Source: Gammaproteobacteria bacterium (GTDB lineage Bacteria; Pseudomonadota; Gammaproteobacteria; Steroidobacterales; Woeseiaceae). From it: 64,000 nucleotides of DNA. Below the pieces are notes generated by a model. It ran no database searches. It was not told the DNA's origin and worked only from the letters and a program-made list of their open reading frames with translations. Where the stretch lies: the NCBI GenBank assembly GCA_029863125.1, contig JAOTWB010000005.1:1-64000 (forward strand), in the 5' to 3' direction. This document shows positions 1-64,000 of this stretch, piece after piece. The translations under genes and the position numbers were made by a program. The stretch's first letter is position 1. Each line of letters starts with the position of its first letter.

Positions 1-211
1 CGACCTGCTGCTCTACGATGATCTCATTATGGATGAACGCCCGGTGCGGGTACCGCGCAGCGACATACTCGAATACAGCTTCGTGCTAGGGCCGCTGGCG
101 GAGCTGGCTCCGGACCTCGTGCACCCCGTAACGGGAAAAACGATGCTGACGCACTGGCAGGAATTCGATGCGGAGAGTCAACCGCTGGAGTTCGTCGGCG
201 TTATTTTGTAA
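1..211 (+). CDS. folK: FolK (HPPK), C-terminal fragment
   Basis: This is the 3' end of 2-amino-4-hydroxy-6-hydroxymethyldihydropteridine pyrophosphokinase, the folate-pathway enzyme that moves pyrophosphate from ATP to the pterin alcohol. The frame is open from base 2 and stops with TAA at 209-211, so the gene begins before the window. The visible 69 residues start with DLLLYDD, the end of the family's LDLDLLLY motif that carries the metal-binding aspartates. A stretch reading FVLGPLAELAPDLVHP follows, which matches the conserved HPPK C-terminus. The S41 protease gene starts 10 bp downstream. A pteridine reductase-like gene at 1815-2564 gives the area a second pterin-related member. Identification rests on the C-terminal motifs only. 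Confidence 0.85.
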   Translation, partial: DLLLYDDLIMDERPVRVPRSDILEYSFVLGPLAELAPDLVHPVTGKTMLTHWQEFDAESQPLEFVGVIL

Positions 212-221
212 CGGAGGAGTC

Positions 222-1565
222 ATGCGCAAACTGCCCGGTGTGCTGCTCATACTGTCCCTGGCTGGTTGCGGCAGCGACGGTGGTGGTTCCGCCGGGCCGC
301 AGGTGGGCACGGCTGCCTGTGAAAATGACGGCCAAAAACAGTTCGTGCTCGACGGTTTGTATGCCTGGTACCTGTGGAATGACCTGCTGCCGGCCGATAT
401 CGACATCGCGGACTACACGACACCGGAAGAGCTGGTTCGCGTGGTGACAACGACCTTTGGCCCGCAGGATGCCAACGGTAACCCCGTCGATCGATTCAGT
501 TCCGTGGGTTCCGCGCAGGCCGATGCAGAGTTTTTTGGCGAAGGCAGATTCGAGGGTTTCGGGTTCAGCTACAAAACTGTGGATGCTGCCGCCGATGACG
601 TACGCCTGAGCCGGGTATTTTCGGACAGCCCCGCGGCTAATGGCGGACTGGCGCGAGGCCAGCAGTTTGTCAGTCTCGATGGCCGAAGCATTGCCGAAAT
701 ACAGGCGAATGAAGGTATCGGCGCTGTTTTCTCGAATAACACGACACTTCAATTCGAGATGCGTCGCACTGACGGCAGCGTGTTTTCTTCGTCGATCACC
801 AAGGGTGTCGTGACAATCAGTCCGGTACCACAGCGTCGCGTCATCGACGCCGGCAACGGTGTGATGATTGGTTACATGGAGCTGGCGCAGTTCATAAGTA
901 CGGCAGGCCCGGTCATCAACGATGTATTCGCCGAGTTCATAGCGGCCGGTGTAGACGATATCATTATCGACCTGCGCTACAACGGCGGGGGGCTGGTCAG
1001 CACGGCCAATTTGCTGGGCGATTACCTCGGCGCGTTTGCCAATGATGGCCGCGTATTCTCGGAAACCCGGTTCAATGCGGATCGAGCCGCCGCGAACGAT
1101 AGCACGGAATTCTTCCAGCGCCAGGGAAACTCGATTGACCTCGGTCGCCTGGTCGTGATCGCGACCCGCGGCACGGCGTCGGCGAGTGAACTGGTGACCA
1201 ACAGCCTGGAAGCGTATTTTGACGTCACGATCGTCGGCGACAGCACTTTCGGAAAACCGGTCGGGCAGATTGGCCTGACGTTTTGCGACAAGATCCTTCG
1301 CCCAACGTCGTTCAAAACGGTCAATGCGGCCGGCGAGGGCGATTACTTCGATGGCCTGCCGGTCGACTGTCCGGCCGCAGACGATTTGAATTTCGGAGTC
1401 GGCGACGATTCGGATCCGAACATGATCGCGGCGATGACGTATCTGAATACGGGTGCCTGCCCGGCCGCGGCAGCGGGAGGGCAGTTCAAGCCTGGCGGAG
1501 AACTTGGTATCGAACAGCGCGATCGACAAGGGCCGGCACACCGCGAATTTGCCGACGCGTACTAA
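222..1565 (+). CDS. S41-family (C-terminal processing) protease lipoprotein with PDZ domain
   Basis: Predicted periplasmic, lipid-anchored serine protease of the Prc/CtpA family (447 aa). I chose the ATG at 222 because it follows a GGAGG-type ribosome site and gives a clean lipoprotein signal peptide with lipobox LAGC (Cys16); an upstream in-frame start at 168 would lie inside folK. Residues about 110-200 resemble a PDZ domain, and about 205-400 the S41 catalytic core. The motif GTASASEL places the nucleophile near Ser320, and FGKPVGQ supplies a Lys near 345. That 25-residue spacing matches the Ser/Lys dyad known from Prc and D1 protease. The tail after about residue 400 is unremarkable. The substrate is unknown. 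Confidence 0.82.
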   Translation: MRKLPGVLLILSLAGCGSDGGGSAGPQVGTAACENDGQKQFVLDGLYAWYLWNDLLPADIDIADYTTPEELVRVVTTTFGPQDANGNPVDRFSSVGSAQADAEFFGEGRFEGFGFSYKTVDAAADDVRLSRVFSDSPAANGGLARGQQFVSLDGRSIAEIQANEGIGAVFSNNTTLQFEMRRTDGSVFSSSITKGVVTISPVPQRRVIDAGNGVMIGYMELAQFISTAGPVINDVFAEFIAAGVDDIIIDLRYNGGGLVSTANLLGDYLGAFANDGRVFSETRFNADRAAANDSTEFFQRQGNSIDLGRLVVIATRGTASASELVTNSLEAYFDVTIVGDSTFGKPVGQIGLTFCDKILRPTSFKTVNAAGEGDYFDGLPVDCPAADDLNFGVGDDSDPNMIAAMTYLNTGACPAAAAGGQFKPGGELGIEQRDRQGPAHREFADAY

Positions 1566-1814
1566 TTTCGAGACCTGCCCAACAGCCACCCACAATGCCG
1601 GCAGCGGCGTCGATTGCCGGGGAATCTCAGTCGCTCGGACAGCTGCTCCGCAAACTCGCTTTGTGAGACACCCCGGCACTCACCGCCGCTGATCTGGCGT
1701 GCTCGATGACGGCGGTGAGCGCGGGATGTATTGCGAAGCGACATCGCGTCAGCGCGAGCAAGCAAGATCATGCCGCGATCGCCGCCTGCTTCGACGTGTT
1801 GGGTGGTGAGGGGA
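1566..1814. other. Intergenic stretch without a recognisable gene
   Basis: This 249-bp stretch lies between the convergent S41 protease and pteridine reductase genes. Open frames cross it on both strands, but none resembles a known protein or has a convincing start. I saw no strong terminator hairpin. Confidence 0.5.
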
Positions 1815-2564
1815 CTACCAGCCGATCGATCGCCCGCCGTCGACAACGATGATCTGCCCCGTTACATAGAGCGCATCGCGCAACAGGTAGAGCACGCAGC
1901 CGGCGATATCATCGGGGTCTCCGGGTCGCTGCAGCGGCACCTGCCGCAGGATTGTCTGCTGTGCGGCGTCGCTCAGGCCGTCCTCGGGCCAGAGGATTGC
2001 GCCGGGCGATACGCCGTTCACGCGGATATCGGGCGCCAGGTCTTTTGCCAGCGAGCGCGTCAGCATCGCGAGGCCCGCTTTGGCCGGACCGTACACGGCA
2101 TGATTGCGCAGCGGCCGCTGGGCGTGAATATCAACAATATTGACGATTGTACCGGCATGCTCCCGCAAATGCGGTACCGCCGCCTGCGCGAGGAAAAGTG
2201 GTGCCTTGAGGTTGCTGCCCACCAAATCGTCCCACTGCGCCTCGGTTATGCTGCCCACCGGGGTCGGGTAAAAACTCGACGCATTGTTGACGAGACTGTC
2301 CAGGCGCCCGGCCCAGCCAACGACGTCTGCAATCAGTCGCGGGATGTGTTTCATGTCGAGCAGGTCGGCCTGAAATGTGGCGGCCGAGTCGGCTCGGTTG
2401 TCGTTGAGGTGAGTAGCGAGGCTGTTGGCCTCATTTTCCGAACGTCGGTAATGAATTGCCACGCGCGCGCCGTTCTCATGAAGCCGTGTCACAATAGCCG
2501 CGCCTATCCGTCGGGCGGCGCCCGTTACGAGCACGACTTTTTCATTCAGGTTCTGATCTGACAC
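1815..2564 (-). CDS. Pteridine reductase (PTR1/FolM-like short-chain dehydrogenase)
   Basis: NADPH-dependent short-chain dehydrogenase of 249 aa, probably reducing pterins or dihydrofolate. The cofactor motif TGAARRIG (residues 14-21) carries the Arg typical of PTR1, and NNASSFYPTP follows at about 93-102. The catalytic set is Asp145, Tyr158 and Lys162. Asp replaces the Ser of ordinary SDRs, and the spacing (13 and 4) equals that of PTR1 Asp181/Tyr194/Lys198. I prefer the GTG at 2564, which has GGGA seven bases upstream; the longest frame begins at a TTG at 2579. The gene is divergent from the methyltransferase at 2618 and lies near folK, which supports a folate role. Another SDR substrate cannot be excluded. 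Confidence 0.8.
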   Translation of the reverse strand: MSDQNLNEKVVLVTGAARRIGAAIVTRLHENGARVAIHYRRSENEANSLATHLNDNRADSAATFQADLLDMKHIPRLIADVVGWAGRLDSLVNNASSFYPTPVGSITEAQWDDLVGSNLKAPLFLAQAAVPHLREHAGTIVNIVDIHAQRPLRNHAVYGPAKAGLAMLTRSLAKDLAPDIRVNGVSPGAILWPEDGLSDAAQQTILRQVPLQRPGDPDDIAGCVLYLLRDALYVTGQIIVVDGGRSIGW

Positions 2565-2617
2565 CGAGCATCCCGACAAAACAGCAGGAAGACATTCTTA
2601 AAGACTTTAGATCTCAC

Positions 2618-3802
2618 ATGCAACACGACCAACGCCCGACACTCCCTCAACCCGACGCAACCAGTGCAGAACACAGCACGCGCGTCGCCGAGTACATCCG
2701 CGCGCGCATGGCCGACGCCGGCGGCAGCCTGAGCTTCGCCGAGTTCATGCAACATGCGCTGTACGCACCGGGCCTCGGCTATTACGCGGCGGGTGCCACG
2801 AAATTCGGCGCCAAGGGCGATTTCGTGACGGCGCCGGAAATATCGCCCGTGTTCGGGCGCGTACTCGCGAGACAATGCGCCGAAGTGCTGGCCGACGTCG
2901 AGAGGGGATCGATCCTCGAGTACGGCGCCGGCAGCGGCAGGCTGGCTCGCGACGTACTCGAAACACTGGCCAGGTTCGATGCATTGCCCGAGCGATACGA
3001 AATCCTCGAGGTTTCCGCCGAGCTGCAGGAGCGCCAGGCGCTTTACCTGCGCGGAGAATTGCCTGAACTGGTGTCTCGTGTCGCCTGGCTCGACAGGCCG
3101 CCGGTAAATCACGCGGGCGTCGTTATCGCCAACGAGGTACTCGACGCGCTTCCCGTTGAACGGTTCAAGCGATGCGCCGGCGGCGTCATGCAGCTTCGGG
3201 TCATCGACGACGGTGGTGCGTTCGCCTTTGTCGAGGCGCCTGCGCCAGAGAAGCTGTTGGAATCCGTGCTTGCGATCGAAGAGCAGCTGGGTGGGAAACT
3301 GCCGGCCGGTTTTGTTTCGGACATTTCTCTCGGATTACCGGCATGGGTTTCGGCACTGGCCGATACGCTGCAGTGTGGCGTCGCATTTCTTTTCGACTAT
3401 GGCGTAACGCGCAGGGAGTATTACGCGGCCGAAAGATCGGGCGGATGGCTGCGATGCCATTTTCGCCACCATGCGCACAACAATCCGCTGCTGCTGACGG
3501 GTATCCAGGACCTGACGGCCTGGGTCGACTTCAGCGCCGTTGCCGAAGCGGGGCTGACGAGTGGCCTCGACGTGGCGGGCTACTCGCCGCAGGCACAGTT
3601 CTTGATTGGCGGCGGCCTCGAAGCCGAGATGCAGGAATTTGGATCGTTGCCACTCGCGTCACAGCTTGAATTGTCGGGGCAGGTTAAAACACTTACCCTG
3701 CCCGGAGCCATGGGCGAGCATTTCAAATGCCTGGCACTGCGACGTGGCGATGTCAGGATACCCTCTGCATTCAGGATGGCCGACAGGACACATACTTTAT
3801 GA
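2618..3802 (+). CDS. DUF185 / NDUFAF7-like class I SAM-dependent methyltransferase
   Basis: Protein of 394 aa related to COG1565. The mitochondrial member, NDUFAF7, methylates an arginine in a complex I subunit; the role of bacterial members is not settled. The N-terminal part holds the family signature around LYAPGLGYYAAG and FVTAPEISPVFG. The SAM-binding motif I is EYGAGSGRLARDVL at about residue 105. The family-typical motif ANEVLDALPVERF follows near residue 170. The start ATG has no strong ribosome site. The gene is divergent from the pteridine reductase (53 bp) and 28 bp ahead of uppP, so it may be cotranscribed with uppP. Assignment to the family is firm, but substrate assignment would be a guess. 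Confidence 0.85.
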   Translation: MQHDQRPTLPQPDATSAEHSTRVAEYIRARMADAGGSLSFAEFMQHALYAPGLGYYAAGATKFGAKGDFVTAPEISPVFGRVLARQCAEVLADVERGSILEYGAGSGRLARDVLETLARFDALPERYEILEVSAELQERQALYLRGELPELVSRVAWLDRPPVNHAGVVIANEVLDALPVERFKRCAGGVMQLRVIDDGGAFAFVEAPAPEKLLESVLAIEEQLGGKLPAGFVSDISLGLPAWVSALADTLQCGVAFLFDYGVTRREYYAAERSGGWLRCHFRHHAHNNPLLLTGIQDLTAWVDFSAVAEAGLTSGLDVAGYSPQAQFLIGGGLEAEMQEFGSLPLASQLELSGQVKTLTLPGAMGEHFKCLALRRGDVRIPSAFRMADRTHTL

Positions 3803-3830
3803 ATGAATCAATGGTCGGCCGAGGCAGGCC

Positions 3831-4628
3831 GTGACGGGTTTGCAGATTGTCATTCTGGCAATCGTGCAGGGCTTGACCGAATTCCTGCCGATTTCGAGTT
3901 CCGGGCATCTCGTGCTGGTGCCCTATCTCGTCAACTGGACGGACCAGGGGCTCGCTTTCGATGTCGCTGTGCACGCCGGCTCGCTGGTGGCTGTCTGCGC
4001 TTTCTTCCGCGGAGACATTCGCGGACTGCTGCGCGGCGCCGCGCAGGTCCTGGGAGGCAACATGCGCTTGCCCCAGGCCAACATGGCGCTTGCAATCGGG
4101 ATCGGCACAGTACCGGCCGCCATTGCGGGCCTGCTGTTCGCGTCATGGATCGAGGCGAACCTGCGCGATCCGTTAGTAGTCATGTACACGCTATCCGGCT
4201 ACGGTATCCTGATGGCACTTGCCGACCGCTTCGGAAAAAGTGAACGTGTGATTGCCGGGATTGGCATAAAGGATGCGGTCATCATTGGCTGTGCCCAGGC
4301 GCTGTCACTCGTCCCCGGAACTTCCCGATCCGGAGTAACGATAACGGCCGCCCGCGTGCTGGGCTTCAAGCGCCAGGACGCCGCGCGCTTCTCTTTCCTG
4401 CTCTCGGCGCCCGTGATTCTGCTGGCCATGCTTTTCAAAGGATTTGAGCTGATCGCGGGCGATGAGGCGGTGCCGTGGGGGCAGCTCGCGCTCGGGGCGG
4501 CAGTTTCCGCTATTGTTGCATACCTGAGCATCGAGTTTTTCATGCGCTTCGTCAGTCGCATCGGTCTCGCGCCGTTTGCGATCTACCGTCTCGCGCTCGC
4601 TGCGGTGATTTTATATGTCCTGGTTTGA
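3831..4628 (+). CDS. uppP: Undecaprenyl-diphosphatase UppP (BacA)
   Basis: Integral membrane phosphatase that converts undecaprenyl diphosphate to the monophosphate carrier used for peptidoglycan and O-antigen precursors. Length is 265 aa, normal for the family, with many hydrophobic segments. Both family motifs are present: EFLPISSSGHLVL near residue 17, and PGTSRSGVTITAAR near residue 160, which contains the conserved Arg and Ser of the active site. Translation starts at a GTG (3831). The last 14 bases overlap the next gene, starting at 4615 in another frame, which suggests translational coupling to the predicted beta-barrel protein. Confidence 0.95.
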   Translation: MTGLQIVILAIVQGLTEFLPISSSGHLVLVPYLVNWTDQGLAFDVAVHAGSLVAVCAFFRGDIRGLLRGAAQVLGGNMRLPQANMALAIGIGTVPAAIAGLLFASWIEANLRDPLVVMYTLSGYGILMALADRFGKSERVIAGIGIKDAVIIGCAQALSLVPGTSRSGVTITAARVLGFKRQDAARFSFLLSAPVILLAMLFKGFELIAGDEAVPWGQLALGAAVSAIVAYLSIEFFMRFVSRIGLAPFAIYRLALAAVILYVLV

Positions 4629-5469
4629 GACGCTGGCATGTCGAGTACTGCTGCCACTGCTGCTGGTCGCGGGCAATGCTCAGGCGGGCGGCGGGTACAT
4701 TCTCGGCGGGGGATTCGAGGGAGATTCCGCGGACGGGCTGGGAGCCTCATTAATCGGCGAGATCGGTATTACGGAGAAGACCTGGATTTCGGGCGCGCTG
4801 GCCAGGAATACGCTGGACCTGCCGTTTCGGGAGGACCTCGAAACCTGGTACGCCGATCTCGGCATCGATCATTGGTTCGAACCGATGGGAATTCGCGCCG
4901 GTCTGGCCTACTGGGGCGACGAGGACAGCCTCGAGTCGATGGACTGGCGCGCGTCCGTCTACTGGCGCCTGAACAGGTTTTCGATCGCCGGCGACTACGA
5001 GGCCCGCGACTTCAGTTTCGATTTGTCGACCGTTGATCTGTTTCCGGCGCGCAGGGGTGGATTCGACGCCGAGGGCGTTGGCCTTACGACGCGATTCGAA
5101 CTTACGGACTCCGTGAGTCTTGGCCTGTCGGGTATGGACTACGACTACGATGTCAATCTCAGGCTCGACAGCAGTCGCGGTCTTCTGGAACTGCTGTCGT
5201 TTTCTCGGCTGAGCCTTATCAATAGCCTCGTCGACTACCGGGCATACGCGACGCTCGACGTGAAGGCCGGAAAGAGAAGCTGGCAGTTCGATTTGGGCAC
5301 CTGGGAGGGGGAAGTCGACGGCGGTACGACGCGGTCCGCGACGGTTCGACTCCTGAATCCGCTCGGCGAAAACGCGGACGTTGAATTCTCGCTCGGCCTC
5401 GATGATTCCGAGATTTACGGGACCGTGACGTTCTTCTCAGTTTTTCTGTATTTCTACGGCGGGAGCTGA
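4615..5469 (+). CDS. Predicted outer-membrane beta-barrel protein, unknown function
   Basis: Protein of 284 aa that I do not recognise. It begins with a signal peptide ending near GNAQA (residue 24). After it come many alternating polar/aromatic strands rich in Gly, Asp, Trp and Tyr, such as [25 protein letters not shown] and [14 protein letters not shown]. It ends in an aromatic-rich strand ([12 protein letters not shown]). This pattern is typical of a small outer-membrane barrel. The ATG lies inside the last codons of uppP. The 3' end overlaps cca on the other strand by 33 bp. The overlap with uppP suggests an envelope role, but this is inference. An exported soluble beta protein is the alternative. 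Confidence 0.6.
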
Positions 5470-6681
5470 GCGCCGGTATTCCCGCAGCGCCATTACGCGC
5501 GCTCGATGAATGGCCGTTGAAATTTTCGATGCTCTGCTGGCGCCGGCGATGGCGCCCGCATCGACTGCGGCCGCGGCTGCCAGCGCGCCTCGCAGGTAGT
5601 CGGCCTGCGGATAAGATCGATTTTCGAGGCCACCGCGGCCACGCGCATCGGCTTCGCAAGTTATCAGAAACTGTTCGAATCGCTCCGGGCGCCTGAACGC
5701 GTCGGTACCTTCCAAAACCTTGAGAAGCGTTCCGGCACGCAGCTCGAGCGCCCGATGACAGTGCGTGTGAAATTCGGCGGCAAGCAGCGCGAGGTCGCGA
5801 CAGGCATTCGGCACGGGTAACCGGCTCGCGATTTGGCGTATAAGTTTACAGCCGCGACGCTCGTGTCCCGGGTGGCTCGGCAATCGATAGCCGGGTGTGT
5901 TGCCTTTGCCGAGGTCGTGCGTCAGCGCGGCGAAACGAACTTCGAGATCGTCACTGAGTGCTTCTGCCTGGTCGAGCACCAGGAGCACATGGACACCGGT
6001 GTCGATTTCAGGATGCCACTTTTTCGGCTGCGGCACGCCGAACAGCGCATCGACTTCGGGTAGCAGGATTTTCAATGCACCGCAGTCGCGCAGCACTTCA
6101 ACATAGGTTCGAACGCTCCGGCCTGCCAGTGCCGCCGCTGTCTCCTGCCAGACTCGATCCGGCACGAGTGCGTCAACTTCTCCGTCCAGGACCATCTGCC
6201 GCATCAGCTGCATCGTCTCGGGTGCAATCGTGAAATCCAGGTGCCTGAACCTGGCCGCGAATTTTGCGACGCGAAGTATCCGAACCGGGTCTTCGGCAAA
6301 GGCATCGGACACGTGCCGCAGCACGCGCTCCTGAATGTCCTTTACACCGCCAAACGGATCTATCAGCTTGCCGCCGGCGTCTTTGGCGATTGCGTTAATC
6401 GTCAGGTCACGGCGTAACAGGTCGTCTTCAATCGATACGTCCGGCGAGCAGTCGAATGCAAAGCCGTGGTAGCCCGGTCCAGTCTTGCGCTCCGTGCGGG
6501 CGAGCGCATATTCCTCGCCGGAATCCGGATGTAGAAAAACCGGAAAGTCTTTGCCGACCTGCCTGTATCCCTGCGCGAGGAGTTCGTCGGGCGTGGCGCC
6601 CACAACGCACCAGTCCCGCTCGTTGTGCGGAATGCCAAGCTGTTCATCCCGAACAGCGCCACCGACAAGGTATACCTGCAT
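5437..6681 (-). CDS. cca: CCA-adding tRNA nucleotidyltransferase with HD domain
   Basis: Adds or repairs the 3' CCA end of tRNAs without a nucleic acid template. The 414-aa protein starts [12 protein letters not shown], the class II nucleotidyltransferase signature. [10 protein letters not shown] near residue 110 and [12 protein letters not shown] near 150 belong to the head and neck domains. A C-terminal HD phosphohydrolase domain carries [10 protein letters not shown] near residue 255, as in the multifunctional gammaproteobacterial enzymes. Length matches that group. The gene stands alone on this strand, convergent with the beta-barrel gene and divergent from the aminopeptidase gene 62 bp away. 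Confidence 0.95.
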
Positions 6682-6743
6682 AGCGCAATATTACCCGACT
6701 ATCCGTATTGACGTTCGGGTGTGGCGAACAGCAGAGTAACGGT

Positions 6744-7970
6744 ATGCGACACCCCGACAGCATCCTGCGATTGACAAGACTGCTGCTTCTAATAGCGCTG
6801 AGTGTCGCTGGTTCGGGCTGCTATTACATGCAGGCAGCCGCAGGACATTGGGAGCTCATGCGCAAGCGAGAGCCCATTGCAGAGGTAATCGGCGACAGCG
6901 ATACCTCAACAGAGCTCAAAGACCGCCTGCGCCTCGTCCAGGCCGCCCGTCAATTCTCGATCGAAGAACTGGCTTTGCCCGACAATGAGAGCTATCGAAG
7001 CTATGCCGACATCGAACGCGAGTTTGTTGTCTGGAACGTGTTTGCCACGCCAGAGTTTTCGCTGGAAGCAAAACGATGGTGTTTTCCTGTTGCCGGATGC
7101 GTCAGCTACCGGGGCTATTTCTCCAGGGACGCGGCGATTCGCGAGTCGGAGCGACTCGCCCGGGATGGCTACGACGTTGCCGTTGGGGGAGTGTCGGCTT
7201 ATTCGACGTTGGGAAATTTCAACGACCCGGTCCTGAGTTCGATGATGAACTGGGACGACATTCAGCTGGTAGGCGTGTTGTTTCATGAACTTGCGCACCA
7301 GGTGCTCTACATCAGGGGCGACTCGGGTTTCAATGAATCGTTCGCGACAGCGGTTGAGGAGTTCGGTCTGGAGCGCTGGCTCGCGTCGATGGGACGGCCG
7401 GAAGATATCGAGATTTACAGGCAGCGACGGCAATTGCGCCAGGATCTCATGACACTGGTGGCTCGTGCGCGCGACGATCTTCGGGTGACATTCGCGGCAG
7501 CGGTTGAAGACGACGAAATGAGGCGACTCAAAGCGCTGCGGCTCGAGCGCCTGGCCGAAGACATGCGCTCGACGCTGACGCGCGCCGGCCGAAAGTCTGC
7601 CAGTTGGTTAAACGTCGAGCTGAACAACGCGCGTATTGTGTCCATGACGCTGTACGAAGGCTGGCTGCCGTCGTTTCGTTCGCTGCTCGCCCGGTGCGAG
7701 CAGGACATTCAGTGCTTTTACGACAGGGCGAAAGAGCTGGCGCAGCTGGACGCGGCGGAGCGTGACGCACGCCTGGAAGCGCTAGCGGGACGCCAGGCGC
7801 TGGGGTGCCCGCGTGGCTTTGACAAGCAACAGCTCATCGGACAGCCGGCGCAGTTTGCCGGTCATGCGCCAGTGAAAAATGGCCTGTGCGGAGAGCACTC
7901 GCTTGACGTATTTGCGCGTCTCATTGAACGGAATGTTTTCGATCCAAACGCGCGCGTCGATGGTTCCTGA
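6744..7970 (+). CDS. Lipoprotein zinc aminopeptidase (COG4324 family) with an antisense-overlapping C-terminal extension
   Basis: Predicted membrane-anchored metallopeptidase of 408 aa. I start at the ATG at 6744; it gives a signal sequence ending in a lipobox-like AGSGC (Cys26). The zinc motif HELAHQ lies at residues 181-186, and GFNESFATAVEEFG follows about 14 residues later, both hallmarks of this aminopeptidase family. Recognisable family sequence ends near ERDARLEAL, about residue 347. The remaining roughly 60 residues are read through the complement of the slt 3' end and look like shadow coding. The stop codon expected near 7785 therefore seems to have been lost. Activity should not depend on the extension, but that is inference. 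Confidence 0.82.
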   Translation: MRHPDSILRLTRLLLLIALSVAGSGCYYMQAAAGHWELMRKREPIAEVIGDSDTSTELKDRLRLVQAARQFSIEELALPDNESYRSYADIEREFVVWNVFATPEFSLEAKRWCFPVAGCVSYRGYFSRDAAIRESERLARDGYDVAVGGVSAYSTLGNFNDPVLSSMMNWDDIQLVGVLFHELAHQVLYIRGDSGFNESFATAVEEFGLERWLASMGRPEDIEIYRQRRQLRQDLMTLVARARDDLRVTFAAAVEDDEMRRLKALRLERLAEDMRSTLTRAGRKSASWLNVELNNARIVSMTLYEGWLPSFRSLLARCEQDIQCFYDRAKELAQLDAAERDARLEALAGRQALGCPRGFDKQQLIGQPAQFAGHAPVKNGLCGEHSLDVFARLIERNVFDPNARVDGS

Positions 7971-9782
7971 TTCAGGCAGCCACCTGTCGACGCGGTGAGG
8001 GCCGGCATTGTAGGCTGCCGTCGCAAGCACCGGGTTTCCGCTATATCGCTGCGCCATTTGACCAAGATAACTCGTGCCGAGGCGAATATTGCTCTCCGGA
8101 TTGGTCAGCGTGTTGATTCCGGAATATGGGAGCCGAATTCCCCTGGCAACCTCCCGACCCGTTGCGGGCATGATCTGCATGAGCCCGATCGCTCCCGCCC
8201 TGGAGCGGACGTCCGGCATGAAGAGGCTTTCGCTACGCGCAATGCCATAGGCCCAGGTCGGCGAGATGCTGGCGTCCGACGAAGACTGTTCGAAATGCTG
8301 CTGATAGGGCAGCGGGTAACGGATCGACAGGTCGTCATACTCGCCCAGACTGGCGACGGTCGAAATCGCCCGCGAATGCCAGCCCCACCGATTAGCCAGA
8401 ATGGCCGCCTGCAGCTTCTCGTCGGCCGACAATGAGCGGATCACCGCATCCCACTCGGAACGACCGCGGCTATCCTGTCCGACCAGAAAAAGCTCGCGCG
8501 CCCTGACGACATCCGGGCGATCTTCAAGCGCGGCTATGACATCCTCGTCGGCCAGCAGCTGCGTATCTTCGAGCGCATAGGGCTCGTCCAGTTCGTCGGC
8601 CGCGAGAAAACCGTAGTAGCTGCGCTCCTGGCTCAGTTCCCGCAGCGCAGCGCTGGCCGCCAGAACCTGGCCGGAACGCTGCAGCGCCAGAGCGCGCCAG
8701 TAACGCCATTCCTCGGACTCGCGCATTTCGGATGACATTGCCGCGATATCCAGCAGCAGATTGTTCCATTCGGCACTGCGCAGACTCAGGCGTGCCCGCC
8801 AGCGCAAAACTTCGGAGTCCGCAGCCGCATCCGGAAGATCCAGCAGCAGCTCGTAAGCGCCCGGCAAATTGTCACGCGCAGTCCACAAAGCAATGTGGCG
8901 TGCCGTGCGGAGTCGTTGCTCTGCCGAGAAACCGAGCCGCTTCGAAATTCGCCGCCATGCCGCGAGCGCCAATTCAGGGTCTCGATAAGTCAAGCGCTCG
9001 GTGGCGTAGACGAGCTGTTGGCGAGCGATCTCGTTATCTGCACGCTGCCCGTAACTGTTCAGAAAATCCTCCGGGTGGGCCTGGGCCTTCAGCCAGAGGG
9101 CCGCCTCTTCGACATGCTGTTGATCGATACTTTTCGCCAGCCAGCGCGCGAGCTGGAACTCACGGCTCTCCACGGCCAGTTTGTAACGCTTGCGATATTC
9201 GACGGGGCCGAGCACCTTGTTTTCGACCAGGTACTCAAATACAGGGTCGCATTCCCCAACCTGGCTCCTGCCCACGAGCCACAGGTCGGTTGCCCTGCGA
9301 TCCACGCGCGCCAGACGGCCGGCTTCGAGTTCTGCCTGCAGGGAAAGGCAATCCAGTTGGGCCATATTCTGACCCTGGTAGAACTGCTCGTAGATGCGTT
9401 GGAATCCGACCAGGTCTCCGTGGCGGGCCAGGTGGAGCGCGTAGCGGTAGCGCAGTTCGCGGGCCGGCCGGAGCGTGCCGTACTGGTTGAGGAACGCGTC
9501 GATGTCTGTGGCAGACGCCGTCGCGAGCGTGGCGCGCCAATAGGTTGCCTGCAGGTCGGGCCAAAGAACGTATTCCTGCAGCAGCCGGCTGTCGGCGGCC
9601 GGGAGATCCTCGACCGCGCTCCAGTCACCGCGTTCAACGGCGTCGAACACGGCGTTGAAGAGCTGCCGCTTCTCCTGCATGTCCGTCGGCCCGGATGCCC
9701 ACACCGCGTGCAATGAAAGTGTCCCTGCAAGTAGCAGCAGCACTGTCAGGGTGAGACGATTGATGGCAAAACGACGGTTCAT
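7782..9782 (-). CDS. slt: Soluble lytic murein transglycosylase (Slt70 family)
   Basis: Periplasmic enzyme that cleaves the MurNAc-GlcNAc bond in peptidoglycan to form 1,6-anhydro ends. The 666-aa protein has a signal peptide ending near HAVWA (residue 29). A long helical superhelix region occupies residues about 35-480. The C-terminal catalytic domain has the Glu in IARSESLF near residue 510, then RAGAIGLMQIMPATG and AAYNAGPHRV. This order and length match E. coli Slt70. The last 189 bp overlap the aminopeptidase frame on the other strand; the recognisable Slt sequence continues to FHWRMTGKLRRL within that overlap, so this gene is intact. Confidence 0.93.
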   Translation of the reverse strand: MNRRFAINRLTLTVLLLLAGTLSLHAVWASGPTDMQEKRQLFNAVFDAVERGDWSAVEDLPAADSRLLQEYVLWPDLQATYWRATLATASATDIDAFLNQYGTLRPARELRYRYALHLARHGDLVGFQRIYEQFYQGQNMAQLDCLSLQAELEAGRLARVDRRATDLWLVGRSQVGECDPVFEYLVENKVLGPVEYRKRYKLAVESREFQLARWLAKSIDQQHVEEAALWLKAQAHPEDFLNSYGQRADNEIARQQLVYATERLTYRDPELALAAWRRISKRLGFSAEQRLRTARHIALWTARDNLPGAYELLLDLPDAAADSEVLRWRARLSLRSAEWNNLLLDIAAMSSEMRESEEWRYWRALALQRSGQVLAASAALRELSQERSYYGFLAADELDEPYALEDTQLLADEDVIAALEDRPDVVRARELFLVGQDSRGRSEWDAVIRSLSADEKLQAAILANRWGWHSRAISTVASLGEYDDLSIRYPLPYQQHFEQSSSDASISPTWAYGIARSESLFMPDVRSRAGAIGLMQIMPATGREVARGIRLPYSGINTLTNPESNIRLGTSYLGQMAQRYSGNPVLATAAYNAGPHRVDRWLPESGTIDARVWIENIPFNETRKYVKRVLSAQAIFHWRMTGKLRRLSDELLLVKATRAPQRLASR

Positions 9783-9889
9783 CGGCAGGTCACTGGCCTC
9801 TTCGAGTAGTGCTTCAAGTAGTGCTCAAACCTTACTGATACGAAGGGGGTTTCGCAACACGAGCGCGTCATGCCGCGCGCCGATCAATG

Positions 9890-9920
9890 AAAAAGGGCCC
9901 GCGACGGAGTCACGGGCCCT
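9890..9920 (-). terminator. Rho-independent terminator after degQ
   Basis: Inverted repeat AGGGCCCG (9894-9901) and CGGGCCCT (9913-9920) with an 11-base loop. On the minus strand it is followed by TTTTTC. It sits 25 bp past the degQ stop and separates degQ from slt. Confidence 0.85.
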
Positions 9921-9944
9921 CGGAAGGCATGCAGAGTGCGACGC

Positions 9945-11291
9945 CTAGCGTATTTGCAGCATCAGTGATCGATCGCCGCGCTGCACCAGCAGGAAGAGAA
10001 TGCGGTTGTTCTCGGCAATAGACGCCAGGTCCTGCAAATTGCGAACCAGCGTGCGATTGACCGCCGTAATCACATCACCGGGGCGCAGGCCGCGCTGCGC
10101 TGCGGGACTGCCCGGGGCAACTTCCGCAACTTCGATGCCGCTTTCGCTGCTTGTCGATGCGGCGGCGAAAACAGCGCCGCTAAGACCGGGGTGAATATCG
10201 GCACCCGTGAGCTGCTGGGGCTGTACCTGGCCGAGACGGGCCTTCGTCGAGCGCGTCTTCTTGTCGCGAACATATTTGATGGTGATCTCGTCACCCGACC
10301 GCAACAGGCCGATGGTATTGCGCAGCTCCGACGCATCGTCAACCTTCTTTTGATTGACTTCGACAATGATGTCGCCAACCTCGAGACCGGCCTCTTCCGC
10401 AGCTGACTGCGGCACGATGTTTGTGATCAGGGCGCCACGCTCGACGTTGGTCTCCAACGCTTTGGCCATTTCGGCGTCAATCGTCTGTATACCGACACCC
10501 AGCAAGCCGCGGCGGATCTCACCGAAGTCGAGAATCTGCGACATGATCGATCTGGCAATCTCCGTCGGCACGGCAAAACCGATGCCGACATTACCGCCCG
10601 AGCGGCTGATGATTGCCGAATTGATGCCGATCAGTTCGCCGTTCATATTGACGAGCGCGCCGCCGGAATTCCCGGGATTGATTGACGCATCCGTCTGGAT
10701 GAAATCTTCGTAGCCATCGCGGCTGATGCCCGTGCGACCCAGCGCGCTGATAATCCCCGATGTTACCGTGTGTCCGAGTCCAAACGGGTTGCCGATGGCA
10801 ATGACGAAATCGCCGACGCGCGCATCCTCCGAATTGCCGATCGGCATGTCGGTGAGGCCATTGGCCTCGACCTTGATGACGGCGATATCCGTAGCGGGAT
10901 CAGAGCCGACGATCTCCGCGTCGAGCGCCTTCCCGTCAATCAGGAAGATCTGAATCTCGTCGGCGTCGGCTACGACGTGGTGGTTCGTCAGGATGTAACC
11001 ACGTTCGGCGTCCACGATGACACCCGATCCGGCGCTCGCTACTTCCCGTGTTCCGCCCGGCACGTCCGGGATGCCAAAAAAACGGCGAAACGCGTCGTCG
11101 CCAAACGGATTGCTGCGATTCACGGTCTGACTGACGCGAATATTCACGACGGCCGGGGAGGCGGCCTCGACCAGCGGAGCGAGGCTGACGACGGGTCGAC
11201 CTCCGACAGTCTCCGCCAGCGCGGCATGCGCAGTCGCCAGCGCCATTGCGGCAAATATCAGCCCGAACCAGCGTGGTGTTGTTTTCCTCAT
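9945..11291 (-). CDS. degQ: Do-like periplasmic serine protease DegQ/DegP with two PDZ domains
   Basis: Periplasmic protease/chaperone that degrades misfolded envelope proteins. I chose the ATG at 11291 (448 aa) because GAGG lies nine bases upstream; the longest frame starts at a TTG at 11306. The signal peptide ends near AHAALA (residue 26). The trypsin-like triad is visible: His105 in TNHHVV, Asp135 in ATDIAVIK, Ser209 in NPGNSGGA. Two PDZ domains follow at about 265-355 and 370-445. The short linker before the triad, without the long Q-linker of DegP, favours a DegQ-type protein. A sigma-E-like promoter candidate lies upstream, and a terminator follows. DegP and DegQ cannot be fully separated by eye. 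Confidence 0.9.
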   Translation of the reverse strand: MRKTTPRWFGLIFAAMALATAHAALAETVGGRPVVSLAPLVEAASPAVVNIRVSQTVNRSNPFGDDAFRRFFGIPDVPGGTREVASAGSGVIVDAERGYILTNHHVVADADEIQIFLIDGKALDAEIVGSDPATDIAVIKVEANGLTDMPIGNSEDARVGDFVIAIGNPFGLGHTVTSGIISALGRTGISRDGYEDFIQTDASINPGNSGGALVNMNGELIGINSAIISRSGGNVGIGFAVPTEIARSIMSQILDFGEIRRGLLGVGIQTIDAEMAKALETNVERGALITNIVPQSAAEEAGLEVGDIIVEVNQKKVDDASELRNTIGLLRSGDEITIKYVRDKKTRSTKARLGQVQPQQLTGADIHPGLSGAVFAAASTSSESGIEVAEVAPGSPAAQRGLRPGDVITAVNRTLVRNLQDLASIAENNRILFLLVQRGDRSLMLQIR

Positions 11292-11392
11292 CAAAAGTTG
11301 CCTCAATGGATACTCCGTTAATATTCAGGTTAATCAGGGCCTGCTGAATCGCCGGTGAACGCCCTGACGGCGAGCATTATAAGCCCTCTGCC

Positions 11393-11421
11393 GTCGACAC
11401 CGTAGCGACGGCAGAAGTTCC
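11393..11421 (-). promoter_or_regulatory. Candidate sigma-E (RpoE) promoter for degQ
   Basis: On the minus strand GGAACTT (11415-11421) matches the sigma-E -35 consensus exactly. GTCGAC (11393-11398), 16 bases on, is a partial match to the -10 GTCTAA/GTCAAA. The predicted start is about 95 bases ahead of the degQ ATG. A TATAAT (11376-11381) lies just downstream without a good -35 partner. DegP is a classic sigma-E target in E. coli. A 9-bp perfect inverted repeat (CTGCCGTCG at 11388-11396, CGACGGCAG at 11406-11414) fills the spacer. Confidence 0.45.
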
Positions 11422-11467
11422 GGCCATCGGCATCTCGGGCGTCGTCGCGATCAGCCGCTTTCTATGA

Positions 11468-11506
11468 GATGCCCGGACGCGGCTGCGCGTCGCGTCCCCG
11501 GGCATC
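11468..11506 (-). terminator. Strong hairpin downstream of hsp20, terminator-like without a T-run
   Basis: GATGCCCGG (11468-11476) pairs with CCGGGCATC (11498-11506), and inner ACGCG/CGCGT pairs extend the stem. It lies 16 bp past the hsp20 stop. No run of T follows on the minus strand, so it may act as a 3' mRNA stabiliser or a Rho-dependent end rather than an intrinsic terminator. Confidence 0.45.
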
Positions 11507-11521
11507 ATGCGGATATTCCGC

Positions 11522-11962
11522 TCAGGAAGCCTCGACGGTGATACGTCGCGCCTGGACCTCGGGCATCTTCGGAATCGATACTTCCAGAATGCCGTTGCTG
11601 CACTTGGCCGTGATGCCCTCTGCATCGGCCGTCTCGGGCAAGGTGAAGTGGCGGAAGAAACGTCCCGTGGCGCGTTCAATGCGCTGGACACCGGCCTCAT
11701 CCGGACGCGGTGCCGCGCGACGCTCACCAGAGACGTTGAGGACACCGTGGTCCATCGAGACGTCGATGTCGCCAGGCTCCACGCCGGGCACGTCGGCACG
11801 CAGCACAAAGCGATCCTTTTCCTCGAGAATGTCCACGGCGGGAATCCAGTCGGCCACGGTCGCGGGATCGTTGCGGTTGACGCCACGGTAATCGGCAAGC
11901 CGGTCGAGGTCGCGGTGCAGCAAATCGACGAAACTCCAGGGTTCAAAACGAGCTAAGTTCAT
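11522..11962 (-). CDS. Small heat-shock protein, Hsp20/IbpA family
   Basis: ATP-independent chaperone that binds unfolding proteins. I chose the ATG at 11962 (146 aa) because GGAGA lies seven bases upstream and the protein begins MNLARFEPW like other proteobacterial Hsp20s; a longer frame starts at 12073. The alpha-crystallin domain spans about residues 38-135, from DWIPAVDILEEKD through the GVLNVSGER segment to NGILEVSIPK. The short tail contains an ITV triplet in the place of the usual IxI/V oligomerisation motif. A sigma-32-type promoter candidate and a possible RNA thermometer lie in the upstream region. It is transcribed away from nrdJa. Confidence 0.92.
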   Translation of the reverse strand: MNLARFEPWSFVDLLHRDLDRLADYRGVNRNDPATVADWIPAVDILEEKDRFVLRADVPGVEPGDIDVSMDHGVLNVSGERRAAPRPDEAGVQRIERATGRFFRHFTLPETADAEGITAKCSNGILEVSIPKMPEVQARRITVEAS

Positions 11963-11968
11963 TGGTTG

Positions 11969-11983
11969 TCTCCATGTTAAAGA
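11969..11983 (-). promoter_or_regulatory. Possible fourU-like RNA thermometer over the hsp20 ribosome site
   Basis: In the hsp20 leader, UCUUU (11979-11983) can pair with GGAGA (11969-11973), the ribosome-binding site, across a 5-base AACAU loop. The stem is short and includes two G-U pairs, as in fourU thermometers that melt on heating. The structure was drawn by eye only. Confidence 0.3.
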
Positions 11984-12046
11984 AGGCGGTCCAGGGTCAG
12001 TTCGACGAGCCGGATAACGGGCCTCCAACCGTCGTGCTGGAGGCTG

Positions 12047-12074
12047 AAATAAGGGCGCGAACAGGCATTTCAAG
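12047..12074 (-). promoter_or_regulatory. Candidate sigma-32 (RpoH) heat-shock promoter for hsp20
   Basis: On the minus strand CTTGAAA (12068-12074) is an exact sigma-32 -35 element. After 13 bases, CCTTATTT (12047-12054) matches the -10 CCCCATNT at six of eight positions. The predicted start gives a leader of about 78 nt before the hsp20 ATG. Confidence 0.65.
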
Positions 12075-12143
12075 TCGCCGAGATCGCGATTAAGTGGCCA
12101 AAAAAGCGGACCTTAGGACGACTTGTTATGGTTAAATTGGAGC

Positions 12144-12157
12144 CACTACATGTAGTG
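12144..12157. promoter_or_regulatory. Perfect 14-bp palindrome, operator-like
   Basis: CACTACATGTAGTG is a perfect inverted repeat in the AT-rich part of the region. It matches 12 of 14 positions of the inner NrdR-box consensus, but lies about 135 bp upstream of the recognisable nrdJa promoter and about 70 bp upstream of the hsp20 promoter. Its regulator is not known. Confidence 0.4.
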
Positions 12158-12279
12158 AATATCGAATTTGAAAAAAGTCTCGATTTTTTTCGCTTGTTTT
12201 TAAAGCACTTACTCGCAAATATTCCATAACTATATGATTTTAAATGTGAAACACCCCCAGAAAAAAATAGGGTAAAACC

Positions 12280-12308
12280 TTGACAGTGGCCCCCTACGGG
12301 CATAATCT
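12280..12308 (+). promoter_or_regulatory. Sigma-70 promoter for nrdJa
   Basis: TTGACA at 12280-12285 is an exact -35 element. It is followed by a 17-bp spacer and TAATCT at 12303-12308 as the -10. The predicted start is near 12315, about 170 nt upstream of the nrdJa ATG. Confidence 0.7.
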
Positions 12309-12321
12309 TGTGCTGAGTCGG

Positions 12322-12337
12322 ACACAACATCTTGTGT
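12322..12337 (+). promoter_or_regulatory. NrdR box at the nrdJa transcription start
   Basis: ACACAACATCTTGTGT matches the 16-bp NrdR consensus (acaCwAtATaTwGtgt) at 14 positions and is a near-perfect inverted repeat. It lies a few bases downstream of the predicted start, where a bound repressor would block transcription. No clear second box was found at the usual spacing of about 31 bp. Confidence 0.65.
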
Positions 12338-12484
12338 CTAATCAACGACAGAAAAGAGGCCGAAACGGCTCTCGCCGCGCGTTTTCTGGCCGCCGGCGAG
12401 CGGGACTCTTTTCGCTTGGGAAAAGCTGGCGATAATAACGGTCTTGGGGTCTCCTTCAGGGAGTTCAGGGGAGTAAGTGCAGCA

Positions 12485-14641
12485 ATGAAGTCTGCCGTAA
12501 ATTTGGATAGACGCGCGGTTACCGACATCGAATTTCAACCAGCATCGCTCGATATCTGGGATGCAAAGTATCGACTCTCGGCCAAAGACGGCACGAGTAT
12601 CGATACGTCGATTGACGACACCTACAAACGTGTGGCCAAGGCGCTCGCGAATGTCGAGGCGGAGCCAAAGCGCGAACACTACTACGAGGAGTTTCTTTGG
12701 GCGTTGCGCAGCGGCGCGATACCAGCAGGCCGCATCATCTCGAATGCCGGGGCTCAGGCGCACAAACCGGCGACGTCTACGATCAATTGTACGGTGTCGG
12801 GTACGGTCGGTGACTCGATGGATAATATCCTCAACAAGGTGCACGAGGCTGGCCTGACGCTGAAAGCAGGCTGTGGCATTGGCTACGAATTTTCGACGCT
12901 GCGCCCCAAAGGCGCCTACGTGACGGGCGCGGGAGCCTACACGTCGGGTCCGCTGTCGTTCATGGATATCTACGACAAGATGTGTTTCACGGTATCGTCG
13001 GCAGGCGGTCGCCGCGGTGCGCAAATGGGCACCTTCGATGTGGGTCATCCCGACGTCATGGAGTTCATTCGCGCCAAGCGCGAAGACGGCCGTTTACGGC
13101 AGTTCAACCTGTCGCTGCTGGTGACCGACGAATTCATGCAGGCGGTCATCAATGAAGATGACTGGAAGCTCGCTTTTCCGGTGACGCCGAAAGAGGTCGA
13201 AGACGACAATCTCGACGTCACCGACAGGAAAATGTTTGTCTGGCGCGATTGGCCCGAGGCCGGCAACTATGTTGCCAACGCGGAAGGGCTCGTCGCGTGC
13301 AAGGTATACAAAACAATGCCGGCGCGCCGCGTCTGGGAACTCATCATGGCGTCGACCTACGATTTCGCGGAGCCAGGTTTCGTGTTGATCGACAAGGTCA
13401 ACGAAATGAACAACAACTGGTTCTGCGAGAACATCCGCGCGACCAATCCCTGCGGCGAGCAACCGCTGCCGCCTTATGGCTCGTGCCTGCTGGGTTCGAT
13501 CAACCTGACTCGATTCGTCGTCAAGCCCTTCAGCGACGAAGCCCGGTTTGACTGGGAGAACTTCAGGAAGGTCGTCAAGACATTCACGCGCATGCTCGAC
13601 AATGTCGTGGAAATCAACGGCCTGCCGCTGCCACAACAGCGCAACGAAATTCTGCGGAAGCGCCGGCACGGCATGGGCTTCCTCGGTCTCGGGTCGACGA
13701 TTACGATGATGCGTATGAAGTACGGTGATGCCGAGGCGGTTGAATTCACGGAAGAAATCGCGCGACAGCTGGCGTTGGCCGGCTGGGAAGAGGCGCTCGA
13801 GCTGGCGCAGGAAAAGGGCCCGGCGCCGATCATGAATGAGAGCTTTGAAGTCACGGAAAAGATGCTGCGTCGGCGTCCGGAAATGCGCGCGGATGGCTAC
13901 CAGGTCGGCGACAAGGTACCGGGCCGTATCCTGCACGCGCGCTACAGCCGTTACATGCAAAGAATTGCCGCCGAGGCGCCGCAACTCGTCGAGCAGCTGG
14001 CTGAGACCGGGGCGCGGTTTTCGCATCACAGCTCGATTGCACCGACAGGCACTATTTCGCTGTCACTGGCGAACAATGCGAGCAATGGCATCGAACCGAG
14101 TTTCGCGCATCATTACTTCCGCAACATTATTCGCCAGGGCAAAAAGACCAAAGAAAAAGTCGACGTCTTTTCGTTCGAGTTACTTGCTTATCGCGGGCTG
14201 GTCGACCCGGATGCAATGCCGGCCGGCACCGGGAACGATGCTGCCGCGAATACGTTGCCGGACTACTTCATTACTGCTGACGAGGTCACCCCGACTCAGC
14301 ATGTGGACATCCAGGCCGCGGCACAAAAGTGGATCGACTCATCGATTTCGAAGACGGCAAATGTACCGACGGAATATCCGTACGCGGATTTCAAGGACAT
14401 ATACCTGTATGCCTACAAGCAGGGGTTGAAGGGGTGTACGACATTCCGTTTCAATCCCGAAGCATTCCAGGGCGTGCTCGTCAAAGAAAAGGATTTGAAG
14501 AACACGAAATACACGTTCACGCTGGAAGACGGTTCGACGGTCGACCTCAGGGGCGATGAAGAGATCGAGTACGACGGCGAAGTTCACACGGCGGCGAATT
14601 TGTTCGATGCGCTAAAAGAAGGCTACTACGGAAAGTTCTAG
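12485..14641 (+). CDS. nrdJa: Class II (B12-dependent) ribonucleotide reductase, catalytic subunit NrdJa
   Basis: Reduces ribonucleotides to deoxyribonucleotides with adenosylcobalamin as radical source, without needing oxygen. I chose the ATG at 12485 (718 aa), which follows GGGGAG; the open frame extends upstream into the leader. Key residues are visible: Cys102 in STINCTVSG and Cys334 in YGSCLLGSINL as the redox pair, and the radical Cys323 with Glu325 in NPCGEQPL. The segment APTGTISL belongs to the substrate phosphate-binding region. There is no N-terminal ATP cone. The normal C-terminal part of NrdJ is missing and is encoded by the next gene, whose ATG directly follows this stop. This is the split arrangement known in Pseudomonas aeruginosa. 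Confidence 0.93.
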   Translation: MKSAVNLDRRAVTDIEFQPASLDIWDAKYRLSAKDGTSIDTSIDDTYKRVAKALANVEAEPKREHYYEEFLWALRSGAIPAGRIISNAGAQAHKPATSTINCTVSGTVGDSMDNILNKVHEAGLTLKAGCGIGYEFSTLRPKGAYVTGAGAYTSGPLSFMDIYDKMCFTVSSAGGRRGAQMGTFDVGHPDVMEFIRAKREDGRLRQFNLSLLVTDEFMQAVINEDDWKLAFPVTPKEVEDDNLDVTDRKMFVWRDWPEAGNYVANAEGLVACKVYKTMPARRVWELIMASTYDFAEPGFVLIDKVNEMNNNWFCENIRATNPCGEQPLPPYGSCLLGSINLTRFVVKPFSDEARFDWENFRKVVKTFTRMLDNVVEINGLPLPQQRNEILRKRRHGMGFLGLGSTITMMRMKYGDAEAVEFTEEIARQLALAGWEEALELAQEKGPAPIMNESFEVTEKMLRRRPEMRADGYQVGDKVPGRILHARYSRYMQRIAAEAPQLVEQLAETGARFSHHSSIAPTGTISLSLANNASNGIEPSFAHHYFRNIIRQGKKTKEKVDVFSFELLAYRGLVDPDAMPAGTGNDAAANTLPDYFITADEVTPTQHVDIQAAAQKWIDSSISKTANVPTEYPYADFKDIYLYAYKQGLKGCTTFRFNPEAFQGVLVKEKDLKNTKYTFTLEDGSTVDLRGDEEIEYDGEVHTAANLFDALKEGYYGKF

Positions 14642-15349
14642 ATGATCAAAATCGACAAAAAGATAGTTGGCTATGCGGTCAGCCAGCCGGCCGCCGAACA
14701 GGAAGTGGCAAAACCCGAATTCAGGCGTGAGGGCGGCGGGGGTAGTCGCGCGGAAGTAATTCGCATGCACGAAAAGCTCGAGCGACCGGAGATGCTGGTT
14801 GGCTCGACCTACAAGGTAAAGACACCGGTGTCCGATCATGCAATGTACGTCACGATCAATGACATCATATTGAATGAAGGCACCGAACACGAAAAACGTC
14901 GCCCGTTTGAAATTTTCATCAATTCCAAGAATCTGGATCACTATCAGTGGATCGTGGCGTTGACCCGCATTATCTCGGCCGTTTTCCGTAAGGGCGGCGA
15001 TGTGACCTTCCTGGTCGAGGAACTCAAGGCGGTTTTCGATCCGCGCGGCGGTTACTGGCAGACCGGTGGCCGTTTCATGCCGTCGATCATCGCCGAGCTC
15101 GGCCACATCGTTGAGAAACACCTGATCATGATTGGTCTGATGGCGGCCCCGACGCTCGGCGAAGAGCAGAAAAAACTGATCGCTGAAAAGCGCGCCGAAT
15201 TCGAGGAGTCGAGAAAGCAGCAGGATGCTTTTTCGGCCAGCGAGTACCCCGAAGGTGCGCAACTCTGCAGCAAGTGCAATACAGTGGCCGTCATCATGAT
15301 GGACGGTTGTATGACTTGTCTCTCTTGCGGCGACTCTAAATGCGGCTGA
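14642..15349 (+). CDS. nrdJb: NrdJb, C-terminal part of split class II ribonucleotide reductase
   Basis: Protein of 235 aa corresponding to the C-terminal region of single-chain NrdJ enzymes. The middle (about residues 60-150) resembles the TSCPD-type domain, with FEIFINSKNLDHYQW and FDPRGGYW. The end is a Cys-rich zinc-ribbon-like tail, with CSKC, then CMTCLSC and a final SKCG. This tail supplies the cysteines that re-reduce the active site in the family. The start codon abuts the nrdJa stop, so the two are almost surely made together. The P. aeruginosa enzyme needs both subunits; I infer the same here. Confidence 0.9.
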   Translation: MIKIDKKIVGYAVSQPAAEQEVAKPEFRREGGGGSRAEVIRMHEKLERPEMLVGSTYKVKTPVSDHAMYVTINDIILNEGTEHEKRRPFEIFINSKNLDHYQWIVALTRIISAVFRKGGDVTFLVEELKAVFDPRGGYWQTGGRFMPSIIAELGHIVEKHLIMIGLMAAPTLGEEQKKLIAEKRAEFEESRKQQDAFSASEYPEGAQLCSKCNTVAVIMMDGCMTCLSCGDSKCG

Positions 15350-15350
15350 T

Positions 15351-15477
15351 CTGAGAGCGCGTCTGGTCGGCACGCTACTTTGTTAAAAACGGCCTCGAAC
15401 TGCTCATGTACGCATCTGTACACTGCGCGTTCTCGGCCGATTTCGTCGCGTATCGTGCGCAACAGCCGCACTCTCAG
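15351..15477. repeat. 127-bp full-length imperfect palindrome, MITE-like
   Basis: The element begins CTGAGAGCGCG and ends with the inverted copy CGCACTCTCAG. Comparing the sequence with its own reverse complement, about 39 of the first 61 positions match with a single one-base shift, so the whole element can fold into one long hairpin. The tip is TGTAC (15407-15411) and GTACA (15418-15422) around a six-base loop. It fills the gap between nrdJb and hldE. It has no transposase and no obvious target duplication. No second copy was noticed in this window. It could be a miniature inverted-repeat element or an unusually long 3' hairpin. Confidence 0.6.
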
Positions 15478-15539
15478 AATCCCCGCTACCGGGAACGCGC
15501 TCAGGACTTGAGGCACACGCTCATGGTAGATTTCATGCC

Positions 15540-16958
15540 GTGACCATTCGCATTCCCGATTTCTCCAAGGCCCGCGTCGTCGTCGCTGGCGACGTTATGC
15601 TCGATCGCTACCTGTTCGGATCAACGGCTCGAATTTCCCCTGAAGCACCGGTGCCGGTCGTGCACGTGCGGGAAACGGATAATCGGCCGGGCGGCGCTGC
15701 AAACGTGGCGGTAAACCTGGCCAGCCTCGGCGTATCGACCTGCCTGCTCGGCGTGGTAGGTGAGGATGCAGCGGGCGAATCGCTGGAGTGGCTCCTGGAC
15801 CAGCGCGGCATCAGCTGCAGGTTTGCCCGCGTTACGGATCGCCCCACGATCACCAAGACACGCGTTCAAAGTCGCGGCCAGCAGCTCATTCGCCTTGACG
15901 AAGAAAACGCCGCGGCGTTGCCGGGCGATGCGATGGCCAGGATGCTTCGCGAAGCTCTAGACGGCGCCGGCACCGCGGTCTTGTCCGACTACGGAAAAGG
16001 TGCGCTTGCCGACATTCGTGGCCTGATCAAGGTTTGTCGAGACGCCGGTATTCCGGTATTGGTAGACCCGAAGGGCACTGATTTCAGCAAATACCGCGGC
16101 GCATCGCTCATAACGCCGAACCAGACGGAGTTCGAGGCGGTGGCGGGAGCTTGTGCCACCGACGATGAACTTGTTCGTCGTGGAATACAGATGATCGACG
16201 AACTCGATCTGGATGCTTTGCTCATCACACGCAGCGAAAAGGGCATGCTGCTCCTCGAGGCCGGCGCAGAACCAGTTTTTCTTTCAACGCAGGCGCGAGA
16301 GGTTTACGACGTAACGGGCGCCGGTGACACGGTCATCGGGGCGCTCGCCGGGGCGCTTGCCAGCGGACAGGATCTTGCATCGGCAGCCGCGCTCGCCAAC
16401 CTGGCGGCCGGGCTGGTCGTGCGCAAGATCGGTGTCGCGGCCGTCACCCCGGGCGAGCTTAGCGTGGCGCTGCATCAGCGCGGACAGGGCGGGCGGGGGC
16501 TCGTTGGTCCGGACGAATTGCTCGCGATGGTTGCGGAATCGCACCAAAGAAATGAACGCGTCGTCATGACCAACGGCTGCTTCGACGTCCTGCACGCGGG
16601 GCATGTCGCCTACCTGGAAGAGGCCAAAAGCCTCGGCGATCGCCTGATCGTGGCCGTCAACGATGACGATTCAGTGCGGCGGCTCAAGGGTGCATCCCGT
16701 CCCATCAACACGCTTGAAGACCGCCTGCTGGTATTGGCAGGACTGGCCGCGGTCGACTGGGTGGTGCCGTTCACGGAGGACACGCCGGCGGCACTTATCG
16801 CAAAGATCCTGCCGGACGTGCTAGTCAAAGGCGGCGACTACAATCCGGACGAAATTGCCGGCGCCAAAGAGGTCCTGCGGAATGGCGGTGAAGTTCGCGT
16901 ATTGTCATTCAGAGACGGTCACTCCTCGAGTCGCATTATCGACAAACTGCGCGACTGA
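15540..16958 (+). CDS. hldE: Bifunctional heptose kinase/adenylyltransferase HldE
   Basis: Makes ADP-heptose precursor for the LPS inner core: D-glycero-beta-D-manno-heptose 7-phosphate kinase plus heptose 1-phosphate adenylyltransferase. Of 472 aa, residues 1 to about 320 form a ribokinase-like domain with RPGGAANVAVNLASLG, and the catalytic Asp in VTGAGDTVIG. Residues from about 340 form a nucleotidyltransferase domain with TNGCFDVLHAGHV (HxGH type) and the end motif SSSRIIDKLR. Translation begins at a GTG, because the nearby ATG at 15535 meets a stop at once. The waaA gene follows after 22 bp, giving an LPS-core pair. Confidence 0.95.
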   Translation: MTIRIPDFSKARVVVAGDVMLDRYLFGSTARISPEAPVPVVHVRETDNRPGGAANVAVNLASLGVSTCLLGVVGEDAAGESLEWLLDQRGISCRFARVTDRPTITKTRVQSRGQQLIRLDEENAAALPGDAMARMLREALDGAGTAVLSDYGKGALADIRGLIKVCRDAGIPVLVDPKGTDFSKYRGASLITPNQTEFEAVAGACATDDELVRRGIQMIDELDLDALLITRSEKGMLLLEAGAEPVFLSTQAREVYDVTGAGDTVIGALAGALASGQDLASAAALANLAAGLVVRKIGVAAVTPGELSVALHQRGQGGRGLVGPDELLAMVAESHQRNERVVMTNGCFDVLHAGHVAYLEEAKSLGDRLIVAVNDDDSVRRLKGASRPINTLEDRLLVLAGLAAVDWVVPFTEDTPAALIAKILPDVLVKGGDYNPDEIAGAKEVLRNGGEVRVLSFRDGHSSSRIIDKLRD

Positions 16959-16980
16959 CAGCCGAAGAGACGGGGCTTCA

Positions 16981-18258
16981 GTGCGTTTTCTTTACAACCT
17001 GCTGACGTTTCTGCTGCTGGTTCCATATGCAGGCTACTGGCTGATCCGCGGCCTTGGCAATCGATCCTATTTCGATCGACTCGGGCAGCGCTTCGGTCTC
17101 GGGTGCCCCAAGATCGATCGGTGCATATGGATCCATGCGGTTTCGGTCGGCGAGGTGCAGGCGGCGCTGCCGCTGATCACGGCACTGCAGGACCGTTTTC
17201 CGCGGCTGGACTTGCTGGTAACGACCGTTACGCCGACTGGTGCCGATCGCGTAAAGGCCATATTTGGCGATGCGGTCCGCCATTGCTACATACCGTTCGA
17301 GTTTCCGGGCGCAGTGAACAGTTTTTTCCATGCCGTGAATCCCGCTGCGGCATTGATCATGGAAACGGAAATCTGGCCAAATCTGTACCGCGCCTGCGGC
17401 GTACGTGACGTGCCGCTGATCCTGGTGAGCGCTCGAATTTCGCCCCGTTCCATCAGGGGATACCGCAGGATGCTGCCGCTTATACGCGAGACGCTGTCGC
17501 ATGGCATCATCATCGCCGCGCAAAGCCAGGCCGATGCAGACCGATTCCTGTCCCTGGGTGCCGGCGCTGAGCGGACAACGGTAACGGGTAACATCAAGTT
17601 CGACGTCGAGTTACCGCCGCAGATCGACCGGCAGGGAGCCGCACTTCGCGCAGAGATGTTCGGCGATCGACCGGTTTGGGTAGCTGCGAGTACGCATGAG
17701 GACGAAGAGCAGCTTGTACTCGCCGCGCATCGCACCTTGCGAGAGCGCTTTTCCGACCTCCTGCTGGTCCTGGTGCCGCGACACCCCGAGCGATTTTCGG
17801 ACGTTCGTAAACTCATCGAGACAGAAGGGTTCAGCGTCGTCTCCAGAACCGAGAAAATCGCCTGTTCCCCGACCACGTCTGTTCTGCTTGGCGACACAAT
17901 GGGCGAAGTGCCCCTGTTCTACGCGGCGAGCAACGTTGCATTCGTGGGTGGAAGCCTTGCGCCGATCGGCGGGCACAATCTCCTGGAACCGGCGGCCCAG
18001 GGCCTGCCGATCGTTACGGGCCCGCACCTGTTCAATGCGCAGGATATTGCCGACATGTTTGTTGAAATGCAGGCCTGTGTCATCGTCAACGACGAGGAAG
18101 AGCTGGCATTCGCCGTCGCCGATTTGCTGGCGAACCCGGGAAAAGCTTCCGAGCTCGGCCGGAACGGCCTGAAATTGGTCCAGCAGAATAAGGGCGCGCT
18201 GACACGCCTCCTGGTAATGGTGGAGCCGCTGCTAAGGAAGAAGCTGAACGGTCAGTAA
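16981..18258 (+). CDS. waaA: Kdo transferase WaaA (KdtA)
   Basis: Transfers Kdo from CMP-Kdo to lipid A precursor at the inner face of the cytoplasmic membrane. I chose the GTG at 16981 (425 aa), preceded by GAGACGGGG; this gives the family's usual length and N-terminal membrane anchor (LLTFLLLVPYAGYWLI). The GT-B fold motifs are visible: IHAVSVGEVQAALPLI near residue 50, FVGGSLAPIGGHNLLEPA near 320, and the METEIWPN segment near 125. The longer frame from 16855 would overlap hldE. The last 7 bp overlap the tolC end on the other strand. Confidence 0.95.
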   Translation: MRFLYNLLTFLLLVPYAGYWLIRGLGNRSYFDRLGQRFGLGCPKIDRCIWIHAVSVGEVQAALPLITALQDRFPRLDLLVTTVTPTGADRVKAIFGDAVRHCYIPFEFPGAVNSFFHAVNPAAALIMETEIWPNLYRACGVRDVPLILVSARISPRSIRGYRRMLPLIRETLSHGIIIAAQSQADADRFLSLGAGAERTTVTGNIKFDVELPPQIDRQGAALRAEMFGDRPVWVAASTHEDEEQLVLAAHRTLRERFSDLLLVLVPRHPERFSDVRKLIETEGFSVVSRTEKIACSPTTSVLLGDTMGEVPLFYAASNVAFVGGSLAPIGGHNLLEPAAQGLPIVTGPHLFNAQDIADMFVEMQACVIVNDEEELAFAVADLLANPGKASELGRNGLKLVQQNKGALTRLLVMVEPLLRKKLNGQ

Positions 18259-19685
18259 CCGGCGGCGTCGGCCGCTTCTTCTTCGGCAATCACCTGTTCC
18301 GGTGGCTTGCGTTCGGTCAGCCATTGATCAATTTGCTCGAGATCCTGTACCCCGAGGGTTCCCGCAGCCTGTTTCAGCCTGAGCGCATTAAGCACATAGT
18401 CGTAACGGCTTTGATAGTAATTGGTGATTGCGAGATACAGCGAGAACTGTGAGTTCAAGACGTCAACAATCGTTCGGGTGCCGACTTCGAATCCGGCTTG
18501 TGTTGCGTCCAGCGCTGTCCGGCTCGATGACACCGCTTGCTGCAGGGCCTTGACGCGACTGCGTTCCGATATCACGCCGAGGTAGGCGTCACGCGCCTGG
18601 CGTTCGGTTTCCCGCGTTACGCGCTGCAGCTGTTCGCGGCTTGCACGGTGCAGATAGACGGCCTCACGGACTCGGGAGGAGGTGCTGCCACCGGCGAACA
18701 ACGGTAGATTGAATTGCACGCTGACGCTGTCTGAACTCCCGTCGCTGTCGGCGGGGATGAACGGAGAATTGTTAAAGCTGCGGTCGGATTCGGTGTCCGA
18801 CTCACCGGAATTGGCTACGATTTCAATCGTAGGATAGTGACCATTGCGCTGGAACGAAATCTCGTCCCGGGCCAGCTGTTCGTCAAGTCGGCTGGCTATC
18901 AGGTTCAGATTCTGGCTCAGCGAAAGACTGACCCAGCTGGCTTCGTCGTTCGGATCCGGAGGGATTAGCGGGAAGTCCTCTCCCGGCGCGGACAAGGTCG
19001 AAACATATTCACCCGTAATTTCGCGCAAGAACTCACGGGATGTAGCCAGCGTTCGTTTTGCGGCGATCTCGTCGGCAACCGATTGGTCGTAGGCCGCCTG
19101 GGATTCCTGCACAGCCGTGATGGCGATCAGGCCGACTTCGAATCGCTGCTTGGCCTGTTCGAGCTGGCGCGCGATCGCCGTTCGGTCCGCGTGGATCGAC
19201 GTCAGGCGATCCTCTGCCGCCAGAACGTCGAAATATCGCTGAGCAACGCGCACGATCAGATCCTGTTGCGCCGCCTCACGTTGAGCCTCGGCCTTTGCAA
19301 CGAGCTTGTCGGCGCGACGCAAGCCGACGATCTGGTCCCAGCGGAAAAGCGTTTGCCGGAGCGTGAATTGCCAGCGCTGTACCTCTGACTCGGACGTCGT
19401 GGAGAGTGAACCGAGCGAGCCGTCCGAATCGATTTCGACGCTGGTGCCGTCGAACTCCGACCGGGTCCATTCACCGCCGACGGACAGTTGTGGAAGCAGT
19501 ACGCCGCGAGCCTGTGGCTTTGCCTCCAGCGCCGCCAGGCGCCGTGCCTCGGCTTCGTGAATCTGCGGATCGCTCTGCAGCGCCTGCTGGTAGATCTCGA
19601 GCAGGGAGGCAGCCTGTGCTGCTCCGGGCATCGCTATAGCGCCGATAATAATTATTAAGTTTCTGATATTTATTAGTTTTTTCAT
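18252..19685 (-). CDS. tolC: TolC-family outer-membrane efflux/secretion channel
   Basis: Outer-membrane exit duct for tripartite efflux pumps and type I secretion. The 477-aa protein has a signal peptide ending at GAAQA (residue 25), then SLLEIYQQALQSDPQI, the usual start of TolC proteins. Two repeats of coiled-coil helices follow, with typical segments such as RYFDVLAAEDRL and FEVGTRTIVDVLNSQ. The first 17 codons are strikingly AT-rich and use codons rare in the neighbours (CTA, ATA, AGA, TTA). It lies downstream of the pcm-like gene and converges on waaA, a context also seen in other gammaproteobacteria. A 142-bp AT-rich gap upstream probably holds the promoter. Confidence 0.93.
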   Translation of the reverse strand: MKKLINIRNLIIIIGAIAMPGAAQAASLLEIYQQALQSDPQIHEAEARRLAALEAKPQARGVLLPQLSVGGEWTRSEFDGTSVEIDSDGSLGSLSTTSESEVQRWQFTLRQTLFRWDQIVGLRRADKLVAKAEAQREAAQQDLIVRVAQRYFDVLAAEDRLTSIHADRTAIARQLEQAKQRFEVGLIAITAVQESQAAYDQSVADEIAAKRTLATSREFLREITGEYVSTLSAPGEDFPLIPPDPNDEASWVSLSLSQNLNLIASRLDEQLARDEISFQRNGHYPTIEIVANSGESDTESDRSFNNSPFIPADSDGSSDSVSVQFNLPLFAGGSTSSRVREAVYLHRASREQLQRVTRETERQARDAYLGVISERSRVKALQQAVSSSRTALDATQAGFEVGTRTIVDVLNSQFSLYLAITNYYQSRYDYVLNALRLKQAAGTLGVQDLEQIDQWLTERKPPEQVIAEEEAADAAGY

Positions 19686-19827
19686 TTTTTTCCGTTCCGG
19701 AATGAGGCCGCAGCATGCGCCAAGTGTTATAGACTACTACATCACTAAACCAGTTAAAATATTCCCCATCTGATCATAGATGCATCGAGCGCCGAACTGG
19801 TTTGTTTTTTCGCCCGGCAGCCCTCGA

Positions 19828-20478
19828 TCAGAATGAGAACTGCGGTGGCAATGCGCCGTTCACCAGTGGCGCGAGCGTCGTTTCGAACAGCGACACCGTT
19901 TGCCAGTCAGTCTTGTCCGTACGCAGAACGAGCTTCGCCTGCATCGCAGGCGGATCTCCGACAACGACGAACAGTTTTCCGTTCGGACTCAATGCGTCGA
20001 CAAAGCGCGGATCAAAGGACTGCAGTGATCCCGTGACGGCGATAGCATCGAAGCCGCCATCGGGCAGCTCTTCCATGGCGTTCATCTGCAGCAATTCGAC
20101 GTTGCCGATACCGCAGGCCGCGAGCTTGCCCGCCGCCGTTCGCAGGAAATCGTCATAAATGTCGATGCTGGTGACGTCCGCCCCGAGCCTGGCAAGACAG
20201 GCCGTCAGGAATCCGCTGCCGGTACCGACCTCGAGAACGCGTTCGTCACCAAGAAGCCCCAGCGCCTGCAGCACACGACCTTCGATAGTGGGGGACATCA
20301 TGTGCTCCCCGTGACCGATCGGTATCTCAGTATCGGCGAAGGCGATGGCCTGGTATTCCGGGGGCACGAATTGTTCGCGCGGCAATTCTTCCAAGGTCGA
20401 AAGAACGTGTTCATCATAGACGTTCCAGCCTCGAACCTGCTGGCTGACCATCTGACGGCGTGCGAAATCGATATTCAT
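19828..20478 (-). CDS. Protein-L-isoaspartate O-methyltransferase-like protein (divergent)
   Basis: SAM-dependent methyltransferase of 216 aa related to Pcm. It begins MNIDFARRQMVSQQVRGW, and the SAM-binding motif is VLEVGTGSGFLTACLA near residue 80. The region that in true Pcm enzymes reads GxGQTISQP, with the substrate-contacting Thr-Ser, reads IGHGEHMMSPTIEGR here. The isoaspartate-specific signature is therefore altered. Homologues next to tolC are common in gammaproteobacteria and may have another substrate. The gene is 142 bp ahead of tolC on the same strand. Family membership is clear; repair of isoaspartate is doubtful. Confidence 0.75.
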   Translation of the reverse strand: MNIDFARRQMVSQQVRGWNVYDEHVLSTLEELPREQFVPPEYQAIAFADTEIPIGHGEHMMSPTIEGRVLQALGLLGDERVLEVGTGSGFLTACLARLGADVTSIDIYDDFLRTAAGKLAACGIGNVELLQMNAMEELPDGGFDAIAVTGSLQSFDPRFVDALSPNGKLFVVVGDPPAMQAKLVLRTDKTDWQTVSLFETTLAPLVNGALPPQFSF

Positions 20479-20751
20479 CGTTGTCTTACCTGTAACTGTA
20501 TGAATTCAAAAAAGGAAGATAAATCGTCAGTCGCCGCGACTGTTTTTGCCGCCGGGCTTGGGCGGGTCATGCATCCTGAATTATGGTGAATCGTGGCGGC
20601 GAGGTCACGTTGCTGGGATATGCTTACAGATGTTTGTTTATATACGCTTTTTCTGTTGGTCAAATCTTCGGCTACGGAAACGCCTTACGAGCCCTGATAA
20701 TAATAACAAATGATCCTAACTATCCTTGCTGTATCGTAACCCGGGCTCAGA
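20479..20751. other. Divergent intergenic region
   Basis: This 273-bp stretch lies between the pcm-like gene and the GGDEF-EAL gene. It is AT-richer toward 20600-20740. I see no RNA gene, no strong operator and no convincing promoter pair, although promoters in both directions must lie here. Confidence 0.4.
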
Positions 20752-23079
20752 ATGTCACCTACTGCAATCATCATTTCACTCGCGGCCCTGGCCTCACTGG
20801 CAGTCGTCGCTGCCGTGATTTTCTGGCTCGCGCGGAGGCGACTGGCGCGCCGCGTCCAACGGCTCAATGACGAGATGCTCGAGGCATCGCGAGATGCCTC
20901 GGTAGGCCGGCGCCTTGCCGTTCCGGATGACCCAGATACCGCTCAGCTTGCCCACACGGTGAATCGCCTGTTCGATGCGCTGGGCGAGCGTGACGAGAAA
21001 ATCCAGGGTCGGGATCGCCTCTTCAAGGATTTCGCGCGCACCCTGCCCGAAATCGTCATCATACATGACGAAAAAATCCTGTTGGCCAACGAGTCCGCGG
21101 CGGGCCTCATCGGTCTGGAGGCTGCCCAGCTGGTCGGCCGGGAGATTGCCGATCTCGTGAAGCCGGCGTATCGCGCGTTATTTCGCAAAACTGTCGCTAC
21201 CAGGCTGGCGGGAGAAGACGCCCCTCGCCGGATAGAAATGCAGCTCATCAACGGCAATCAGACCGGCCTGTGGGTTGAAGCACAGAGCTCAAACATCGAT
21301 TTCCACGGCCATCGTGCGATTCTGACGGTCGCGCGCGACATCAGCCATCGCAAGAGCCTGGAAGTGTCGCTGTCACGCAGCAAGCGGCAGGCGCAGTACA
21401 CGCTTGAGTCGATTTCCGAGGGCGTCATCACGACAGACAACGATGGCCGGATCGACTACATGAACGTCGCCGCGGAAACGCTGACGGGAACCAACCGCGA
21501 CGAAGCGACTGGACACCGGGTCGGCGAGTTATTCACGTTGGTTGATGACGCGGATCGACGGCTGCTGGGGGACCCGGTCGAACGCTGCCTGGCGATGCGC
21601 CGGCGGGTCAACATGGGCCGGCGCGCTGTCATGGTCAGCGCCGACGGCGAACACGAGCATTCCGTAGAGATCACCGCTTCACCTGTCAGGGGTCCGAGCA
21701 ACAGCATTTCAGGCACGGTCGTGGTATTTCATGACGTGAGTGAGCTCCGCGGACTGACGCGCAAGATGTCGTACCAGGCCACTCATGATCCGCTCACGGG
21801 TCTTATCAATCGCCGTGAGTTTGAGCGCCGACTCGATGAAGCAATGGACACGGCGCATTCGGAAGAAGCCGTGCACATCATGTTTTATATGGATCTCGAC
21901 CGCTTTAAAGCGGTTAACGATAGTTGTGGTCACCTGGCCGGCGACAACATGCTGCGGGAGGTCGCGGCGCTGATCAGGGATCAGGTGCGCGACTCGGATT
22001 TCGTCGGCCGGCTGGGCGGCGACGAATTCGGTGCTTTGCTCATCGGCTGTCCGATAGACAAAGCACGGCAGATCGCTACCGATATTTGTAATGCGGTCGC
22101 CGCCTACCGGTTCGTCTGGAAGGACAAGATATTCAACATCGGCATTTCCATCGGCCTGGTCGAAATCAGCCATGCGAGCGGCACCCTGCAGGATCTCATG
22201 AGTGCCGCCGATTCAGCCTGCTACATGGCGAAGCAGGAGGGCAGGGGCAAGGTGCACGTATACTCCGCGCGCGATGAGGCCGTGGCCAGGGAGCGCGGCG
22301 ACATCCAGTGGCTGAGACAGCTGCAGACGGCGTTACACGAGGATCGTTTTGAGCTCGCCGTCCAGCCAATTATTGCAATGAGCGGCAGGGCTGATTCGGG
22401 CCCGTCGGTCGAGGTCTTGATACGGCTCAATGACGGCCACGGCCGGACCCGAAATACAGCGGAATTTCTGCGGCCAGCCGAGCGCTACCAGATGATGCCG
22501 CAGATCGATCGCTGGGTAATCAATGCTTCGCTCGCGGCGATTTCAGGCGGCGAAATCAAGTTGCCCACGCAGCGCAGCTGTGCGATCAATTTGTCGGGCC
22601 AGACGCTGGGCGACGAGGCGTTTCTCGGCTTCGTCGTCGATGCTCTCGATCGTTCCGGCGTATCGCCATCGTCGATATGCTTCGAAGTCACCGAGGCTGC
22701 AATTCTCTCGAATGTTCAGCATGCGCAGCGATTCATAGAGGTCCTGCACGGCATCGGATGCGAATTCTCGCTCGACGACTTCGGCAGCGGGCTTGGGTCG
22801 TTCTCAAGCCTGAAGCATCTGCCGATCGACTACCTGAAGATTGATGGCACCTACACGCGAAATCTGCGTTCCGATCTTGTGAACCAGGAGATGGTTAGCG
22901 CGATGATCAAGCTTGCTCGAACGATGCAGTTCCGCATTGTTGCCGAACAGGTGGAAAACCAGGAAGACTTCGACTGGTTGCGGGATGTCGGGGTCGATTT
23001 CGCGCAGGGAAAGTTCATCGACGCACCGGCATTGCTTGGTACCGCGACGACGGGGACCTTCAGAGCGCTCGGTTCCTGA
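20752..23079 (+). CDS. Membrane PAS-PAS-GGDEF-EAL cyclic-di-GMP signalling protein
   Basis: Protein of 775 aa that may both make and break cyclic di-GMP. An N-terminal membrane segment (residues 4-26) is followed by two PAS domains (about 90-205 and 215-335). The GGDEF domain, with intact RLGGDEF near residue 423, spans about 340-510. The EAL domain spans about 530-770. Its signature reads EVLIRL near residue 554, so the metal-binding Glu is kept and Ala is replaced by Val. DDFGSG, LKIDG and AEQVEN are near-consensus, and QG is present in FAQGKF. Both domains may be active. The ATG has no clear ribosome site. A terminator follows. Confidence 0.9.
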   Translation: MSPTAIIISLAALASLAVVAAVIFWLARRRLARRVQRLNDEMLEASRDASVGRRLAVPDDPDTAQLAHTVNRLFDALGERDEKIQGRDRLFKDFARTLPEIVIIHDEKILLANESAAGLIGLEAAQLVGREIADLVKPAYRALFRKTVATRLAGEDAPRRIEMQLINGNQTGLWVEAQSSNIDFHGHRAILTVARDISHRKSLEVSLSRSKRQAQYTLESISEGVITTDNDGRIDYMNVAAETLTGTNRDEATGHRVGELFTLVDDADRRLLGDPVERCLAMRRRVNMGRRAVMVSADGEHEHSVEITASPVRGPSNSISGTVVVFHDVSELRGLTRKMSYQATHDPLTGLINRREFERRLDEAMDTAHSEEAVHIMFYMDLDRFKAVNDSCGHLAGDNMLREVAALIRDQVRDSDFVGRLGGDEFGALLIGCPIDKARQIATDICNAVAAYRFVWKDKIFNIGISIGLVEISHASGTLQDLMSAADSACYMAKQEGRGKVHVYSARDEAVARERGDIQWLRQLQTALHEDRFELAVQPIIAMSGRADSGPSVEVLIRLNDGHGRTRNTAEFLRPAERYQMMPQIDRWVINASLAAISGGEIKLPTQRSCAINLSGQTLGDEAFLGFVVDALDRSGVSPSSICFEVTEAAILSNVQHAQRFIEVLHGIGCEFSLDDFGSGLGSFSSLKHLPIDYLKIDGTYTRNLRSDLVNQEMVSAMIKLARTMQFRIVAEQVENQEDFDWLRDVGVDFAQGKFIDAPALLGTATTGTFRALGS

Positions 23080-23162
23080 GCGCCGCGATGCACGGACGCC
23101 AGATGAAGCGAGAGGAACTCCCCAATTGGGGCCCCTGCCCGTGAAATGCATATCAGGTGGAC

Positions 23163-23197
23163 AAAAAAAGCCGCCGGAGTTTCGGCCGGCGGCTTTT
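23163..23197. terminator. Bidirectional Rho-independent terminator
   Basis: AAAAGCCGCCGG (23166-23177) and CCGGCGGCTTTT (23186-23197) form a perfect 12-bp inverted repeat with an 8-base loop. T-runs follow on both strands (seven on the minus side), so it can end both the GGDEF-EAL gene and hppA. Confidence 0.92.
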
Positions 23198-23220
23198 GGG
23201 TTACGCGCTGCAGGTTCTGC

Positions 23221-25263
23221 TTACAGCAGTGGGACCATCAGGAGAGCAACGATGTTGATGATCTTGATCAGCGGGTTGATCGCCGGCCCAGCGGTATCCT
23301 TGTAAGGATCGCCGACGGTGTCACCGGTAACCGCCGCTTTGTGCGCGTCGGATCCCTTGCCGCCAAAATTTCCGTCTTCGATGTATTTCTTGGCGTTGTC
23401 CCAGGCGCCGCCGCCCGCCGTCATCGAGATCGCGACGAACAGGCCGGTAACAATCGTACCGAGCAGCAGGCCACCGAGCGCTTTGGGACCCAGCAGCAAT
23501 CCGACGACAAGCGGCACGCCGATCGGCAGGAGCGATGGAACGACCATCTCCCTGATTGCGGCTTTGGTCAACAGGTCAACGGCACGGCTGTAGTCCGGCT
23601 TTCCGGTACCTTCCATGATCCCCTCAATTTCCCGAAACTGCCGGCGGACTTCCTGGACAACGGATCCCGCAGCGCGGCCAACGGCTTCCATCGCCATCGC
23701 TCCGAACAGGAACGGCACCAGCCCGCCGAGGAACAGTCCGATAATGACGAGGTGGTCGTTCAACAGGAACTCCACGATAATGCCTTCCTGCTCCAGCGCG
23801 TTGGTGTAATCGGCAAATAAAACGAGAGCAGCGAGGCCGGCAGATCCGATGGCATAACCCTTGGTTACCGCTTTCGTCGTGTTGCCGACGGCATCCAGCT
23901 GATCGGTGATCTTGCGAATCTCAGGCGGCAGGTCTGACATCTCGGCGATGCCACCGGCGTTATCGGTAATTGGACCGAAAGCATCGAGGGCAACGACGAC
24001 GCCGGTCATAGACAGCATGCTTGTCGCCGCAATTGCGATGTTGTAGAGACCCGCGAGGTTATTGCCTTCCGGCGCCAGGGCAAATGCGCCCCAGATGCTT
24101 CCGCAAACAGCCAGCACTGGCAGCGCCGTCGCTTTCATCGAGATACCGAGACCCGCGATGATATTGGTTGCGTCACCGGTTAGCGATGCTTCCGCAATCG
24201 TCTTAACAGGCTTGAAGTCGGTGCCCGTGTAGTACTCGGTAATGACCACCATCGCCGCCGTGAGGCCAAGGCCGATCAGCGCCGAATAGTAGATGCTCAT
24301 AGCGGCACCGCTGCCGCCCATCATCATGTCGGTAATAAAGTAGAAGGCAATGGCTGCGAGTATTCCTGCAACGATCATGCCCTTGTACAAAGCCCCCATG
24401 ACTTTGCCGCCCTCGGAGGTATGAACGAAGAACGTGCCAATGATCGACGCGACGATAGATACGGCACCCAGCACAAGCGGGTAAACAACCGCTTCGGGTC
24501 CGTAGCTGGCCGTGAGGAGTCCGCCAAGCAGCATGGTCGCAATGATGGTTACGGCGTAGGTTTCAAACAGGTCAGCCGCCATACCCGCGCAGTCGCCCAC
24601 ATTGTCGCCGACGTTATCGGCGATTACACCGGGGTTGCGGGGGTCGTCTTCCGGAATTCCGGCTTCGACTTTGCCGACCAGGTCGGCGCCGACATCCGCA
24701 CCCTTGGTAAAGATACCGCCGCCGAGTCGAGCGAAGATCGAAATAAGCGAGCCCCCGAACGCCAACCCGACAAGTGCGTGAACGGCTTCGTCAGAGCTGG
24801 CGCCCCTGCTGGTCAGGATCAGGAAGTAGCCGGCGACGCCGAGGAGGCCGAGGCCAACCACGAGCATTCCGGTAATCGCGCCGCCGCGGAACGCGACGTT
24901 CAATGCCGCGTTGACGCCCTTGGATGCGGCTTCGGCCGTGCGGACGTTGGCGCGCACCGAAACGTACATGCCTATGTATCCGGCGAGTCCCGAAAATATG
25001 GCACCGATCGCGAAACCGATGGCGGTAGTCCAACCCAGCGGCGAAAAACCGAGTACGAGCATCACAACGACGCCGACCATTCCAATGGTCATGTACTGGC
25101 GATCCATGTAGGCTTTCGCGCCTTCCTGGATTGCCGCAGCGATTTCCTGCATGCGGCTGCTGCCGGCAGGTTGCTTGAGGATCCACAGCGTTGAAACAAT
25201 TCCGAACAGAACTGCGAGCGCACCCGCAAGGATCGAGAGACCCAAGGCCAACTCGTTAGACAT
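23221..25263 (-). CDS. hppA: Membrane proton-pumping pyrophosphatase, K+-independent type
   Basis: Integral membrane enzyme of 680 aa, with about 16 helices expected, that couples hydrolysis of PPi to ion pumping. The PPi/Mg site motifs are clear: [16 protein letters not shown] near residue 185, [19 protein letters not shown] near 215, and [19 protein letters not shown] at the end. The segment [16 protein letters not shown] carries Lys where K+-dependent enzymes have Ala, which indicates the K+-independent, H+-pumping class. A good ribosome site (AGGAGA) precedes the ATG. The PPi-dependent phosphofructokinase gene lies 181 bp upstream on the same strand, so PPi is used by both products. Confidence 0.95.
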
Positions 25264-25444
25264 CAGATTTTCTCCTGGCTTTGTAGCGAACAGATCGAAC
25301 GAATGCGCTAACGCCGACAGTCAGTGCCGGCGCATGGGCTTTGTTCGGTCAAAAATCTCACTGTATTTTTCTTGTGGCGCCGCGCGCGCTCCCTGACCCT
25401 CAAACCTGGTTCTTGCACGGGGTCCGCCCGCAGCAGGCCGCGCA

Positions 25445-26707
25445 TCATACCACAAATTTGATGCCTGTCTTTGGCTTCACCGAGCGGTTCCTGAGCTTCG
25501 CAACTTTAGGTAATCCATTGATATATGGTGGATAATTTTCACCCTTGATCAGTGGCTGCAGATAGCGCCGGCACGCCTCGGTGATGCCGAATCCATCTTT
25601 CGTAATGTAACGCCGCGGCACCATTTTTTCCTTGTTCGCAATGCGACCAAGGGCCGCCGATTCGATTTTCCAACGATATGGCTTGTCCGAAACACGCTTG
25701 ATGACGGGCATGACGGCGGTCTTTTCCTGCAGCGCGAATTGCACGGCCGCCTTGCCAACGGCATAGGCTTGTTTGACGTCGACGTCGGAGGCAATGTGGC
25801 GGGCAGAACGCTGCAGGTAATCGGCGATCGCGTAGTGGTACTTGTAGCCCAGCGTCTCCCGCACCATATTGGCGACCACGGGCGCGACGCCACCCAACTG
25901 AGCGTGGCCGAAAGCGTCGCGAGTGCCGGCTTCTGCAAGAAATCTGCCGTTCGCAAATGCGGCACCTTCGCTCACGACGACGACACAGTAGTCGTACTTT
26001 TCGACACACTCGCGAACGCGCTTGAGGAAAGCGCCTTGCTCGAAAGGAATCTCCGGGAACAAGATGATATGGGGTGCGTCTCCAGGGTTCTTGCCGGCGA
26101 GGCCTCCAGCGGCGGCGATCCAGCCGGCGTGCCGGCCCATGACCTCAAGTATGAAAACCTTGGTCGAGGTCTTGGCCATCGACAGCACATCCAGGGCGGC
26201 TTCCTGCGTGGAAACGGCGACGTACTTGGCGACCGAGCCGAAGCCGGGGCAGTTATCGGTCACGGGCAGGTCGTTGTCGACGGTTTTCGGAACGCCCAGG
26301 CAGGTCACCGGGAACCCCATGTTCTTGCTGATCTGCGACACCTTGTGAGCGGTGTCCATGGAATCGTTGCCGCCGTTGTAAAAGAAGTAGCCGATATTAT
26401 GTGCTTTGAACACGTCGATGAGGCGTTCATATTCGGCACGATTTTCGTCGATACCCTTGAGCTTGTAACGAGCCGAGCCGAAAGCGCCGCCGGGTGTGTA
26501 CATTAGCGCGGCGATCGTCGTGGCACTTTCCTTGCTGGTATCGATCATGTCTTCGGTCAAAGCACCGATGATGCCGTTGCGCCCTGCATAGACGTTGGCG
26601 ATTTTTTTCGGATACCTGCGCGCCGTTTCGATGACGCCGCATGCGGTCGCATTGATAACAGCCGTGACACCGCCGGATTGGGCATAAAAAGCGTTCATCG
26701 CAGACAT
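25445..26707 (-). CDS. pfp: Pyrophosphate-dependent 6-phosphofructokinase
   Basis: Reversibly phosphorylates fructose 6-phosphate with PPi instead of ATP. I chose the ATG at 26707 (420 aa), which has GGGAG nine bases upstream; the frame extends further but the extra N-terminus is unlike the family. The donor-site motif YNGGNDSMDTA and the Lys in VPKTVDNDLP mark PPi-dependent enzymes; ATP-dependent forms have GGDGS and a Gly at the Lys position. MGRHAGWIAA and the ending region PLIKGENYPPY are also typical. It is divergent from adk and upstream of hppA, which forms a PPi-metabolism group. Confidence 0.93.
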   Translation of the reverse strand: MSAMNAFYAQSGGVTAVINATACGVIETARRYPKKIANVYAGRNGIIGALTEDMIDTSKESATTIAALMYTPGGAFGSARYKLKGIDENRAEYERLIDVFKAHNIGYFFYNGGNDSMDTAHKVSQISKNMGFPVTCLGVPKTVDNDLPVTDNCPGFGSVAKYVAVSTQEAALDVLSMAKTSTKVFILEVMGRHAGWIAAAGGLAGKNPGDAPHIILFPEIPFEQGAFLKRVRECVEKYDYCVVVVSEGAAFANGRFLAEAGTRDAFGHAQLGGVAPVVANMVRETLGYKYHYAIADYLQRSARHIASDVDVKQAYAVGKAAVQFALQEKTAVMPVIKRVSDKPYRWKIESAALGRIANKEKMVPRRYITKDGFGITEACRRYLQPLIKGENYPPYINGLPKVAKLRNRSVKPKTGIKFVV

Positions 26708-26907
26708 AATCGGAGCTCCCGGCTGGCCGTAAATTTTTGTGCGCATGAGCATAGCGGAAACGAGGTACCGTGGCATCGGCAATTTCCGAAAGCATCACTT
26801 TCTGCGCATTGACCCGGATGCACATAGCCGGTAGCGTACTTCGCCCGGTGTTTTTGCCGGACTTCAGGCATTCTTGCTTTCAACAATCAACTGGGGAGAC
26901 ATGAGCC

Positions 26908-27549
26908 ATGCGAATCGTATTGCTGGGCGCGCCCGGATCAGGCAAAGGCACTCAGGCCAAGAAGCTGGTGGCAGACAAGTATGTCCCGCAGGTCTCTACG
27001 GGTGACATGCTGCGGGAAGCCGTGGCGTCGGGCACGCGATTCGGTTTGAAGGCAAAGCCAATCATGGAGGCCGGCGAACTCGTCCCGGATGATGTTGTTC
27101 TTGGCATCATCAGCGAGCGCCTGAGCCAGCCGGATGCCGCCGACGGCTTTATTCTCGACGGCTTCCCGCGCACGACGCAGCAGGCCCTGGATCTGAGCGA
27201 GCTTCTCGATCAGCTGGGTACACCGCTGGACACAGCCGTGCTGCTGGACGTCGACTTCGACATCCTCATGAAACGGCTGACGGGCCGCCGCACCTGTTCA
27301 TTGACGGGCAAGCTGTTGAACGTCTACTTCTCATCGAAGGAGGAGCTCGACGAATGCCTGAGTGCGGGTGGTGAATTGATTCAGCGTGAAGACGACAACG
27401 AGGAAACGATCGCGAATCGCCTCGAGGTTTATCGGAAAAACACCGAGCCGCTGATCGACTACTATGCGAAGCGGGGCAAACTGACGACGATCAATGCCGA
27501 TGGGACAATCGACGAGGTTTACGAACGCTTGCTCGACGCGCTCGACTAA
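26908..27549 (+). CDS. adk: Adenylate kinase
   Basis: Interconverts ATP + AMP and two ADP. The 213-aa protein has the P-loop GAPGSGKGTQ (residues 7-16), the AMP site STGDMLREAV and DGFPRTTQQA, and the lid signature GRRTCSLTG. The lid (about residues 125-160) is the longer type but differs from E. coli: it contains only two Cys, so a zinc site is unlikely. GGGGAG ten bases upstream supports the ATG at 26908; an ATG at 26901 is in another frame. It is divergent from pfp by 200 bp and convergent with the dehydrogenase gene. Confidence 0.96.
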   Translation: MRIVLLGAPGSGKGTQAKKLVADKYVPQVSTGDMLREAVASGTRFGLKAKPIMEAGELVPDDVVLGIISERLSQPDAADGFILDGFPRTTQQALDLSELLDQLGTPLDTAVLLDVDFDILMKRLTGRRTCSLTGKLLNVYFSSKEELDECLSAGGELIQREDDNEETIANRLEVYRKNTEPLIDYYAKRGKLTTINADGTIDEVYERLLDALD

Positions 27550-27571
27550 TTTCGTTCCACTCCAGCCTTCG

Positions 27572-29800
27572 CTACAAGCAGCCCGTCAATCCGTTGACCC
27601 AGTCCGTCAATAAAGTGACGCCGGCGCTGTCGATGACGGTCGAAGCGACCGGCGGCATGGCGACGAAGTCGCCGCGCCGGTTAGTCCGCGCCACGAGCGT
27701 CGAACGTGCCGCGTCGCCCGGGGCGATGATCCGTGCATTCGTGATGCCCAACATGCCGGCCTGCGGAATCATGTCACAGGCGCCGGTATTCTGCAGCGTC
27801 GTGTAGTAGCGCAGGTCGATATCGACCGGCGTACCGCCACCGGGACGGTGGCAGTTCGCGCAGTTCGTGTGCAGGTAGGCGCGCGCCCGATCGTTGAGGT
27901 CAGCAGTAGCGTCCATTGGATCGGCGAGCGCGGGCAGGGTGTCCGGGGTGCCGGCCAGCGGCGACGCGAACATCATGACGTGGTCGAGCGTTTCCAGCTG
28001 ATTGTCCGTGCGTCCGGTACTTGGATAGGTGAAGTCCCTGTTGAGCTGTGCCGTCTCTGGTCCAAGCGCGTGGCCGGCGGCGCTGCTGTGACACTGATCG
28101 CACTGCGCCTCGCTCGGGAACACCCAGTTCTGACCGGCGATGGGGACCGTTTTTCCACCGATCACCCGCGTCGCCTGCGTTTGCTGCGCGTTCCACTCGT
28201 AGGTGTACCCGGCCCAGACGCCGTCGGGATGCCGCATCAGGTGACGGGTTTCGATCAGGTTACCGTTGAGGCGGAAATTCTCGACGATGACGGCACCAAC
28301 CGGAAACTGCCAGTCGTCCTGGCCGTCGACTGAAATCGTCGTGCCGTTCGGCACTCCCAGGAAGCGCGACTTGTCCGCGCCGTCGGACCAGAACTGTGCG
28401 TTGAGGTCGTACGGAATCAAACCAGCGTAAGGCAGAGTGATATTGGAGGGGTCGACACAGCCGGTATCAGAGAGGAAATCGGGAATCGTATTTCCGCCGG
28501 CACCGGCACCGGGCACCAGCTTGAAGATGCGCCCATTGTTGATATTCGCGAAGTACAGCTCGCCGTTCGCATCGGCGCCGAATGCAACCGGGCCGCCCGA
28601 TTCGTCGAGGAGCTGCTCGTTAATGTAGCCGCCCTGGCCGTCGGAGCGCAGCGCCCAGATGCGCCCGGAGCCGTAGTCGGCGTAGATGTATTCACCGACG
28701 CGGCCGCCGATCGCGGAACCGCGATACACCATGCCTCCGGTAATCGAATTGCCTTCATTGCGCGGATAGTCATGCACGGGATCGGTGTATGTCCCGCTGC
28801 AGCCGGCGGTTTCGAAAGCCAGCAAGCCTTCTCTGCAGTCCCAGCCGTAGTTGTTACCGCGCTCGATGATATCGATCTCTTCTCTGGCACCCTGGCCGAC
28901 GTCGCCGGCCCAAAGCTGTCCCGTGACCAGGTCGAAGGACCAGCGCCACGGGTTGCGGACGCCCCATGCATAGATTTCCGGACAGTTGTTGGGGTTGTCG
29001 AGGCTCGGCCCGCACTTCGATTGCCCTGCGAAAGGATTGCCCTCGGATCCGGAAGGGATCAGGTAGGAATTGCCCGGATAGCTGATAGAAGGGTCGGTTA
29101 CGTCCAGACGCAAAAACGCCCCGAGGAGATTTGTCGTATCTTGCCCGGTCTCCTGTGGGTCCCCGCTGCCGCCGCCGTCCCCCAGCCCGATGTACAGATA
29201 CCCGTCCGGACCAAATGCAATATCGCCACCATTGTGATTGCTGGCGAACTGTTCGACCGAAATGATCTCGAACTCTTCAGAACCTGCATTGATGGCGCCG
29301 GGCGTTGCCACAGCGTCGAGTATGACGCGAGAAATCACCGAACGCATCGGCGATGAGTCGCGCGTGTAGGAAAGAAAAATCTCGGGCGTGGCCGGGTAGT
29401 CCGGGTGAAATGCCATGCCGAGCAACCCACCCTCACCAGCGGCATTGACGACTCCCGAAATATCCAGGTAGTTGGAAACGACCGGATTGTCGGGATCGAA
29501 GACCCGGATCTGTCCGGACTTCTGCAGGACGAACCAGCGCGGCTCGGCGACCGGCTCCATCAACAGCTTGGTCGGACCGGAAAATGTGACTCCCGGAAAT
29601 GCTTCCTCGACGGTGACGCTGGTGACGGCTCCGGGCCGCTGCGGTGCGACGCAGGTCTGGTTGTCCGGACGGCTGTCGAGACCGAACTGTTCAACGGGCG
29701 GCGGCGGATTGGGTAGCGGCGTGGACTGAGTGTCACTGCCGCCGCTCGTGCATGCGGTGATGGTAATGGCCGATGCCAGGACCAGCGTCAGGATTCGCAT
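27572..29800 (-). CDS. Lipoprotein fusion: PQQ-type sugar dehydrogenase domain plus diheme cytochrome c domain
   Basis: Protein of 742 aa with a lipoprotein signal (lipobox-like ITAC near Cys17). Residues about 60-430 are a six-bladed propeller of the GSDH family (soluble aldose dehydrogenase/YliI type), with NHNGGDIAFGPDGYLYIG, the expected catalytic His, and GVRNPWRWSFD. From about 450 the sequence resembles the SO2930 family of diheme c-type cytochromes, with two haem motifs, CDQCH and CANCH. The fusion suggests that electrons from the sugar or alcohol oxidised in the propeller pass to the attached haems. Substrate and acceptor are unknown. I start at the ATG at 29800; a TTG precedes it directly. 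Confidence 0.82.
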   Translation of the reverse strand: MRILTLVLASAITITACTSGGSDTQSTPLPNPPPPVEQFGLDSRPDNQTCVAPQRPGAVTSVTVEEAFPGVTFSGPTKLLMEPVAEPRWFVLQKSGQIRVFDPDNPVVSNYLDISGVVNAAGEGGLLGMAFHPDYPATPEIFLSYTRDSSPMRSVISRVILDAVATPGAINAGSEEFEIISVEQFASNHNGGDIAFGPDGYLYIGLGDGGGSGDPQETGQDTTNLLGAFLRLDVTDPSISYPGNSYLIPSGSEGNPFAGQSKCGPSLDNPNNCPEIYAWGVRNPWRWSFDLVTGQLWAGDVGQGAREEIDIIERGNNYGWDCREGLLAFETAGCSGTYTDPVHDYPRNEGNSITGGMVYRGSAIGGRVGEYIYADYGSGRIWALRSDGQGGYINEQLLDESGGPVAFGADANGELYFANINNGRIFKLVPGAGAGGNTIPDFLSDTGCVDPSNITLPYAGLIPYDLNAQFWSDGADKSRFLGVPNGTTISVDGQDDWQFPVGAVIVENFRLNGNLIETRHLMRHPDGVWAGYTYEWNAQQTQATRVIGGKTVPIAGQNWVFPSEAQCDQCHSSAAGHALGPETAQLNRDFTYPSTGRTDNQLETLDHVMMFASPLAGTPDTLPALADPMDATADLNDRARAYLHTNCANCHRPGGGTPVDIDLRYYTTLQNTGACDMIPQAGMLGITNARIIAPGDAARSTLVARTNRRGDFVAMPPVASTVIDSAGVTLLTDWVNGLTGCL

Positions 29801-29943
29801 CAAGAAAACGTGCTCCGGTAGCCCATTAGCAGACTATACGACGGGTCCGGGGGTTGATTGCAATGAACTTCACATTAAGCTGGATTTGTCGCTGTATTGC
29901 GACGGATTGGCGCCGTCCGATCGAGCTAAGGGGCGAAGCCCGG

Positions 29944-31017
29944 CTACAGTAGTGCGAGCAGATCGCTGCCGATGATGTCCCGACGCCAGCCGGAAAACAG
30001 GCGCGAATCATGACTTCCCGCAACAATCACGTCCGCAAGTTCCCGTCTCGATGCAATCATCTCGGCTGTGATGCCGAGTTCGTCGGCGCACTTCTGGACC
30101 TGCGCCTGCATCTCTTTCAGCAGCGCTTTCTGCCCTTCATCGGGCGGCCTCGGTGGACGGTAATCGTCTTCGTCCGCGGCGGCTGCCGCGACCGCCTGCA
30201 GCAGGTCCCTGCCCGCACGATTCAGGAGTTTCGGCGGCATTCCTTCAATCGCTGCGAGTTCTGCCGGCGTGCCCGGCAGTCGATACGCAATCTCGAGCAA
30301 AATGGCGTCGCGCAATATCCACTGTCGCGGCCGATTCCGGTCGATCGCCTCTTGTTCACGCCAGGACGCCAGCCGTGCAGCGGCCGCACGCTTCCTGCCG
30401 CGAAGATTTCTCGCGCCCTTGAGACGGCCTAGGGCCTGATTCGCACCGATATCGTAGAGCCGCGGATCGAGCAGCAGCCGTGAATCCTCGAGCGCCCATT
30501 TCAGTCGCCCTTCATTGTCCAGCCGTTCGCCCAAATTCTCATATGCAGGCAGCAGGTACTCTACGTCTTCCGCGGCATATTCGAGATACGCTTCTCTCAG
30601 CGGCCGTTTCGTCCAGTCCGCACGCGTGTGCGACTTGGCCATATCCACTTCGAACAAGTCCCTGATGAGGCCCGCATACCCCATCTGCGCCGGATAGCCC
30701 AGCAATCCCGCCGCGATCTGCGTGTCGAAAATCGATGCGGGCATCGCGCCCGCTGTTTGGAAAATGACTTCTATATCCTGTCGCGCAGAGTGAAGGATCC
30801 AGTCTCGCGCAAACAGCTCTCGCCAAAAAACCTCCTGGCTGCTTTCGGTCAGCGGGTCCACGCAGAATAATTCGTCGGTCGTTGCAACCTGCACGAGGCA
30901 CAGCTGCGCGAAATAGGTCTTTTCACGCATGAACTCAGTGTCGACGCCGACATGATCATGACCGGTCAGGCGTGGGGTCATAGCGTCGGGTTGATCAACA
31001 AAGATGTAATCGGGCAT
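29944..31017 (-). CDS. rnd: Ribonuclease D
   Basis: 3'-5' exoribonuclease acting on tRNA precursors and other stable RNAs. The 357-aa protein has the DEDDy exonuclease residues: Asp and Glu in VDTEFMRE (near 26), Asp in HSARQDIEV (near 80), and Tyr/Asp in YAAEDVEYLL (near 150). An HRDC domain occupies about residues 205-285, with EGMPPKLLNRAGRDLL. Length and order match gammaproteobacterial Rnd. The start ATG lacks a strong ribosome site. The gene is divergent from an unknown membrane protein and 143 bp upstream of the dehydrogenase fusion. Confidence 0.93.
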   Translation of the reverse strand: MPDYIFVDQPDAMTPRLTGHDHVGVDTEFMREKTYFAQLCLVQVATTDELFCVDPLTESSQEVFWRELFARDWILHSARQDIEVIFQTAGAMPASIFDTQIAAGLLGYPAQMGYAGLIRDLFEVDMAKSHTRADWTKRPLREAYLEYAAEDVEYLLPAYENLGERLDNEGRLKWALEDSRLLLDPRLYDIGANQALGRLKGARNLRGRKRAAAARLASWREQEAIDRNRPRQWILRDAILLEIAYRLPGTPAELAAIEGMPPKLLNRAGRDLLQAVAAAAADEDDYRPPRPPDEGQKALLKEMQAQVQKCADELGITAEMIASRRELADVIVAGSHDSRLFSGWRRDIIGSDLLALL

Positions 31018-31099
31018 TGATGCGCCGCAAGCGATGTTCAGAATCCGAGGTTAACATGCGATCATCCGTTTCCTGCAATCGGGAATCCAATTACCGGCC

Positions 31100-31615
31100 G
31101 TGTTAGCACTCATCGAAACGCTGTTCGAGATTATTCGCCTGCGAAAAGGACCAGATGCAATTCCGCATTCGGCGTTTTTGCTCGCTGTGATTGTTGTGCT
31201 GTGGTTGTCTACGGGATTGCTCATGACGGTATTGACCGCAGAGCTCGATGAACAGGATTTCGCGATCGGCACGCTGACCGGGATTGCGGGCTTATTGTGC
31301 TACACCGCGATCGTGGTGATTTCGGGCAAACGTGCACGACTAATGCAGACGGTGATGGCTTTGCTGGGCTGTGGCGCATTGATCAGTTTGATGTTTGTTG
31401 CTGGCGACGTATTTTTGACGCCGTTCCTCAGCGAGAACCTGACAAACTTCATCGTGACATTGATTCTGTTATGGACCGTGCCGGTTGAGGGCCATATTAT
31501 TTCGAGGACCCTTGATCGGCACTGGTACATCGGCGTTGCTATAGCTATGGCGGTCTTCGTATTTCAACTGATCTTGTATTCGGTCATGGATCCGGTGACC
31601 GCCACGCCAGGCTGA
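31100..31615 (+). CDS. Unknown inner-membrane protein, 4-5 transmembrane helices
   Basis: I do not recognise this 171-aa protein. It starts at a GTG (31100), the first usable start after an in-frame stop at 31052. Hydrophobic segments lie at about residues 24-46, 56-74, 82-106, 113-130 and 142-162. Between them are short charged loops such as TAELDEQDF and SGKRARLMQ. The N-terminus up to residue 23 is amphipathic and basic. No enzymatic motif is visible. It ends only 6 bp before mpl, so the two are probably cotranscribed. Because mpl recycles cell-wall peptide, an envelope link is possible but unproven. Confidence 0.65.
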   Translation: MLALIETLFEIIRLRKGPDAIPHSAFLLAVIVVLWLSTGLLMTVLTAELDEQDFAIGTLTGIAGLLCYTAIVVISGKRARLMQTVMALLGCGALISLMFVAGDVFLTPFLSENLTNFIVTLILLWTVPVEGHIISRTLDRHWYIGVAIAMAVFVFQLILYSVMDPVTATPG

Positions 31616-31621
31616 GGCGAC

Positions 31622-32992
31622 ATGCACATACACATACTGGGAATTTGCGGAACTTTCATGGGCGGTGTTGCGGCCCTTGCCCGGGCAGCGGGTCATGAGG
31701 TCACGGGCTGCGATCGCAGCATATACCCGCCGATGAGCACCCAGCTCAAGAAGCTGGGGATCGATATCCATGAGGGTGTTGACGCCTCACAGCTGGATAT
31801 CGCGCCGGACTGTGTCGTGGTTGGCAACGTGATGAGTCGCGGGGTCGACGTCGTCGAGGCTATGCTCGATCGAGGCTTGCCGTACCTGTCCGGACCGCAG
31901 TGGCTGGCAGAACATGTTCTGCATGAACGACATGTATTTGCCGTGGCCGGAACGCACGGCAAGACCACGACGTCGAGCATGCTGGCCTGGATTCTCGAAG
32001 ATGCCGGTCACGCACCGGGTTTTCTCGTCGGCGGAGTACCTGCGAATTTCGGTGATTCGGCCCGATACGGCGAATCACGATATTTCGTCGTTGAGGCCGA
32101 CGAGTACGACACGGCATTCTTCGATAAACGCGCCAAGTTCGTCCATTACCGTCCGCGGACTCTCATTCTGAATAATCTGGAATACGACCACGCCGACATT
32201 TACAGCGATGTCGAAGCCATTCTTTGGCAATTTCATCAGCTCTTGCGTACTGTCCCCGGGCGCGGCCGTATCATCAGGAATGCTGCCGATCAGAACCTGC
32301 AGAAGTTGCTCGAGATGGGCTGCTGGACCCCGGTCGAGACCTTCGGCACAAAGGGCGATACGGATTGGTCGGCAAGTTTCGCGGACAAGGTGGAACGTCG
32401 CATCAGCATGCAGGGTCCCGACGGCAGTTCGGCAGAAACACGCTGGCAGTCGGGCGGCCTTTACAACCTCGAAAATGCACTCGCCGCGGTGGCCGCCGCC
32501 GCGTCGGCAGGCGTCTCCCTCGAAAAGGCTGTCGATGCCATGTCGCGCTTCGAGGGTGTAAAACGCCGCATGGAACGCACGGCAACCGTGGCCGATATCG
32601 CTATTTATGATGATTTTGCCCACCACCCTACTGCAATTCGCAAGGCGATCGCATCACTTCGGAATCGCTATCCGGGCCATCGCGTCGTCGTGGCTATTGA
32701 ACCGCGCTCCAACACAATGAGACTCGGGGTGCATAACGATGCGATTGCCGATTCGCTCAAAGGTGCGGACCTCGTGTGGATGTATCGTCCGAAGGAGATG
32801 GGCGAGGATTTTGCGGCAGCATTATCGAGCCTTGGCGCGAAGATTCGTGTGTTTAGCGACTACGACCAGCTCGTGTCGGACATGTCCGCGCGCGTGTTGT
32901 CCGGCGACCAGGTGGTTTTCATGAGCAACGGCGCCTTCGGCTCCGCCCGGCAAACGCTCACGGCGATACTGCAGCGCACGCGGGGCAGCTAG
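31622..32992 (+). CDS. mpl: Murein peptide ligase Mpl
   Basis: UDP-N-acetylmuramate:L-alanyl-gamma-D-glutamyl-meso-diaminopimelate ligase, which recycles the tripeptide released from peptidoglycan. The 456-aa protein begins MHIHILGICGTFMGG, the nucleotide-fold start typical of Mpl rather than MurC. The ATP site GTHGKTTTSSMLAWIL lies near residue 110. VEADEYDTAFFDKR and IYDDFAHHPTAI are conserved Mur ligase motifs. It follows the small membrane protein by 6 bp. Slt in the same window makes the anhydro-muropeptides that feed this recycling route. Confidence 0.95.
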   Translation: MHIHILGICGTFMGGVAALARAAGHEVTGCDRSIYPPMSTQLKKLGIDIHEGVDASQLDIAPDCVVVGNVMSRGVDVVEAMLDRGLPYLSGPQWLAEHVLHERHVFAVAGTHGKTTTSSMLAWILEDAGHAPGFLVGGVPANFGDSARYGESRYFVVEADEYDTAFFDKRAKFVHYRPRTLILNNLEYDHADIYSDVEAILWQFHQLLRTVPGRGRIIRNAADQNLQKLLEMGCWTPVETFGTKGDTDWSASFADKVERRISMQGPDGSSAETRWQSGGLYNLENALAAVAAAASAGVSLEKAVDAMSRFEGVKRRMERTATVADIAIYDDFAHHPTAIRKAIASLRNRYPGHRVVVAIEPRSNTMRLGVHNDAIADSLKGADLVWMYRPKEMGEDFAAALSSLGAKIRVFSDYDQLVSDMSARVLSGDQVVFMSNGAFGSARQTLTAILQRTRGS

Positions 32993-33083
32993 CGGGAATA
33001 TCGGTCGTCAAAGTACTCGCGCGCCCACATCCGGCAAGATTCACGCCTATACTTAAAATACCCATCTGCCACAGGGTTGGGCC

Positions 33084-33671
33084 GTGGACGTACCGCTTTT
33101 TCCCTTACGAACCGTACTGTTCCCAGGCGGGCCGCTGCCTTTGCGCATATTCGAATCGCGCTATATCGACCTGATCAGTCAATGCATGAAGAACGAATCG
33201 CCTTTCGGCGTCGTGTTGATTCGGGAAGGAACCGAGACGGGCCTCGCGACGACGTATGACGTCGGCACGCTGGCGAATATCACCGACTGGTACCAGGGCA
33301 GCGACGGTCTGCTCGGCGTTACTGCAGTTGGCGGGCAGCGATTCCGCCTGCTCTCTGGCCGCCAGCAGGCCAGCGGGCTCAATATCGGGGAAATAGAGGT
33401 AATCCCACCCGAACCGCCGATGGCATTGCCGGACGAGTATGCGTCCCTGAGAAAAATTCTAGAGGGCGTACTGGATGACCTGGGGCGCTTGTATGAATCG
33501 CTCGAGCGCCGCTCCGACGACGCGGTCTGGGTAACCTATCGCCTCCTGGAGGTTTTGCCGATCGAACTCGAGCAGAAACAGCAGTTCCTGGAAAGCAGCG
33601 ATACGATGGCGCGGCTGAAGCTGATCGATGAACTGTTGAACACCGTGAGAGGATCGGCTAAAGGGTATTGA
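33084..33671 (+). CDS. LON substrate-binding-domain protein
   Basis: Small protein of 195 aa consisting of the N-terminal substrate-binding domain of Lon protease without the ATPase or protease parts. Typical segments are [22 protein letters not shown] at the start, [10 protein letters not shown] near 58 and the helical end around [21 protein letters not shown]. Translation starts at a GTG. Function of these stand-alone proteins is not known; they are usually described as Lon-domain or peptidase S16 proteins. The last 14 bp overlap hemL on the opposite strand. Confidence 0.85.
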
Positions 33672-34926
33672 AGACCTTGCGCGCAGCCGCGACCGTCGCG
33701 TCAATGTCATCGTCACTGTGTGCTGCGGAAACGAATCCAGCTTCGAATGCTGACGGGGCGAGGTACACGCCCTCGGCAAGCATGCCGTGGAAAAATTTCT
33801 TGAAGCGTTCGACATCGGCCGCCGCAACCTGCGCGTAGCTTCGCACCGGTCCTTCGGCGGTGAATACGAGGCCGAACATGCCGCCCTCATTCTCGGTAGA
33901 GATCGCCACGCCCGTGTCGGCTGCAGCCGCGGCCAGGCCTTGGGTCAGGCGCTGGGTCGAACGGCTCAAAGACTCGTAGAAGCCGGGCCGATCGACTTGT
34001 TCCAGCGTGGCGAGCCCCGCGGCCATTGCAACCGGGTTGCCTGACAGCGTGCCCGCCTGGTAGACCGGGCCGTCCGGCGCGATGCTCGCCATGATCTCGG
34101 CGCGACCGCCGAATGCAGCCGCCGGCATGCCGCCGCCGACAACCTTGCCGAGTGTCGTCAGGTCGGGCTCGATACCGAATATGGACTGGGCGCCGCCTTT
34201 TGCGACGCGAAACCCGGTCATGACTTCGTCAAAAATCAGCAGCGCGCCGGTCCACGTGCACGCTTCGCGCAGCGTCTCCAGGAATCCAGGCACAGGGGGC
34301 ACCATGTTCATGTTTCCCGCGATCGGCTCGACGATGACGCAGGCAATCCGTTCTCCAAGTTCCGCGAACGCCGCGCGAGCCGCGTCGGCATCATTGAAGG
34401 GCAGGGTGACCGTGTGCTCTGCAAGACCGGCCGGCACGCCGGGGGAGCTCGGCACGCCCAGCGTCAGTGCACCGGATCCCGCTTTGATGAGCAGCGAATC
34501 CGAGTGGCCGTGGTAGCATCCTTCAAACTTTATGATCTTGTCGCGACCCGTGTGGCCGCGCGCCAGCCGAATTGCGCTCATGGTTGCCTCTGTGCCTGAG
34601 CTGACCATTCGGACGCGCTGGATCGATGGCATCAGTGCGCAGATTTTTTCCGCCATCGTGGTCTCGAGGACGCACGGTGCGCCGAAGCTCAGCCCCCGTT
34701 TTGCCGTGTCGATGACAGCGTCGATGACAGCCGGGTGACTGTGACCGAGGATCATGGGTCCCCAAGATCCGATGTAGTCGATGTATCGGCTGCCGTCTTC
34801 CGCCTCAAGCCAGGCACCCTTGGCGCTCTTGAAAAAGACAGGCTCTCCGCCGACGCCGGCGAAAGCCCTGACCGGCGAGTTCACGCCACCGGCGATCACG
34901 CGCTGCGCGTTCGTAAACAGACTCAT
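33658..34926 (-). CDS. hemL: Glutamate-1-semialdehyde 2,1-aminomutase
   Basis: PLP enzyme that makes 5-aminolevulinate for tetrapyrrole synthesis in the C5 pathway. The 422-aa protein starts [21 protein letters not shown], the usual N-terminus. It has [16 protein letters not shown] near 120, the PLP-contacting FDEVMTGFR near 240, and the Schiff-base Lys in [18 protein letters not shown] near 265. A GGGAG ribosome site precedes the ATG. It is last in a same-strand run metK-ahcY-cpdA-traB-hemL with small gaps. Tetrapyrroles include the cobalamin needed by NrdJ, a possible but loose link. Confidence 0.96.
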
Positions 34927-34953
34927 GAGTTCTCTCCCGAAGAGTGGCGCATG

Positions 34954-35847
34954 CTAACGAATTGAAGCCGGCTCACTCAACTGCATGATCTCGATGCCTT
35001 TCTGGACGAGCAGGCTGGGAACACCCGCATCGCCGACGAGGTGCAGAGCGCCGACGATAATCAGGTAATCGTCAGCGTCGTCAAGAAGCTCGATGATTTG
35101 CGAAACCCAGCGCTGGTTGCGGCTGGTCACCAGTTTGTCGTTCAACTCTTCTTGTTCCGCGAAACTGTCCAGCAGTCCCGACGCGAGGAAGTCTGTGTCG
35201 CCGTATCGCCAGGCGCGGATCATCTCGCCGATCGAATCGTCGATGCTGGCACTTTCTTCGAGCGTTTGTATCAGCAGCTCTCGCTGCGCGTGCAGCGACA
35301 GGCCGTCGAGAAAAGCGAGTTGTTCTTCGATGGTCTCGAGTCCCTCGATCGGCTTGCCGTCCTCGACGGCACGCGACGTCATGTGCATCTCGACGCCGAG
35401 CGAGGGATTGAAGCCGATTCGATACAGCACCATCATCTCGACGGTAATAGCTGCGAGCCACGGCTTGCTTTGCGCGAGCAGGTCGATAGGAATATCGCTC
35501 GTCTCTGCGGCTGCTGCAGCCCGCGAGTACAATTCCTCGCCCATCAGGTCGCGCAACGTCAGGCCATCGCGAAGCACCCCTTTTTTTGTGAAGAGCTGCT
35601 GCGTCAGCGCCGCATCGAGGTCATCCATATCCAGCTCCATGATCAGGACTTCCGAGTCCTCGTAAGCGGCGTCGATCACGGTCGGCAGCGGATGATCCTC
35701 TGCGCGCAGCAGATGTATGGAGCCAAGCAGGTATACGGAGTTGCTAATACCCTGAGCACGCCAGAGCGTAACAGGATGGCCCTCGGAATCGGCCGAGGCG
35801 AGCCCGGAGACCGCGCACAGCATGAAAACACAGGCGATTCTAATCAT
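34954..35847 (-). CDS. TraB/GumN family protein, predicted exported
   Basis: Protein of 297 aa with a signal peptide ending near GLASA (residue 19). Family motifs are YLLGSIHLLRAEDHPLP near residue 40, with the GxxH element, LMGEELY near 105, GLETIEEQLAFLDGLS near 170, and VGALHLVGDAGVPSLL near 265, with the second His. This fold is shared with the Tiki metalloproteases. Bacterial members are of unclear function, though a metal-dependent hydrolase is likely. It starts 8 bp inside the end of cpdA and is 27 bp ahead of hemL. Confidence 0.85.
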   Translation of the reverse strand: MIRIACVFMLCAVSGLASADSEGHPVTLWRAQGISNSVYLLGSIHLLRAEDHPLPTVIDAAYEDSEVLIMELDMDDLDAALTQQLFTKKGVLRDGLTLRDLMGEELYSRAAAAAETSDIPIDLLAQSKPWLAAITVEMMVLYRIGFNPSLGVEMHMTSRAVEDGKPIEGLETIEEQLAFLDGLSLHAQRELLIQTLEESASIDDSIGEMIRAWRYGDTDFLASGLLDSFAEQEELNDKLVTSRNQRWVSQIIELLDDADDYLIIVGALHLVGDAGVPSLLVQKGIEIMQLSEPASIR

Positions 35848-36649
35848 TGTTCAGCCATATCAGTTTCGTGTCGCTGCTGCCGTCGACGCGGAGCGTGATG
35901 CGGCGGTATGCCGGCGGCTGATCATCGACGGCGAAATCTTCGCTGCCGGGCAGGAACTGACGGCAGGTCGACGGCGTGCCAATGACACGGATGCCGTCGT
36001 GTTCCCGATCGTAGGATTGATGAACATGTCCGAAAACGGCGAGCCGCACACGCCCCAGTGACTGCAGGTGCTGCAGAAATTCCTCGCCGTTTCTGAGCCC
36101 GACCGTGTCCAGCCACGCGCTGCCCATATCGACAGGCGGGTGGTGCAGGCAAACCATGACGTGGTTTGCAGAACTATTGGCAACGGTGTCAGACAAGCGC
36201 TCAAATTCTTCTGCCGTAATCAGTCCACCTGCATCACCCGTGACGCAGCTGTCGAGCCCGATCAGAAGCCAGCTGCCGATTTCTTCGTGGGCGCAGTAGG
36301 AAAAAGGCGGGACACGGCAGACCTGCTGCATGAGTTCACGCACGTCGTGATTTCCGGGAATGCAGTGCATGCGCATGTTCAGCGGCAATAGGAGCTCACG
36401 AAATCGATCGTAGGCTTTCGCCGAATCGTCCTGAATCAGGTCACCGGTGATGACAGCCCGGTCGGCCAGCCAGTCGCCGCTCTGGTAGTGAGCAAGGACG
36501 CGCTGCAAGGACATCTGCGTGGCGAGGCCGCGCAAGGTGCCTTCGGGATCGGCAAACAGATGCGGGTCGGTAAGGTGAAGAATCCGTATCAGTTCGCCAT
36601 TTTCTGCATCAGGGTTCGCTTCGATGCCCGGCTCCTCGCGCCGTTTCAC
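35840..36649 (-). CDS. cpdA: CpdA-type 3',5'-cyclic-nucleotide phosphodiesterase (metallophosphoesterase)
   Basis: Calcineurin-like phosphoesterase of 269 aa, most like the class III cAMP phosphodiesterase CpdA. Metal-binding motifs appear in order: LTDPHLFAD, TGDLIQDD, PGNHDVREL, LHHPPVDMG and FGHVHQSYD. The TDPHL and HHPP forms are typical of CpdA. It starts at a GTG (36649), with no in-frame ATG before the first motif, so the first 20 residues are uncertain. It lies 17 bp after ahcY and overlaps the TraB-family start. The true substrate is not proven. Confidence 0.83.
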   Translation of the reverse strand: MKRREEPGIEANPDAENGELIRILHLTDPHLFADPEGTLRGLATQMSLQRVLAHYQSGDWLADRAVITGDLIQDDSAKAYDRFRELLLPLNMRMHCIPGNHDVRELMQQVCRVPPFSYCAHEEIGSWLLIGLDSCVTGDAGGLITAEEFERLSDTVANSSANHVMVCLHHPPVDMGSAWLDTVGLRNGEEFLQHLQSLGRVRLAVFGHVHQSYDREHDGIRVIGTPSTCRQFLPGSEDFAVDDQPPAYRRITLRVDGSSDTKLIWLNND

Positions 36650-36666
36650 ACAGTCGTCAACGGGCC

Positions 36667-37980
36667 CTAGTAACGATAATGCTCTGCCTTGTACGGACCG
36701 TTCTGGTCGACGCCAATGTACCTGGCCTGTTCATCGGTCAACTTCGTGAGTTTCGCACCGACACGGCCCAGGTGCAGGCGCGCGACTTTTTCGTCGAGAT
36801 GCTTGGGCAGGACGTAGACCGAATTCTCATACTGGTCACCGTTATGCCAAAGCTCTATCTGGGCGAGAACCTGGTTTGTGAAGGAATTGGACATCACGAA
36901 GCTCGGGTGGCCGGTACCGCAGCCGAGGTTCACGAGGCGACCCTCGGCCAGCAGGATCAGGCGTTTTCCGTCGGGGAATATGACGTGGTCCACCTGTGGC
37001 TTGATGTTTTCCCACTGGTATTTCTTCAGGTAGGCAACATCGATTTCATTGTCGAAATGGCCAATGTTGCAGACAATCGCCTGATCGCGCATGCGCTCCA
37101 TTTGCGGGCCGGTGACTACGTGGTAATTGCCGGTCGCCGTCACAACGATGTCGACCCGGTCGCAGACTTCGTCGAAGTCGACAACGGGAAAGCCCTCCAT
37201 CGCGGCCTGCAGCGCGCAGATCGGATCGACTTCGGTGACCCACACAATGGCGCCGAGAGACCGCAATGATTGTGCGGAACCCTTGCCAACATCACCGAAG
37301 CCGCAGACAACAGCGACCTTGCCTGCAACCATCACGTCGGTTGCGCGCTTGATGCTGTCGACCAGGGATTCCCTGCATCCGTAGAGGTTGTCAAACTTGG
37401 ACTTGGTCACCGAGTCGTTGACGTTGAATGCCGGGCACATCAGCGAGCCGTCGGCCATCATGTTATACAGGCGCTTGACGCCCGTCGTTGTTTCCTCGGA
37501 CAGACCTTTGACGCCTTTCATGATCTCGGGATACTTCTCATGCATGACCATCGTGAGGTCGCCGCCGTCATCGAGGATCATATTCGGGTGCCAGCCGTCC
37601 GGGCCGTTGATGGTCTGCTCGACACACCACCAGTACTCGTCCTCGGTTTCGCCTTTCCAGGCAAACACAGGGATGCCGGCCGCAGCAATAGCCGCTGCCG
37701 CATGATCCTGGGTGGAGAAAATGTTGCAGGACGACCAGCGTATATCGGCGCCGAGCTCGCTCAGCGTCTCGATCAGAACTGCCGTCTGAATCGTCATGTG
37801 CAGGCAGCCGGTCAGGCGCACACCCTTCAGCGGGAGCTGGCCTTTGTATTCCTCGCGCAGCGCCATGAGACCAGGCATTTCCGTCTCAGCAATCGCGATT
37901 TCCTTGCGGCCCCAGTCGGCGAGCGCAATGTCGGCGACCTTGTAGTCCTTCTTCTGAATAGCAACAGCTTTGCTGCCCAT
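36667..37980 (-). CDS. ahcY: S-adenosylhomocysteinase
   Basis: Hydrolyses S-adenosylhomocysteine to homocysteine and adenosine, removing the product inhibitor of methyltransferases. The 437-aa protein has the substrate motifs [19 protein letters not shown] near 55 and [13 protein letters not shown] near 190. The NAD site is [20 protein letters not shown] near 225, and the end is PYKAEHYRY, the conserved C-terminus. It is 19 bp downstream of metK, so SAM synthesis and SAH removal are coexpressed. No SAH riboswitch was seen in the short gap. Confidence 0.97.
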
Positions 37981-37999
37981 GGTACTTCTCCTGAATTAG

Positions 38000-39160
38000 T
38001 TAGAGGCCGGCGGCGTCCTTGAGCGCCTCGGCTTTGTCAGTGCGTTCCCAGCTCAGGTCGAGATCTTCCCGCCCGAAGTGTCCGTAAGCAGCGGTCTGTT
38101 TGTAGATCGGCCGTATCAGGTCAAGCATGCTCAGGATCCCATATGGCGTCAGATCGAAGTGCTCGCGGATCAGTTCCGTCAATTTTGTATCAGATAGCTT
38201 GCCGGTGCCAAATGTACGGACACTGATGGATGTGGGTTCGGCAACGCCGATCGCGTACGAGACCTGGATTTCGCAGCGGTCGGCGAGGCCCGCGGCAACG
38301 ATGTTTTTTGCAACATAACGCGAAGCGTACGCTGCTGAGCGGTCGACTTTCGACGGGTCCTTGCCCGAAAATGCGCCGCCGCCGTGGCGCGCGGAGCCGC
38401 CATAGGTATCGACGATGATTTTGCGCCCGGTCAGCCCGCAGTCGCCCATCGGCCCGCCGATATGGAAGCGACCGGTCGGATTGATGTGGAACTGGGTATC
38501 TTTACTGAATAACTCGGCAGGGATGATCGGCTTGATAATTTCCTCCATGACGCCTTCACGCAGGTCGGCCATGGATATATCGGCTGCATGTTGCGATGAG
38601 ACGACGACCGCATCGACGGCGACCGGTTTCGCATTTTCGTACACAAACGTGACCTGGCTTTTTGCGTCAGGACGCAGATAGGGCAGCGTACCGTTCTTGC
38701 GAACTTCGGCCTGGCGCCTGACGAGGCGATGAGAATAGGTGATCGGCGCCGGCATGAGCACATCGGTTTCGTTGGTCGCGTAGCCGAACATGAGCCCCTG
38801 GTCGCCGGCACCCTGCTGTTCCGGCGTTTCGCGATCGACGCCCTGGTTGATATCGGTTGACTGTTTGCCGATGGCATTGAGCACGGCGCAGGACGCGCCG
38901 TCGAAGCCCTTTTCGGAGCTGTCATAGCCAATGCCGAGGACCGTATCGCGGACGATGTCTTCGATGTCGACCCAGGCAGAAGTCGTGATTTCACCCGCGA
39001 CAATGGCCACGCCGGTCTTGACCATGGTCTCGCAGGCCACGCGGGCCTTCGGATCCTCGGTAATAATGGCATCGAGAATTGCGTCCGAGATCTGGTCGGC
39101 AATCTTGTCGGGGTGTCCCTCGGAGACAGATTCCGAGGTGAACAGGAAAGTATCACTCAT
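38000..39160 (-). CDS. metK: S-adenosylmethionine synthetase
   Basis: Makes SAM from methionine and ATP. I prefer the ATG at 39160 (386 aa), giving [23 protein letters not shown], the standard N-terminus; in-frame starts further upstream exist but add atypical sequence, and no start has a strong ribosome site. Other signatures are [15 protein letters not shown] near 118 and the glycine loop [19 protein letters not shown] near 265. It heads the run metK-ahcY-cpdA-traB-hemL and is divergent from tkt by 140 bp. A TACAAT (39193-39198, minus strand) may be the -10. Confidence 0.96.
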
Positions 39161-39300
39161 GGTTTTCGGCATTCTCATTTTTTGGGTCGCGCATTGTAGC
39201 TTGATGCGGCCCCCCATAACAGGGAAAATGCCTGCCTCGCGGAAGCGAAGTTCGCACCAAAGATATTAGGCCGCCAGGCCAACAACAATAAAAGGTCTTC

Positions 39301-41328
39301 ATGTCAAAAAAAACAGCAGTCGCCGGCCGGCCCGCTCGGCGAGATCTCGCGAATGCCGTCCGAGCCCTGAGTATGGACGCCGTGCAGGCCGCCAATTCAG
39401 GTCACCCCGGAGCCCCGATGGGTATGGCGGACATCGCCGAAGTCCTGTGGAACGACTACCTGCGACATAATCCGGCGAACCCGCAGTGGGCCAATCGCGA
39501 TCGATTCGTGTTATCGAACGGTCATGCCTCGATGCTGCTTTACAGCCTGCTGTATCTGACGGGTTATGGCGATTTCCCGATCGAACAACTCAGGAATTTC
39601 CGCCAGCTGGGATACAAGACCGCCGGACATCCGGAATACGAGCCCGGCGGGCCGATCGAGACGACCACGGGCCCACTGGGTCAGGGCGTCACGAATGCCG
39701 TCGGCATGGCCCTGGCCGAAAAAATGCTCGCGGCCAAGTTCAATCGCGATGGACACGAGATCGTCGACCACAAGACCTGGGTATTCCTGGGTGACGGCTG
39801 CCTCATGGAAGGCATCTCGCACGAGGCATGTTCGCTGGCGGGAACCATGAAGCTCGGCAAACTGATCTGCTTTTATGATGACAACAACATCTCTATCGAT
39901 GGCGAGGTCGATGCCTGGTTTACGGATGACACGGCCGCGCGCTTCGAAGCCTATGGCTGGCAGGTCATCGATGACATCGACGGGCATGACGGCGCCGAGA
40001 TAACGGCCGCTATTGAAGAAGCGATCGCGGATGAGGATCGACCGACGATAATTTGCTGCAAGACGATTATCGGCTTTGGTGCACCCCACAAGCAGGGAAC
40101 GGCCGCGACGCACGGCGCGCCGCTTGGCGATGACGAGGTTGCCGCGGCTCGAAAACAGCTGGGCTGGGCTTCGCCGCCTTTCGAAATACCGGAAGACATC
40201 GCGGCGGCGTGGGACGGCAAACGGCAGGGTGAAGCCGATGAATCGGAATGGGACAGCGCGTTCGCGGCGTATAGCGCCGAGCACCCTGAGCTTGCCGCCG
40301 AATTTTCACGCCGTATGGCCGACACGTTGCCGCAGAACTGGGTTGAGTATGCCGACAAAGCGATCGCCGACATCGATGCGGCCGGCGAAAGCATGGCAAC
40401 GCGCAAAGCATCCCTGGTTGCGCTGAACGCTTTTGCACCGGTACTGCCCGAACTGGTTGGTGGCTCGGCGGACCTGACAGGTTCCAACCTGACCAAGCAC
40501 AGCGGCTCGACGCCGATTTCAGGCAATGACGCCGCGGGCAATTACATCTGGTTCGGCGTCCGGGAATTCGGTATGACCGCGATATGCAACGGCATATCGT
40601 TGCATGGTGGCTTTATTCCATACGCCGGCACCTTCCTCACGTTCTCCGATTACGCCCGCAATGCGCTGCGCATGGCGGCCCTGATGAAAGTGCAGAACAT
40701 CCTTGTGTACACGCATGACTCGATCGGCCTTGGCGAGGATGGGCCGACGCACCAGCCCGTGGAGCACACGGCGTCGCTGCGATTGATGCCGAATATGAGC
40801 GTCTGGCGTCCCTGCGACACCGTGGAAACGGCGATCGCCTGGCGTTATGCGATCGAGCGGCAGGACGGCCCGACGAGCCTCATCTTGACGCGCCAGGGCC
40901 TGCCGTTTCAGACGCGCAGCGCCGCCCAGATTTCCGACGCCGCTCGCGGTGGCTACGTTTTGCGAGACGCCGACGGAACGCCCGATATAATCCTGATCGC
41001 AACAGGCTCTGAAGTTCCGCTGGCAGTCTCGGCGGCCGAGACGCTCGCCGGGGACGGCGTTCAGACACGCGTCGTGTCATTGCCGTGCACGGATGTCTTC
41101 GAAGCGCAGGATGCGAGCTACCGCGAATCGGTATTGCCGTCCGCCGTCGCCGCACGGGTTGTTATCGAGGCAGGAGTCACGGATGGCTGGTGGCGTTATG
41201 CCGGCGCCAAAGGCAGGGTAATTGGACTGGATCGCTTTGGCGAATCGGCGCCTGCAGACAAACTATTTGAGCATTTTGGCTTCTCGACCGACAGCGTGGT
41301 CAGAGCGGCGAAAGACGTACTGACTTAA
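39301..41328 (+). CDS. tkt: Transketolase
   Basis: Thiamine diphosphate enzyme of the pentose phosphate pathway, moving two-carbon units between sugar phosphates. The 675-aa protein has [16 protein letters not shown] near residue 30, and the ThDP-binding motif [18 protein letters not shown] near 155. [20 protein letters not shown] near 420 carries the conserved Glu. The end [16 protein letters not shown] is typical. AAGG precedes the ATG. It starts the group tkt-gap-pgk, with 19 and 20 bp gaps, and is divergent from metK. Confidence 0.97.
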
Positions 41329-41347
41329 TCACTGGAGAATAGTAGTA

Positions 41348-42361
41348 ATGGCAATCAAGATTGGCATCAATGGTTATGGCCGCATCGGGCGCAACATCGT
41401 GCGCGCAATTCATGAGTCCGGCCGCGTCGGTGAGTTCGACGTAGTCGCCCTCAACGACCTGGGTGATGCAAACACCAATGCGCACCTGACGCGACGCGAT
41501 ACAGCACATGGTAATTTCCCGGGCAAGGTCGAGGTCGACGGCAATGACATTATTGTAAATGGCGATCGTATCAAGGTATTCGCAGAACGAGACCCGGCCA
41601 AATTGCCCTGGGGTGACCTGGGCGTCGATGTCGTGTTCGAATGCACCGGCCTGTTCCGCACTCGGGATACTGCCGGCAAGCACATAGCCGGTGGCGCCAA
41701 GAAAGTCATCATCTCGGCGCCCGGCGGTAAGGACATCGATGGCACCATTGTCTATGGCGTCAATCACGACACCCTGACAGCGGATCACACAATTATTTCC
41801 AACGCATCGTGCACGACCAACTGCCTGGCGCCGCTGGTCAAACCGTTGCACGAGACGATTGGCGTCAAGCACGGCATCATGACCACGATTCACGCCTACA
41901 CGAACGACCAGGTGCTGACCGACGTGTACCATAAGGATTTGCGTCGGGCGCGTTCTGCCACGATGTCGCAGATTCCGACGAGCACCGGCGCTGCGGCCGC
42001 TGTCGGCCTGGTGCTCCCGGACCTCAACGGCAAACTCGATGGCTTCTCGATGCGCGTGCCAACCATCAACGTATCCTGTGTCGATTTGACGTTCGTTGCG
42101 GAACGGGAAACAAGCATCGACGAGATCAATTCGATCATGAAAGAAGCGAGTGAGGGCGCGCTTAAAGGCATTCTGGCTTACAACGATGAACCGCTGGTTT
42201 CGATCGACTTTAATCACGACCCGGCATCATCGACCTACGACGCCGGCCTGACCAAGGTCATGGAAGGCACGCTCGTCAAAGTCCTGTCGTGGTACGACAA
42301 CGAATGGGGCTTTTCGTCTCGCATGCTGGATACGACCGTTGCACTGATGAACGCGACGTAA
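41348..42361 (+). CDS. gap: Glyceraldehyde-3-phosphate dehydrogenase
   Basis: Glycolytic NAD-linked dehydrogenase forming 1,3-bisphosphoglycerate. Of 337 aa, it starts [17 protein letters not shown], the Rossmann fold. NDL with its Asp near residue 35 suggests preference for NAD. The catalytic Cys155 lies in [12 protein letters not shown], and the ending [13 protein letters not shown] is conserved. A GGAGA ribosome site precedes the start. It lies between tkt and pgk as in many gammaproteobacteria; a role as Epd (erythrose-4-phosphate dehydrogenase) is less likely given the full GAPDH signature. Confidence 0.95.
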
Positions 42362-42381
42362 GCCGGTCGGAGAGCACTAGT

Positions 42382-43557
42382 ATGTCCGTCATCAAGATGG
42401 CCGACCTCGACATGTCCGGTAAGAGGTTGCTGATTCGCGAGGACCTGAACGTACCGGTTGCCGATGGCGTCGTGATCAGCGATGCGCGAATTCGCGCGGC
42501 ATTGCCAACGATTAACGCGGCGCTCGACGCCAATGCGGCCGTCATCCTGGTGTCGCATCTTGGCCGACCGACCGAGGGCAAGCCCGAGGACGAGTTTTCG
42601 CTGCAGCCGGTAGCCGACAGGCTATCCGAGCTGCTTGGTCGTAACGTGCCGCTGGTCAAAGACTGGGTCGACGGCGTGCAGGTTGCGCCGGGCGATGTTG
42701 TCCTGCTTGAAAATGTACGTTTCCTCGTCGGCGAAAAAAAATGCGATGAAGCGTTGGCAAAAAAAATGGCGGCGCTGTGCGATATCTTTGTTATGGATGC
42801 TTTCGGTACGGCCCATCGCGCGCAGGCGAGCACCTACGGCGTGGCCGTGCACGCGCCGGTCGCGTGTGCCGGGCCGCTGCTGGTGGCCGAACTCGATGCG
42901 CTGACCAAGGCGCTCCATGAACCGGCACGCCCGTTCGTTGCCATCGTCGGCGGCTCGAAAGTCTCGACCAAGCTGACCGTGCTGGAAGCTCTCGCAACCC
43001 TCGTCGACTGCCTGATCGTCGGCGGTGGTATCGCGAATACGTTCATCGCCGCTGCCGGTCACGAAGTCGGTAAGTCGCTGTACGAAGCGGACATGCTGGG
43101 TGTGGCGCGCAAGCTTGCGGTGAATCGCAACGACCGGGCCGAGATCCCGGTGCCCACGGACGTCGTCGTGGCCGACGAATTCTCGGCTGACGCGGCGGCG
43201 ACGACGAAGAAGATTGAGGATGTTACAGCGAGCGAGCTGATACTTGACATCGGGCCCGAGACGGCAGAGCGATTCGGGAAAATACTGGCCGGCGCCGGTA
43301 CCATCATCTGGAACGGCCCGGTCGGTGTATTCGAGTTCGACAATTTCGGTGCCGGGACCAAAGCGCTTGCCCGCGCAATAGCGGCGAGTGACGCGTTTTC
43401 TGTTGCAGGCGGCGGTGACACGCTGGCGGCGATCGACAAGTACGGCGTTGCGGACAAGATCTCGTATATTTCGACGGGCGGCGGAGCGTTTCTCGAGTTT
43501 GTCGAAGGCAAGAAGCTGCCGGCCGTCGAGATTCTGGAAAAGCGCGCCGCCAACTAA
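42382..43557 (+). CDS. pgk: Phosphoglycerate kinase
   Basis: Transfers phosphate from 1,3-bisphosphoglycerate to ADP. I chose the ATG at 42382 (391 aa), which has GGAGAG nine bases upstream; the open frame extends into gap. The N-terminal substrate site reads [10 protein letters not shown], then [14 protein letters not shown] near 55. [16 protein letters not shown] near 190 and the ATP site [16 protein letters not shown] near 340 confirm the family. It is followed by a stem-loop (43556-43625) and then by a gene on the opposite strand. Confidence 0.97.
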
Positions 43558-43625
43558 CCCATCACCCACCCACCTTTCTGACCTCGCCGCGGTCGACGCC
43601 ACGGTCGGGTGGCTGGTGGTGGGTT
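43556..43625. terminator. Imperfect inverted repeat between pgk and the PhoX-like gene
   Basis: A 19-base arm at 43556-43574 (AACCCATCACCCACCCACC) pairs with 43607-43625 at 14 positions plus a wobble. It lies exactly between two convergent stop codons. Only TTT follows on the plus strand, so it is a weak intrinsic terminator candidate that may serve both directions. Confidence 0.45.
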
Positions 43626-43635
43626 TGACGACGGG

Positions 43636-45006
43636 TTAGGTCGGCCAGGGTCCGGTGATAGCAATCGTCATGCCCGGGTACTGGATATTGACGAACAGGA
43701 TCTTGCCGTCGGGCGAGAAACAAGCGCCCGCAAGCTCCGAGCCGGAATACGGGTTGTCCGCGATCTCGTACTGGCTGCCGTCCGGGCGGATGCCTACCAG
43801 GCCGCAGTGATTCAAGGTGTCCTCGCACACAATCAAGTCGCCCCAGGGCGCCATGGTCAGGTTGTCGCAATTCCTGAGCAGCGAATTTTCATCCGCTTCT
43901 GCGATCAGCGTCAGCAGGCCGGGCTTTCCTTTTTCCGCCGGCGTGCCCTCGGCCGGGCTCGGGGTATATGTAAACACCTGGCCGATACGTGCGGGACCCC
44001 CGATGGTACAGGTGAAGGCGAATCTGTCGTCGGCGACGCACAGGCCCTCGCCGCGCGCAAACGTGGCGGCACCTTTCGAGGCGCCCCTCAACCTCAGGTC
44101 GTTCTCGATCGGGTCCACATCGTCGAGGTCGATCCAATGCGTTTTCATTGGCTCGTTCAGCGGCGTTTGTGGCACTGCGGCCCAGTTGTGCGTCATGACC
44201 GAGCTATGACCGTCGATGGCCAAAGCCTGCAGGCGGCCACCGTCCAGGAGCTTTCCCGGTGTGTTGGGGATGTACCGGTAAAAAAGGCTGTGAAAGCGGT
44301 CCTCGGTCATGTAAACAATGCCCGTCGCCGCATGCACGGCACAGGCCTCGTGTTCGAATCGGCCCATGGCCTTGATTGGCTTTGGCGCCACGAGTCCCGC
44401 CGCCTGTGACGGAACCTCGAAGACGTAACCGTGCTGCTGGTCGCGCGTAATCAACCCGGCCCATTGCAGCCGGGTACCCGGGTCCTGGAAACATTCCTCA
44501 CAACTCAGCCAGCTGCCCCACGGTGTCGGCCCACCGGCGCAGTTGACCTCCGTACCGGCCAGGCTCAGGAACTGTTTTTCAGTTCTGCCCGCTGCCGGGT
44601 CATAAAGCGTTGTCGTCGTACCGCCGAGCGCCGGCGTCCTGTCTCCACCCCTGTCGTACAGCAGGGATCGGGTCAGTTCGGACAACTCGCCATAGTGGTC
44701 ACCGAATGCGCTGGCAGCGACCCAGTGGCTGGTCATTTCGTGGTTACAGACGAGAATCACACGGCCGTCGGGGCCTGCGAAAGCGGCCATGCCATCATGC
44801 GCGCCCGGCACGCGCAGGCCGTCACTCATGATATCGCCAACGCGCGACACGACCCGATAGCTGAAGCCGTCGGGCAGGTCGAGGATCCTGTCCGGATCCG
44901 GGCGCAGCGCATCCGCCGCCTGACCGGCGGCGCCGTAAGACGGCGTGACTGCGGGCGCCGCGGCCGCCGCGGCAATGCTCTGAATGAATCGTCGACGGTT
45001 CAGCAT
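43636..45006 (-). CDS. PhoX/DUF839-family protein, Tat-exported
   Basis: Protein of 456 aa related to PhoX alkaline phosphatases, which use calcium and iron. The N-terminus NRRRFIQSIAAAAAAPAV is a twin-arginine signal, so it should reach the periplasm already folded. Family segments include LVCNHEMTSHWV near 85, GGPTPWGSWLSCEEC near 158, MGRFEHEACAVH near 210, and LTMAPWGDLIVCEDT near 385, all in the propeller. Phosphatase activity is likely but not certain, since many DUF839 members are uncharacterised. It sits on the opposite strand between pgk and pyk, interrupting a glycolytic cluster. Confidence 0.85.
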   Translation of the reverse strand: MLNRRRFIQSIAAAAAAPAVTPSYGAAGQAADALRPDPDRILDLPDGFSYRVVSRVGDIMSDGLRVPGAHDGMAAFAGPDGRVILVCNHEMTSHWVAASAFGDHYGELSELTRSLLYDRGGDRTPALGGTTTTLYDPAAGRTEKQFLSLAGTEVNCAGGPTPWGSWLSCEECFQDPGTRLQWAGLITRDQQHGYVFEVPSQAAGLVAPKPIKAMGRFEHEACAVHAATGIVYMTEDRFHSLFYRYIPNTPGKLLDGGRLQALAIDGHSSVMTHNWAAVPQTPLNEPMKTHWIDLDDVDPIENDLRLRGASKGAATFARGEGLCVADDRFAFTCTIGGPARIGQVFTYTPSPAEGTPAEKGKPGLLTLIAEADENSLLRNCDNLTMAPWGDLIVCEDTLNHCGLVGIRPDGSQYEIADNPYSGSELAGACFSPDGKILFVNIQYPGMTIAITGPWPT

Positions 45007-45124
45007 ATCGGGTCACGTTCATTGAGGTCGGACTGGCAGCATAGCGTGCCGCACGGGCCTTCGAAAGACCAGGCTGAAATATGCGTAGCACCGAGAGTGG
45101 ATCAGCTGTGCAATAATCCGCGTC

Positions 45125-46561
45125 ATGCGGCGACGAACAAAGATAGTGGCAACGCTGGGGCCGGCGTCGGATGATGCGGATACGCTCTCAGCGATGATCA
45201 ACGCGGGCCTCGACGTAGGGCGGCTCAATTTCTCCCATGGTGGTGCCGATGATCATCGGAAACGTGCGGCCGAACTGCGAGCGGCGGCTAGATCCTGCGG
45301 CCGGGACGTCGGCCTGCTTGGGGACCTGCAGGGACCGAAGATACGCGTGCAGCGCTTTGAAAAGCATAGTGTTGCGCTGGCGGACGGCGCCCCGTTTTTT
45401 CTGGACAGCGCGCTCGGCTTCGGGGACGGCAATCAGGATGGCGTGGGCGTCGCGCTCGAGACCCTGCATGAAGACGTCGAAGTCGGTGACGTGCTGTTGC
45501 TCAACGACGGCATGATTACGCTCCAAGTGGAAAGCATTGACGGCACGCGGATTCATACGACTGTGGTTACCGGCGGGATCCTGTCGGACCATAAAGGAAT
45601 CAATCTGAAAGGCGGCGGCTTATCGGCTGCCGCGCTGACTGACATTGACAAGGAAAACATCAGGCTTGCTGCTGAACTGGAAGCGGATTTTCTGGCCGTC
45701 TCGTTTGTACGCGGCCCCGATGACGTACATGAAGCGCGGGAACTCTTCGAGGCGGCCGGAGGCCGCGGCCTGATCGTCGCAAAAATCGAACGCGCAGAAG
45801 CCGTCGATGATATCGATGCAATTATCGGCGCCGCCGACGTGATTATGGTGGCACGCGGCGACCTCGGCGTCGAAATGGGCTATGCCGAACTTACGGGTAT
45901 CCAAAAGAGACTCATTCGAAAGACGCGCAAACAACACAAGATCGTGATTACGGCGACCCAAATGATGGAGTCAATGATTCAGAACCCGATTCCAACTCGT
46001 GCCGAAGTGTCCGACATTGCTAATGCCGTGATCGATGGAACCGATGCCGTGATGTTGTCCGGCGAGACGGCGGTCGGTAAATTCCCGGTCGAAGCGATAA
46101 GCGCGATGGCCGAGGTTTGCGTGGGCGCGGAAAAATTTCCGCTCGTCGTCGGTACGACGACTCACCGCATGAACGACCGTTTCGAACAGGTCGACGAGGC
46201 TATCGCCATGGCCACCATGTACACGGCCAACCACATGTCGGTCAAAGCGATTATTGCATTGACCGAGTCGGGTGCGACGACGCGCTGGATGTCGCGTATA
46301 CGTTCGGATATTCCGATTTACGCTTTCACGCCGCACGAGGCTACCAACAGACGTGTGTCTTTGTATCGCGGCGTTTACCCGATTTCCTTTGTGGAGAATA
46401 CGGAGATGCCGAGTCGACTTTACCAGGACATTTTCAATACACTGCTGCACTACGAACTCGTCGATGTTGGCGACCTCGTCATTTTTACCAAGGGCGATAC
46501 TGGAGGCCTTAGCGGCGGCACCAATGCAATGAAAGTGCTGACCGTAAAGCGTGAGACATGA
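45125..46561 (+). CDS. pyk: Pyruvate kinase
   Basis: Converts phosphoenolpyruvate and ADP to pyruvate and ATP. The 478-aa protein starts RRRTKIVATLGPASDDA. LNFSHGGADDH near 40, GDLQGPKIRV near 72, and the catalytic signature IVAKIERAEAVDDID near 220 are clear. MVARGDLGVEMGY and TATQMMESMIQNPIPTRAE follow. Length fits the bacterial type. The stop overlaps the start of the acylase gene by 4 bp (ATGA), so the two are translationally coupled. It faces away from the PhoX-like gene. Confidence 0.97.
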   Translation: MRRRTKIVATLGPASDDADTLSAMINAGLDVGRLNFSHGGADDHRKRAAELRAAARSCGRDVGLLGDLQGPKIRVQRFEKHSVALADGAPFFLDSALGFGDGNQDGVGVALETLHEDVEVGDVLLLNDGMITLQVESIDGTRIHTTVVTGGILSDHKGINLKGGGLSAAALTDIDKENIRLAAELEADFLAVSFVRGPDDVHEARELFEAAGGRGLIVAKIERAEAVDDIDAIIGAADVIMVARGDLGVEMGYAELTGIQKRLIRKTRKQHKIVITATQMMESMIQNPIPTRAEVSDIANAVIDGTDAVMLSGETAVGKFPVEAISAMAEVCVGAEKFPLVVGTTTHRMNDRFEQVDEAIAMATMYTANHMSVKAIIALTESGATTRWMSRIRSDIPIYAFTPHEATNRRVSLYRGVYPISFVENTEMPSRLYQDIFNTLLHYELVDVGDLVIFTKGDTGGLSGGTNAMKVLTVKRET

Positions 46562-48933
46562 GACGCGTATTCATTCGGTTCATTGCAGGCGTGTTTCTGC
46601 TGCTGGTGGTCGTCGGCGTCACTGCGACGTTTGTCCTGCGCGCCAGTCTGCCGGACCTTGACGGCGAAATTGCTGTTGCCGGTCTTGGCGCTGTCGCGAG
46701 CATCGAGCGTGACGGTAACGGTATTCCGGTAATAACGGCATCGAACCGTGCCGATCTGGCTTTCGCTACCGGTTTCGCGCACGGCCAGGATCGATTTTTT
46801 CAAATGGATATGATTCGCCGCCAGGCGGCGGGGGAACTTGCAGAGATTGTTGGCGCAATTGCGATCGATGTCGATAAACGTCATCGCTTCCACCGGTTCC
46901 GGAGTAAAGCCCGGGCTGTCGTCGAAAATGCCGCCGATGAGGACCGCGCGCTTCTCGTGGCCTACGCGGACGGGGTTAACGCCGGCCTTGTGTCGCTGGG
47001 CGCGAAGCCGTTCGAATATTTTGTTCTGGGCGCCGAACCGGAGCGCTGGACGCCCGCAGATTCGGTCTTGGTCGTCTTCGCGATGTACATGCAGTTGAAT
47101 GACGCGCGGGCGACAAAGGAAGTTCAAAGAGGACTGGCCCATCGCGTCCTGCCTCCGGAGGTCTACGCGTGGCTGTATCCTCAGGGCACGCCGTGGGACG
47201 CACCCATCATGGGCGAGGCGAGGGCGGTTGCCACGGTACCGGGCCCCGGCCTGTATTCGGTACGCAACGTACCCGACAACGCGCCGCCGGCTAATGAAGT
47301 CGGCCGATATCCGCTTCGGGGCAGTAACAATTGGGTGGTGTCGGGCGCGCTGACCGCCAACGGCCGCGCGATCGTGTCCAATGACATGCACCTCGGTCTC
47401 AGCACGCCAAACATCTATTACCGCGCCCGGCTCGTTGTTGACGCGGCGGAAAGCGTCGATGTTGCCGGCGTGACCCTGCCGGGCTCGCCATTCATCATCG
47501 CGGGCAGCAACACGCACATCGCCTGGGGATATACCAACAGTTACGGTGACTGGACCGACGCCGTCATTCTGAAACAGGGGTCGACGCCAGGCACATACAG
47601 GACGCCCGAAGGCGACCGGGAATTCACGCTGCATCGCGAGACCATTAATGTCAAAGACGGCGACCCGGTTAGCTATGTGGTTCGTGAAACGATCTGGGGC
47701 CCCGTCCTCGACGACGTCGATTACCCGGACGGCGAAATCGCCGTGAGCTGGATCGCGCATAAGCCGGAAGGCGTGAACCTGCGCCTGATCGATCTCGAAG
47801 AAGCGGAATCGGTTCATCAGGCGCTCAATATCGCGAATACCATGGCGATGCCGCCGCAGAATTTTGTCACGGGGGATGCTGACGGCAATATAGGCTGGAC
47901 GATTGCCGGTCAGATTCCGAGAAAAACCGATTTCAATGCGATGTTACCCGCCGACTGGAGCGAAGAGCACGGTTGGCAGGGATGGCTCGACAGGGACCAG
48001 TATCCGCGGGTCGAGAATCCGGAGAGCGGGCGCATTTGGACAGCCAATGCGCGCGTTACCGATGCCGAGGCTTTGCGCCTCGTCGGAGACGGAGGTTACG
48101 ATTTCGGTGCGCGGGCCCGCCAGATTCGCGACGGATTGTTCGCGGTGGACACGTTCACACCCAGGGATATGCTCGCCATTCAATACGATGATCGCGCGCT
48201 TTTCCTGGGGCGCTGGCGCGACCTTTTGCTGGATGTCCTCGATGACCCGGTGGCTGCCGGCGATGACGCCGAACTCGCAGAATATCGCCGACTGGTTGAA
48301 GAGTGGGTGCCTCGAGCCGCCCCGGAGTCGGTGGGCTATCGCCTCGTTCGCGCATTCCGGCTCGAGGTCGAGAAACGCGTATTCCATGCGTTGATGGCAC
48401 CCGCACGCGAGGCCTATGGCGATGACGTTGAACTACGCCGCAGCAACCAGTTCGAAGCGCCACTCTGGGCCCTCGTAACCCAACAGCCATTGCACATGCT
48501 ACCCGGCAATTACGAAAGCTGGCCCGACCTCATGGTTGCCGCGGTTCGGCGGAATATCGACTATTTCAATCAGACCTACGAGGGCCCGTTGTCCAGGCGT
48601 AGCTGGGGCGAGATCAACACGGCGGCGATACGGCACCCGCTGAGCGGCAGCATTCCGCTGCTGGGTGAGTTTCTGGACATGCCGGCCGACATGTTGAGCG
48701 GCGATCTGGACATGCCGAAGGCCCAGGGCCCGGCATTTGGCGCTTCCGAGCGTTTTTCGGTTTCTCCGGGCGATGAGGCAAACAGCGTCATGCACATGCC
48801 GACCGGACAGAGCGGCCATCCGCTGTCGTCCTTCTACAGTCGGGGACACGAAGACTGGGTGCGGGGCCTGCCGAGCCCGTTTCTCCCGGGACCGGCAGAG
48901 CACAAGCTGACGCTGACCCCGGCCGCCCTGTAA
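46558..48933 (+). CDS. Penicillin acylase/AHL acylase-family N-terminal-serine hydrolase
   Basis: Large periplasmic-type amidohydrolase of 791 aa. Residues 7-28 form an N-terminal membrane anchor or signal. The alpha-chain region includes GFAHGQDRFFQMDMIRRQAAG near 75. The autocatalytic site is LRGSNNWVV, cleaved before Ser256, which becomes the nucleophile of the beta chain. The family segments DMHLGLSTPNIYY near 280 and NTHIAWGYTN near 320 follow. Substrates of such enzymes include beta-lactams, acyl-homoserine lactones and other N-acyl amides; none can be picked from sequence. It overlaps pyk by 4 bp and precedes the MoxR gene by 32 bp. Confidence 0.88.
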   Translation: MRRVFIRFIAGVFLLLVVVGVTATFVLRASLPDLDGEIAVAGLGAVASIERDGNGIPVITASNRADLAFATGFAHGQDRFFQMDMIRRQAAGELAEIVGAIAIDVDKRHRFHRFRSKARAVVENAADEDRALLVAYADGVNAGLVSLGAKPFEYFVLGAEPERWTPADSVLVVFAMYMQLNDARATKEVQRGLAHRVLPPEVYAWLYPQGTPWDAPIMGEARAVATVPGPGLYSVRNVPDNAPPANEVGRYPLRGSNNWVVSGALTANGRAIVSNDMHLGLSTPNIYYRARLVVDAAESVDVAGVTLPGSPFIIAGSNTHIAWGYTNSYGDWTDAVILKQGSTPGTYRTPEGDREFTLHRETINVKDGDPVSYVVRETIWGPVLDDVDYPDGEIAVSWIAHKPEGVNLRLIDLEEAESVHQALNIANTMAMPPQNFVTGDADGNIGWTIAGQIPRKTDFNAMLPADWSEEHGWQGWLDRDQYPRVENPESGRIWTANARVTDAEALRLVGDGGYDFGARARQIRDGLFAVDTFTPRDMLAIQYDDRALFLGRWRDLLLDVLDDPVAAGDDAELAEYRRLVEEWVPRAAPESVGYRLVRAFRLEVEKRVFHALMAPAREAYGDDVELRRSNQFEAPLWALVTQQPLHMLPGNYESWPDLMVAAVRRNIDYFNQTYEGPLSRRSWGEINTAAIRHPLSGSIPLLGEFLDMPADMLSGDLDMPKAQGPAFGASERFSVSPGDEANSVMHMPTGQSGHPLSSFYSRGHEDWVRGLPSPFLPGPAEHKLTLTPAAL

Positions 48934-48965
48934 GATGGCGCGTGGCGCACAGCACGGAAACCCAA

Positions 48966-49823
48966 ATGGCAGACAGCAAATTCTCAGGAACAAGTTCCTA
49001 CATCGCGACCGACGACCTGACAATGGCCGTCAACGCCGCGGTCACGCTCGAACGGCCGATCCTGGTCAAAGGAGAGCCAGGTACGGGCAAGACTCAGCTT
49101 GCCATCGAGGTGGCGAAATCGCTCGGCCGGCCGCTTCACGAGTGGCATATCAAGTCGACGACCAAGGCACAGCAGGGCCTGTACGAATACGATGCCGTTG
49201 CGCGGCTGCGTGATTCCCAACTGGGCGATGATCGTGTGCATAATATTGGCAACTACATCGTGCGCGGCAAAGTGTGGGAGGCTTTCGAGTCTGAAGAGCA
49301 ACCGGTACTGCTGATCGATGAAATTGACAAGGCGGACATCGAGTTTCCCAACGACTTGCTGCGCGAGCTCGACCGAATGGAGTTTTACGTCTACGAAACA
49401 AAGCAGTTGATCAAGGCTCGCCATCGACCGATTATTGTCATTACGAGCAACAACGAAAAAGAGCTTCCGGATGCATTCTTGCGGCGCTGCTTTTTCCACT
49501 ACATCAAGTTTCCGGACAAGGAAACGATGGCAGAGATAGTCGACGTCCATTATCCGGATCTGAAGAAAGACCTGCTTCGTGAAGCGCTGGAGGCTTTTTA
49601 CAAGGTGCGTGACGTACGCGGCCTGAAAAAGAAACCGTCGACATCGGAGTTGCTCGACTGGATCAAGCTGCTTCTCGCCGAAGACATTCCACCGGAAGTA
49701 CTGCGGGGCGGGGACTCGCGCAATGCGATTCCACCACTGTACGGGGCGTTGCTCAAGAATGAACAGGACGTACACCTGTTCGAACAGCTGGTATTTCTCG
49801 ACAGGCGGACGAATCCGCAGTAA
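48966..49823 (+). CDS. MoxR-type AAA+ ATPase
   Basis: ATPase of 285 aa. I chose the ATG at 48966, with GGAAA just upstream, over a GTG at 48942. Walker A is GEPGTGKTQLA near residue 37, Walker B LLIDEIDKADIEFPND near 112, sensor 1 VITSNNEKELPD near 157, and the arginine finger region FLRRC directly after. The C-terminal lid is helical. MoxR proteins typically work with VWA-domain partners to insert cofactors or remodel complexes, and a VWA gene follows after 5 bp. The client is unknown. Confidence 0.9.
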   Translation: MADSKFSGTSSYIATDDLTMAVNAAVTLERPILVKGEPGTGKTQLAIEVAKSLGRPLHEWHIKSTTKAQQGLYEYDAVARLRDSQLGDDRVHNIGNYIVRGKVWEAFESEEQPVLLIDEIDKADIEFPNDLLRELDRMEFYVYETKQLIKARHRPIIVITSNNEKELPDAFLRRCFFHYIKFPDKETMAEIVDVHYPDLKKDLLREALEAFYKVRDVRGLKKKPSTSELLDWIKLLLAEDIPPEVLRGGDSRNAIPPLYGALLKNEQDVHLFEQLVFLDRRTNPQ

Positions 49824-49828
49824 GCGGT

Positions 49829-51004
49829 ATGCTGATTCCGTTCTTCTACATGCTCCGCGAAGGCGGTATGAAGACGTCGATAATCGAATTGTTGACGTTG
49901 CTCGAAGCCATGAAGAAGGGGCTGGCCGGCCAGAGCGTTGACGACTTCTACTACCTGGCGCGCACGAGCCTTGTCAAAGACGAAGCTCAGCTCGACCGTT
50001 TTGACCGAATATTCGGCGCCTACTTCAAAGGCATTGACGATTCGTTGACGGATCTCATGCAGGAGATTCCCGAGGACTGGCTGCGCCACCAGGCCGAATT
50101 AATGTTGTCCGAAGAGGAGCGCGAGCAAATCGAGGCATTAGGAGGCTTCGACGCATTGATGAAAGCGCTCCAGGAGCGGCTCGAGGAGCAGGACAAAAGG
50201 CACGAGGGAGGCAATCGCTGGATCGGTACCGCGGGAACCTCGCCGTTCGGCGCATACGGTTACAACCCGGAAGGCGTGCGCATGGGCCAGCAGGGATCAC
50301 GCAATCGCAGCGCTGTAAAAGTATGGGACAAGCGAAATTATCGCAATCTTGATGACTCGATCGAACTGGGCACACGCAATATCAAGGTTGCGCTGCGCAG
50401 GCTACGAAAATTTGCTCGTGAAGGCGCTGCCGACCAGCTCGACCTCGATGACACGATCGACAAGACCGCGCGTAACGCGGGTTTGCTCGATATTCGTATG
50501 GTTCCCGAGCGGCACAATGCCGTAAAAGTGCTCCTGTGTCTCGATATCGGTGGCTCGATGGACGACCACGTGCGTATTTGCGAGGAAATGTTCTCGGCGG
50601 CGCGCAGCGAATTCAAGCATCTCGAGTACTTTTATTTTCACAATTTCATTTACGAAAGTCTGTGGAAAGACAATAGGCGCCGGCACTCGGAAAAAACGCC
50701 GACTCTGGACATCGCGCACAAATATGGGTCGGACTACAAATTAATATTCGTTGGCGATGCGACGATGAGCCCCTACGAAATCGTCTACGCGGGCGGCAGC
50801 GTCGAGCACTGGAACGAAGAGCCCGGCGCCGTCTGGATCAAGCGACTGCTCAATACCTATCCGAAGGCGGTCTGGCTGAATCCGGAGCCAAAACAACGCT
50901 GGGATTACACACCGTCGACCAAGCTCATTCAGGAGATCATGGAAGACCGCATGTTCCCGTTAACGATCGCCGGACTGGACGAGGCAATCAAAGCATTACA
51001 CTGA
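49829..51004 (+). CDS. VWA-domain protein (CoxE-like), partner of MoxR ATPase
   Basis: Protein of 391 aa with a helical N-terminal part (about 1-170), a basic linker around KVWDKRNYRNLDD, and a C-terminal von Willebrand factor A domain (about 225-390). The MIDAS start reads CLDIGGSMDDH, so the first Ser of the usual DxSxS is Gly, as in many proteins of this family. Later VWA parts are FVGDATMSPYE and WLNPEPKQRWDY. It begins 5 bp after the MoxR gene. The pair probably acts as a chaperone-like remodelling unit. No cox or other client gene is nearby; the next gene upstream is the acylase. Confidence 0.88.
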   Translation: MLIPFFYMLREGGMKTSIIELLTLLEAMKKGLAGQSVDDFYYLARTSLVKDEAQLDRFDRIFGAYFKGIDDSLTDLMQEIPEDWLRHQAELMLSEEEREQIEALGGFDALMKALQERLEEQDKRHEGGNRWIGTAGTSPFGAYGYNPEGVRMGQQGSRNRSAVKVWDKRNYRNLDDSIELGTRNIKVALRRLRKFAREGAADQLDLDDTIDKTARNAGLLDIRMVPERHNAVKVLLCLDIGGSMDDHVRICEEMFSAARSEFKHLEYFYFHNFIYESLWKDNRRRHSEKTPTLDIAHKYGSDYKLIFVGDATMSPYEIVYAGGSVEHWNEEPGAVWIKRLLNTYPKAVWLNPEPKQRWDYTPSTKLIQEIMEDRMFPLTIAGLDEAIKALH

Positions 51005-51009
51005 TTGGC

Positions 51010-51612
51010 CTACTCCGTCGTTGCGGCGGTCGGCGGGATAACGTCGGTCGGAGTTTCGGGTTGGACCAGAGTCTTCAAGTCCGCAAGGACCTGCGCCGAA
51101 TGTCCCGCTGGTTTGACTGTCTCGTAGTGCTTCGCCAGCTTTCCGGCCGGATCGATGACAAATGTCTGCCGCTTCGCCACGGTCATGCCGAGCATCCGCG
51201 TTTTGACGCCGTAGGCGTCAGCGACGCTTCCGGTCGTATCCGCCAGCAGCGGAAACGGCAGGGAGTGATGCTCAGCGAATTGCCGGTGCGAATCGACGTC
51301 GTCGAGACTGACGCCGAGTATCTGTGCATTCAAATCGCGAAACGCAAATATGTTGTCGCGAAACTCGCAGGCTTCGGTAGTGCAGCCTGGGGTCTCATCC
51401 TTGGGGTAGAAATAGAGCACGACCCAATGTTCGCGATAGTCCTCCAATGAGTGCAGCTGCCCCGTCTGGTCGGGCAGCTCGAAGTCCGGTGCAGGGTTGC
51501 CCGGCAGCAGCCGCTCGGTCGCCGAGCCGCTGGGAGCCAGCATGAGGGTGGCCGCAGCCGCGGCCGCCGCGAGAATGGCAATAGCGGCGGATTTTGTGTT
51601 TAAAAAACTCAA
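51010..51612 (-). CDS. Exported peroxiredoxin, PrxQ/BCP type
   Basis: Thiol peroxidase predicted to act in the periplasm. I propose the TTG at 51612 (200 aa), with GGGA upstream, since it yields a typical signal peptide (basic start, Ala-rich core, cleavage near SGSA, residue 31); the longest frame runs to 51735 and would invade the patatin gene. The AhpC/TSA fold shows GNPAPDFELPD near 38 and YFYPKDETPGCTTEACEFRD. The peroxidatic Cys77 and resolving Cys82 (C-x4-C) mark the PrxQ class. It needs a thiol donor outside the cytoplasm. It ends 5 bp from the VWA gene on the other strand. Confidence 0.82.
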   Translation of the reverse strand: MSFLNTKSAAIAILAAAAAAATLMLAPSGSATERLLPGNPAPDFELPDQTGQLHSLEDYREHWVVLYFYPKDETPGCTTEACEFRDNIFAFRDLNAQILGVSLDDVDSHRQFAEHHSLPFPLLADTTGSVADAYGVKTRMLGMTVAKRQTFVIDPAGKLAKHYETVKPAGHSAQVLADLKTLVQPETPTDVIPPTAATTE

Positions 51613-51728
51613 TTTGTGGTTCCCGATTCGAAATAATGAGCTGCAGGTCTTAGCTGCGGCAGGGCCGATATTATACGCTGTATGCTTGTCTTGTGCGCAG
51701 GGGCGCCGTAACAACCCGTATTTTTCGG

Positions 51729-52943
51729 ATGACACAGCGAGTTAATGACATCAAGACGGCCCTGGTATTGCCGGGTGGTGGCGCCCGCGGGGCTTTCCAG
51801 GTCGGGGTGCTCAAGGCGGTGGCCGAGCTGCTTCCCCGCAAGAGCGCCAACCCATTCCGTATCATCAGCGGCACTTCGGCCGGTGCTGTCAATTCGGTCG
51901 TCCTGGCATCGCGCGCGCAGCATCTGCGGTCAGCCGTCGCGGAACTGGAGCAGGTGTGGGGACATTTTCGCTGTCACCATGTTTACAAGGCCGATCATCT
52001 TACAATGCTCAAGAGCAGCCTGCACTGGCTGGCGTCGATCGTACTGGCTGGCTGGCTGGTCGGTGTGCCCAAGTCATTGTTCGATAACGCGCCGCTGAGG
52101 GCACTGCTGAATCGCAACGTTCACTTTCCCCGAATCCAGGACGCGATCGAAAGCGGTTACCTTGACGCTATTGCGATTACGGCGGCGGGCTATTCGTCGG
52201 CGCGTTCGACCTCGTTCTTCGAGGCGACCGCCGACCACGACAGCTGGGAACGAACGCGACGTCTCGGCCTGCGCACCGACCTGACTCTCGATCACATCAT
52301 GGCAAGCATTGCCGTGCCCATGATCTTTCCGCCGGTCAGAATCGGAAACGAGTACTTTGGCGACGGTGCAATGCGCCAGGCGACGCCGCTTAGTCCGGCA
52401 GTGCACCTCGGTGCCGACAGAATTCTGGTTATCGGCATACGTGATGAAACAGGCGATCGGGCGCCCGATACTGGTCCCGAGTTACCCAGCTTTGCACAAA
52501 TCGCCGGCTACATGCTGGATACGCTATTCATGGATGGACTTTATTCCGATCTTGAGCGTATAACTCGCATCAACCAGCTGATCGATTCGATAGCGATTGG
52601 CCGCAGACCGGAGTCCGTGGCGAACATGCGCGCCATCGATACGATGTTGGTCGTGCCGAGCGAGGATCTGCGCGTTATCGCCCACCGGCACCGCAAGGAA
52701 CTGCCGTTTGCCATCCGAGCTCTGCTGCGCGGCGTCGGCGGGAACAGCCCCGGTGAGAATCGATTGCTCAGCTTTCTGCTGTTTGAAAAAGCGTATACGC
52801 GCGAACTCATCAAGCTCGGTTATCACGATGCGATGAATGTCAAGGACGAGCTGCTGGATTTCGTGACGGGCGCCGACGTGCCGCGGCTGTTCGCGCCCAA
52901 CTGGATCAGGAAGGACCTGAGCGCGTTTCACTCGGAGCTGTAG
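51729..52943 (+). CDS. Patatin-like phospholipase
   Basis: Serine lipase/acylhydrolase of 404 aa from the ATG at 51729; a GTG at 51693 is an alternative. The oxyanion loop LPGGGARGAFQVG lies near residue 15, the nucleophile Ser50 in GTSAGAVNS, and the catalytic Asp212 in the GDGAMRQATPL segment. Ser/Asp dyads of this kind cleave phospholipids or other acyl esters. The C-terminal 150 residues are helical and less recognisable. No signal peptide is evident, so the protein is probably cytoplasmic or membrane-associated. It is divergent from the peroxiredoxin gene and converges on mgtE. Confidence 0.9.
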   Translation: MTQRVNDIKTALVLPGGGARGAFQVGVLKAVAELLPRKSANPFRIISGTSAGAVNSVVLASRAQHLRSAVAELEQVWGHFRCHHVYKADHLTMLKSSLHWLASIVLAGWLVGVPKSLFDNAPLRALLNRNVHFPRIQDAIESGYLDAIAITAAGYSSARSTSFFEATADHDSWERTRRLGLRTDLTLDHIMASIAVPMIFPPVRIGNEYFGDGAMRQATPLSPAVHLGADRILVIGIRDETGDRAPDTGPELPSFAQIAGYMLDTLFMDGLYSDLERITRINQLIDSIAIGRRPESVANMRAIDTMLVVPSEDLRVIAHRHRKELPFAIRALLRGVGGNSPGENRLLSFLLFEKAYTRELIKLGYHDAMNVKDELLDFVTGADVPRLFAPNWIRKDLSAFHSEL

Positions 52944-52977
52944 GAACAGCGCCTGGCAGCGATGGAGCGGCAGGGCT

Positions 52978-54327
52978 CTACAAGAGGAATATCGCGCCCA
53001 GTCCGAGGAATGCCATGTAGCCGACGACGTCTGTCACTGTCGTCAGGACCACGCCGCCGGCCAGCGCCGGATCAACGCGCATTCTTTTGAGAATCAACGG
53101 GATACCGAATCCGGCGGCGGCAGCAATGACCAGGTTGATGATCATGGCGGCGCCAATGATGCCCCCGATGCGCCAGTCGCCGAACCAGAGGTAGGTAAAA
53201 AAGGCGACCACGACAGCCCAGCCAAAACCATTGAGCACGCCGACCAGGACCTCTTTGCGCAGAATGCCACCTGCATTCGCGCGATTGATCTGACCGAGCG
53301 CTATCGCGCGCGTGATGATGGTGAGTGACTGGCTGCCAGCGACGCCGCCCATGCTTGGCACGACCGGCATCAAGACGGCGAGCAGCACGATCTTGTCGAG
53401 CGTCGTCTGAAACAGATCGACAACGGCAGCCGCCAGAAAAGCCGTGGCGAGATTCACGCCGAGCCAGAGGGCCCGTCGGGTTGTGCTTTTGACGACGGGC
53501 GCAAACATGTCGTCTTCTTCGTCGAGGCCCGCGGCGCTCATCAGCGAGTGCTCCGCCTCGTCGCGGATCACATCGACGACATCGTCCACCGTGATGCGGC
53601 CCAGGACACGGAAATCGTCGTCCACGACGGGTGCCGACAGAAGGTCGCGGTTCTCGAATTCCCAGACGACCTCGGCCGACGATGTATGCGCCGGAATTGG
53701 CATAACGTCCGTCGACATGACGTTTGCAACCATCTCGTCAGGGTCCCTCGTCAGAAGGCGCGACAGAAAAAGAGAGCCGATGTAGCTGTTGTCGCGGCTG
53801 ACAACAAATATCGAGTCAGTGCCATCGGGTATCTCGCCCACCGCGCGCAGGTAACGGCTCACGACTTCGAGCGTAACGTCAGGACGCACGGTCACGATAT
53901 CGACGTTCATCAAGCCGCCGGCGCTTTCCTCGTCGTAGGCGAGCACCTGTTTCAATCGTTCGTGGTCCTGCGCATCGAGGGATTGCAGTACCTGCTGGGT
54001 CACCGTCTCCGGCAGGTCGGCGAGCAGGTCGGCGAGGTCGTCGACCTGCATGCCGTCGGCTGCGGCGATCAGGTCCTCGGTCGCCATGCGCTCAATCAGT
54101 CCGTCGCGAACCTCCTCGGCGAGCTCAACGAGGACATCCCCTTCAATCTCGGAATCGACGATCTCCCAAAGGACCGCGCGATCCTTGAGCGGCAGGGATT
54201 CGAGCAGGCGCGCGACTTCGGACGGATGCAGGCTGTTGACCATGATCCTGGCCGAGCGCATGCGACCACTGTTGAGACGCTCTTGCAGCAGCTCCAGGTT
54301 GGCCTTTGTGTGCTCTCGCGCTTCCAT
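52978..54327 (-). CDS. mgtE: Magnesium transporter MgtE
   Basis: Mg2+ channel of 449 aa. The N-terminal helical superhelix (about 1-130) has LHPSEVARLLESLP and QVDDLADLLADLP. A CBS pair follows (about 135-255), then five transmembrane helices with MPVVPSMGGVAGSQSLTIITRAIALG near 325, which lines the pore. The end DVVGYMAFLGLGAIFLL is conserved. It starts 20 bp after rapZ, on the same strand, in the position where ptsO (NPr) is often found. The cytosolic domains gate the channel by Mg2+ in the family. Confidence 0.95.
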   Translation of the reverse strand: MEAREHTKANLELLQERLNSGRMRSARIMVNSLHPSEVARLLESLPLKDRAVLWEIVDSEIEGDVLVELAEEVRDGLIERMATEDLIAAADGMQVDDLADLLADLPETVTQQVLQSLDAQDHERLKQVLAYDEESAGGLMNVDIVTVRPDVTLEVVSRYLRAVGEIPDGTDSIFVVSRDNSYIGSLFLSRLLTRDPDEMVANVMSTDVMPIPAHTSSAEVVWEFENRDLLSAPVVDDDFRVLGRITVDDVVDVIRDEAEHSLMSAAGLDEEDDMFAPVVKSTTRRALWLGVNLATAFLAAAVVDLFQTTLDKIVLLAVLMPVVPSMGGVAGSQSLTIITRAIALGQINRANAGGILRKEVLVGVLNGFGWAVVVAFFTYLWFGDWRIGGIIGAAMIINLVIAAAAGFGIPLILKRMRVDPALAGGVVLTTVTDVVGYMAFLGLGAIFLL

Positions 54328-54346
54328 GCCGGCGGAGTTTAACAGC

Positions 54347-55237
54347 TTAGTCCGGATCGAGACGATGTGCCGTCAGACTGTTGTGTCGAATGAGCACAGG
54401 CTCGTGATTTGCACGGAGCCCCGCTGCAAGTTTTTCCGTCATGCAGACAGAACGGTGCTGGCCGCCGGTGCAGCCAATCGCCACGGTGAGATAACCCCGC
54501 TGTGATTCCCGGTAGCGAGGGATCCAGCGGTCCAGGAAGCCGAGGATGTCCTCGAACATGGCCCTGAAGTTCTCGTCCCGGTTCAGAAACTCGGTTACTT
54601 CCTCGTCGAGCCCCGTCAGGCCGCGCAGCTCGAGCGTCCAATACGGGTTCGGCAGACTTCTGAGGTCGAACACAAAATCGGCGTCGGCGGGAATGCCATA
54701 CTTGAATCCGAAGGATTGAATCAGAATCGACAGCGTATTCTGTTTTCGCCGGTCAACGCGTTCTCGAATAGTGTCGGCCAGTTCGTAGATACTTGTGCGT
54801 GACGTATCGATAATGAGGTCGGCACTATCGTGAATTTCCGAAAGAATTGCGCGATCCCTGTTGATGGCGGCACGCAGTTCGTCGCCAAATTCGGCGAGCG
54901 GGTGACGGCGCCGGGATTCGCCGTAGCGCTGCAGGAGAATTGCGTCGCTTGCATGTAAGAAAATGATCTCTGTCTGTACGTTCTGCTGGCGCAACTCACG
55001 CAATAGTTCGGGCAGTGATCGCAGATCCTCGGCACGGGCACGTGCATCGATGCCGACGGCCAGCAGTTTTGCAGAACCCGTAGCACGAGAGCGCACCTCA
55101 TCGACCGCCGCTTTCAGCAGCGTGGCGGGGAGATTATCGATGCAGTTGTAGCCGAGATCCTCGAGTACATGCAGCGCTACGGTTTTGCCGGAACCGGACA
55201 GGCCACTTACAATAATCAGGCGAAGTTCTTTCGACAT
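54347..55237 (-). CDS. rapZ: RNase adapter/nucleotide-binding protein RapZ
   Basis: Protein of 296 aa. In E. coli RapZ guides RNase E to the sRNA GlmZ and so controls GlmS and amino-sugar supply. The Walker A motif VSGLSGSGKTVALHVLEDLG is at residues 9-28. The conserved DTSRTSIYEL segment lies near 145, with FGFKYGIPADADFVFDLRSLPNPYW near 170. The C-terminal domain shows IGCTGGQHRSVCMTEKL near 255. It overlaps ptsN by 22 bp, the usual ptsN-rapZ order. Confidence 0.95.
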   Translation of the reverse strand: MSKELRLIIVSGLSGSGKTVALHVLEDLGYNCIDNLPATLLKAAVDEVRSRATGSAKLLAVGIDARARAEDLRSLPELLRELRQQNVQTEIIFLHASDAILLQRYGESRRRHPLAEFGDELRAAINRDRAILSEIHDSADLIIDTSRTSIYELADTIRERVDRRKQNTLSILIQSFGFKYGIPADADFVFDLRSLPNPYWTLELRGLTGLDEEVTEFLNRDENFRAMFEDILGFLDRWIPRYRESQRGYLTVAIGCTGGQHRSVCMTEKLAAGLRANHEPVLIRHNSLTAHRLDPD

Positions 55238-55710
55238 GGAGTGTCGGGCGCATTGAGCGATGCTCCGTCGATCAATGCTTTGTACAGGTCACTGCTGCTG
55301 TTCATGCCGCGAAGCCGGGCGCGCAGTCCCTCATCAGCCAACACACGCGTGACGAGTTCAATATCCGCGCGGTGTTCGTCGTTGAGTTCAGCCGGTACCA
55401 CCATGCCGAATACAAGATCGACGGGCTCACCGTCGGCTGCATCGAAGTCTACGGGCTCAGAGAGCTTGATGAACGCGGCGTTGCTCGTTTCGATGCCTTT
55501 GATGCGGCAGTGTGGGAACGCAGCGCCTTTGTCGAGGCCGGTGCATCCGAGCCGCTCCCGGTCAAACAGGCATTCGAAGACCAGCTCGCTGGCGATATCC
55601 GGACTGGACCGAACCAGCAGCTCGCTGAGTATTTCCAGACAATGCTTTTTACTGCGCGCTGTGGCGTTGCACAAAACCGCGTCGGGTTGGATGATGTTTT
55701 CGAGCGACAT
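55216..55710 (-). CDS. ptsN: Nitrogen-PTS enzyme IIA (PtsN)
   Basis: Regulatory phosphoprotein of the PTS-Ntr system, 164 aa. The phosphorylated His67 lies in GAAFPHCRI, and RERLGCTGLDKG before it is typical. It ends with a tail that overlaps rapZ by 22 bp. Its phosphate donor NPr (ptsO) is not next to rapZ here, so NPr may be encoded elsewhere. The gene follows hpf by 62 bp in the rpoN cluster, as in other gammaproteobacteria. Confidence 0.94.
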   Translation of the reverse strand: MSLENIIQPDAVLCNATARSKKHCLEILSELLVRSSPDIASELVFECLFDRERLGCTGLDKGAAFPHCRIKGIETSNAAFIKLSEPVDFDAADGEPVDLVFGMVVPAELNDEHRADIELVTRVLADEGLRARLRGMNSSSDLYKALIDGASLNAPDTPCRKNFA

Positions 55711-55772
55711 AGCTTAGGTAACCGGTTGTCGCGACCCGTGTGGCGAGCGGGCCACACAGGTCGGATGGGAGA

Positions 55773-56093
55773 TCAGGCGAACCTTGTTTTTTGTTTTTCT
55801 CTGGCGTGATGGTCGACGAGTTTTTCCTTGTACTTCCGTACTCGACGTTCGAGCTTATCTACCAGTCCGTCGATCGCGGCGTACATGTCTTCTTCCGTGT
55901 GTTCGCAATGGATCGTACCGCCATTTACTTGGGCGGTTGCTTCAGCCTTATGGCGAAGTTTTTCTACGGTCAGGATACATTGGACGTCAGACACGAGGTC
56001 AAAGTGTCGTGCGATTTTTTCAATTTTCGTTTCGACATAGTCTTTAAGAGAAGCAGTGACTTCGACGTGATGGCCTGAAACATTCAAGTGCAT
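55773..56093 (-). CDS. hpf: Ribosome hibernation promoting factor, short form
   Basis: Small protein of 106 aa that binds the 30S subunit and helps to form inactive 100S ribosome dimers in slow growth. It begins MHLNVSGHHVEVTASLKDYV and has the segment DVQCILTVEKLRHKAEATAQVNG. Near residue 85 is LVDKLERRVRKYKEKL. It lacks the C-terminal domain of the long form. It lies between rpoN and ptsN, the usual place. Confidence 0.94.
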   Translation of the reverse strand: MHLNVSGHHVEVTASLKDYVETKIEKIARHFDLVSDVQCILTVEKLRHKAEATAQVNGGTIHCEHTEEDMYAAIDGLVDKLERRVRKYKEKLVDHHAREKQKTRFA

Positions 56094-56229
56094 AATGGTC
56101 TCCTGTTTTTTGTAGCGCGGTTCCGCGGCGACACCCCCGCCTGGTAGCGAGCAAAACCCGGTGTTTTCCGTACAAGCTCAGAATAGTGTTTTGTGTGTCC
56201 TCCTCAAGTCGTGTTTCGTACCTAATTCG

Positions 56230-57624
56230 CTACCTCGTCTCTCGGCTCCTGCGGTCACTGGACGAGGGAATATTCATGGCTTCACGGTACTTCGCGACCG
56301 TCCTTCTGGCAACAGAAATACCGTCGTCTTTCAGCAAGTTCGTGATCTTGCTGTCACTTAATGGCTTCTTGGGGTTCTCGGCGCCTATCAGTTTCCGAAT
56401 TTTCGCGCGAACCGACGTCGAGGACTGATTCACGCCGCTCATGGACGACAGGTGGCTGGAGAAGAAGTATTTGAATTCGAACACGCCGCGGGGCGTATGC
56501 ATGTACTTGTTAGTAGTAACACGCGAAATCGTAGATTCGTGCATGCCGATTTCTTCCGCAATATCCCGCAATACCATTGGTTTCATGGATTCATCGCCAT
56601 GTTCCAGGAATTCGGTTTGCCGCGCCACAATGCTCGTGGCGACCTTGAGCAGCGTCTCGTTACGAATTTCGAGGCTACGTATGAGCCAACGCGCCTCCTG
56701 CAGCTGCGACTTCAGTACGGCGTGTTCGCTGCTACCCCGCAAGAGCCGAGCGTATTGCTGATTGACGGACAGGCGCGGAACGCCGGTCGGACTGATTTCC
56801 ACCTGCCAGCGGTTATCGACTTTCCGCACGAATACATCCGGAATGACGTACTCCGTGGACGGTGGGCTAACCGCCAGCCCGGGCTTGGGATTGCATCCGC
56901 GCACCAGCGCAAGGGCCTCATGCACATCGTCCTCGGTTGTGTGCAGGCTGCGACGCAGCTCTCCGTAGTCGCGGCTGGCAACGAGGTCGAGGTGATCGCT
57001 CGCTACGGCGATGGCAAGCTGCAGGCCCGGCGTCATCCAATCGAGCTGACTGAGCTGCAGGATAATGCACTCGGAGATAGAGCGTGCGCCCACGCCGACC
57101 GGGTCGAGTTTCTGAATTTTCGTCAGAGTGCGCTCGATTTCTGATTCGACGATGCCCATCTCCGCATCCAGGCTGGCGGCGATTTCCTCCAGGTCGACGG
57201 TGAGGTAACCATCGTCGTTGATCGAATCAATGATTGCTTCGCCGATAATGACCTCGCGGGGTGAAAAATGCTCCATTTCCAGCTGCCAAAGCAGGTGTTC
57301 GCGGAGTGTCTGCCCCGATTCATCTGCGAATTCGCTGATCGGTCGCCCTTCGCCGTTCCAGCCTCCGTCTTGCGTACGTTCAGCGGCCCGCGTCTGCCAG
57401 AGTTCGTCGGCCTTGATAGCCTCGACCTCTGCCGTCGATTCATCGCTGGTTTTCGGAAGCTCGGGAAGGTCCTCCATCTCCAGCATGATGTTTTCTTCCA
57501 GCGCTTCCTGAATTTCGGCATTCAGGTCGAGTATCGGCAGCTGCAGCAGACGAATCGCCTGCTGCAATTGCGGCGTCATCGTCAGCGTCTGACCGAGTTT
57601 TAGCTGCAGCGATGGTTTCAGCAT
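56230..57624 (-). CDS. rpoN: RNA polymerase sigma-54 factor
   Basis: Alternative sigma factor that needs ATP-dependent enhancer-binding activators and reads -24/-12 promoters. The 464-aa protein opens with the Gln/Leu-rich region I (LQLKLGQTLTMTPQLQQAIR). An acidic region II follows near residues 50-110. The core-binding domain and helix-turn-helix (MHESTISRVTTNKYMHTP) lie near residue 370. The C-terminal RpoN box is ARRTVAKYREAMNIPSS. Gene position downstream of lptB is the normal one. Confidence 0.97.
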   Translation of the reverse strand: MLKPSLQLKLGQTLTMTPQLQQAIRLLQLPILDLNAEIQEALEENIMLEMEDLPELPKTSDESTAEVEAIKADELWQTRAAERTQDGGWNGEGRPISEFADESGQTLREHLLWQLEMEHFSPREVIIGEAIIDSINDDGYLTVDLEEIAASLDAEMGIVESEIERTLTKIQKLDPVGVGARSISECIILQLSQLDWMTPGLQLAIAVASDHLDLVASRDYGELRRSLHTTEDDVHEALALVRGCNPKPGLAVSPPSTEYVIPDVFVRKVDNRWQVEISPTGVPRLSVNQQYARLLRGSSEHAVLKSQLQEARWLIRSLEIRNETLLKVATSIVARQTEFLEHGDESMKPMVLRDIAEEIGMHESTISRVTTNKYMHTPRGVFEFKYFFSSHLSSMSGVNQSSTSVRAKIRKLIGAENPKKPLSDSKITNLLKDDGISVARRTVAKYREAMNIPSSSDRRSRETR

Positions 57625-57687
57625 GAGGTACTATCTACTCTATGGGCGAATTGCGCCGGCGCAAGGGCGTCGGATTGTCATTCTGCC

Positions 57688-58413
57688 TCAGAGTCTGAAC
57701 TCCTTTCCGAGATACACTTCTCGGACATGTTGATTTTGCAGAATTTCTTCGGGCGAACCCGCCGCAATCAGAATACCGTCACTCAGTATATAGGCACGGC
57801 TACAGATCCCGAGCGTTTCCCGGACATTATGGTCAGTGATCAGGACGCCAATGTCGCGTTCACAAAGATGTCGGATGATGCGCTGAATATCGAGAACCGA
57901 GATCGGATCGACCCCGGCGAATGGCTCGTCGAGCAAGACGAAAAGCGGGTTGGCCGCAAGTGCTCGCGCAATTTCTACACGGCGCCTCTCGCCGCCCGAC
58001 AGGCTGATGCCGAGACTGCTCCGAACATGACCGACATGCAGTTCGTCCAGGAGGTTTTCGAGTTCCTGCTCACGACCAGCGCGGTCCAGGTCGTCACGGT
58101 TTTCGAGGATGGCGAGGATGTTCTCTTCCACCGTGAGTTTGCGAAATATTGAGGCTTCCTGCGGCAGGTATCCCAATCCCAGCTTGGCGCGTCGGTGCAT
58201 GGGCTGTGTCGTAAGGTCCTTGCCGTCGAGCAGGATTTTGCCGCCGTCAGCGACAATCAGGCCGACAATCATGTAGAACGCGGTCGTCTTGCCGGCGCCG
58301 TTCGGGCCGAGCAGGCCAACGACTTCGCCGCTCTTGATCTCGAGGGAAATACTTTTGACGACTTTGCGGAGCTTGAAGCTCTTTGAAATATCCTGAACGC
58401 TGAGGATGCTCAT
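57688..58413 (-). CDS. lptB: LPS export ABC transporter ATPase LptB
   Basis: Cytoplasmic ATPase that powers extraction of LPS from the inner membrane with LptFG. The 241-aa protein has Walker [21 protein letters not shown] near 36, Q-loop [12 protein letters not shown] near 85, signature [15 protein letters not shown] near 140, and Walker [17 protein letters not shown] near 160. The end region matches LptB. The ATG overlaps the lptA stop by 4 bp. Confidence 0.97.
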
Positions 58414-59081
58414 GGATTGTCGTTTTCGACCTCCGGACGATCGGACTCATCGCTGCCTTTGATTTCGCCAATTTCACGATCCGCCGGGGTATAGGTAATC
58501 CGCACCCTGCCGTTCTCACTCCCCGATGCATCTGCATTGATGCGTTGTTCCGTTATGTTGTAAACGAGGTAGTTCGACGCGATTTGATTACCGCCCTCAT
58601 TGATTTTCGCTTGCTCGGAAAACTCGATGATTCCTGCGCCAACATCGTAAAGAAATCTGCCGGCCTCAGCGTAAGTGACTTCATCAGACCCCGGCCGCTT
58701 CAGTTCGAACGTTGCGGGGGATCCCGTGACCGTCGCCTTCCTCAGCTGGTATTTAACAAAGGTAAGATCCGCAGATTTGCACTCTATGTGCCCGTTTTCG
58801 ATGTCGATGACAACATTGCCGGTAAATTGCCAGGAACTGTCTTCACCTTCCGCGTTGGTGGCGCGGCCTTCATCGGCTTCAATGCTGACGCGGCCTTGCG
58901 ACAAACGCAGGCCAGTGAAAATGATCATTGACGTCTTGCCGTCGAATGACGTCGATTCGGCGTCAATATCCCACGGCAAACGCAGGTCCAGGTCGGCCAC
59001 CTGGGCGACAGCGCTCAGCGGCATCAGGACCAGGAATGGCAGAAGTCGCGTGAGGTAAGAAAGGAACGCCTTGATCGTCAT
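58410..59081 (-). CDS. lptA: LPS transport periplasmic protein LptA
   Basis: Forms the periplasmic bridge carrying LPS from LptC to LptDE. The 223-aa protein has a signal peptide ending near AVAQ (residue 26). A beta-jellyroll OstA domain follows (about 35-175), with the strands [21 protein letters not shown] and [16 protein letters not shown]. It has an acidic tail of about 35 residues that is longer than in E. coli. The start directly follows the lptC stop and the end overlaps lptB by 4 bp. Confidence 0.9.
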
Positions 59082-59642
59082 TCAGGGTGCTATTTTGCCA
59101 CGAACATTGGACTTGAGTTCGATTTTGTCATCGTTGAGTGATGCTAGCATGCCGGTCGCAGTGAGGCTGCGAGCGCCAATCCGTATTTGAACTCTCTGAT
59201 CGGTTTCGGCCACAAACCGTTCGGGGTCGAGCTCAAGGTACTGCGTCCGGATTTCGGTCTCGTTTTCGGCTGAGCCGGCATTGCTGGTCGCACGAACATG
59301 CCCCCTCAGCGTAATCCGGGGGCTGTCTTCACGTAACGTGGCCGCATCGGCATTGACGGTCCACGGGATATCACTGCCCGGCGAGTACCGAATCCGCACA
59401 TCGCTAAACTCGATGCGTTTGTCGGTCTGTTGCTCGGCGCGATCGGCATCGATTTCATACAGCAGATCACCGTTTTCGCCTGTTCCGAGGATACGCGCTG
59501 ATTTCAGGTAATAGCCCCGATGCGCGGGTTCAAAGGGCGGCGCGTCGGAAGCGCCCGAGCGGTCCGAGCGCGCCAGGTACCAGCTGCCCAGCGCAGCTGC
59601 TGTCAATACCGCAATCAATGCGACACCGCGCGGGCTCATCAT
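59082..59642 (-). CDS. lptC: LPS export protein LptC
   Basis: Inner-membrane-anchored component that receives LPS from LptBFG and passes it to LptA. The 186-aa protein has one N-terminal transmembrane segment (about residues 7-23). The periplasmic beta domain includes YEIDADRAEQQTDKRIEFSDV near 62 and a conserved PWTVNADAATLREDS near 95. The start overlaps the kdsC stop by 4 bp. Sequence similarity in this family is low, but position and architecture agree. Confidence 0.9.
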   Translation of the reverse strand: MMSPRGVALIAVLTAAALGSWYLARSDRSGASDAPPFEPAHRGYYLKSARILGTGENGDLLYEIDADRAEQQTDKRIEFSDVRIRYSPGSDIPWTVNADAATLREDSPRITLRGHVRATSNAGSAENETEIRTQYLELDPERFVAETDQRVQIRIGARSLTATGMLASLNDDKIELKSNVRGKIAP

Positions 59643-60139
59643 TGCGATCTGTCCCGTGCGGACAGCACCAGCTCACATACCTCGCGAACCGCACCGAGGC
59701 CACCGGGCGCAGACGTCGTGTAGTCGCAGTGCGCACGCACGGCTTCGACGGCGTTAGCGACGGCAATTGAGATGCCAACGTGTTGCAGCAGCGGCAGGTC
59801 CGGAATGTCATCGCCGACGTACGCACATTCGGGCGCAGTGATACCCAGCGATTCGAGGATACTGTCTATTGCTGCCACTTTGTCATCGCAGCCTTGCACC
59901 ACATGCCGCACGCCCAATTCGGCCATGCGCCGCTCGACGGCGTCGGATCGTCGGCCGCTGACCACGGCGACTGCGACGTTGGCGTTGATGAGTTTTCGAA
60001 TGCCGAAGCCATCATGCGTGTGAAAAGCCTTGGTCTCGACGCCGTCGTCGGAAACGTAAAAGCGGCCGTCCGTGAACACGCCGTCGACGTCGAAAGCGAC
60101 GAGACGAACGCCGGCGAGTTTACTGCCGATATTGTTCAC
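59639..60139 (-). CDS. kdsC: 3-deoxy-D-manno-octulosonate 8-phosphate phosphatase KdsC
   Basis: HAD-type phosphatase that makes Kdo for the LPS core. The 166-aa protein carries the nucleophile motif LVAFDVDGVFTDGRFYV near residue 14. HTHDGFGIRKL, AVVSGRRSDAVERRM near 57, and the metal-binding AYVGDDIPDLPLL near 110 follow. It starts at a GTG that overlaps the kdsD stop (GTGA) and ends inside the lptC start, so this part of the operon is tightly coupled. Confidence 0.95.
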   Translation of the reverse strand: MNNIGSKLAGVRLVAFDVDGVFTDGRFYVSDDGVETKAFHTHDGFGIRKLINANVAVAVVSGRRSDAVERRMAELGVRHVVQGCDDKVAAIDSILESLGITAPECAYVGDDIPDLPLLQHVGISIAVANAVEAVRAHCDYTTSAPGGLGAVREVCELVLSARDRSQ

Positions 60140-61119
60140 ATTAGGCCTTCGCGAAACAGGTCGTGAATATTCAGCGCGCCAACCAGCGTGCCGCTTTCGT
60201 CGACGACGAGCAAAGAGGTGATCTTGTATTCTTCGAGCAGATGAAGCGCTTCGGCGGCAAGTACGTCCGCCGTCGTAGTCTTGCAGTTGGTGTGCATCAC
60301 GTCGCGAATGATGGTCGAGCGAACATCCGCGCCGGCATCCAGCGTCCGCCTGAGGTCTCCATCCGTAAAGATACCCATTACCTTGCTGTTCGAATCGACG
60401 ATAGCGGTCATGCCAAGGCCCTTGTCGGTCATTTCAAAAAGCGCGTCGCGCAAGGTTACATCGGCGCTGACGGCCGGTATGCGATCGCCGCTGCGCATGA
60501 CGTCTGCGACTCGCAGCAGCAGGCGCTTGCCGAGATTGCCTCTGGGATGGGATCGCGCGAAATCTTCGGCCGTGAAGCCACGATTCTTGAGCAAAGCGAC
60601 GGCCAGAGCGTCACCCATTGCGAGCGTGGCTGTCGTGCTTGCAGTGGGTGCGAGATTCAGCGGGCACGCTTCTTCGCTCACACTGACGTCGAGATGAACG
60701 TCGGCCGTCTTCGCCATCGTTGAATTCGGGTTCCCGGTCATCGCCAGCATTTTCGCCCCCATGCGTTTGACCGCCGGAAGTATCGTGATGACTTCCTCGG
60801 TTTCACCGGAATAGGAAATGGCAAGAAGCAAATCGTGTTTCGTGATCATGCCGACGTCGCCATGGCTGGCCTCCGCGGGATGCATGAAAAATGCGGGTGT
60901 TCCCGTCGATGCCAGCGTTGCAGCGATCTTGTTACTGACATGACCGGATTTGCCCATACCGGTGACGACGATGCGACCGGGTGTCTCCATGCACAGCTGG
61001 CAGGCGGCCACAAAATCGTCGTTGAGGCGAGATTTCAGGTTTTTCACGGCTCGTGATTCGATGTCGAGAACTTCGGCAGCGAGCGCGAGTAATTCGTCGT
61101 TTGTCAGGGCGTCAGGCAA
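60136..61119 (-). CDS. kdsD: Arabinose-5-phosphate isomerase KdsD
   Basis: Converts ribulose 5-phosphate to arabinose 5-phosphate, the first Kdo precursor. Of 327 aa, residues about 40-175 form a SIS sugar-isomerase domain with VVTGMGKSGHVSNKIAATLAS and AISYSGETEEVI. Two CBS domains follow (about 205-325). The only reasonable start is a TTG at 61119, with GAGAG upstream. It sits 33 bp after yrbG and begins the coupled kdsD-kdsC-lptC-lptA-lptB series. Confidence 0.95.
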   Translation of the reverse strand: MPDALTNDELLALAAEVLDIESRAVKNLKSRLNDDFVAACQLCMETPGRIVVTGMGKSGHVSNKIAATLASTGTPAFFMHPAEASHGDVGMITKHDLLLAISYSGETEEVITILPAVKRMGAKMLAMTGNPNSTMAKTADVHLDVSVSEEACPLNLAPTASTTATLAMGDALAVALLKNRGFTAEDFARSHPRGNLGKRLLLRVADVMRSGDRIPAVSADVTLRDALFEMTDKGLGMTAIVDSNSKVMGIFTDGDLRRTLDAGADVRSTIIRDVMHTNCKTTTADVLAAEALHLLEEYKITSLLVVDESGTLVGALNIHDLFREGLM

Positions 61120-61151
61120 AGATGGCTCTCAGCGTTATCGTCAGCGACATT

Positions 61152-62117
61152 CTATAGGTTTTGTGCAACGACGTATGAGTCGTAAGCAATAAAGGCGACG
61201 AGCAGTGCCAGGCCCTCCAGGCGCGACAGCTGGGCCTTGCCGTCGGAGTTGTAGGACATGGCGAATAACACCAGCGTAAAGGCGGCCATGACAAAGACGT
61301 GCAATGACAGCACCGTCGGCGCGAGTGCGGCAGGCTCGATGGTGGACGCGACGCCGATGACAGCGAGCAGGTTGAAGATATTCGAACCTACGATGTTGCC
61401 GATCGCGAGTCCGTACTCGCCTTTGAGTGCGCTCGCGAGGGACACGGCGAGTTCCGGGAGGCTGGTACCGAGCGCGACGATCAGGATGCCGATCACGACT
61501 TCGCTAATGCCAAGCTGCGTCGCAATACCGATTGCGCCGTCGACCAGCAGGTCCGCACCGATAAGCAGCGTGCCGAGACCGACGAGTAGCCAGATGATGG
61601 CCATCGTCATGCTGACGTCGGTCGGAATTTCCGCCTCGTAGTCTCGCTTGATCGGATCATTGGCGGCCGACGTCAACCCCAGGCGAGCCAGCCAGATCAT
61701 GACAATGACAAGCCCGGTTAGCAGCACGATGCCGTCGATGCGGCTGAGATAGGCGTCGAGAAACAGCGATACGGTCAGAAGCGTGACGGCGAGCAGGGCC
61801 GGCATCTCTCGTCGCAGCGTCTCCGACTCCAGGCTGATCGGCCGAATCAAGGCGGTAATCCCCAGGACCAGCCCGATGTTGACAATGTTGGAACCCAGTG
61901 CGTTGCCGATGGCAAGTCCCGGCTGCTTCTGGCTGGCTGCCACCACCGACACGAGAATTTCGGGCGCCGACGTCGCGAATGCTACGATCGTCAGGCCGAT
62001 CAGCAGAGGCGCGACGCCGAGGTTACGGGCAGTCGCTGCCGCGCCATGAACGAACCGATCGGCGCCCCACACGAGCAGGAAGAGTCCGGCGATGACCAAC
62101 AGGATGTTGCCAAGCAT
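61152..62117 (-). CDS. yrbG: Calcium/sodium:cation antiporter YrbG family
   Basis: Inner-membrane exchanger of 321 aa with about ten helices. The two alpha repeats are visible: GLTIVAFATSAPEILVSVVAA near 42 with GNALGSNIVNIGLV, and VALGTSLPELAVSLASALKG near 215 with GNIVGSNIFN. These line the ion path in the CaCA superfamily. It leads the kdsD-rpoN gene string and is divergent from ibaG. The ion pair used here is not known. Confidence 0.93.
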   Translation of the reverse strand: MLGNILLVIAGLFLLVWGADRFVHGAAATARNLGVAPLLIGLTIVAFATSAPEILVSVVAASQKQPGLAIGNALGSNIVNIGLVLGITALIRPISLESETLRREMPALLAVTLLTVSLFLDAYLSRIDGIVLLTGLVIVMIWLARLGLTSAANDPIKRDYEAEIPTDVSMTMAIIWLLVGLGTLLIGADLLVDGAIGIATQLGISEVVIGILIVALGTSLPELAVSLASALKGEYGLAIGNIVGSNIFNLLAVIGVASTIEPAALAPTVLSLHVFVMAAFTLVLFAMSYNSDGKAQLSRLEGLALLVAFIAYDSYVVAQNL

Positions 62118-62283
62118 AGTTCGTCGTAGTCGATGAGTGACGGCCAGCGATACGGGACATTATCGCATGCGGGCCGGGCGGCTCGGACCGGCAATGATAC
62201 ACAATCGGGATCGCACGTTGGGAAGCGGTGTACTTTGCGGTTACACTGCGCTCCCGCAGGCATTTTGTGAAAAAGCTTCCCAA

Positions 62284-62532
62284 ATGGACCCATCCGAAGT
62301 CAGGCGCCTCATCACGGTCGGATTCTCCGACGCGATTGTCGAGGTATTGAGCGAAGACAACACTCACTTCGAGGCTCTGGTCGTCGCCGCCGAGTTCGCA
62401 GGCAAACGCCCTTTGGCCAGACACCAGCTCGTCTACCGTTGCCTGGGCGCGCTGGTCGGCAACGAGATACATGCGCTGTCGATTACGGCCTTGACGCCCG
62501 ATGAATGGCGTGAACGCAGCGGGGAATCGTAA
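62284..62532 (+). CDS. ibaG: BolA-family protein IbaG (YrbA)
   Basis: Small protein of 82 aa in the BolA family, which bind iron-sulfur clusters together with monothiol glutaredoxins. I chose the ATG at 62284; the frame extends upstream but the family starts here. The motif RPLARHQLVYRCLGALVG carries the conserved His, and the end EIHALSITALTPDEW matches IbaG. It is 3 bp ahead of murA, the conserved gammaproteobacterial pairing. The mla genes that usually neighbour it are not present here. Confidence 0.92.
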   Translation: MDPSEVRRLITVGFSDAIVEVLSEDNTHFEALVVAAEFAGKRPLARHQLVYRCLGALVGNEIHALSITALTPDEWRERSGES

Positions 62533-63792
<1,260 letters not shown>

Positions 63793-63804
63793 CAAATCGC
63801 CTTC

Positions 63805-64000
63805 CTAGCGTGGATCCTCCGGGCGCTCGCCGGCGATCACGGTCGTTGTGAAACGCTCGCGGTCCCGGATGCCGGTGATCTCAACCTTGTCACCGGGAAC
63901 CGTGCTCGCCGCGATCAAGAGCGCCTGGCGCCGTGAAAAAACAGGCTCGCCGTTCATGGTCAGGATAACGTCGCCGCGCTTCAGATTGGCCGCCGCCGCC
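63805..64000 (-). CDS. DegS/AlgW-type serine protease, C-terminal PDZ fragment
   Basis: The last 64 codons of a gene that continues beyond the window. The readable residues form the end of a PDZ domain, with NLKRGDVILTMNGEPV and STVPGDKVEITGIRDRER, then a short tail and a TAG stop. The segment fits Do-like proteases of the DegS/AlgW kind, which sense misfolded porins and start the sigma-E response; in Pseudomonas algW lies near murA. The protease domain is not visible, so this is a family-level call. It converges on murA with a 12-bp gap. Confidence 0.65.
   Translation of the reverse strand, partial: AAAANLKRGDVILTMNGEPVFSRRQALLIAASTVPGDKVEITGIRDRERFTTTVIAGERPEDPR

Follow-up and report, generated by a model that had tools for sequence, protein, structure and literature searches.

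Of the repeats described in bacteria, the closest known kind to the element studied here is the MITE, with examples such as Chunjie of Geobacter, NEMIS/Correia and QMITE of Coxiella. The element is a hairpin in a 64,000-nt stretch of a gammaproteobacterial contig (hereafter "the window", meaning that whole stretch), and we find it to be one copy of a larger family. Judged against the sections consulted of two papers (PMC10969869, PMC3733652), MITEs and members of the family are alike in being short, interspersed and mostly intergenic, in having a long inverted-repeat structure and, in the genomes where the family is amplified, in having terminal inverted repeats and target duplications. The family differs in where its constancy lies, at the centre of the hairpin and not at its ends, and in that one and the same centre occurs with different ends, with 4-, 5- and 8-bp duplications and in several phyla.

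Two other kinds of intergenic repeat bear comparison. R178, from the R0-R200 families of Pseudomonas fluorescens, is 101 bp long, has an internal inverted repeat and is present in 18, 28 and 9 copies in three strains, according to the consulted sections of PMC2718517. Compared by description only, it resembles our family as a Pseudomonas intergenic repeat, and may be the identity of the family in Pseudomonas. The ERIC/IRU repeats (RU-1) of enterobacteria are intergenic imperfect palindromes, as is the hairpin in the window. They are also 127 bp long, as stated in the part of PMC2759123 consulted, which is the length of the window copy. This agreement in length looks like a coincidence; one Pseudomonas copy of the family (not the window copy) had no match at E <= 0.01 in an E. 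coli collection.

REP and REPIN sequences with their RAYT proteins, and TIRtrons with TIRYT, are hairpin repeats whose spread is attributed to a protein that recognises single-strand hairpins, as set out in the consulted portions of PMC3733652 and PMC6006769. Members of our family are likewise hairpin DNA repeats and often lie downstream of genes. However, a REP is a palindrome of 20-40 bp with a GTAG tag, whereas the family unit is several times longer and its consensus has no visible tag; moreover, REP sequences have a dedicated Y1 transposase, whereas Y1 was not found in several copy-rich genomes of the family. The attC sites of integrons have RYYYAAC and GTTRRRY boxes in attC order, together with an integrase. 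By description, they are like the family in being hairpins of variable sequence with conserved unpaired features, one strand of which folds better, but their conserved parts are the outer boxes, whereas the family has a conserved apex and mostly scattered copies. We did not find the apex sequence in the consulted portions of PMC10969869, PMC2718517, PMC3733652, PMC6006769 or PMC4853749, and among the papers listed by a search of the open literature there was none of relevance to the family. Since subscription papers were outside the scope of that search, we regard the family as apparently undescribed, and do so provisionally.

The hairpin downstream of nrdJb

The hairpin lies one base after the stop codon of nrdJb and 62 bases before the called start of hldE (15540), the product of which combines a PfkB kinase with a cytidylyltransferase (Pfam). 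Both gene names come from an earlier, sequence-only reading of the window. The features of the region are:

12332..14641, + strand: RNR large-subunit gene (nrdJ-like); ORF with a provisional start codon; Pfam Ribonuc_red_lgC, E 1.3e-130
14642..15349, + strand: nrdJb; ORF of 235 aa with a TSCPD domain (E 5.7e-9); stop TGA at 15347-15349
15351..15477, no strand assigned: hairpin element; the - strand gives the more stable fold by RNA and DNA MFEs
15367..15468, + strand: match to covariance model R1; cmsearch, 70.0 bits, E 3.3e-16
15401..15428, + strand: constant apex, TG CTCATGTAC GCATCT GTACACTGCGC; exact family pattern at 15403-15428
15404..15406, + strand: TCA, the 5' side of a 3 x 4 internal loop, with the 3' side, CTGC, at 15423-15426; loop taken from the family consensus (alignment A3)
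15407..15411, + strand: TGTAC, the 5' strand of the apical stem, which pairs with GTACA at 15418-15422 around a loop at 15412-15417; K/M pair of the family matched in 204/204
15540..16958, + strand: hldE; ORF; Pfam PfkB, E 1.4e-47, and CTP_transf_like, E 1.6e-18

The sequence-only reading had placed a full-length hairpin with CTGAGAG/CTCTCAG ends at 15351-15477, and the fold, which runs from end to end, bears this out. The RNA MFE is -53.9 kcal/mol for the + strand (z -4.57) and -63.8 kcal/mol for the - strand (z -6.83), and for neither strand did any of 200 dinucleotide shuffles do as well; with DNA parameters, the corresponding values are -28.2 (z -2.73, 1 of 200 shuffles as good) and -34.6 (z -5.26, 0 of 200). 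The single-sequence fold of this copy puts additional pairs within the 3 x 4 internal loop. The same reading had counted 39 of 61 half-positions as self-complementary. Without gaps we counted 31 of 63 (composition-shuffle mean 16.0, maximum 28 in 2000), and could not recover the higher figure because the stem contains bulges. Five other 127-nt segments of the window reach ungapped scores of 32-34, and at least three more reach 31; it is the folding test, not the ungapped count, that sets the hairpin apart from chance. Four of the five higher-scoring segments were folded (60082-60208, 24545-24671, 61650-61776 and 36689-36815), and their RNA fold z-scores are only -1.0 to -2.7. A lone chance palindrome is excluded by this test together with the family and covariation tests described below.

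Rfam 15 gave no match above the gathering score in the window or in six loci with other copies, and three weak Rfam hits in 15000-15900 all fall outside the hairpin. A terminator of unusual length had also been suggested for the element; a T-tail scan for intrinsic terminators (a G+C-rich stem followed by a T run) gave 0 in 15000-15900 and lends it no support. The strand statistics given below likewise offer no help to an mRNA-stabilising structure, which the sequence-only reading had proposed as well.

A constant apex in a variable stem

The sequence-only reading missed the main point, namely the conservation of the hairpin tip across phyla. Side-by-side reading of relatives from the genus and order, collected by blastn, showed a constant tip and a variable stem. 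The family can be described as a constant apex, TGCTCA-T(K)TAC-N3..9-GTA(M)A-CTSCGC, within a variable and imperfect hairpin of roughly 100-190 bp. We searched for it with the pattern CTCATKTACN{3,9}GTAMACTSCGC, using the reversed pattern as a control. The apex pattern is present in 36 of 398 sampled genomes of the phylum and in 10 of the 60 genomes of the relatives search, the genome of the window being included in both counts, and the reversed control gave 0 in each. With one extra leading base, the pattern occurs in at least 118 stretches of a species-level contig collection. Matching records include ones titled Pseudomonas, Halomonas, Salinicola, Nitrosomonadales, Mariprofundales and Rhizobium, and further ones titled Alistipes, Prevotellaceae, Bacillota MAG and Oceanirhabdus (a clostridium); the pattern is also carried by records named as Bacteroidota and Bacillota.

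Copies can be numerous. Among 50 genomes that were picked for holding a copy, such that the numbers do not speak to prevalence, there are 169 copies in the 2.3 Mb of G062, 80 in G066, 77 in G089 and 68 in G063; G227, which comes from the 398-genome sample and was not picked for copies, has 176 in 2.0 Mb. The covariance model R1, at E <= 0.1, has matches in 19 of the 60 genomes (that of the window included). Its sole match in the window at E <= 10 is that at 15367-15468, in a copy that was one of the 62 sequences used to build the model. The genome of the window (G000) has two R1 matches, the second being a decayed copy at C33:4018-4120 (E 1.5e-10), a few bases past the stop of another ORF. By blastn there is no good second copy in this genome (next best E 0.025), and the exact pattern finds one copy only. 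The earlier reading had named a single copy with steady decay in relatives as the mark of a chance structure; we found instead a second copy by R1, and relatives that keep the stem by compensating changes.

Copies sometimes stand in short arrays of 2-4 units about 90-170 bp apart, as in L083 (300-1111) and L122, from Mariprofundales, and in L418, from one genus relative (G031:C196:29827-30240). In G086 (Rikenellaceae, L253-L268), many units have a common right-hand extension in which there is another small hairpin, GGGGATGGCTAA...TTAGTCATCCCC; the left arm differs in some of the copies, and we regard these units as composite. A phage or plasmid origin was considered and rejected: a phage collection gave no match for the window copy or for one Pseudomonas copy, and a plasmid search gave 0 matches for the window copy and eight records for the Pseudomonas one. 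In a viral contig collection, 12 stretches contain the apex pattern; one of these contigs (L383) has two apices in opposite orientation, at 64-89 and 6247-6272, about 6 kb apart.

On the strand of the search pattern, the consensus apex reads GC-TCA-T(T/G)TAC-loop-GTA(A/C)A-CT(C/G)C-GC, and comprises a 5-bp stem, a 3 x 4 internal loop with fixed letters, and GC/GC; outside it there are weaker consensus blocks, GCGTT and GCCTTG. The apical K/M pair is matched in all 204 distinct copies (150 T-A, 54 G-C), with a search pattern that permitted T.C and G.A, and with copies from the same genome being non-independent. The stem was assessed in alignment A3, which has 19 pairs and 62 of 102 diverse copies, copies whose arms carry large insertions or are off-type having mostly been dropped by eye. 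In A3, 89.1% of cells are paired, as compared with 33-51% when slid, and there are 207 double-change cells versus 62.6 in shuffles (0/500); counted by pair, double changes occur in 13, with no excess over shuffles (12.4; 269/500). For 90 diverse copies (167 copies reduced by similarity), we compared each copy's own arms with swapped arms; the medians are 40.5 and 6.0, respectively, and 72 of the 90 exceed the 95th percentile of swaps.

The nrdJb site allows the stem to be followed at one position. We collected 30 genus loci (that of the window and those of 29 of 36 relatives) and read the nrdJb end in all but G016. A unit follows the nrdJb stop in six of the 29 readable ends (G000, G003, G023, G024, G029 and G035), nrdJb is followed by hldE without a unit in eight (G002, G004, G009, G010, G011, G014, G015 and G028), and the remaining 15 have other neighbours. 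A unit is also found behind nrdJb in G054, from another family, and in L156, from a gammaproteobacterial MAG, giving eight genomes. This occupancy reflects either descent with losses or recurrent insertion at the stop codon. The relative that scores best by protein, G009, is without the unit, and G023, also 96% identical, has it. The nrdJb-hldE junction of G009 has, in place of the CTGAGAG/CTCTCAG hairpin of G000, a short inverted repeat, CTGAG-ACCCG-CTCAG; this could be a remnant or a pre-insertion site. In an alignment of the eight nrdJb-site copies (A4, 48 pairs), 88.8% are paired, versus 27-47% when slid, and 32 of the 48 pairs are doubly changed, versus 14.6 in shuffles (0/500); the first five of these copies alone give 20 of 52, versus 9.3. 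Invariant columns make up 17 of 22 in the apex and 14 of 99 in the arms, a comparison that somewhat favours the apex because G035, G054 and L156 first surfaced through the apex model or pattern.

The two strands of the hairpin are not equivalent. The complement of the apex strand is the better folder in 79 of the 90 diverse copies with RNA parameters, and in 81 with DNA parameters. Mismatches on the apex strand as written are pyrimidine-pyrimidine in 646 cases and purine-purine in 177, and are therefore mostly purine-purine on the complement. Wobble pairs in the stem favour neither strand (249 G.T versus 219 A.C, p 0.18). Because the complement is the better-folding strand, and because there is neither a wobble bias nor a clear bias in apex orientation, we read the pairing as DNA-level; these observations point indirectly to maintenance of the stem as DNA. 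A replication-strand bias is expected if DNA is read in a strand-specific manner, and the tally over three genomes counts against it, with no clear bias at 49:41 (G101 26:16, G071 16:21, G099 7:4); we place no weight on this tally, which was made by hand on the assumption that replication starts at base 1 and ends half-way round, and which omits G081, a genome of uncertain contig orientation.

Position, target duplications and the search for a mover

The position of copies relative to genes was tallied with a crude, purpose-made ORF caller, in loci with a G+C of at least 55% only. Of 58 copies, 38 lie between tandem genes, 8 between tail-to-tail genes and 6 between head-to-head genes, with 6 overlapping a called ORF; the corresponding control gaps number 102, 29 and 53. 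Head-to-head gaps are thus under-used (6 of 52 copies versus 53 of 184 control gaps). Neighbours at 56-59 nt from the core are found for 17 of 54 that face the element with their stop versus 1 of 50 that face it with their start, such that stops cluster at the boundary of the element, as expected if unit ends supply or target TAG or TAA. The apex strand is that of the tandem genes in 23 cases and the opposite one in 15, with no clear orientation bias.

The suggestion, made from the sequence alone, that the hairpin is a non-autonomous mobile element is supported for the family, which is multi-copy and, in some other genomes, has terminal inverted repeats and duplications of 4, 5 or 8 bp. At the nrdJb copy itself no target duplication can be recognised, and the copy has the look of a long-standing resident. 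Terminal inverted repeats are common to the copies within each of G063, G062 and G227, whereas the window copy shows hairpin ends only. Copies in G063, a Bacillota MAG, have the ends GAGGTTGTTCAAAAAGG...GAACAGGCTC in common and are flanked by varying 5-bp duplications (TGATA, TATAA, TTATA, TACTA). Duplications of at least 5 bp were found in 12 of 19 G063 copies (11 of 5 bp and one of 6 bp; one, in L241, is mis-registered); the shuffled control, taken over all 187 copies, gave 25 in 935 trials. In G062, a Nitrosomonadales MAG in which the ends are TCTTACTGTG, 3 of 9 copies have 4-bp YTAN duplications (TTAT, TTAG, CTAT). A further set of ends, GTAACTACTCAG, accompanies 8-bp duplications in L122, from a Mariprofundales MAG (AAATCTTC), and in G227, where seven copies are readable at both sides and where, by eye, the 8-bp duplications are ACATCAAG in L377 and GGTGGTTC in L376, with 7/8 in L369. 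The same apex is therefore found with target duplications of no fewer than three lengths. Since these lengths of 4, 5 or 8 bp go by lineage, different transposases seem to move units that have a single apex in common.

Outside these genomes the duplications are less telling. Many Pseudomonas-type copies terminate in YTAR, which is weaker evidence of duplication because CTAG and TTAA are palindromic. In a set with one copy per contig, duplications of at least 4 bp occur in 15 of 106 copies, barely above the control (84 of 935 shuffled trials); they occur in 0 of 15 copies in G086, and in 14 of 38 in the remaining mixed group, where some are internal repeats. Because the mixed set barely exceeds the control, it is the amplified families that carry the case for mobility from target duplications. 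Two remnants deserve mention. L285 (2340-2380) reads TAGTA, GAGGTTGTTCAAAAAGGCTC, TAGTA, one end being joined to the final bases of its counterpart, and L278 (700-830) has a short end remnant flanked by duplications; both suggest that the hairpin was deleted between its arms.

A search with PF01609 and PF01797 in these fragmented genomes revealed no autonomous transposon with matching ends among the matches listed. There is no DDE_Tnp_1 match at E <= 0.001 in G062, and at the one DDE locus with any matching end, L350, that end is single and has no inverted partner in its flanks. An autonomous IS with the ends of the G063 copies was a candidate that we rejected: the unpaired ends (13 stretches among those listed) are for the most part hairpins in which the apex or the partner end is mutated, along with short remnants. 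At a threshold of E <= 1e-3, 9 of the 21 genomes that bear copies have no Y1 (PF01797) match, among them G065 (42 copies), G086 (35) and G089 (77), and an apex lies within the flanks of about 1.5 kb of only 1 of 30 Y1 loci. These two counts rule out Y1/RAYT as a general mover, and Y1/RAYT proteins do not seem to be required for the family. We know of no protein that reads the apex.

Explanations for the constant apex

The family consists of imperfect hairpins with an almost invariant apex and a stem that is paired through compensating changes, in multiple interspersed copies; where amplification is recent, the unit as a whole is bounded by terminal inverted repeats and by target duplications of 4, 5 or 8 bp, depending on the lineage. 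We consider it probable that the hairpin in the window is a long-resident copy of this widespread, non-coding and MITE-like family, with resident DDE-type transposases acting at the ends of units and the apex serving as a cis module of the folded strand. Different resident DDE-type transposases would move whole units from their ends, and the apex would be a separate cis module, recognised as a folded strand by a factor that is widely present among bacteria. Indeed, the constancy of the tip across several phyla, with stems and ends that vary, suggests that something in many bacteria reads it, and a widespread reader would explain why the apex is kept in every lineage. We favour folded DNA over RNA as the form in which it would be read, either as a cruciform or as a single strand, namely the complement of the apex as written. 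A bolder proposal is that the apex is a universal cis signal, folded DNA read by a putative factor in Pseudomonadota, Bacteroidota and Bacillota, and that miniatures of unrelated DDE families each acquired it since it raised amplification or survival. We put this forward as a possibility that is itself rather doubtful; if true, it would make the apex a transposition module that crosses families and phyla.

If the reading of a MITE-like family with an apical cis module is right, one hairpin tip would be common to mobile repeats that differ in their duplications and ends, in several phyla and at up to 170-odd copies per approximately 2 Mb, and would offer a testable case of a widespread DNA (or RNA) hairpin-recognising factor that controls the spread of small repeats. 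The pattern and covariance model permit annotation of a repeat that Rfam does not name, and the 3' end of nrdJb provides a syntenic site at which the evolution of the stem can be followed.

Alternatively, the apex might itself be mobile or recombining, with a putative recombinase moving or swapping the inner hairpin between palindromes or MITEs, such that arms and duplications are those of the invaded element. This would account for an inner part that is constant within an outer part that differs by lineage, and for the G009 junction, where a short CTGAG/CTCAG repeat stands in place of the hairpin. We think it unlikely, however, given that apex and arms travel together within G063, G062 and G227, and that a search with six end families in 1.52 Mb of loci found no apex-less arm pair except one short G063 interval (L278) and units with a mutated apex, a null result that is weak because most loci were chosen for holding an apex. 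An explanation at the level of RNA also seems improbable. The hairpin would then be transcribed at the 3' end of genes, would stabilise or terminate the mRNA, and would have spread as a MITE and been kept for that function. Strong RNA folding, the clustering of stops at the element boundary, the under-use of head-to-head gaps, and copies behind nrdJb and, by eye, behind 5S rRNA-like (L132) and tRNA-like (L015) ends are all consistent with such a role. Nonetheless, the scan found no T-run terminator at 15000-15900, the wobble counts lean towards neither RNA strand, the strand that folds better shows no preference for the direction of tandem genes, and a terminator needs no apex that is fixed across phyla.

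Lastly, the stem may be maintained by mutation only, with template-switch correction of a quasipalindrome keeping it paired and no function being selected. Template switching can yield covariation in a stem without selection on structure, and is reported to create and maintain hairpins in the consulted portion of PMC8794818. The doubly changed pairs with few one-sided intermediates are as this would predict, and template switching can account for doubly changed arms without selection, but not for a fixed imperfect apex: the mismatched 3 x 4 loop persists although correction would erase mismatches, and the letters of the apex are near-identical across phyla. Although copies were mostly found via the apex, it is also kept in nrdJb-site copies that were found by position. 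As a complete account of the family, we regard maintenance by mutation as very improbable.

In two species of another genus (L361 in G177, L364 in G443), short-armed copies lie directly behind a gene with a product that ends in CGSGKKYKQCHGKI, which, by eye, we take to be the SecA C terminus; this is possibly another fixed site like nrdJb. By eye, copies in L132 (Photobacterium) and L186 follow sequence that resembles the 3' end of 5S rRNA, and the copy in L015 lies behind a tRNA-like end.
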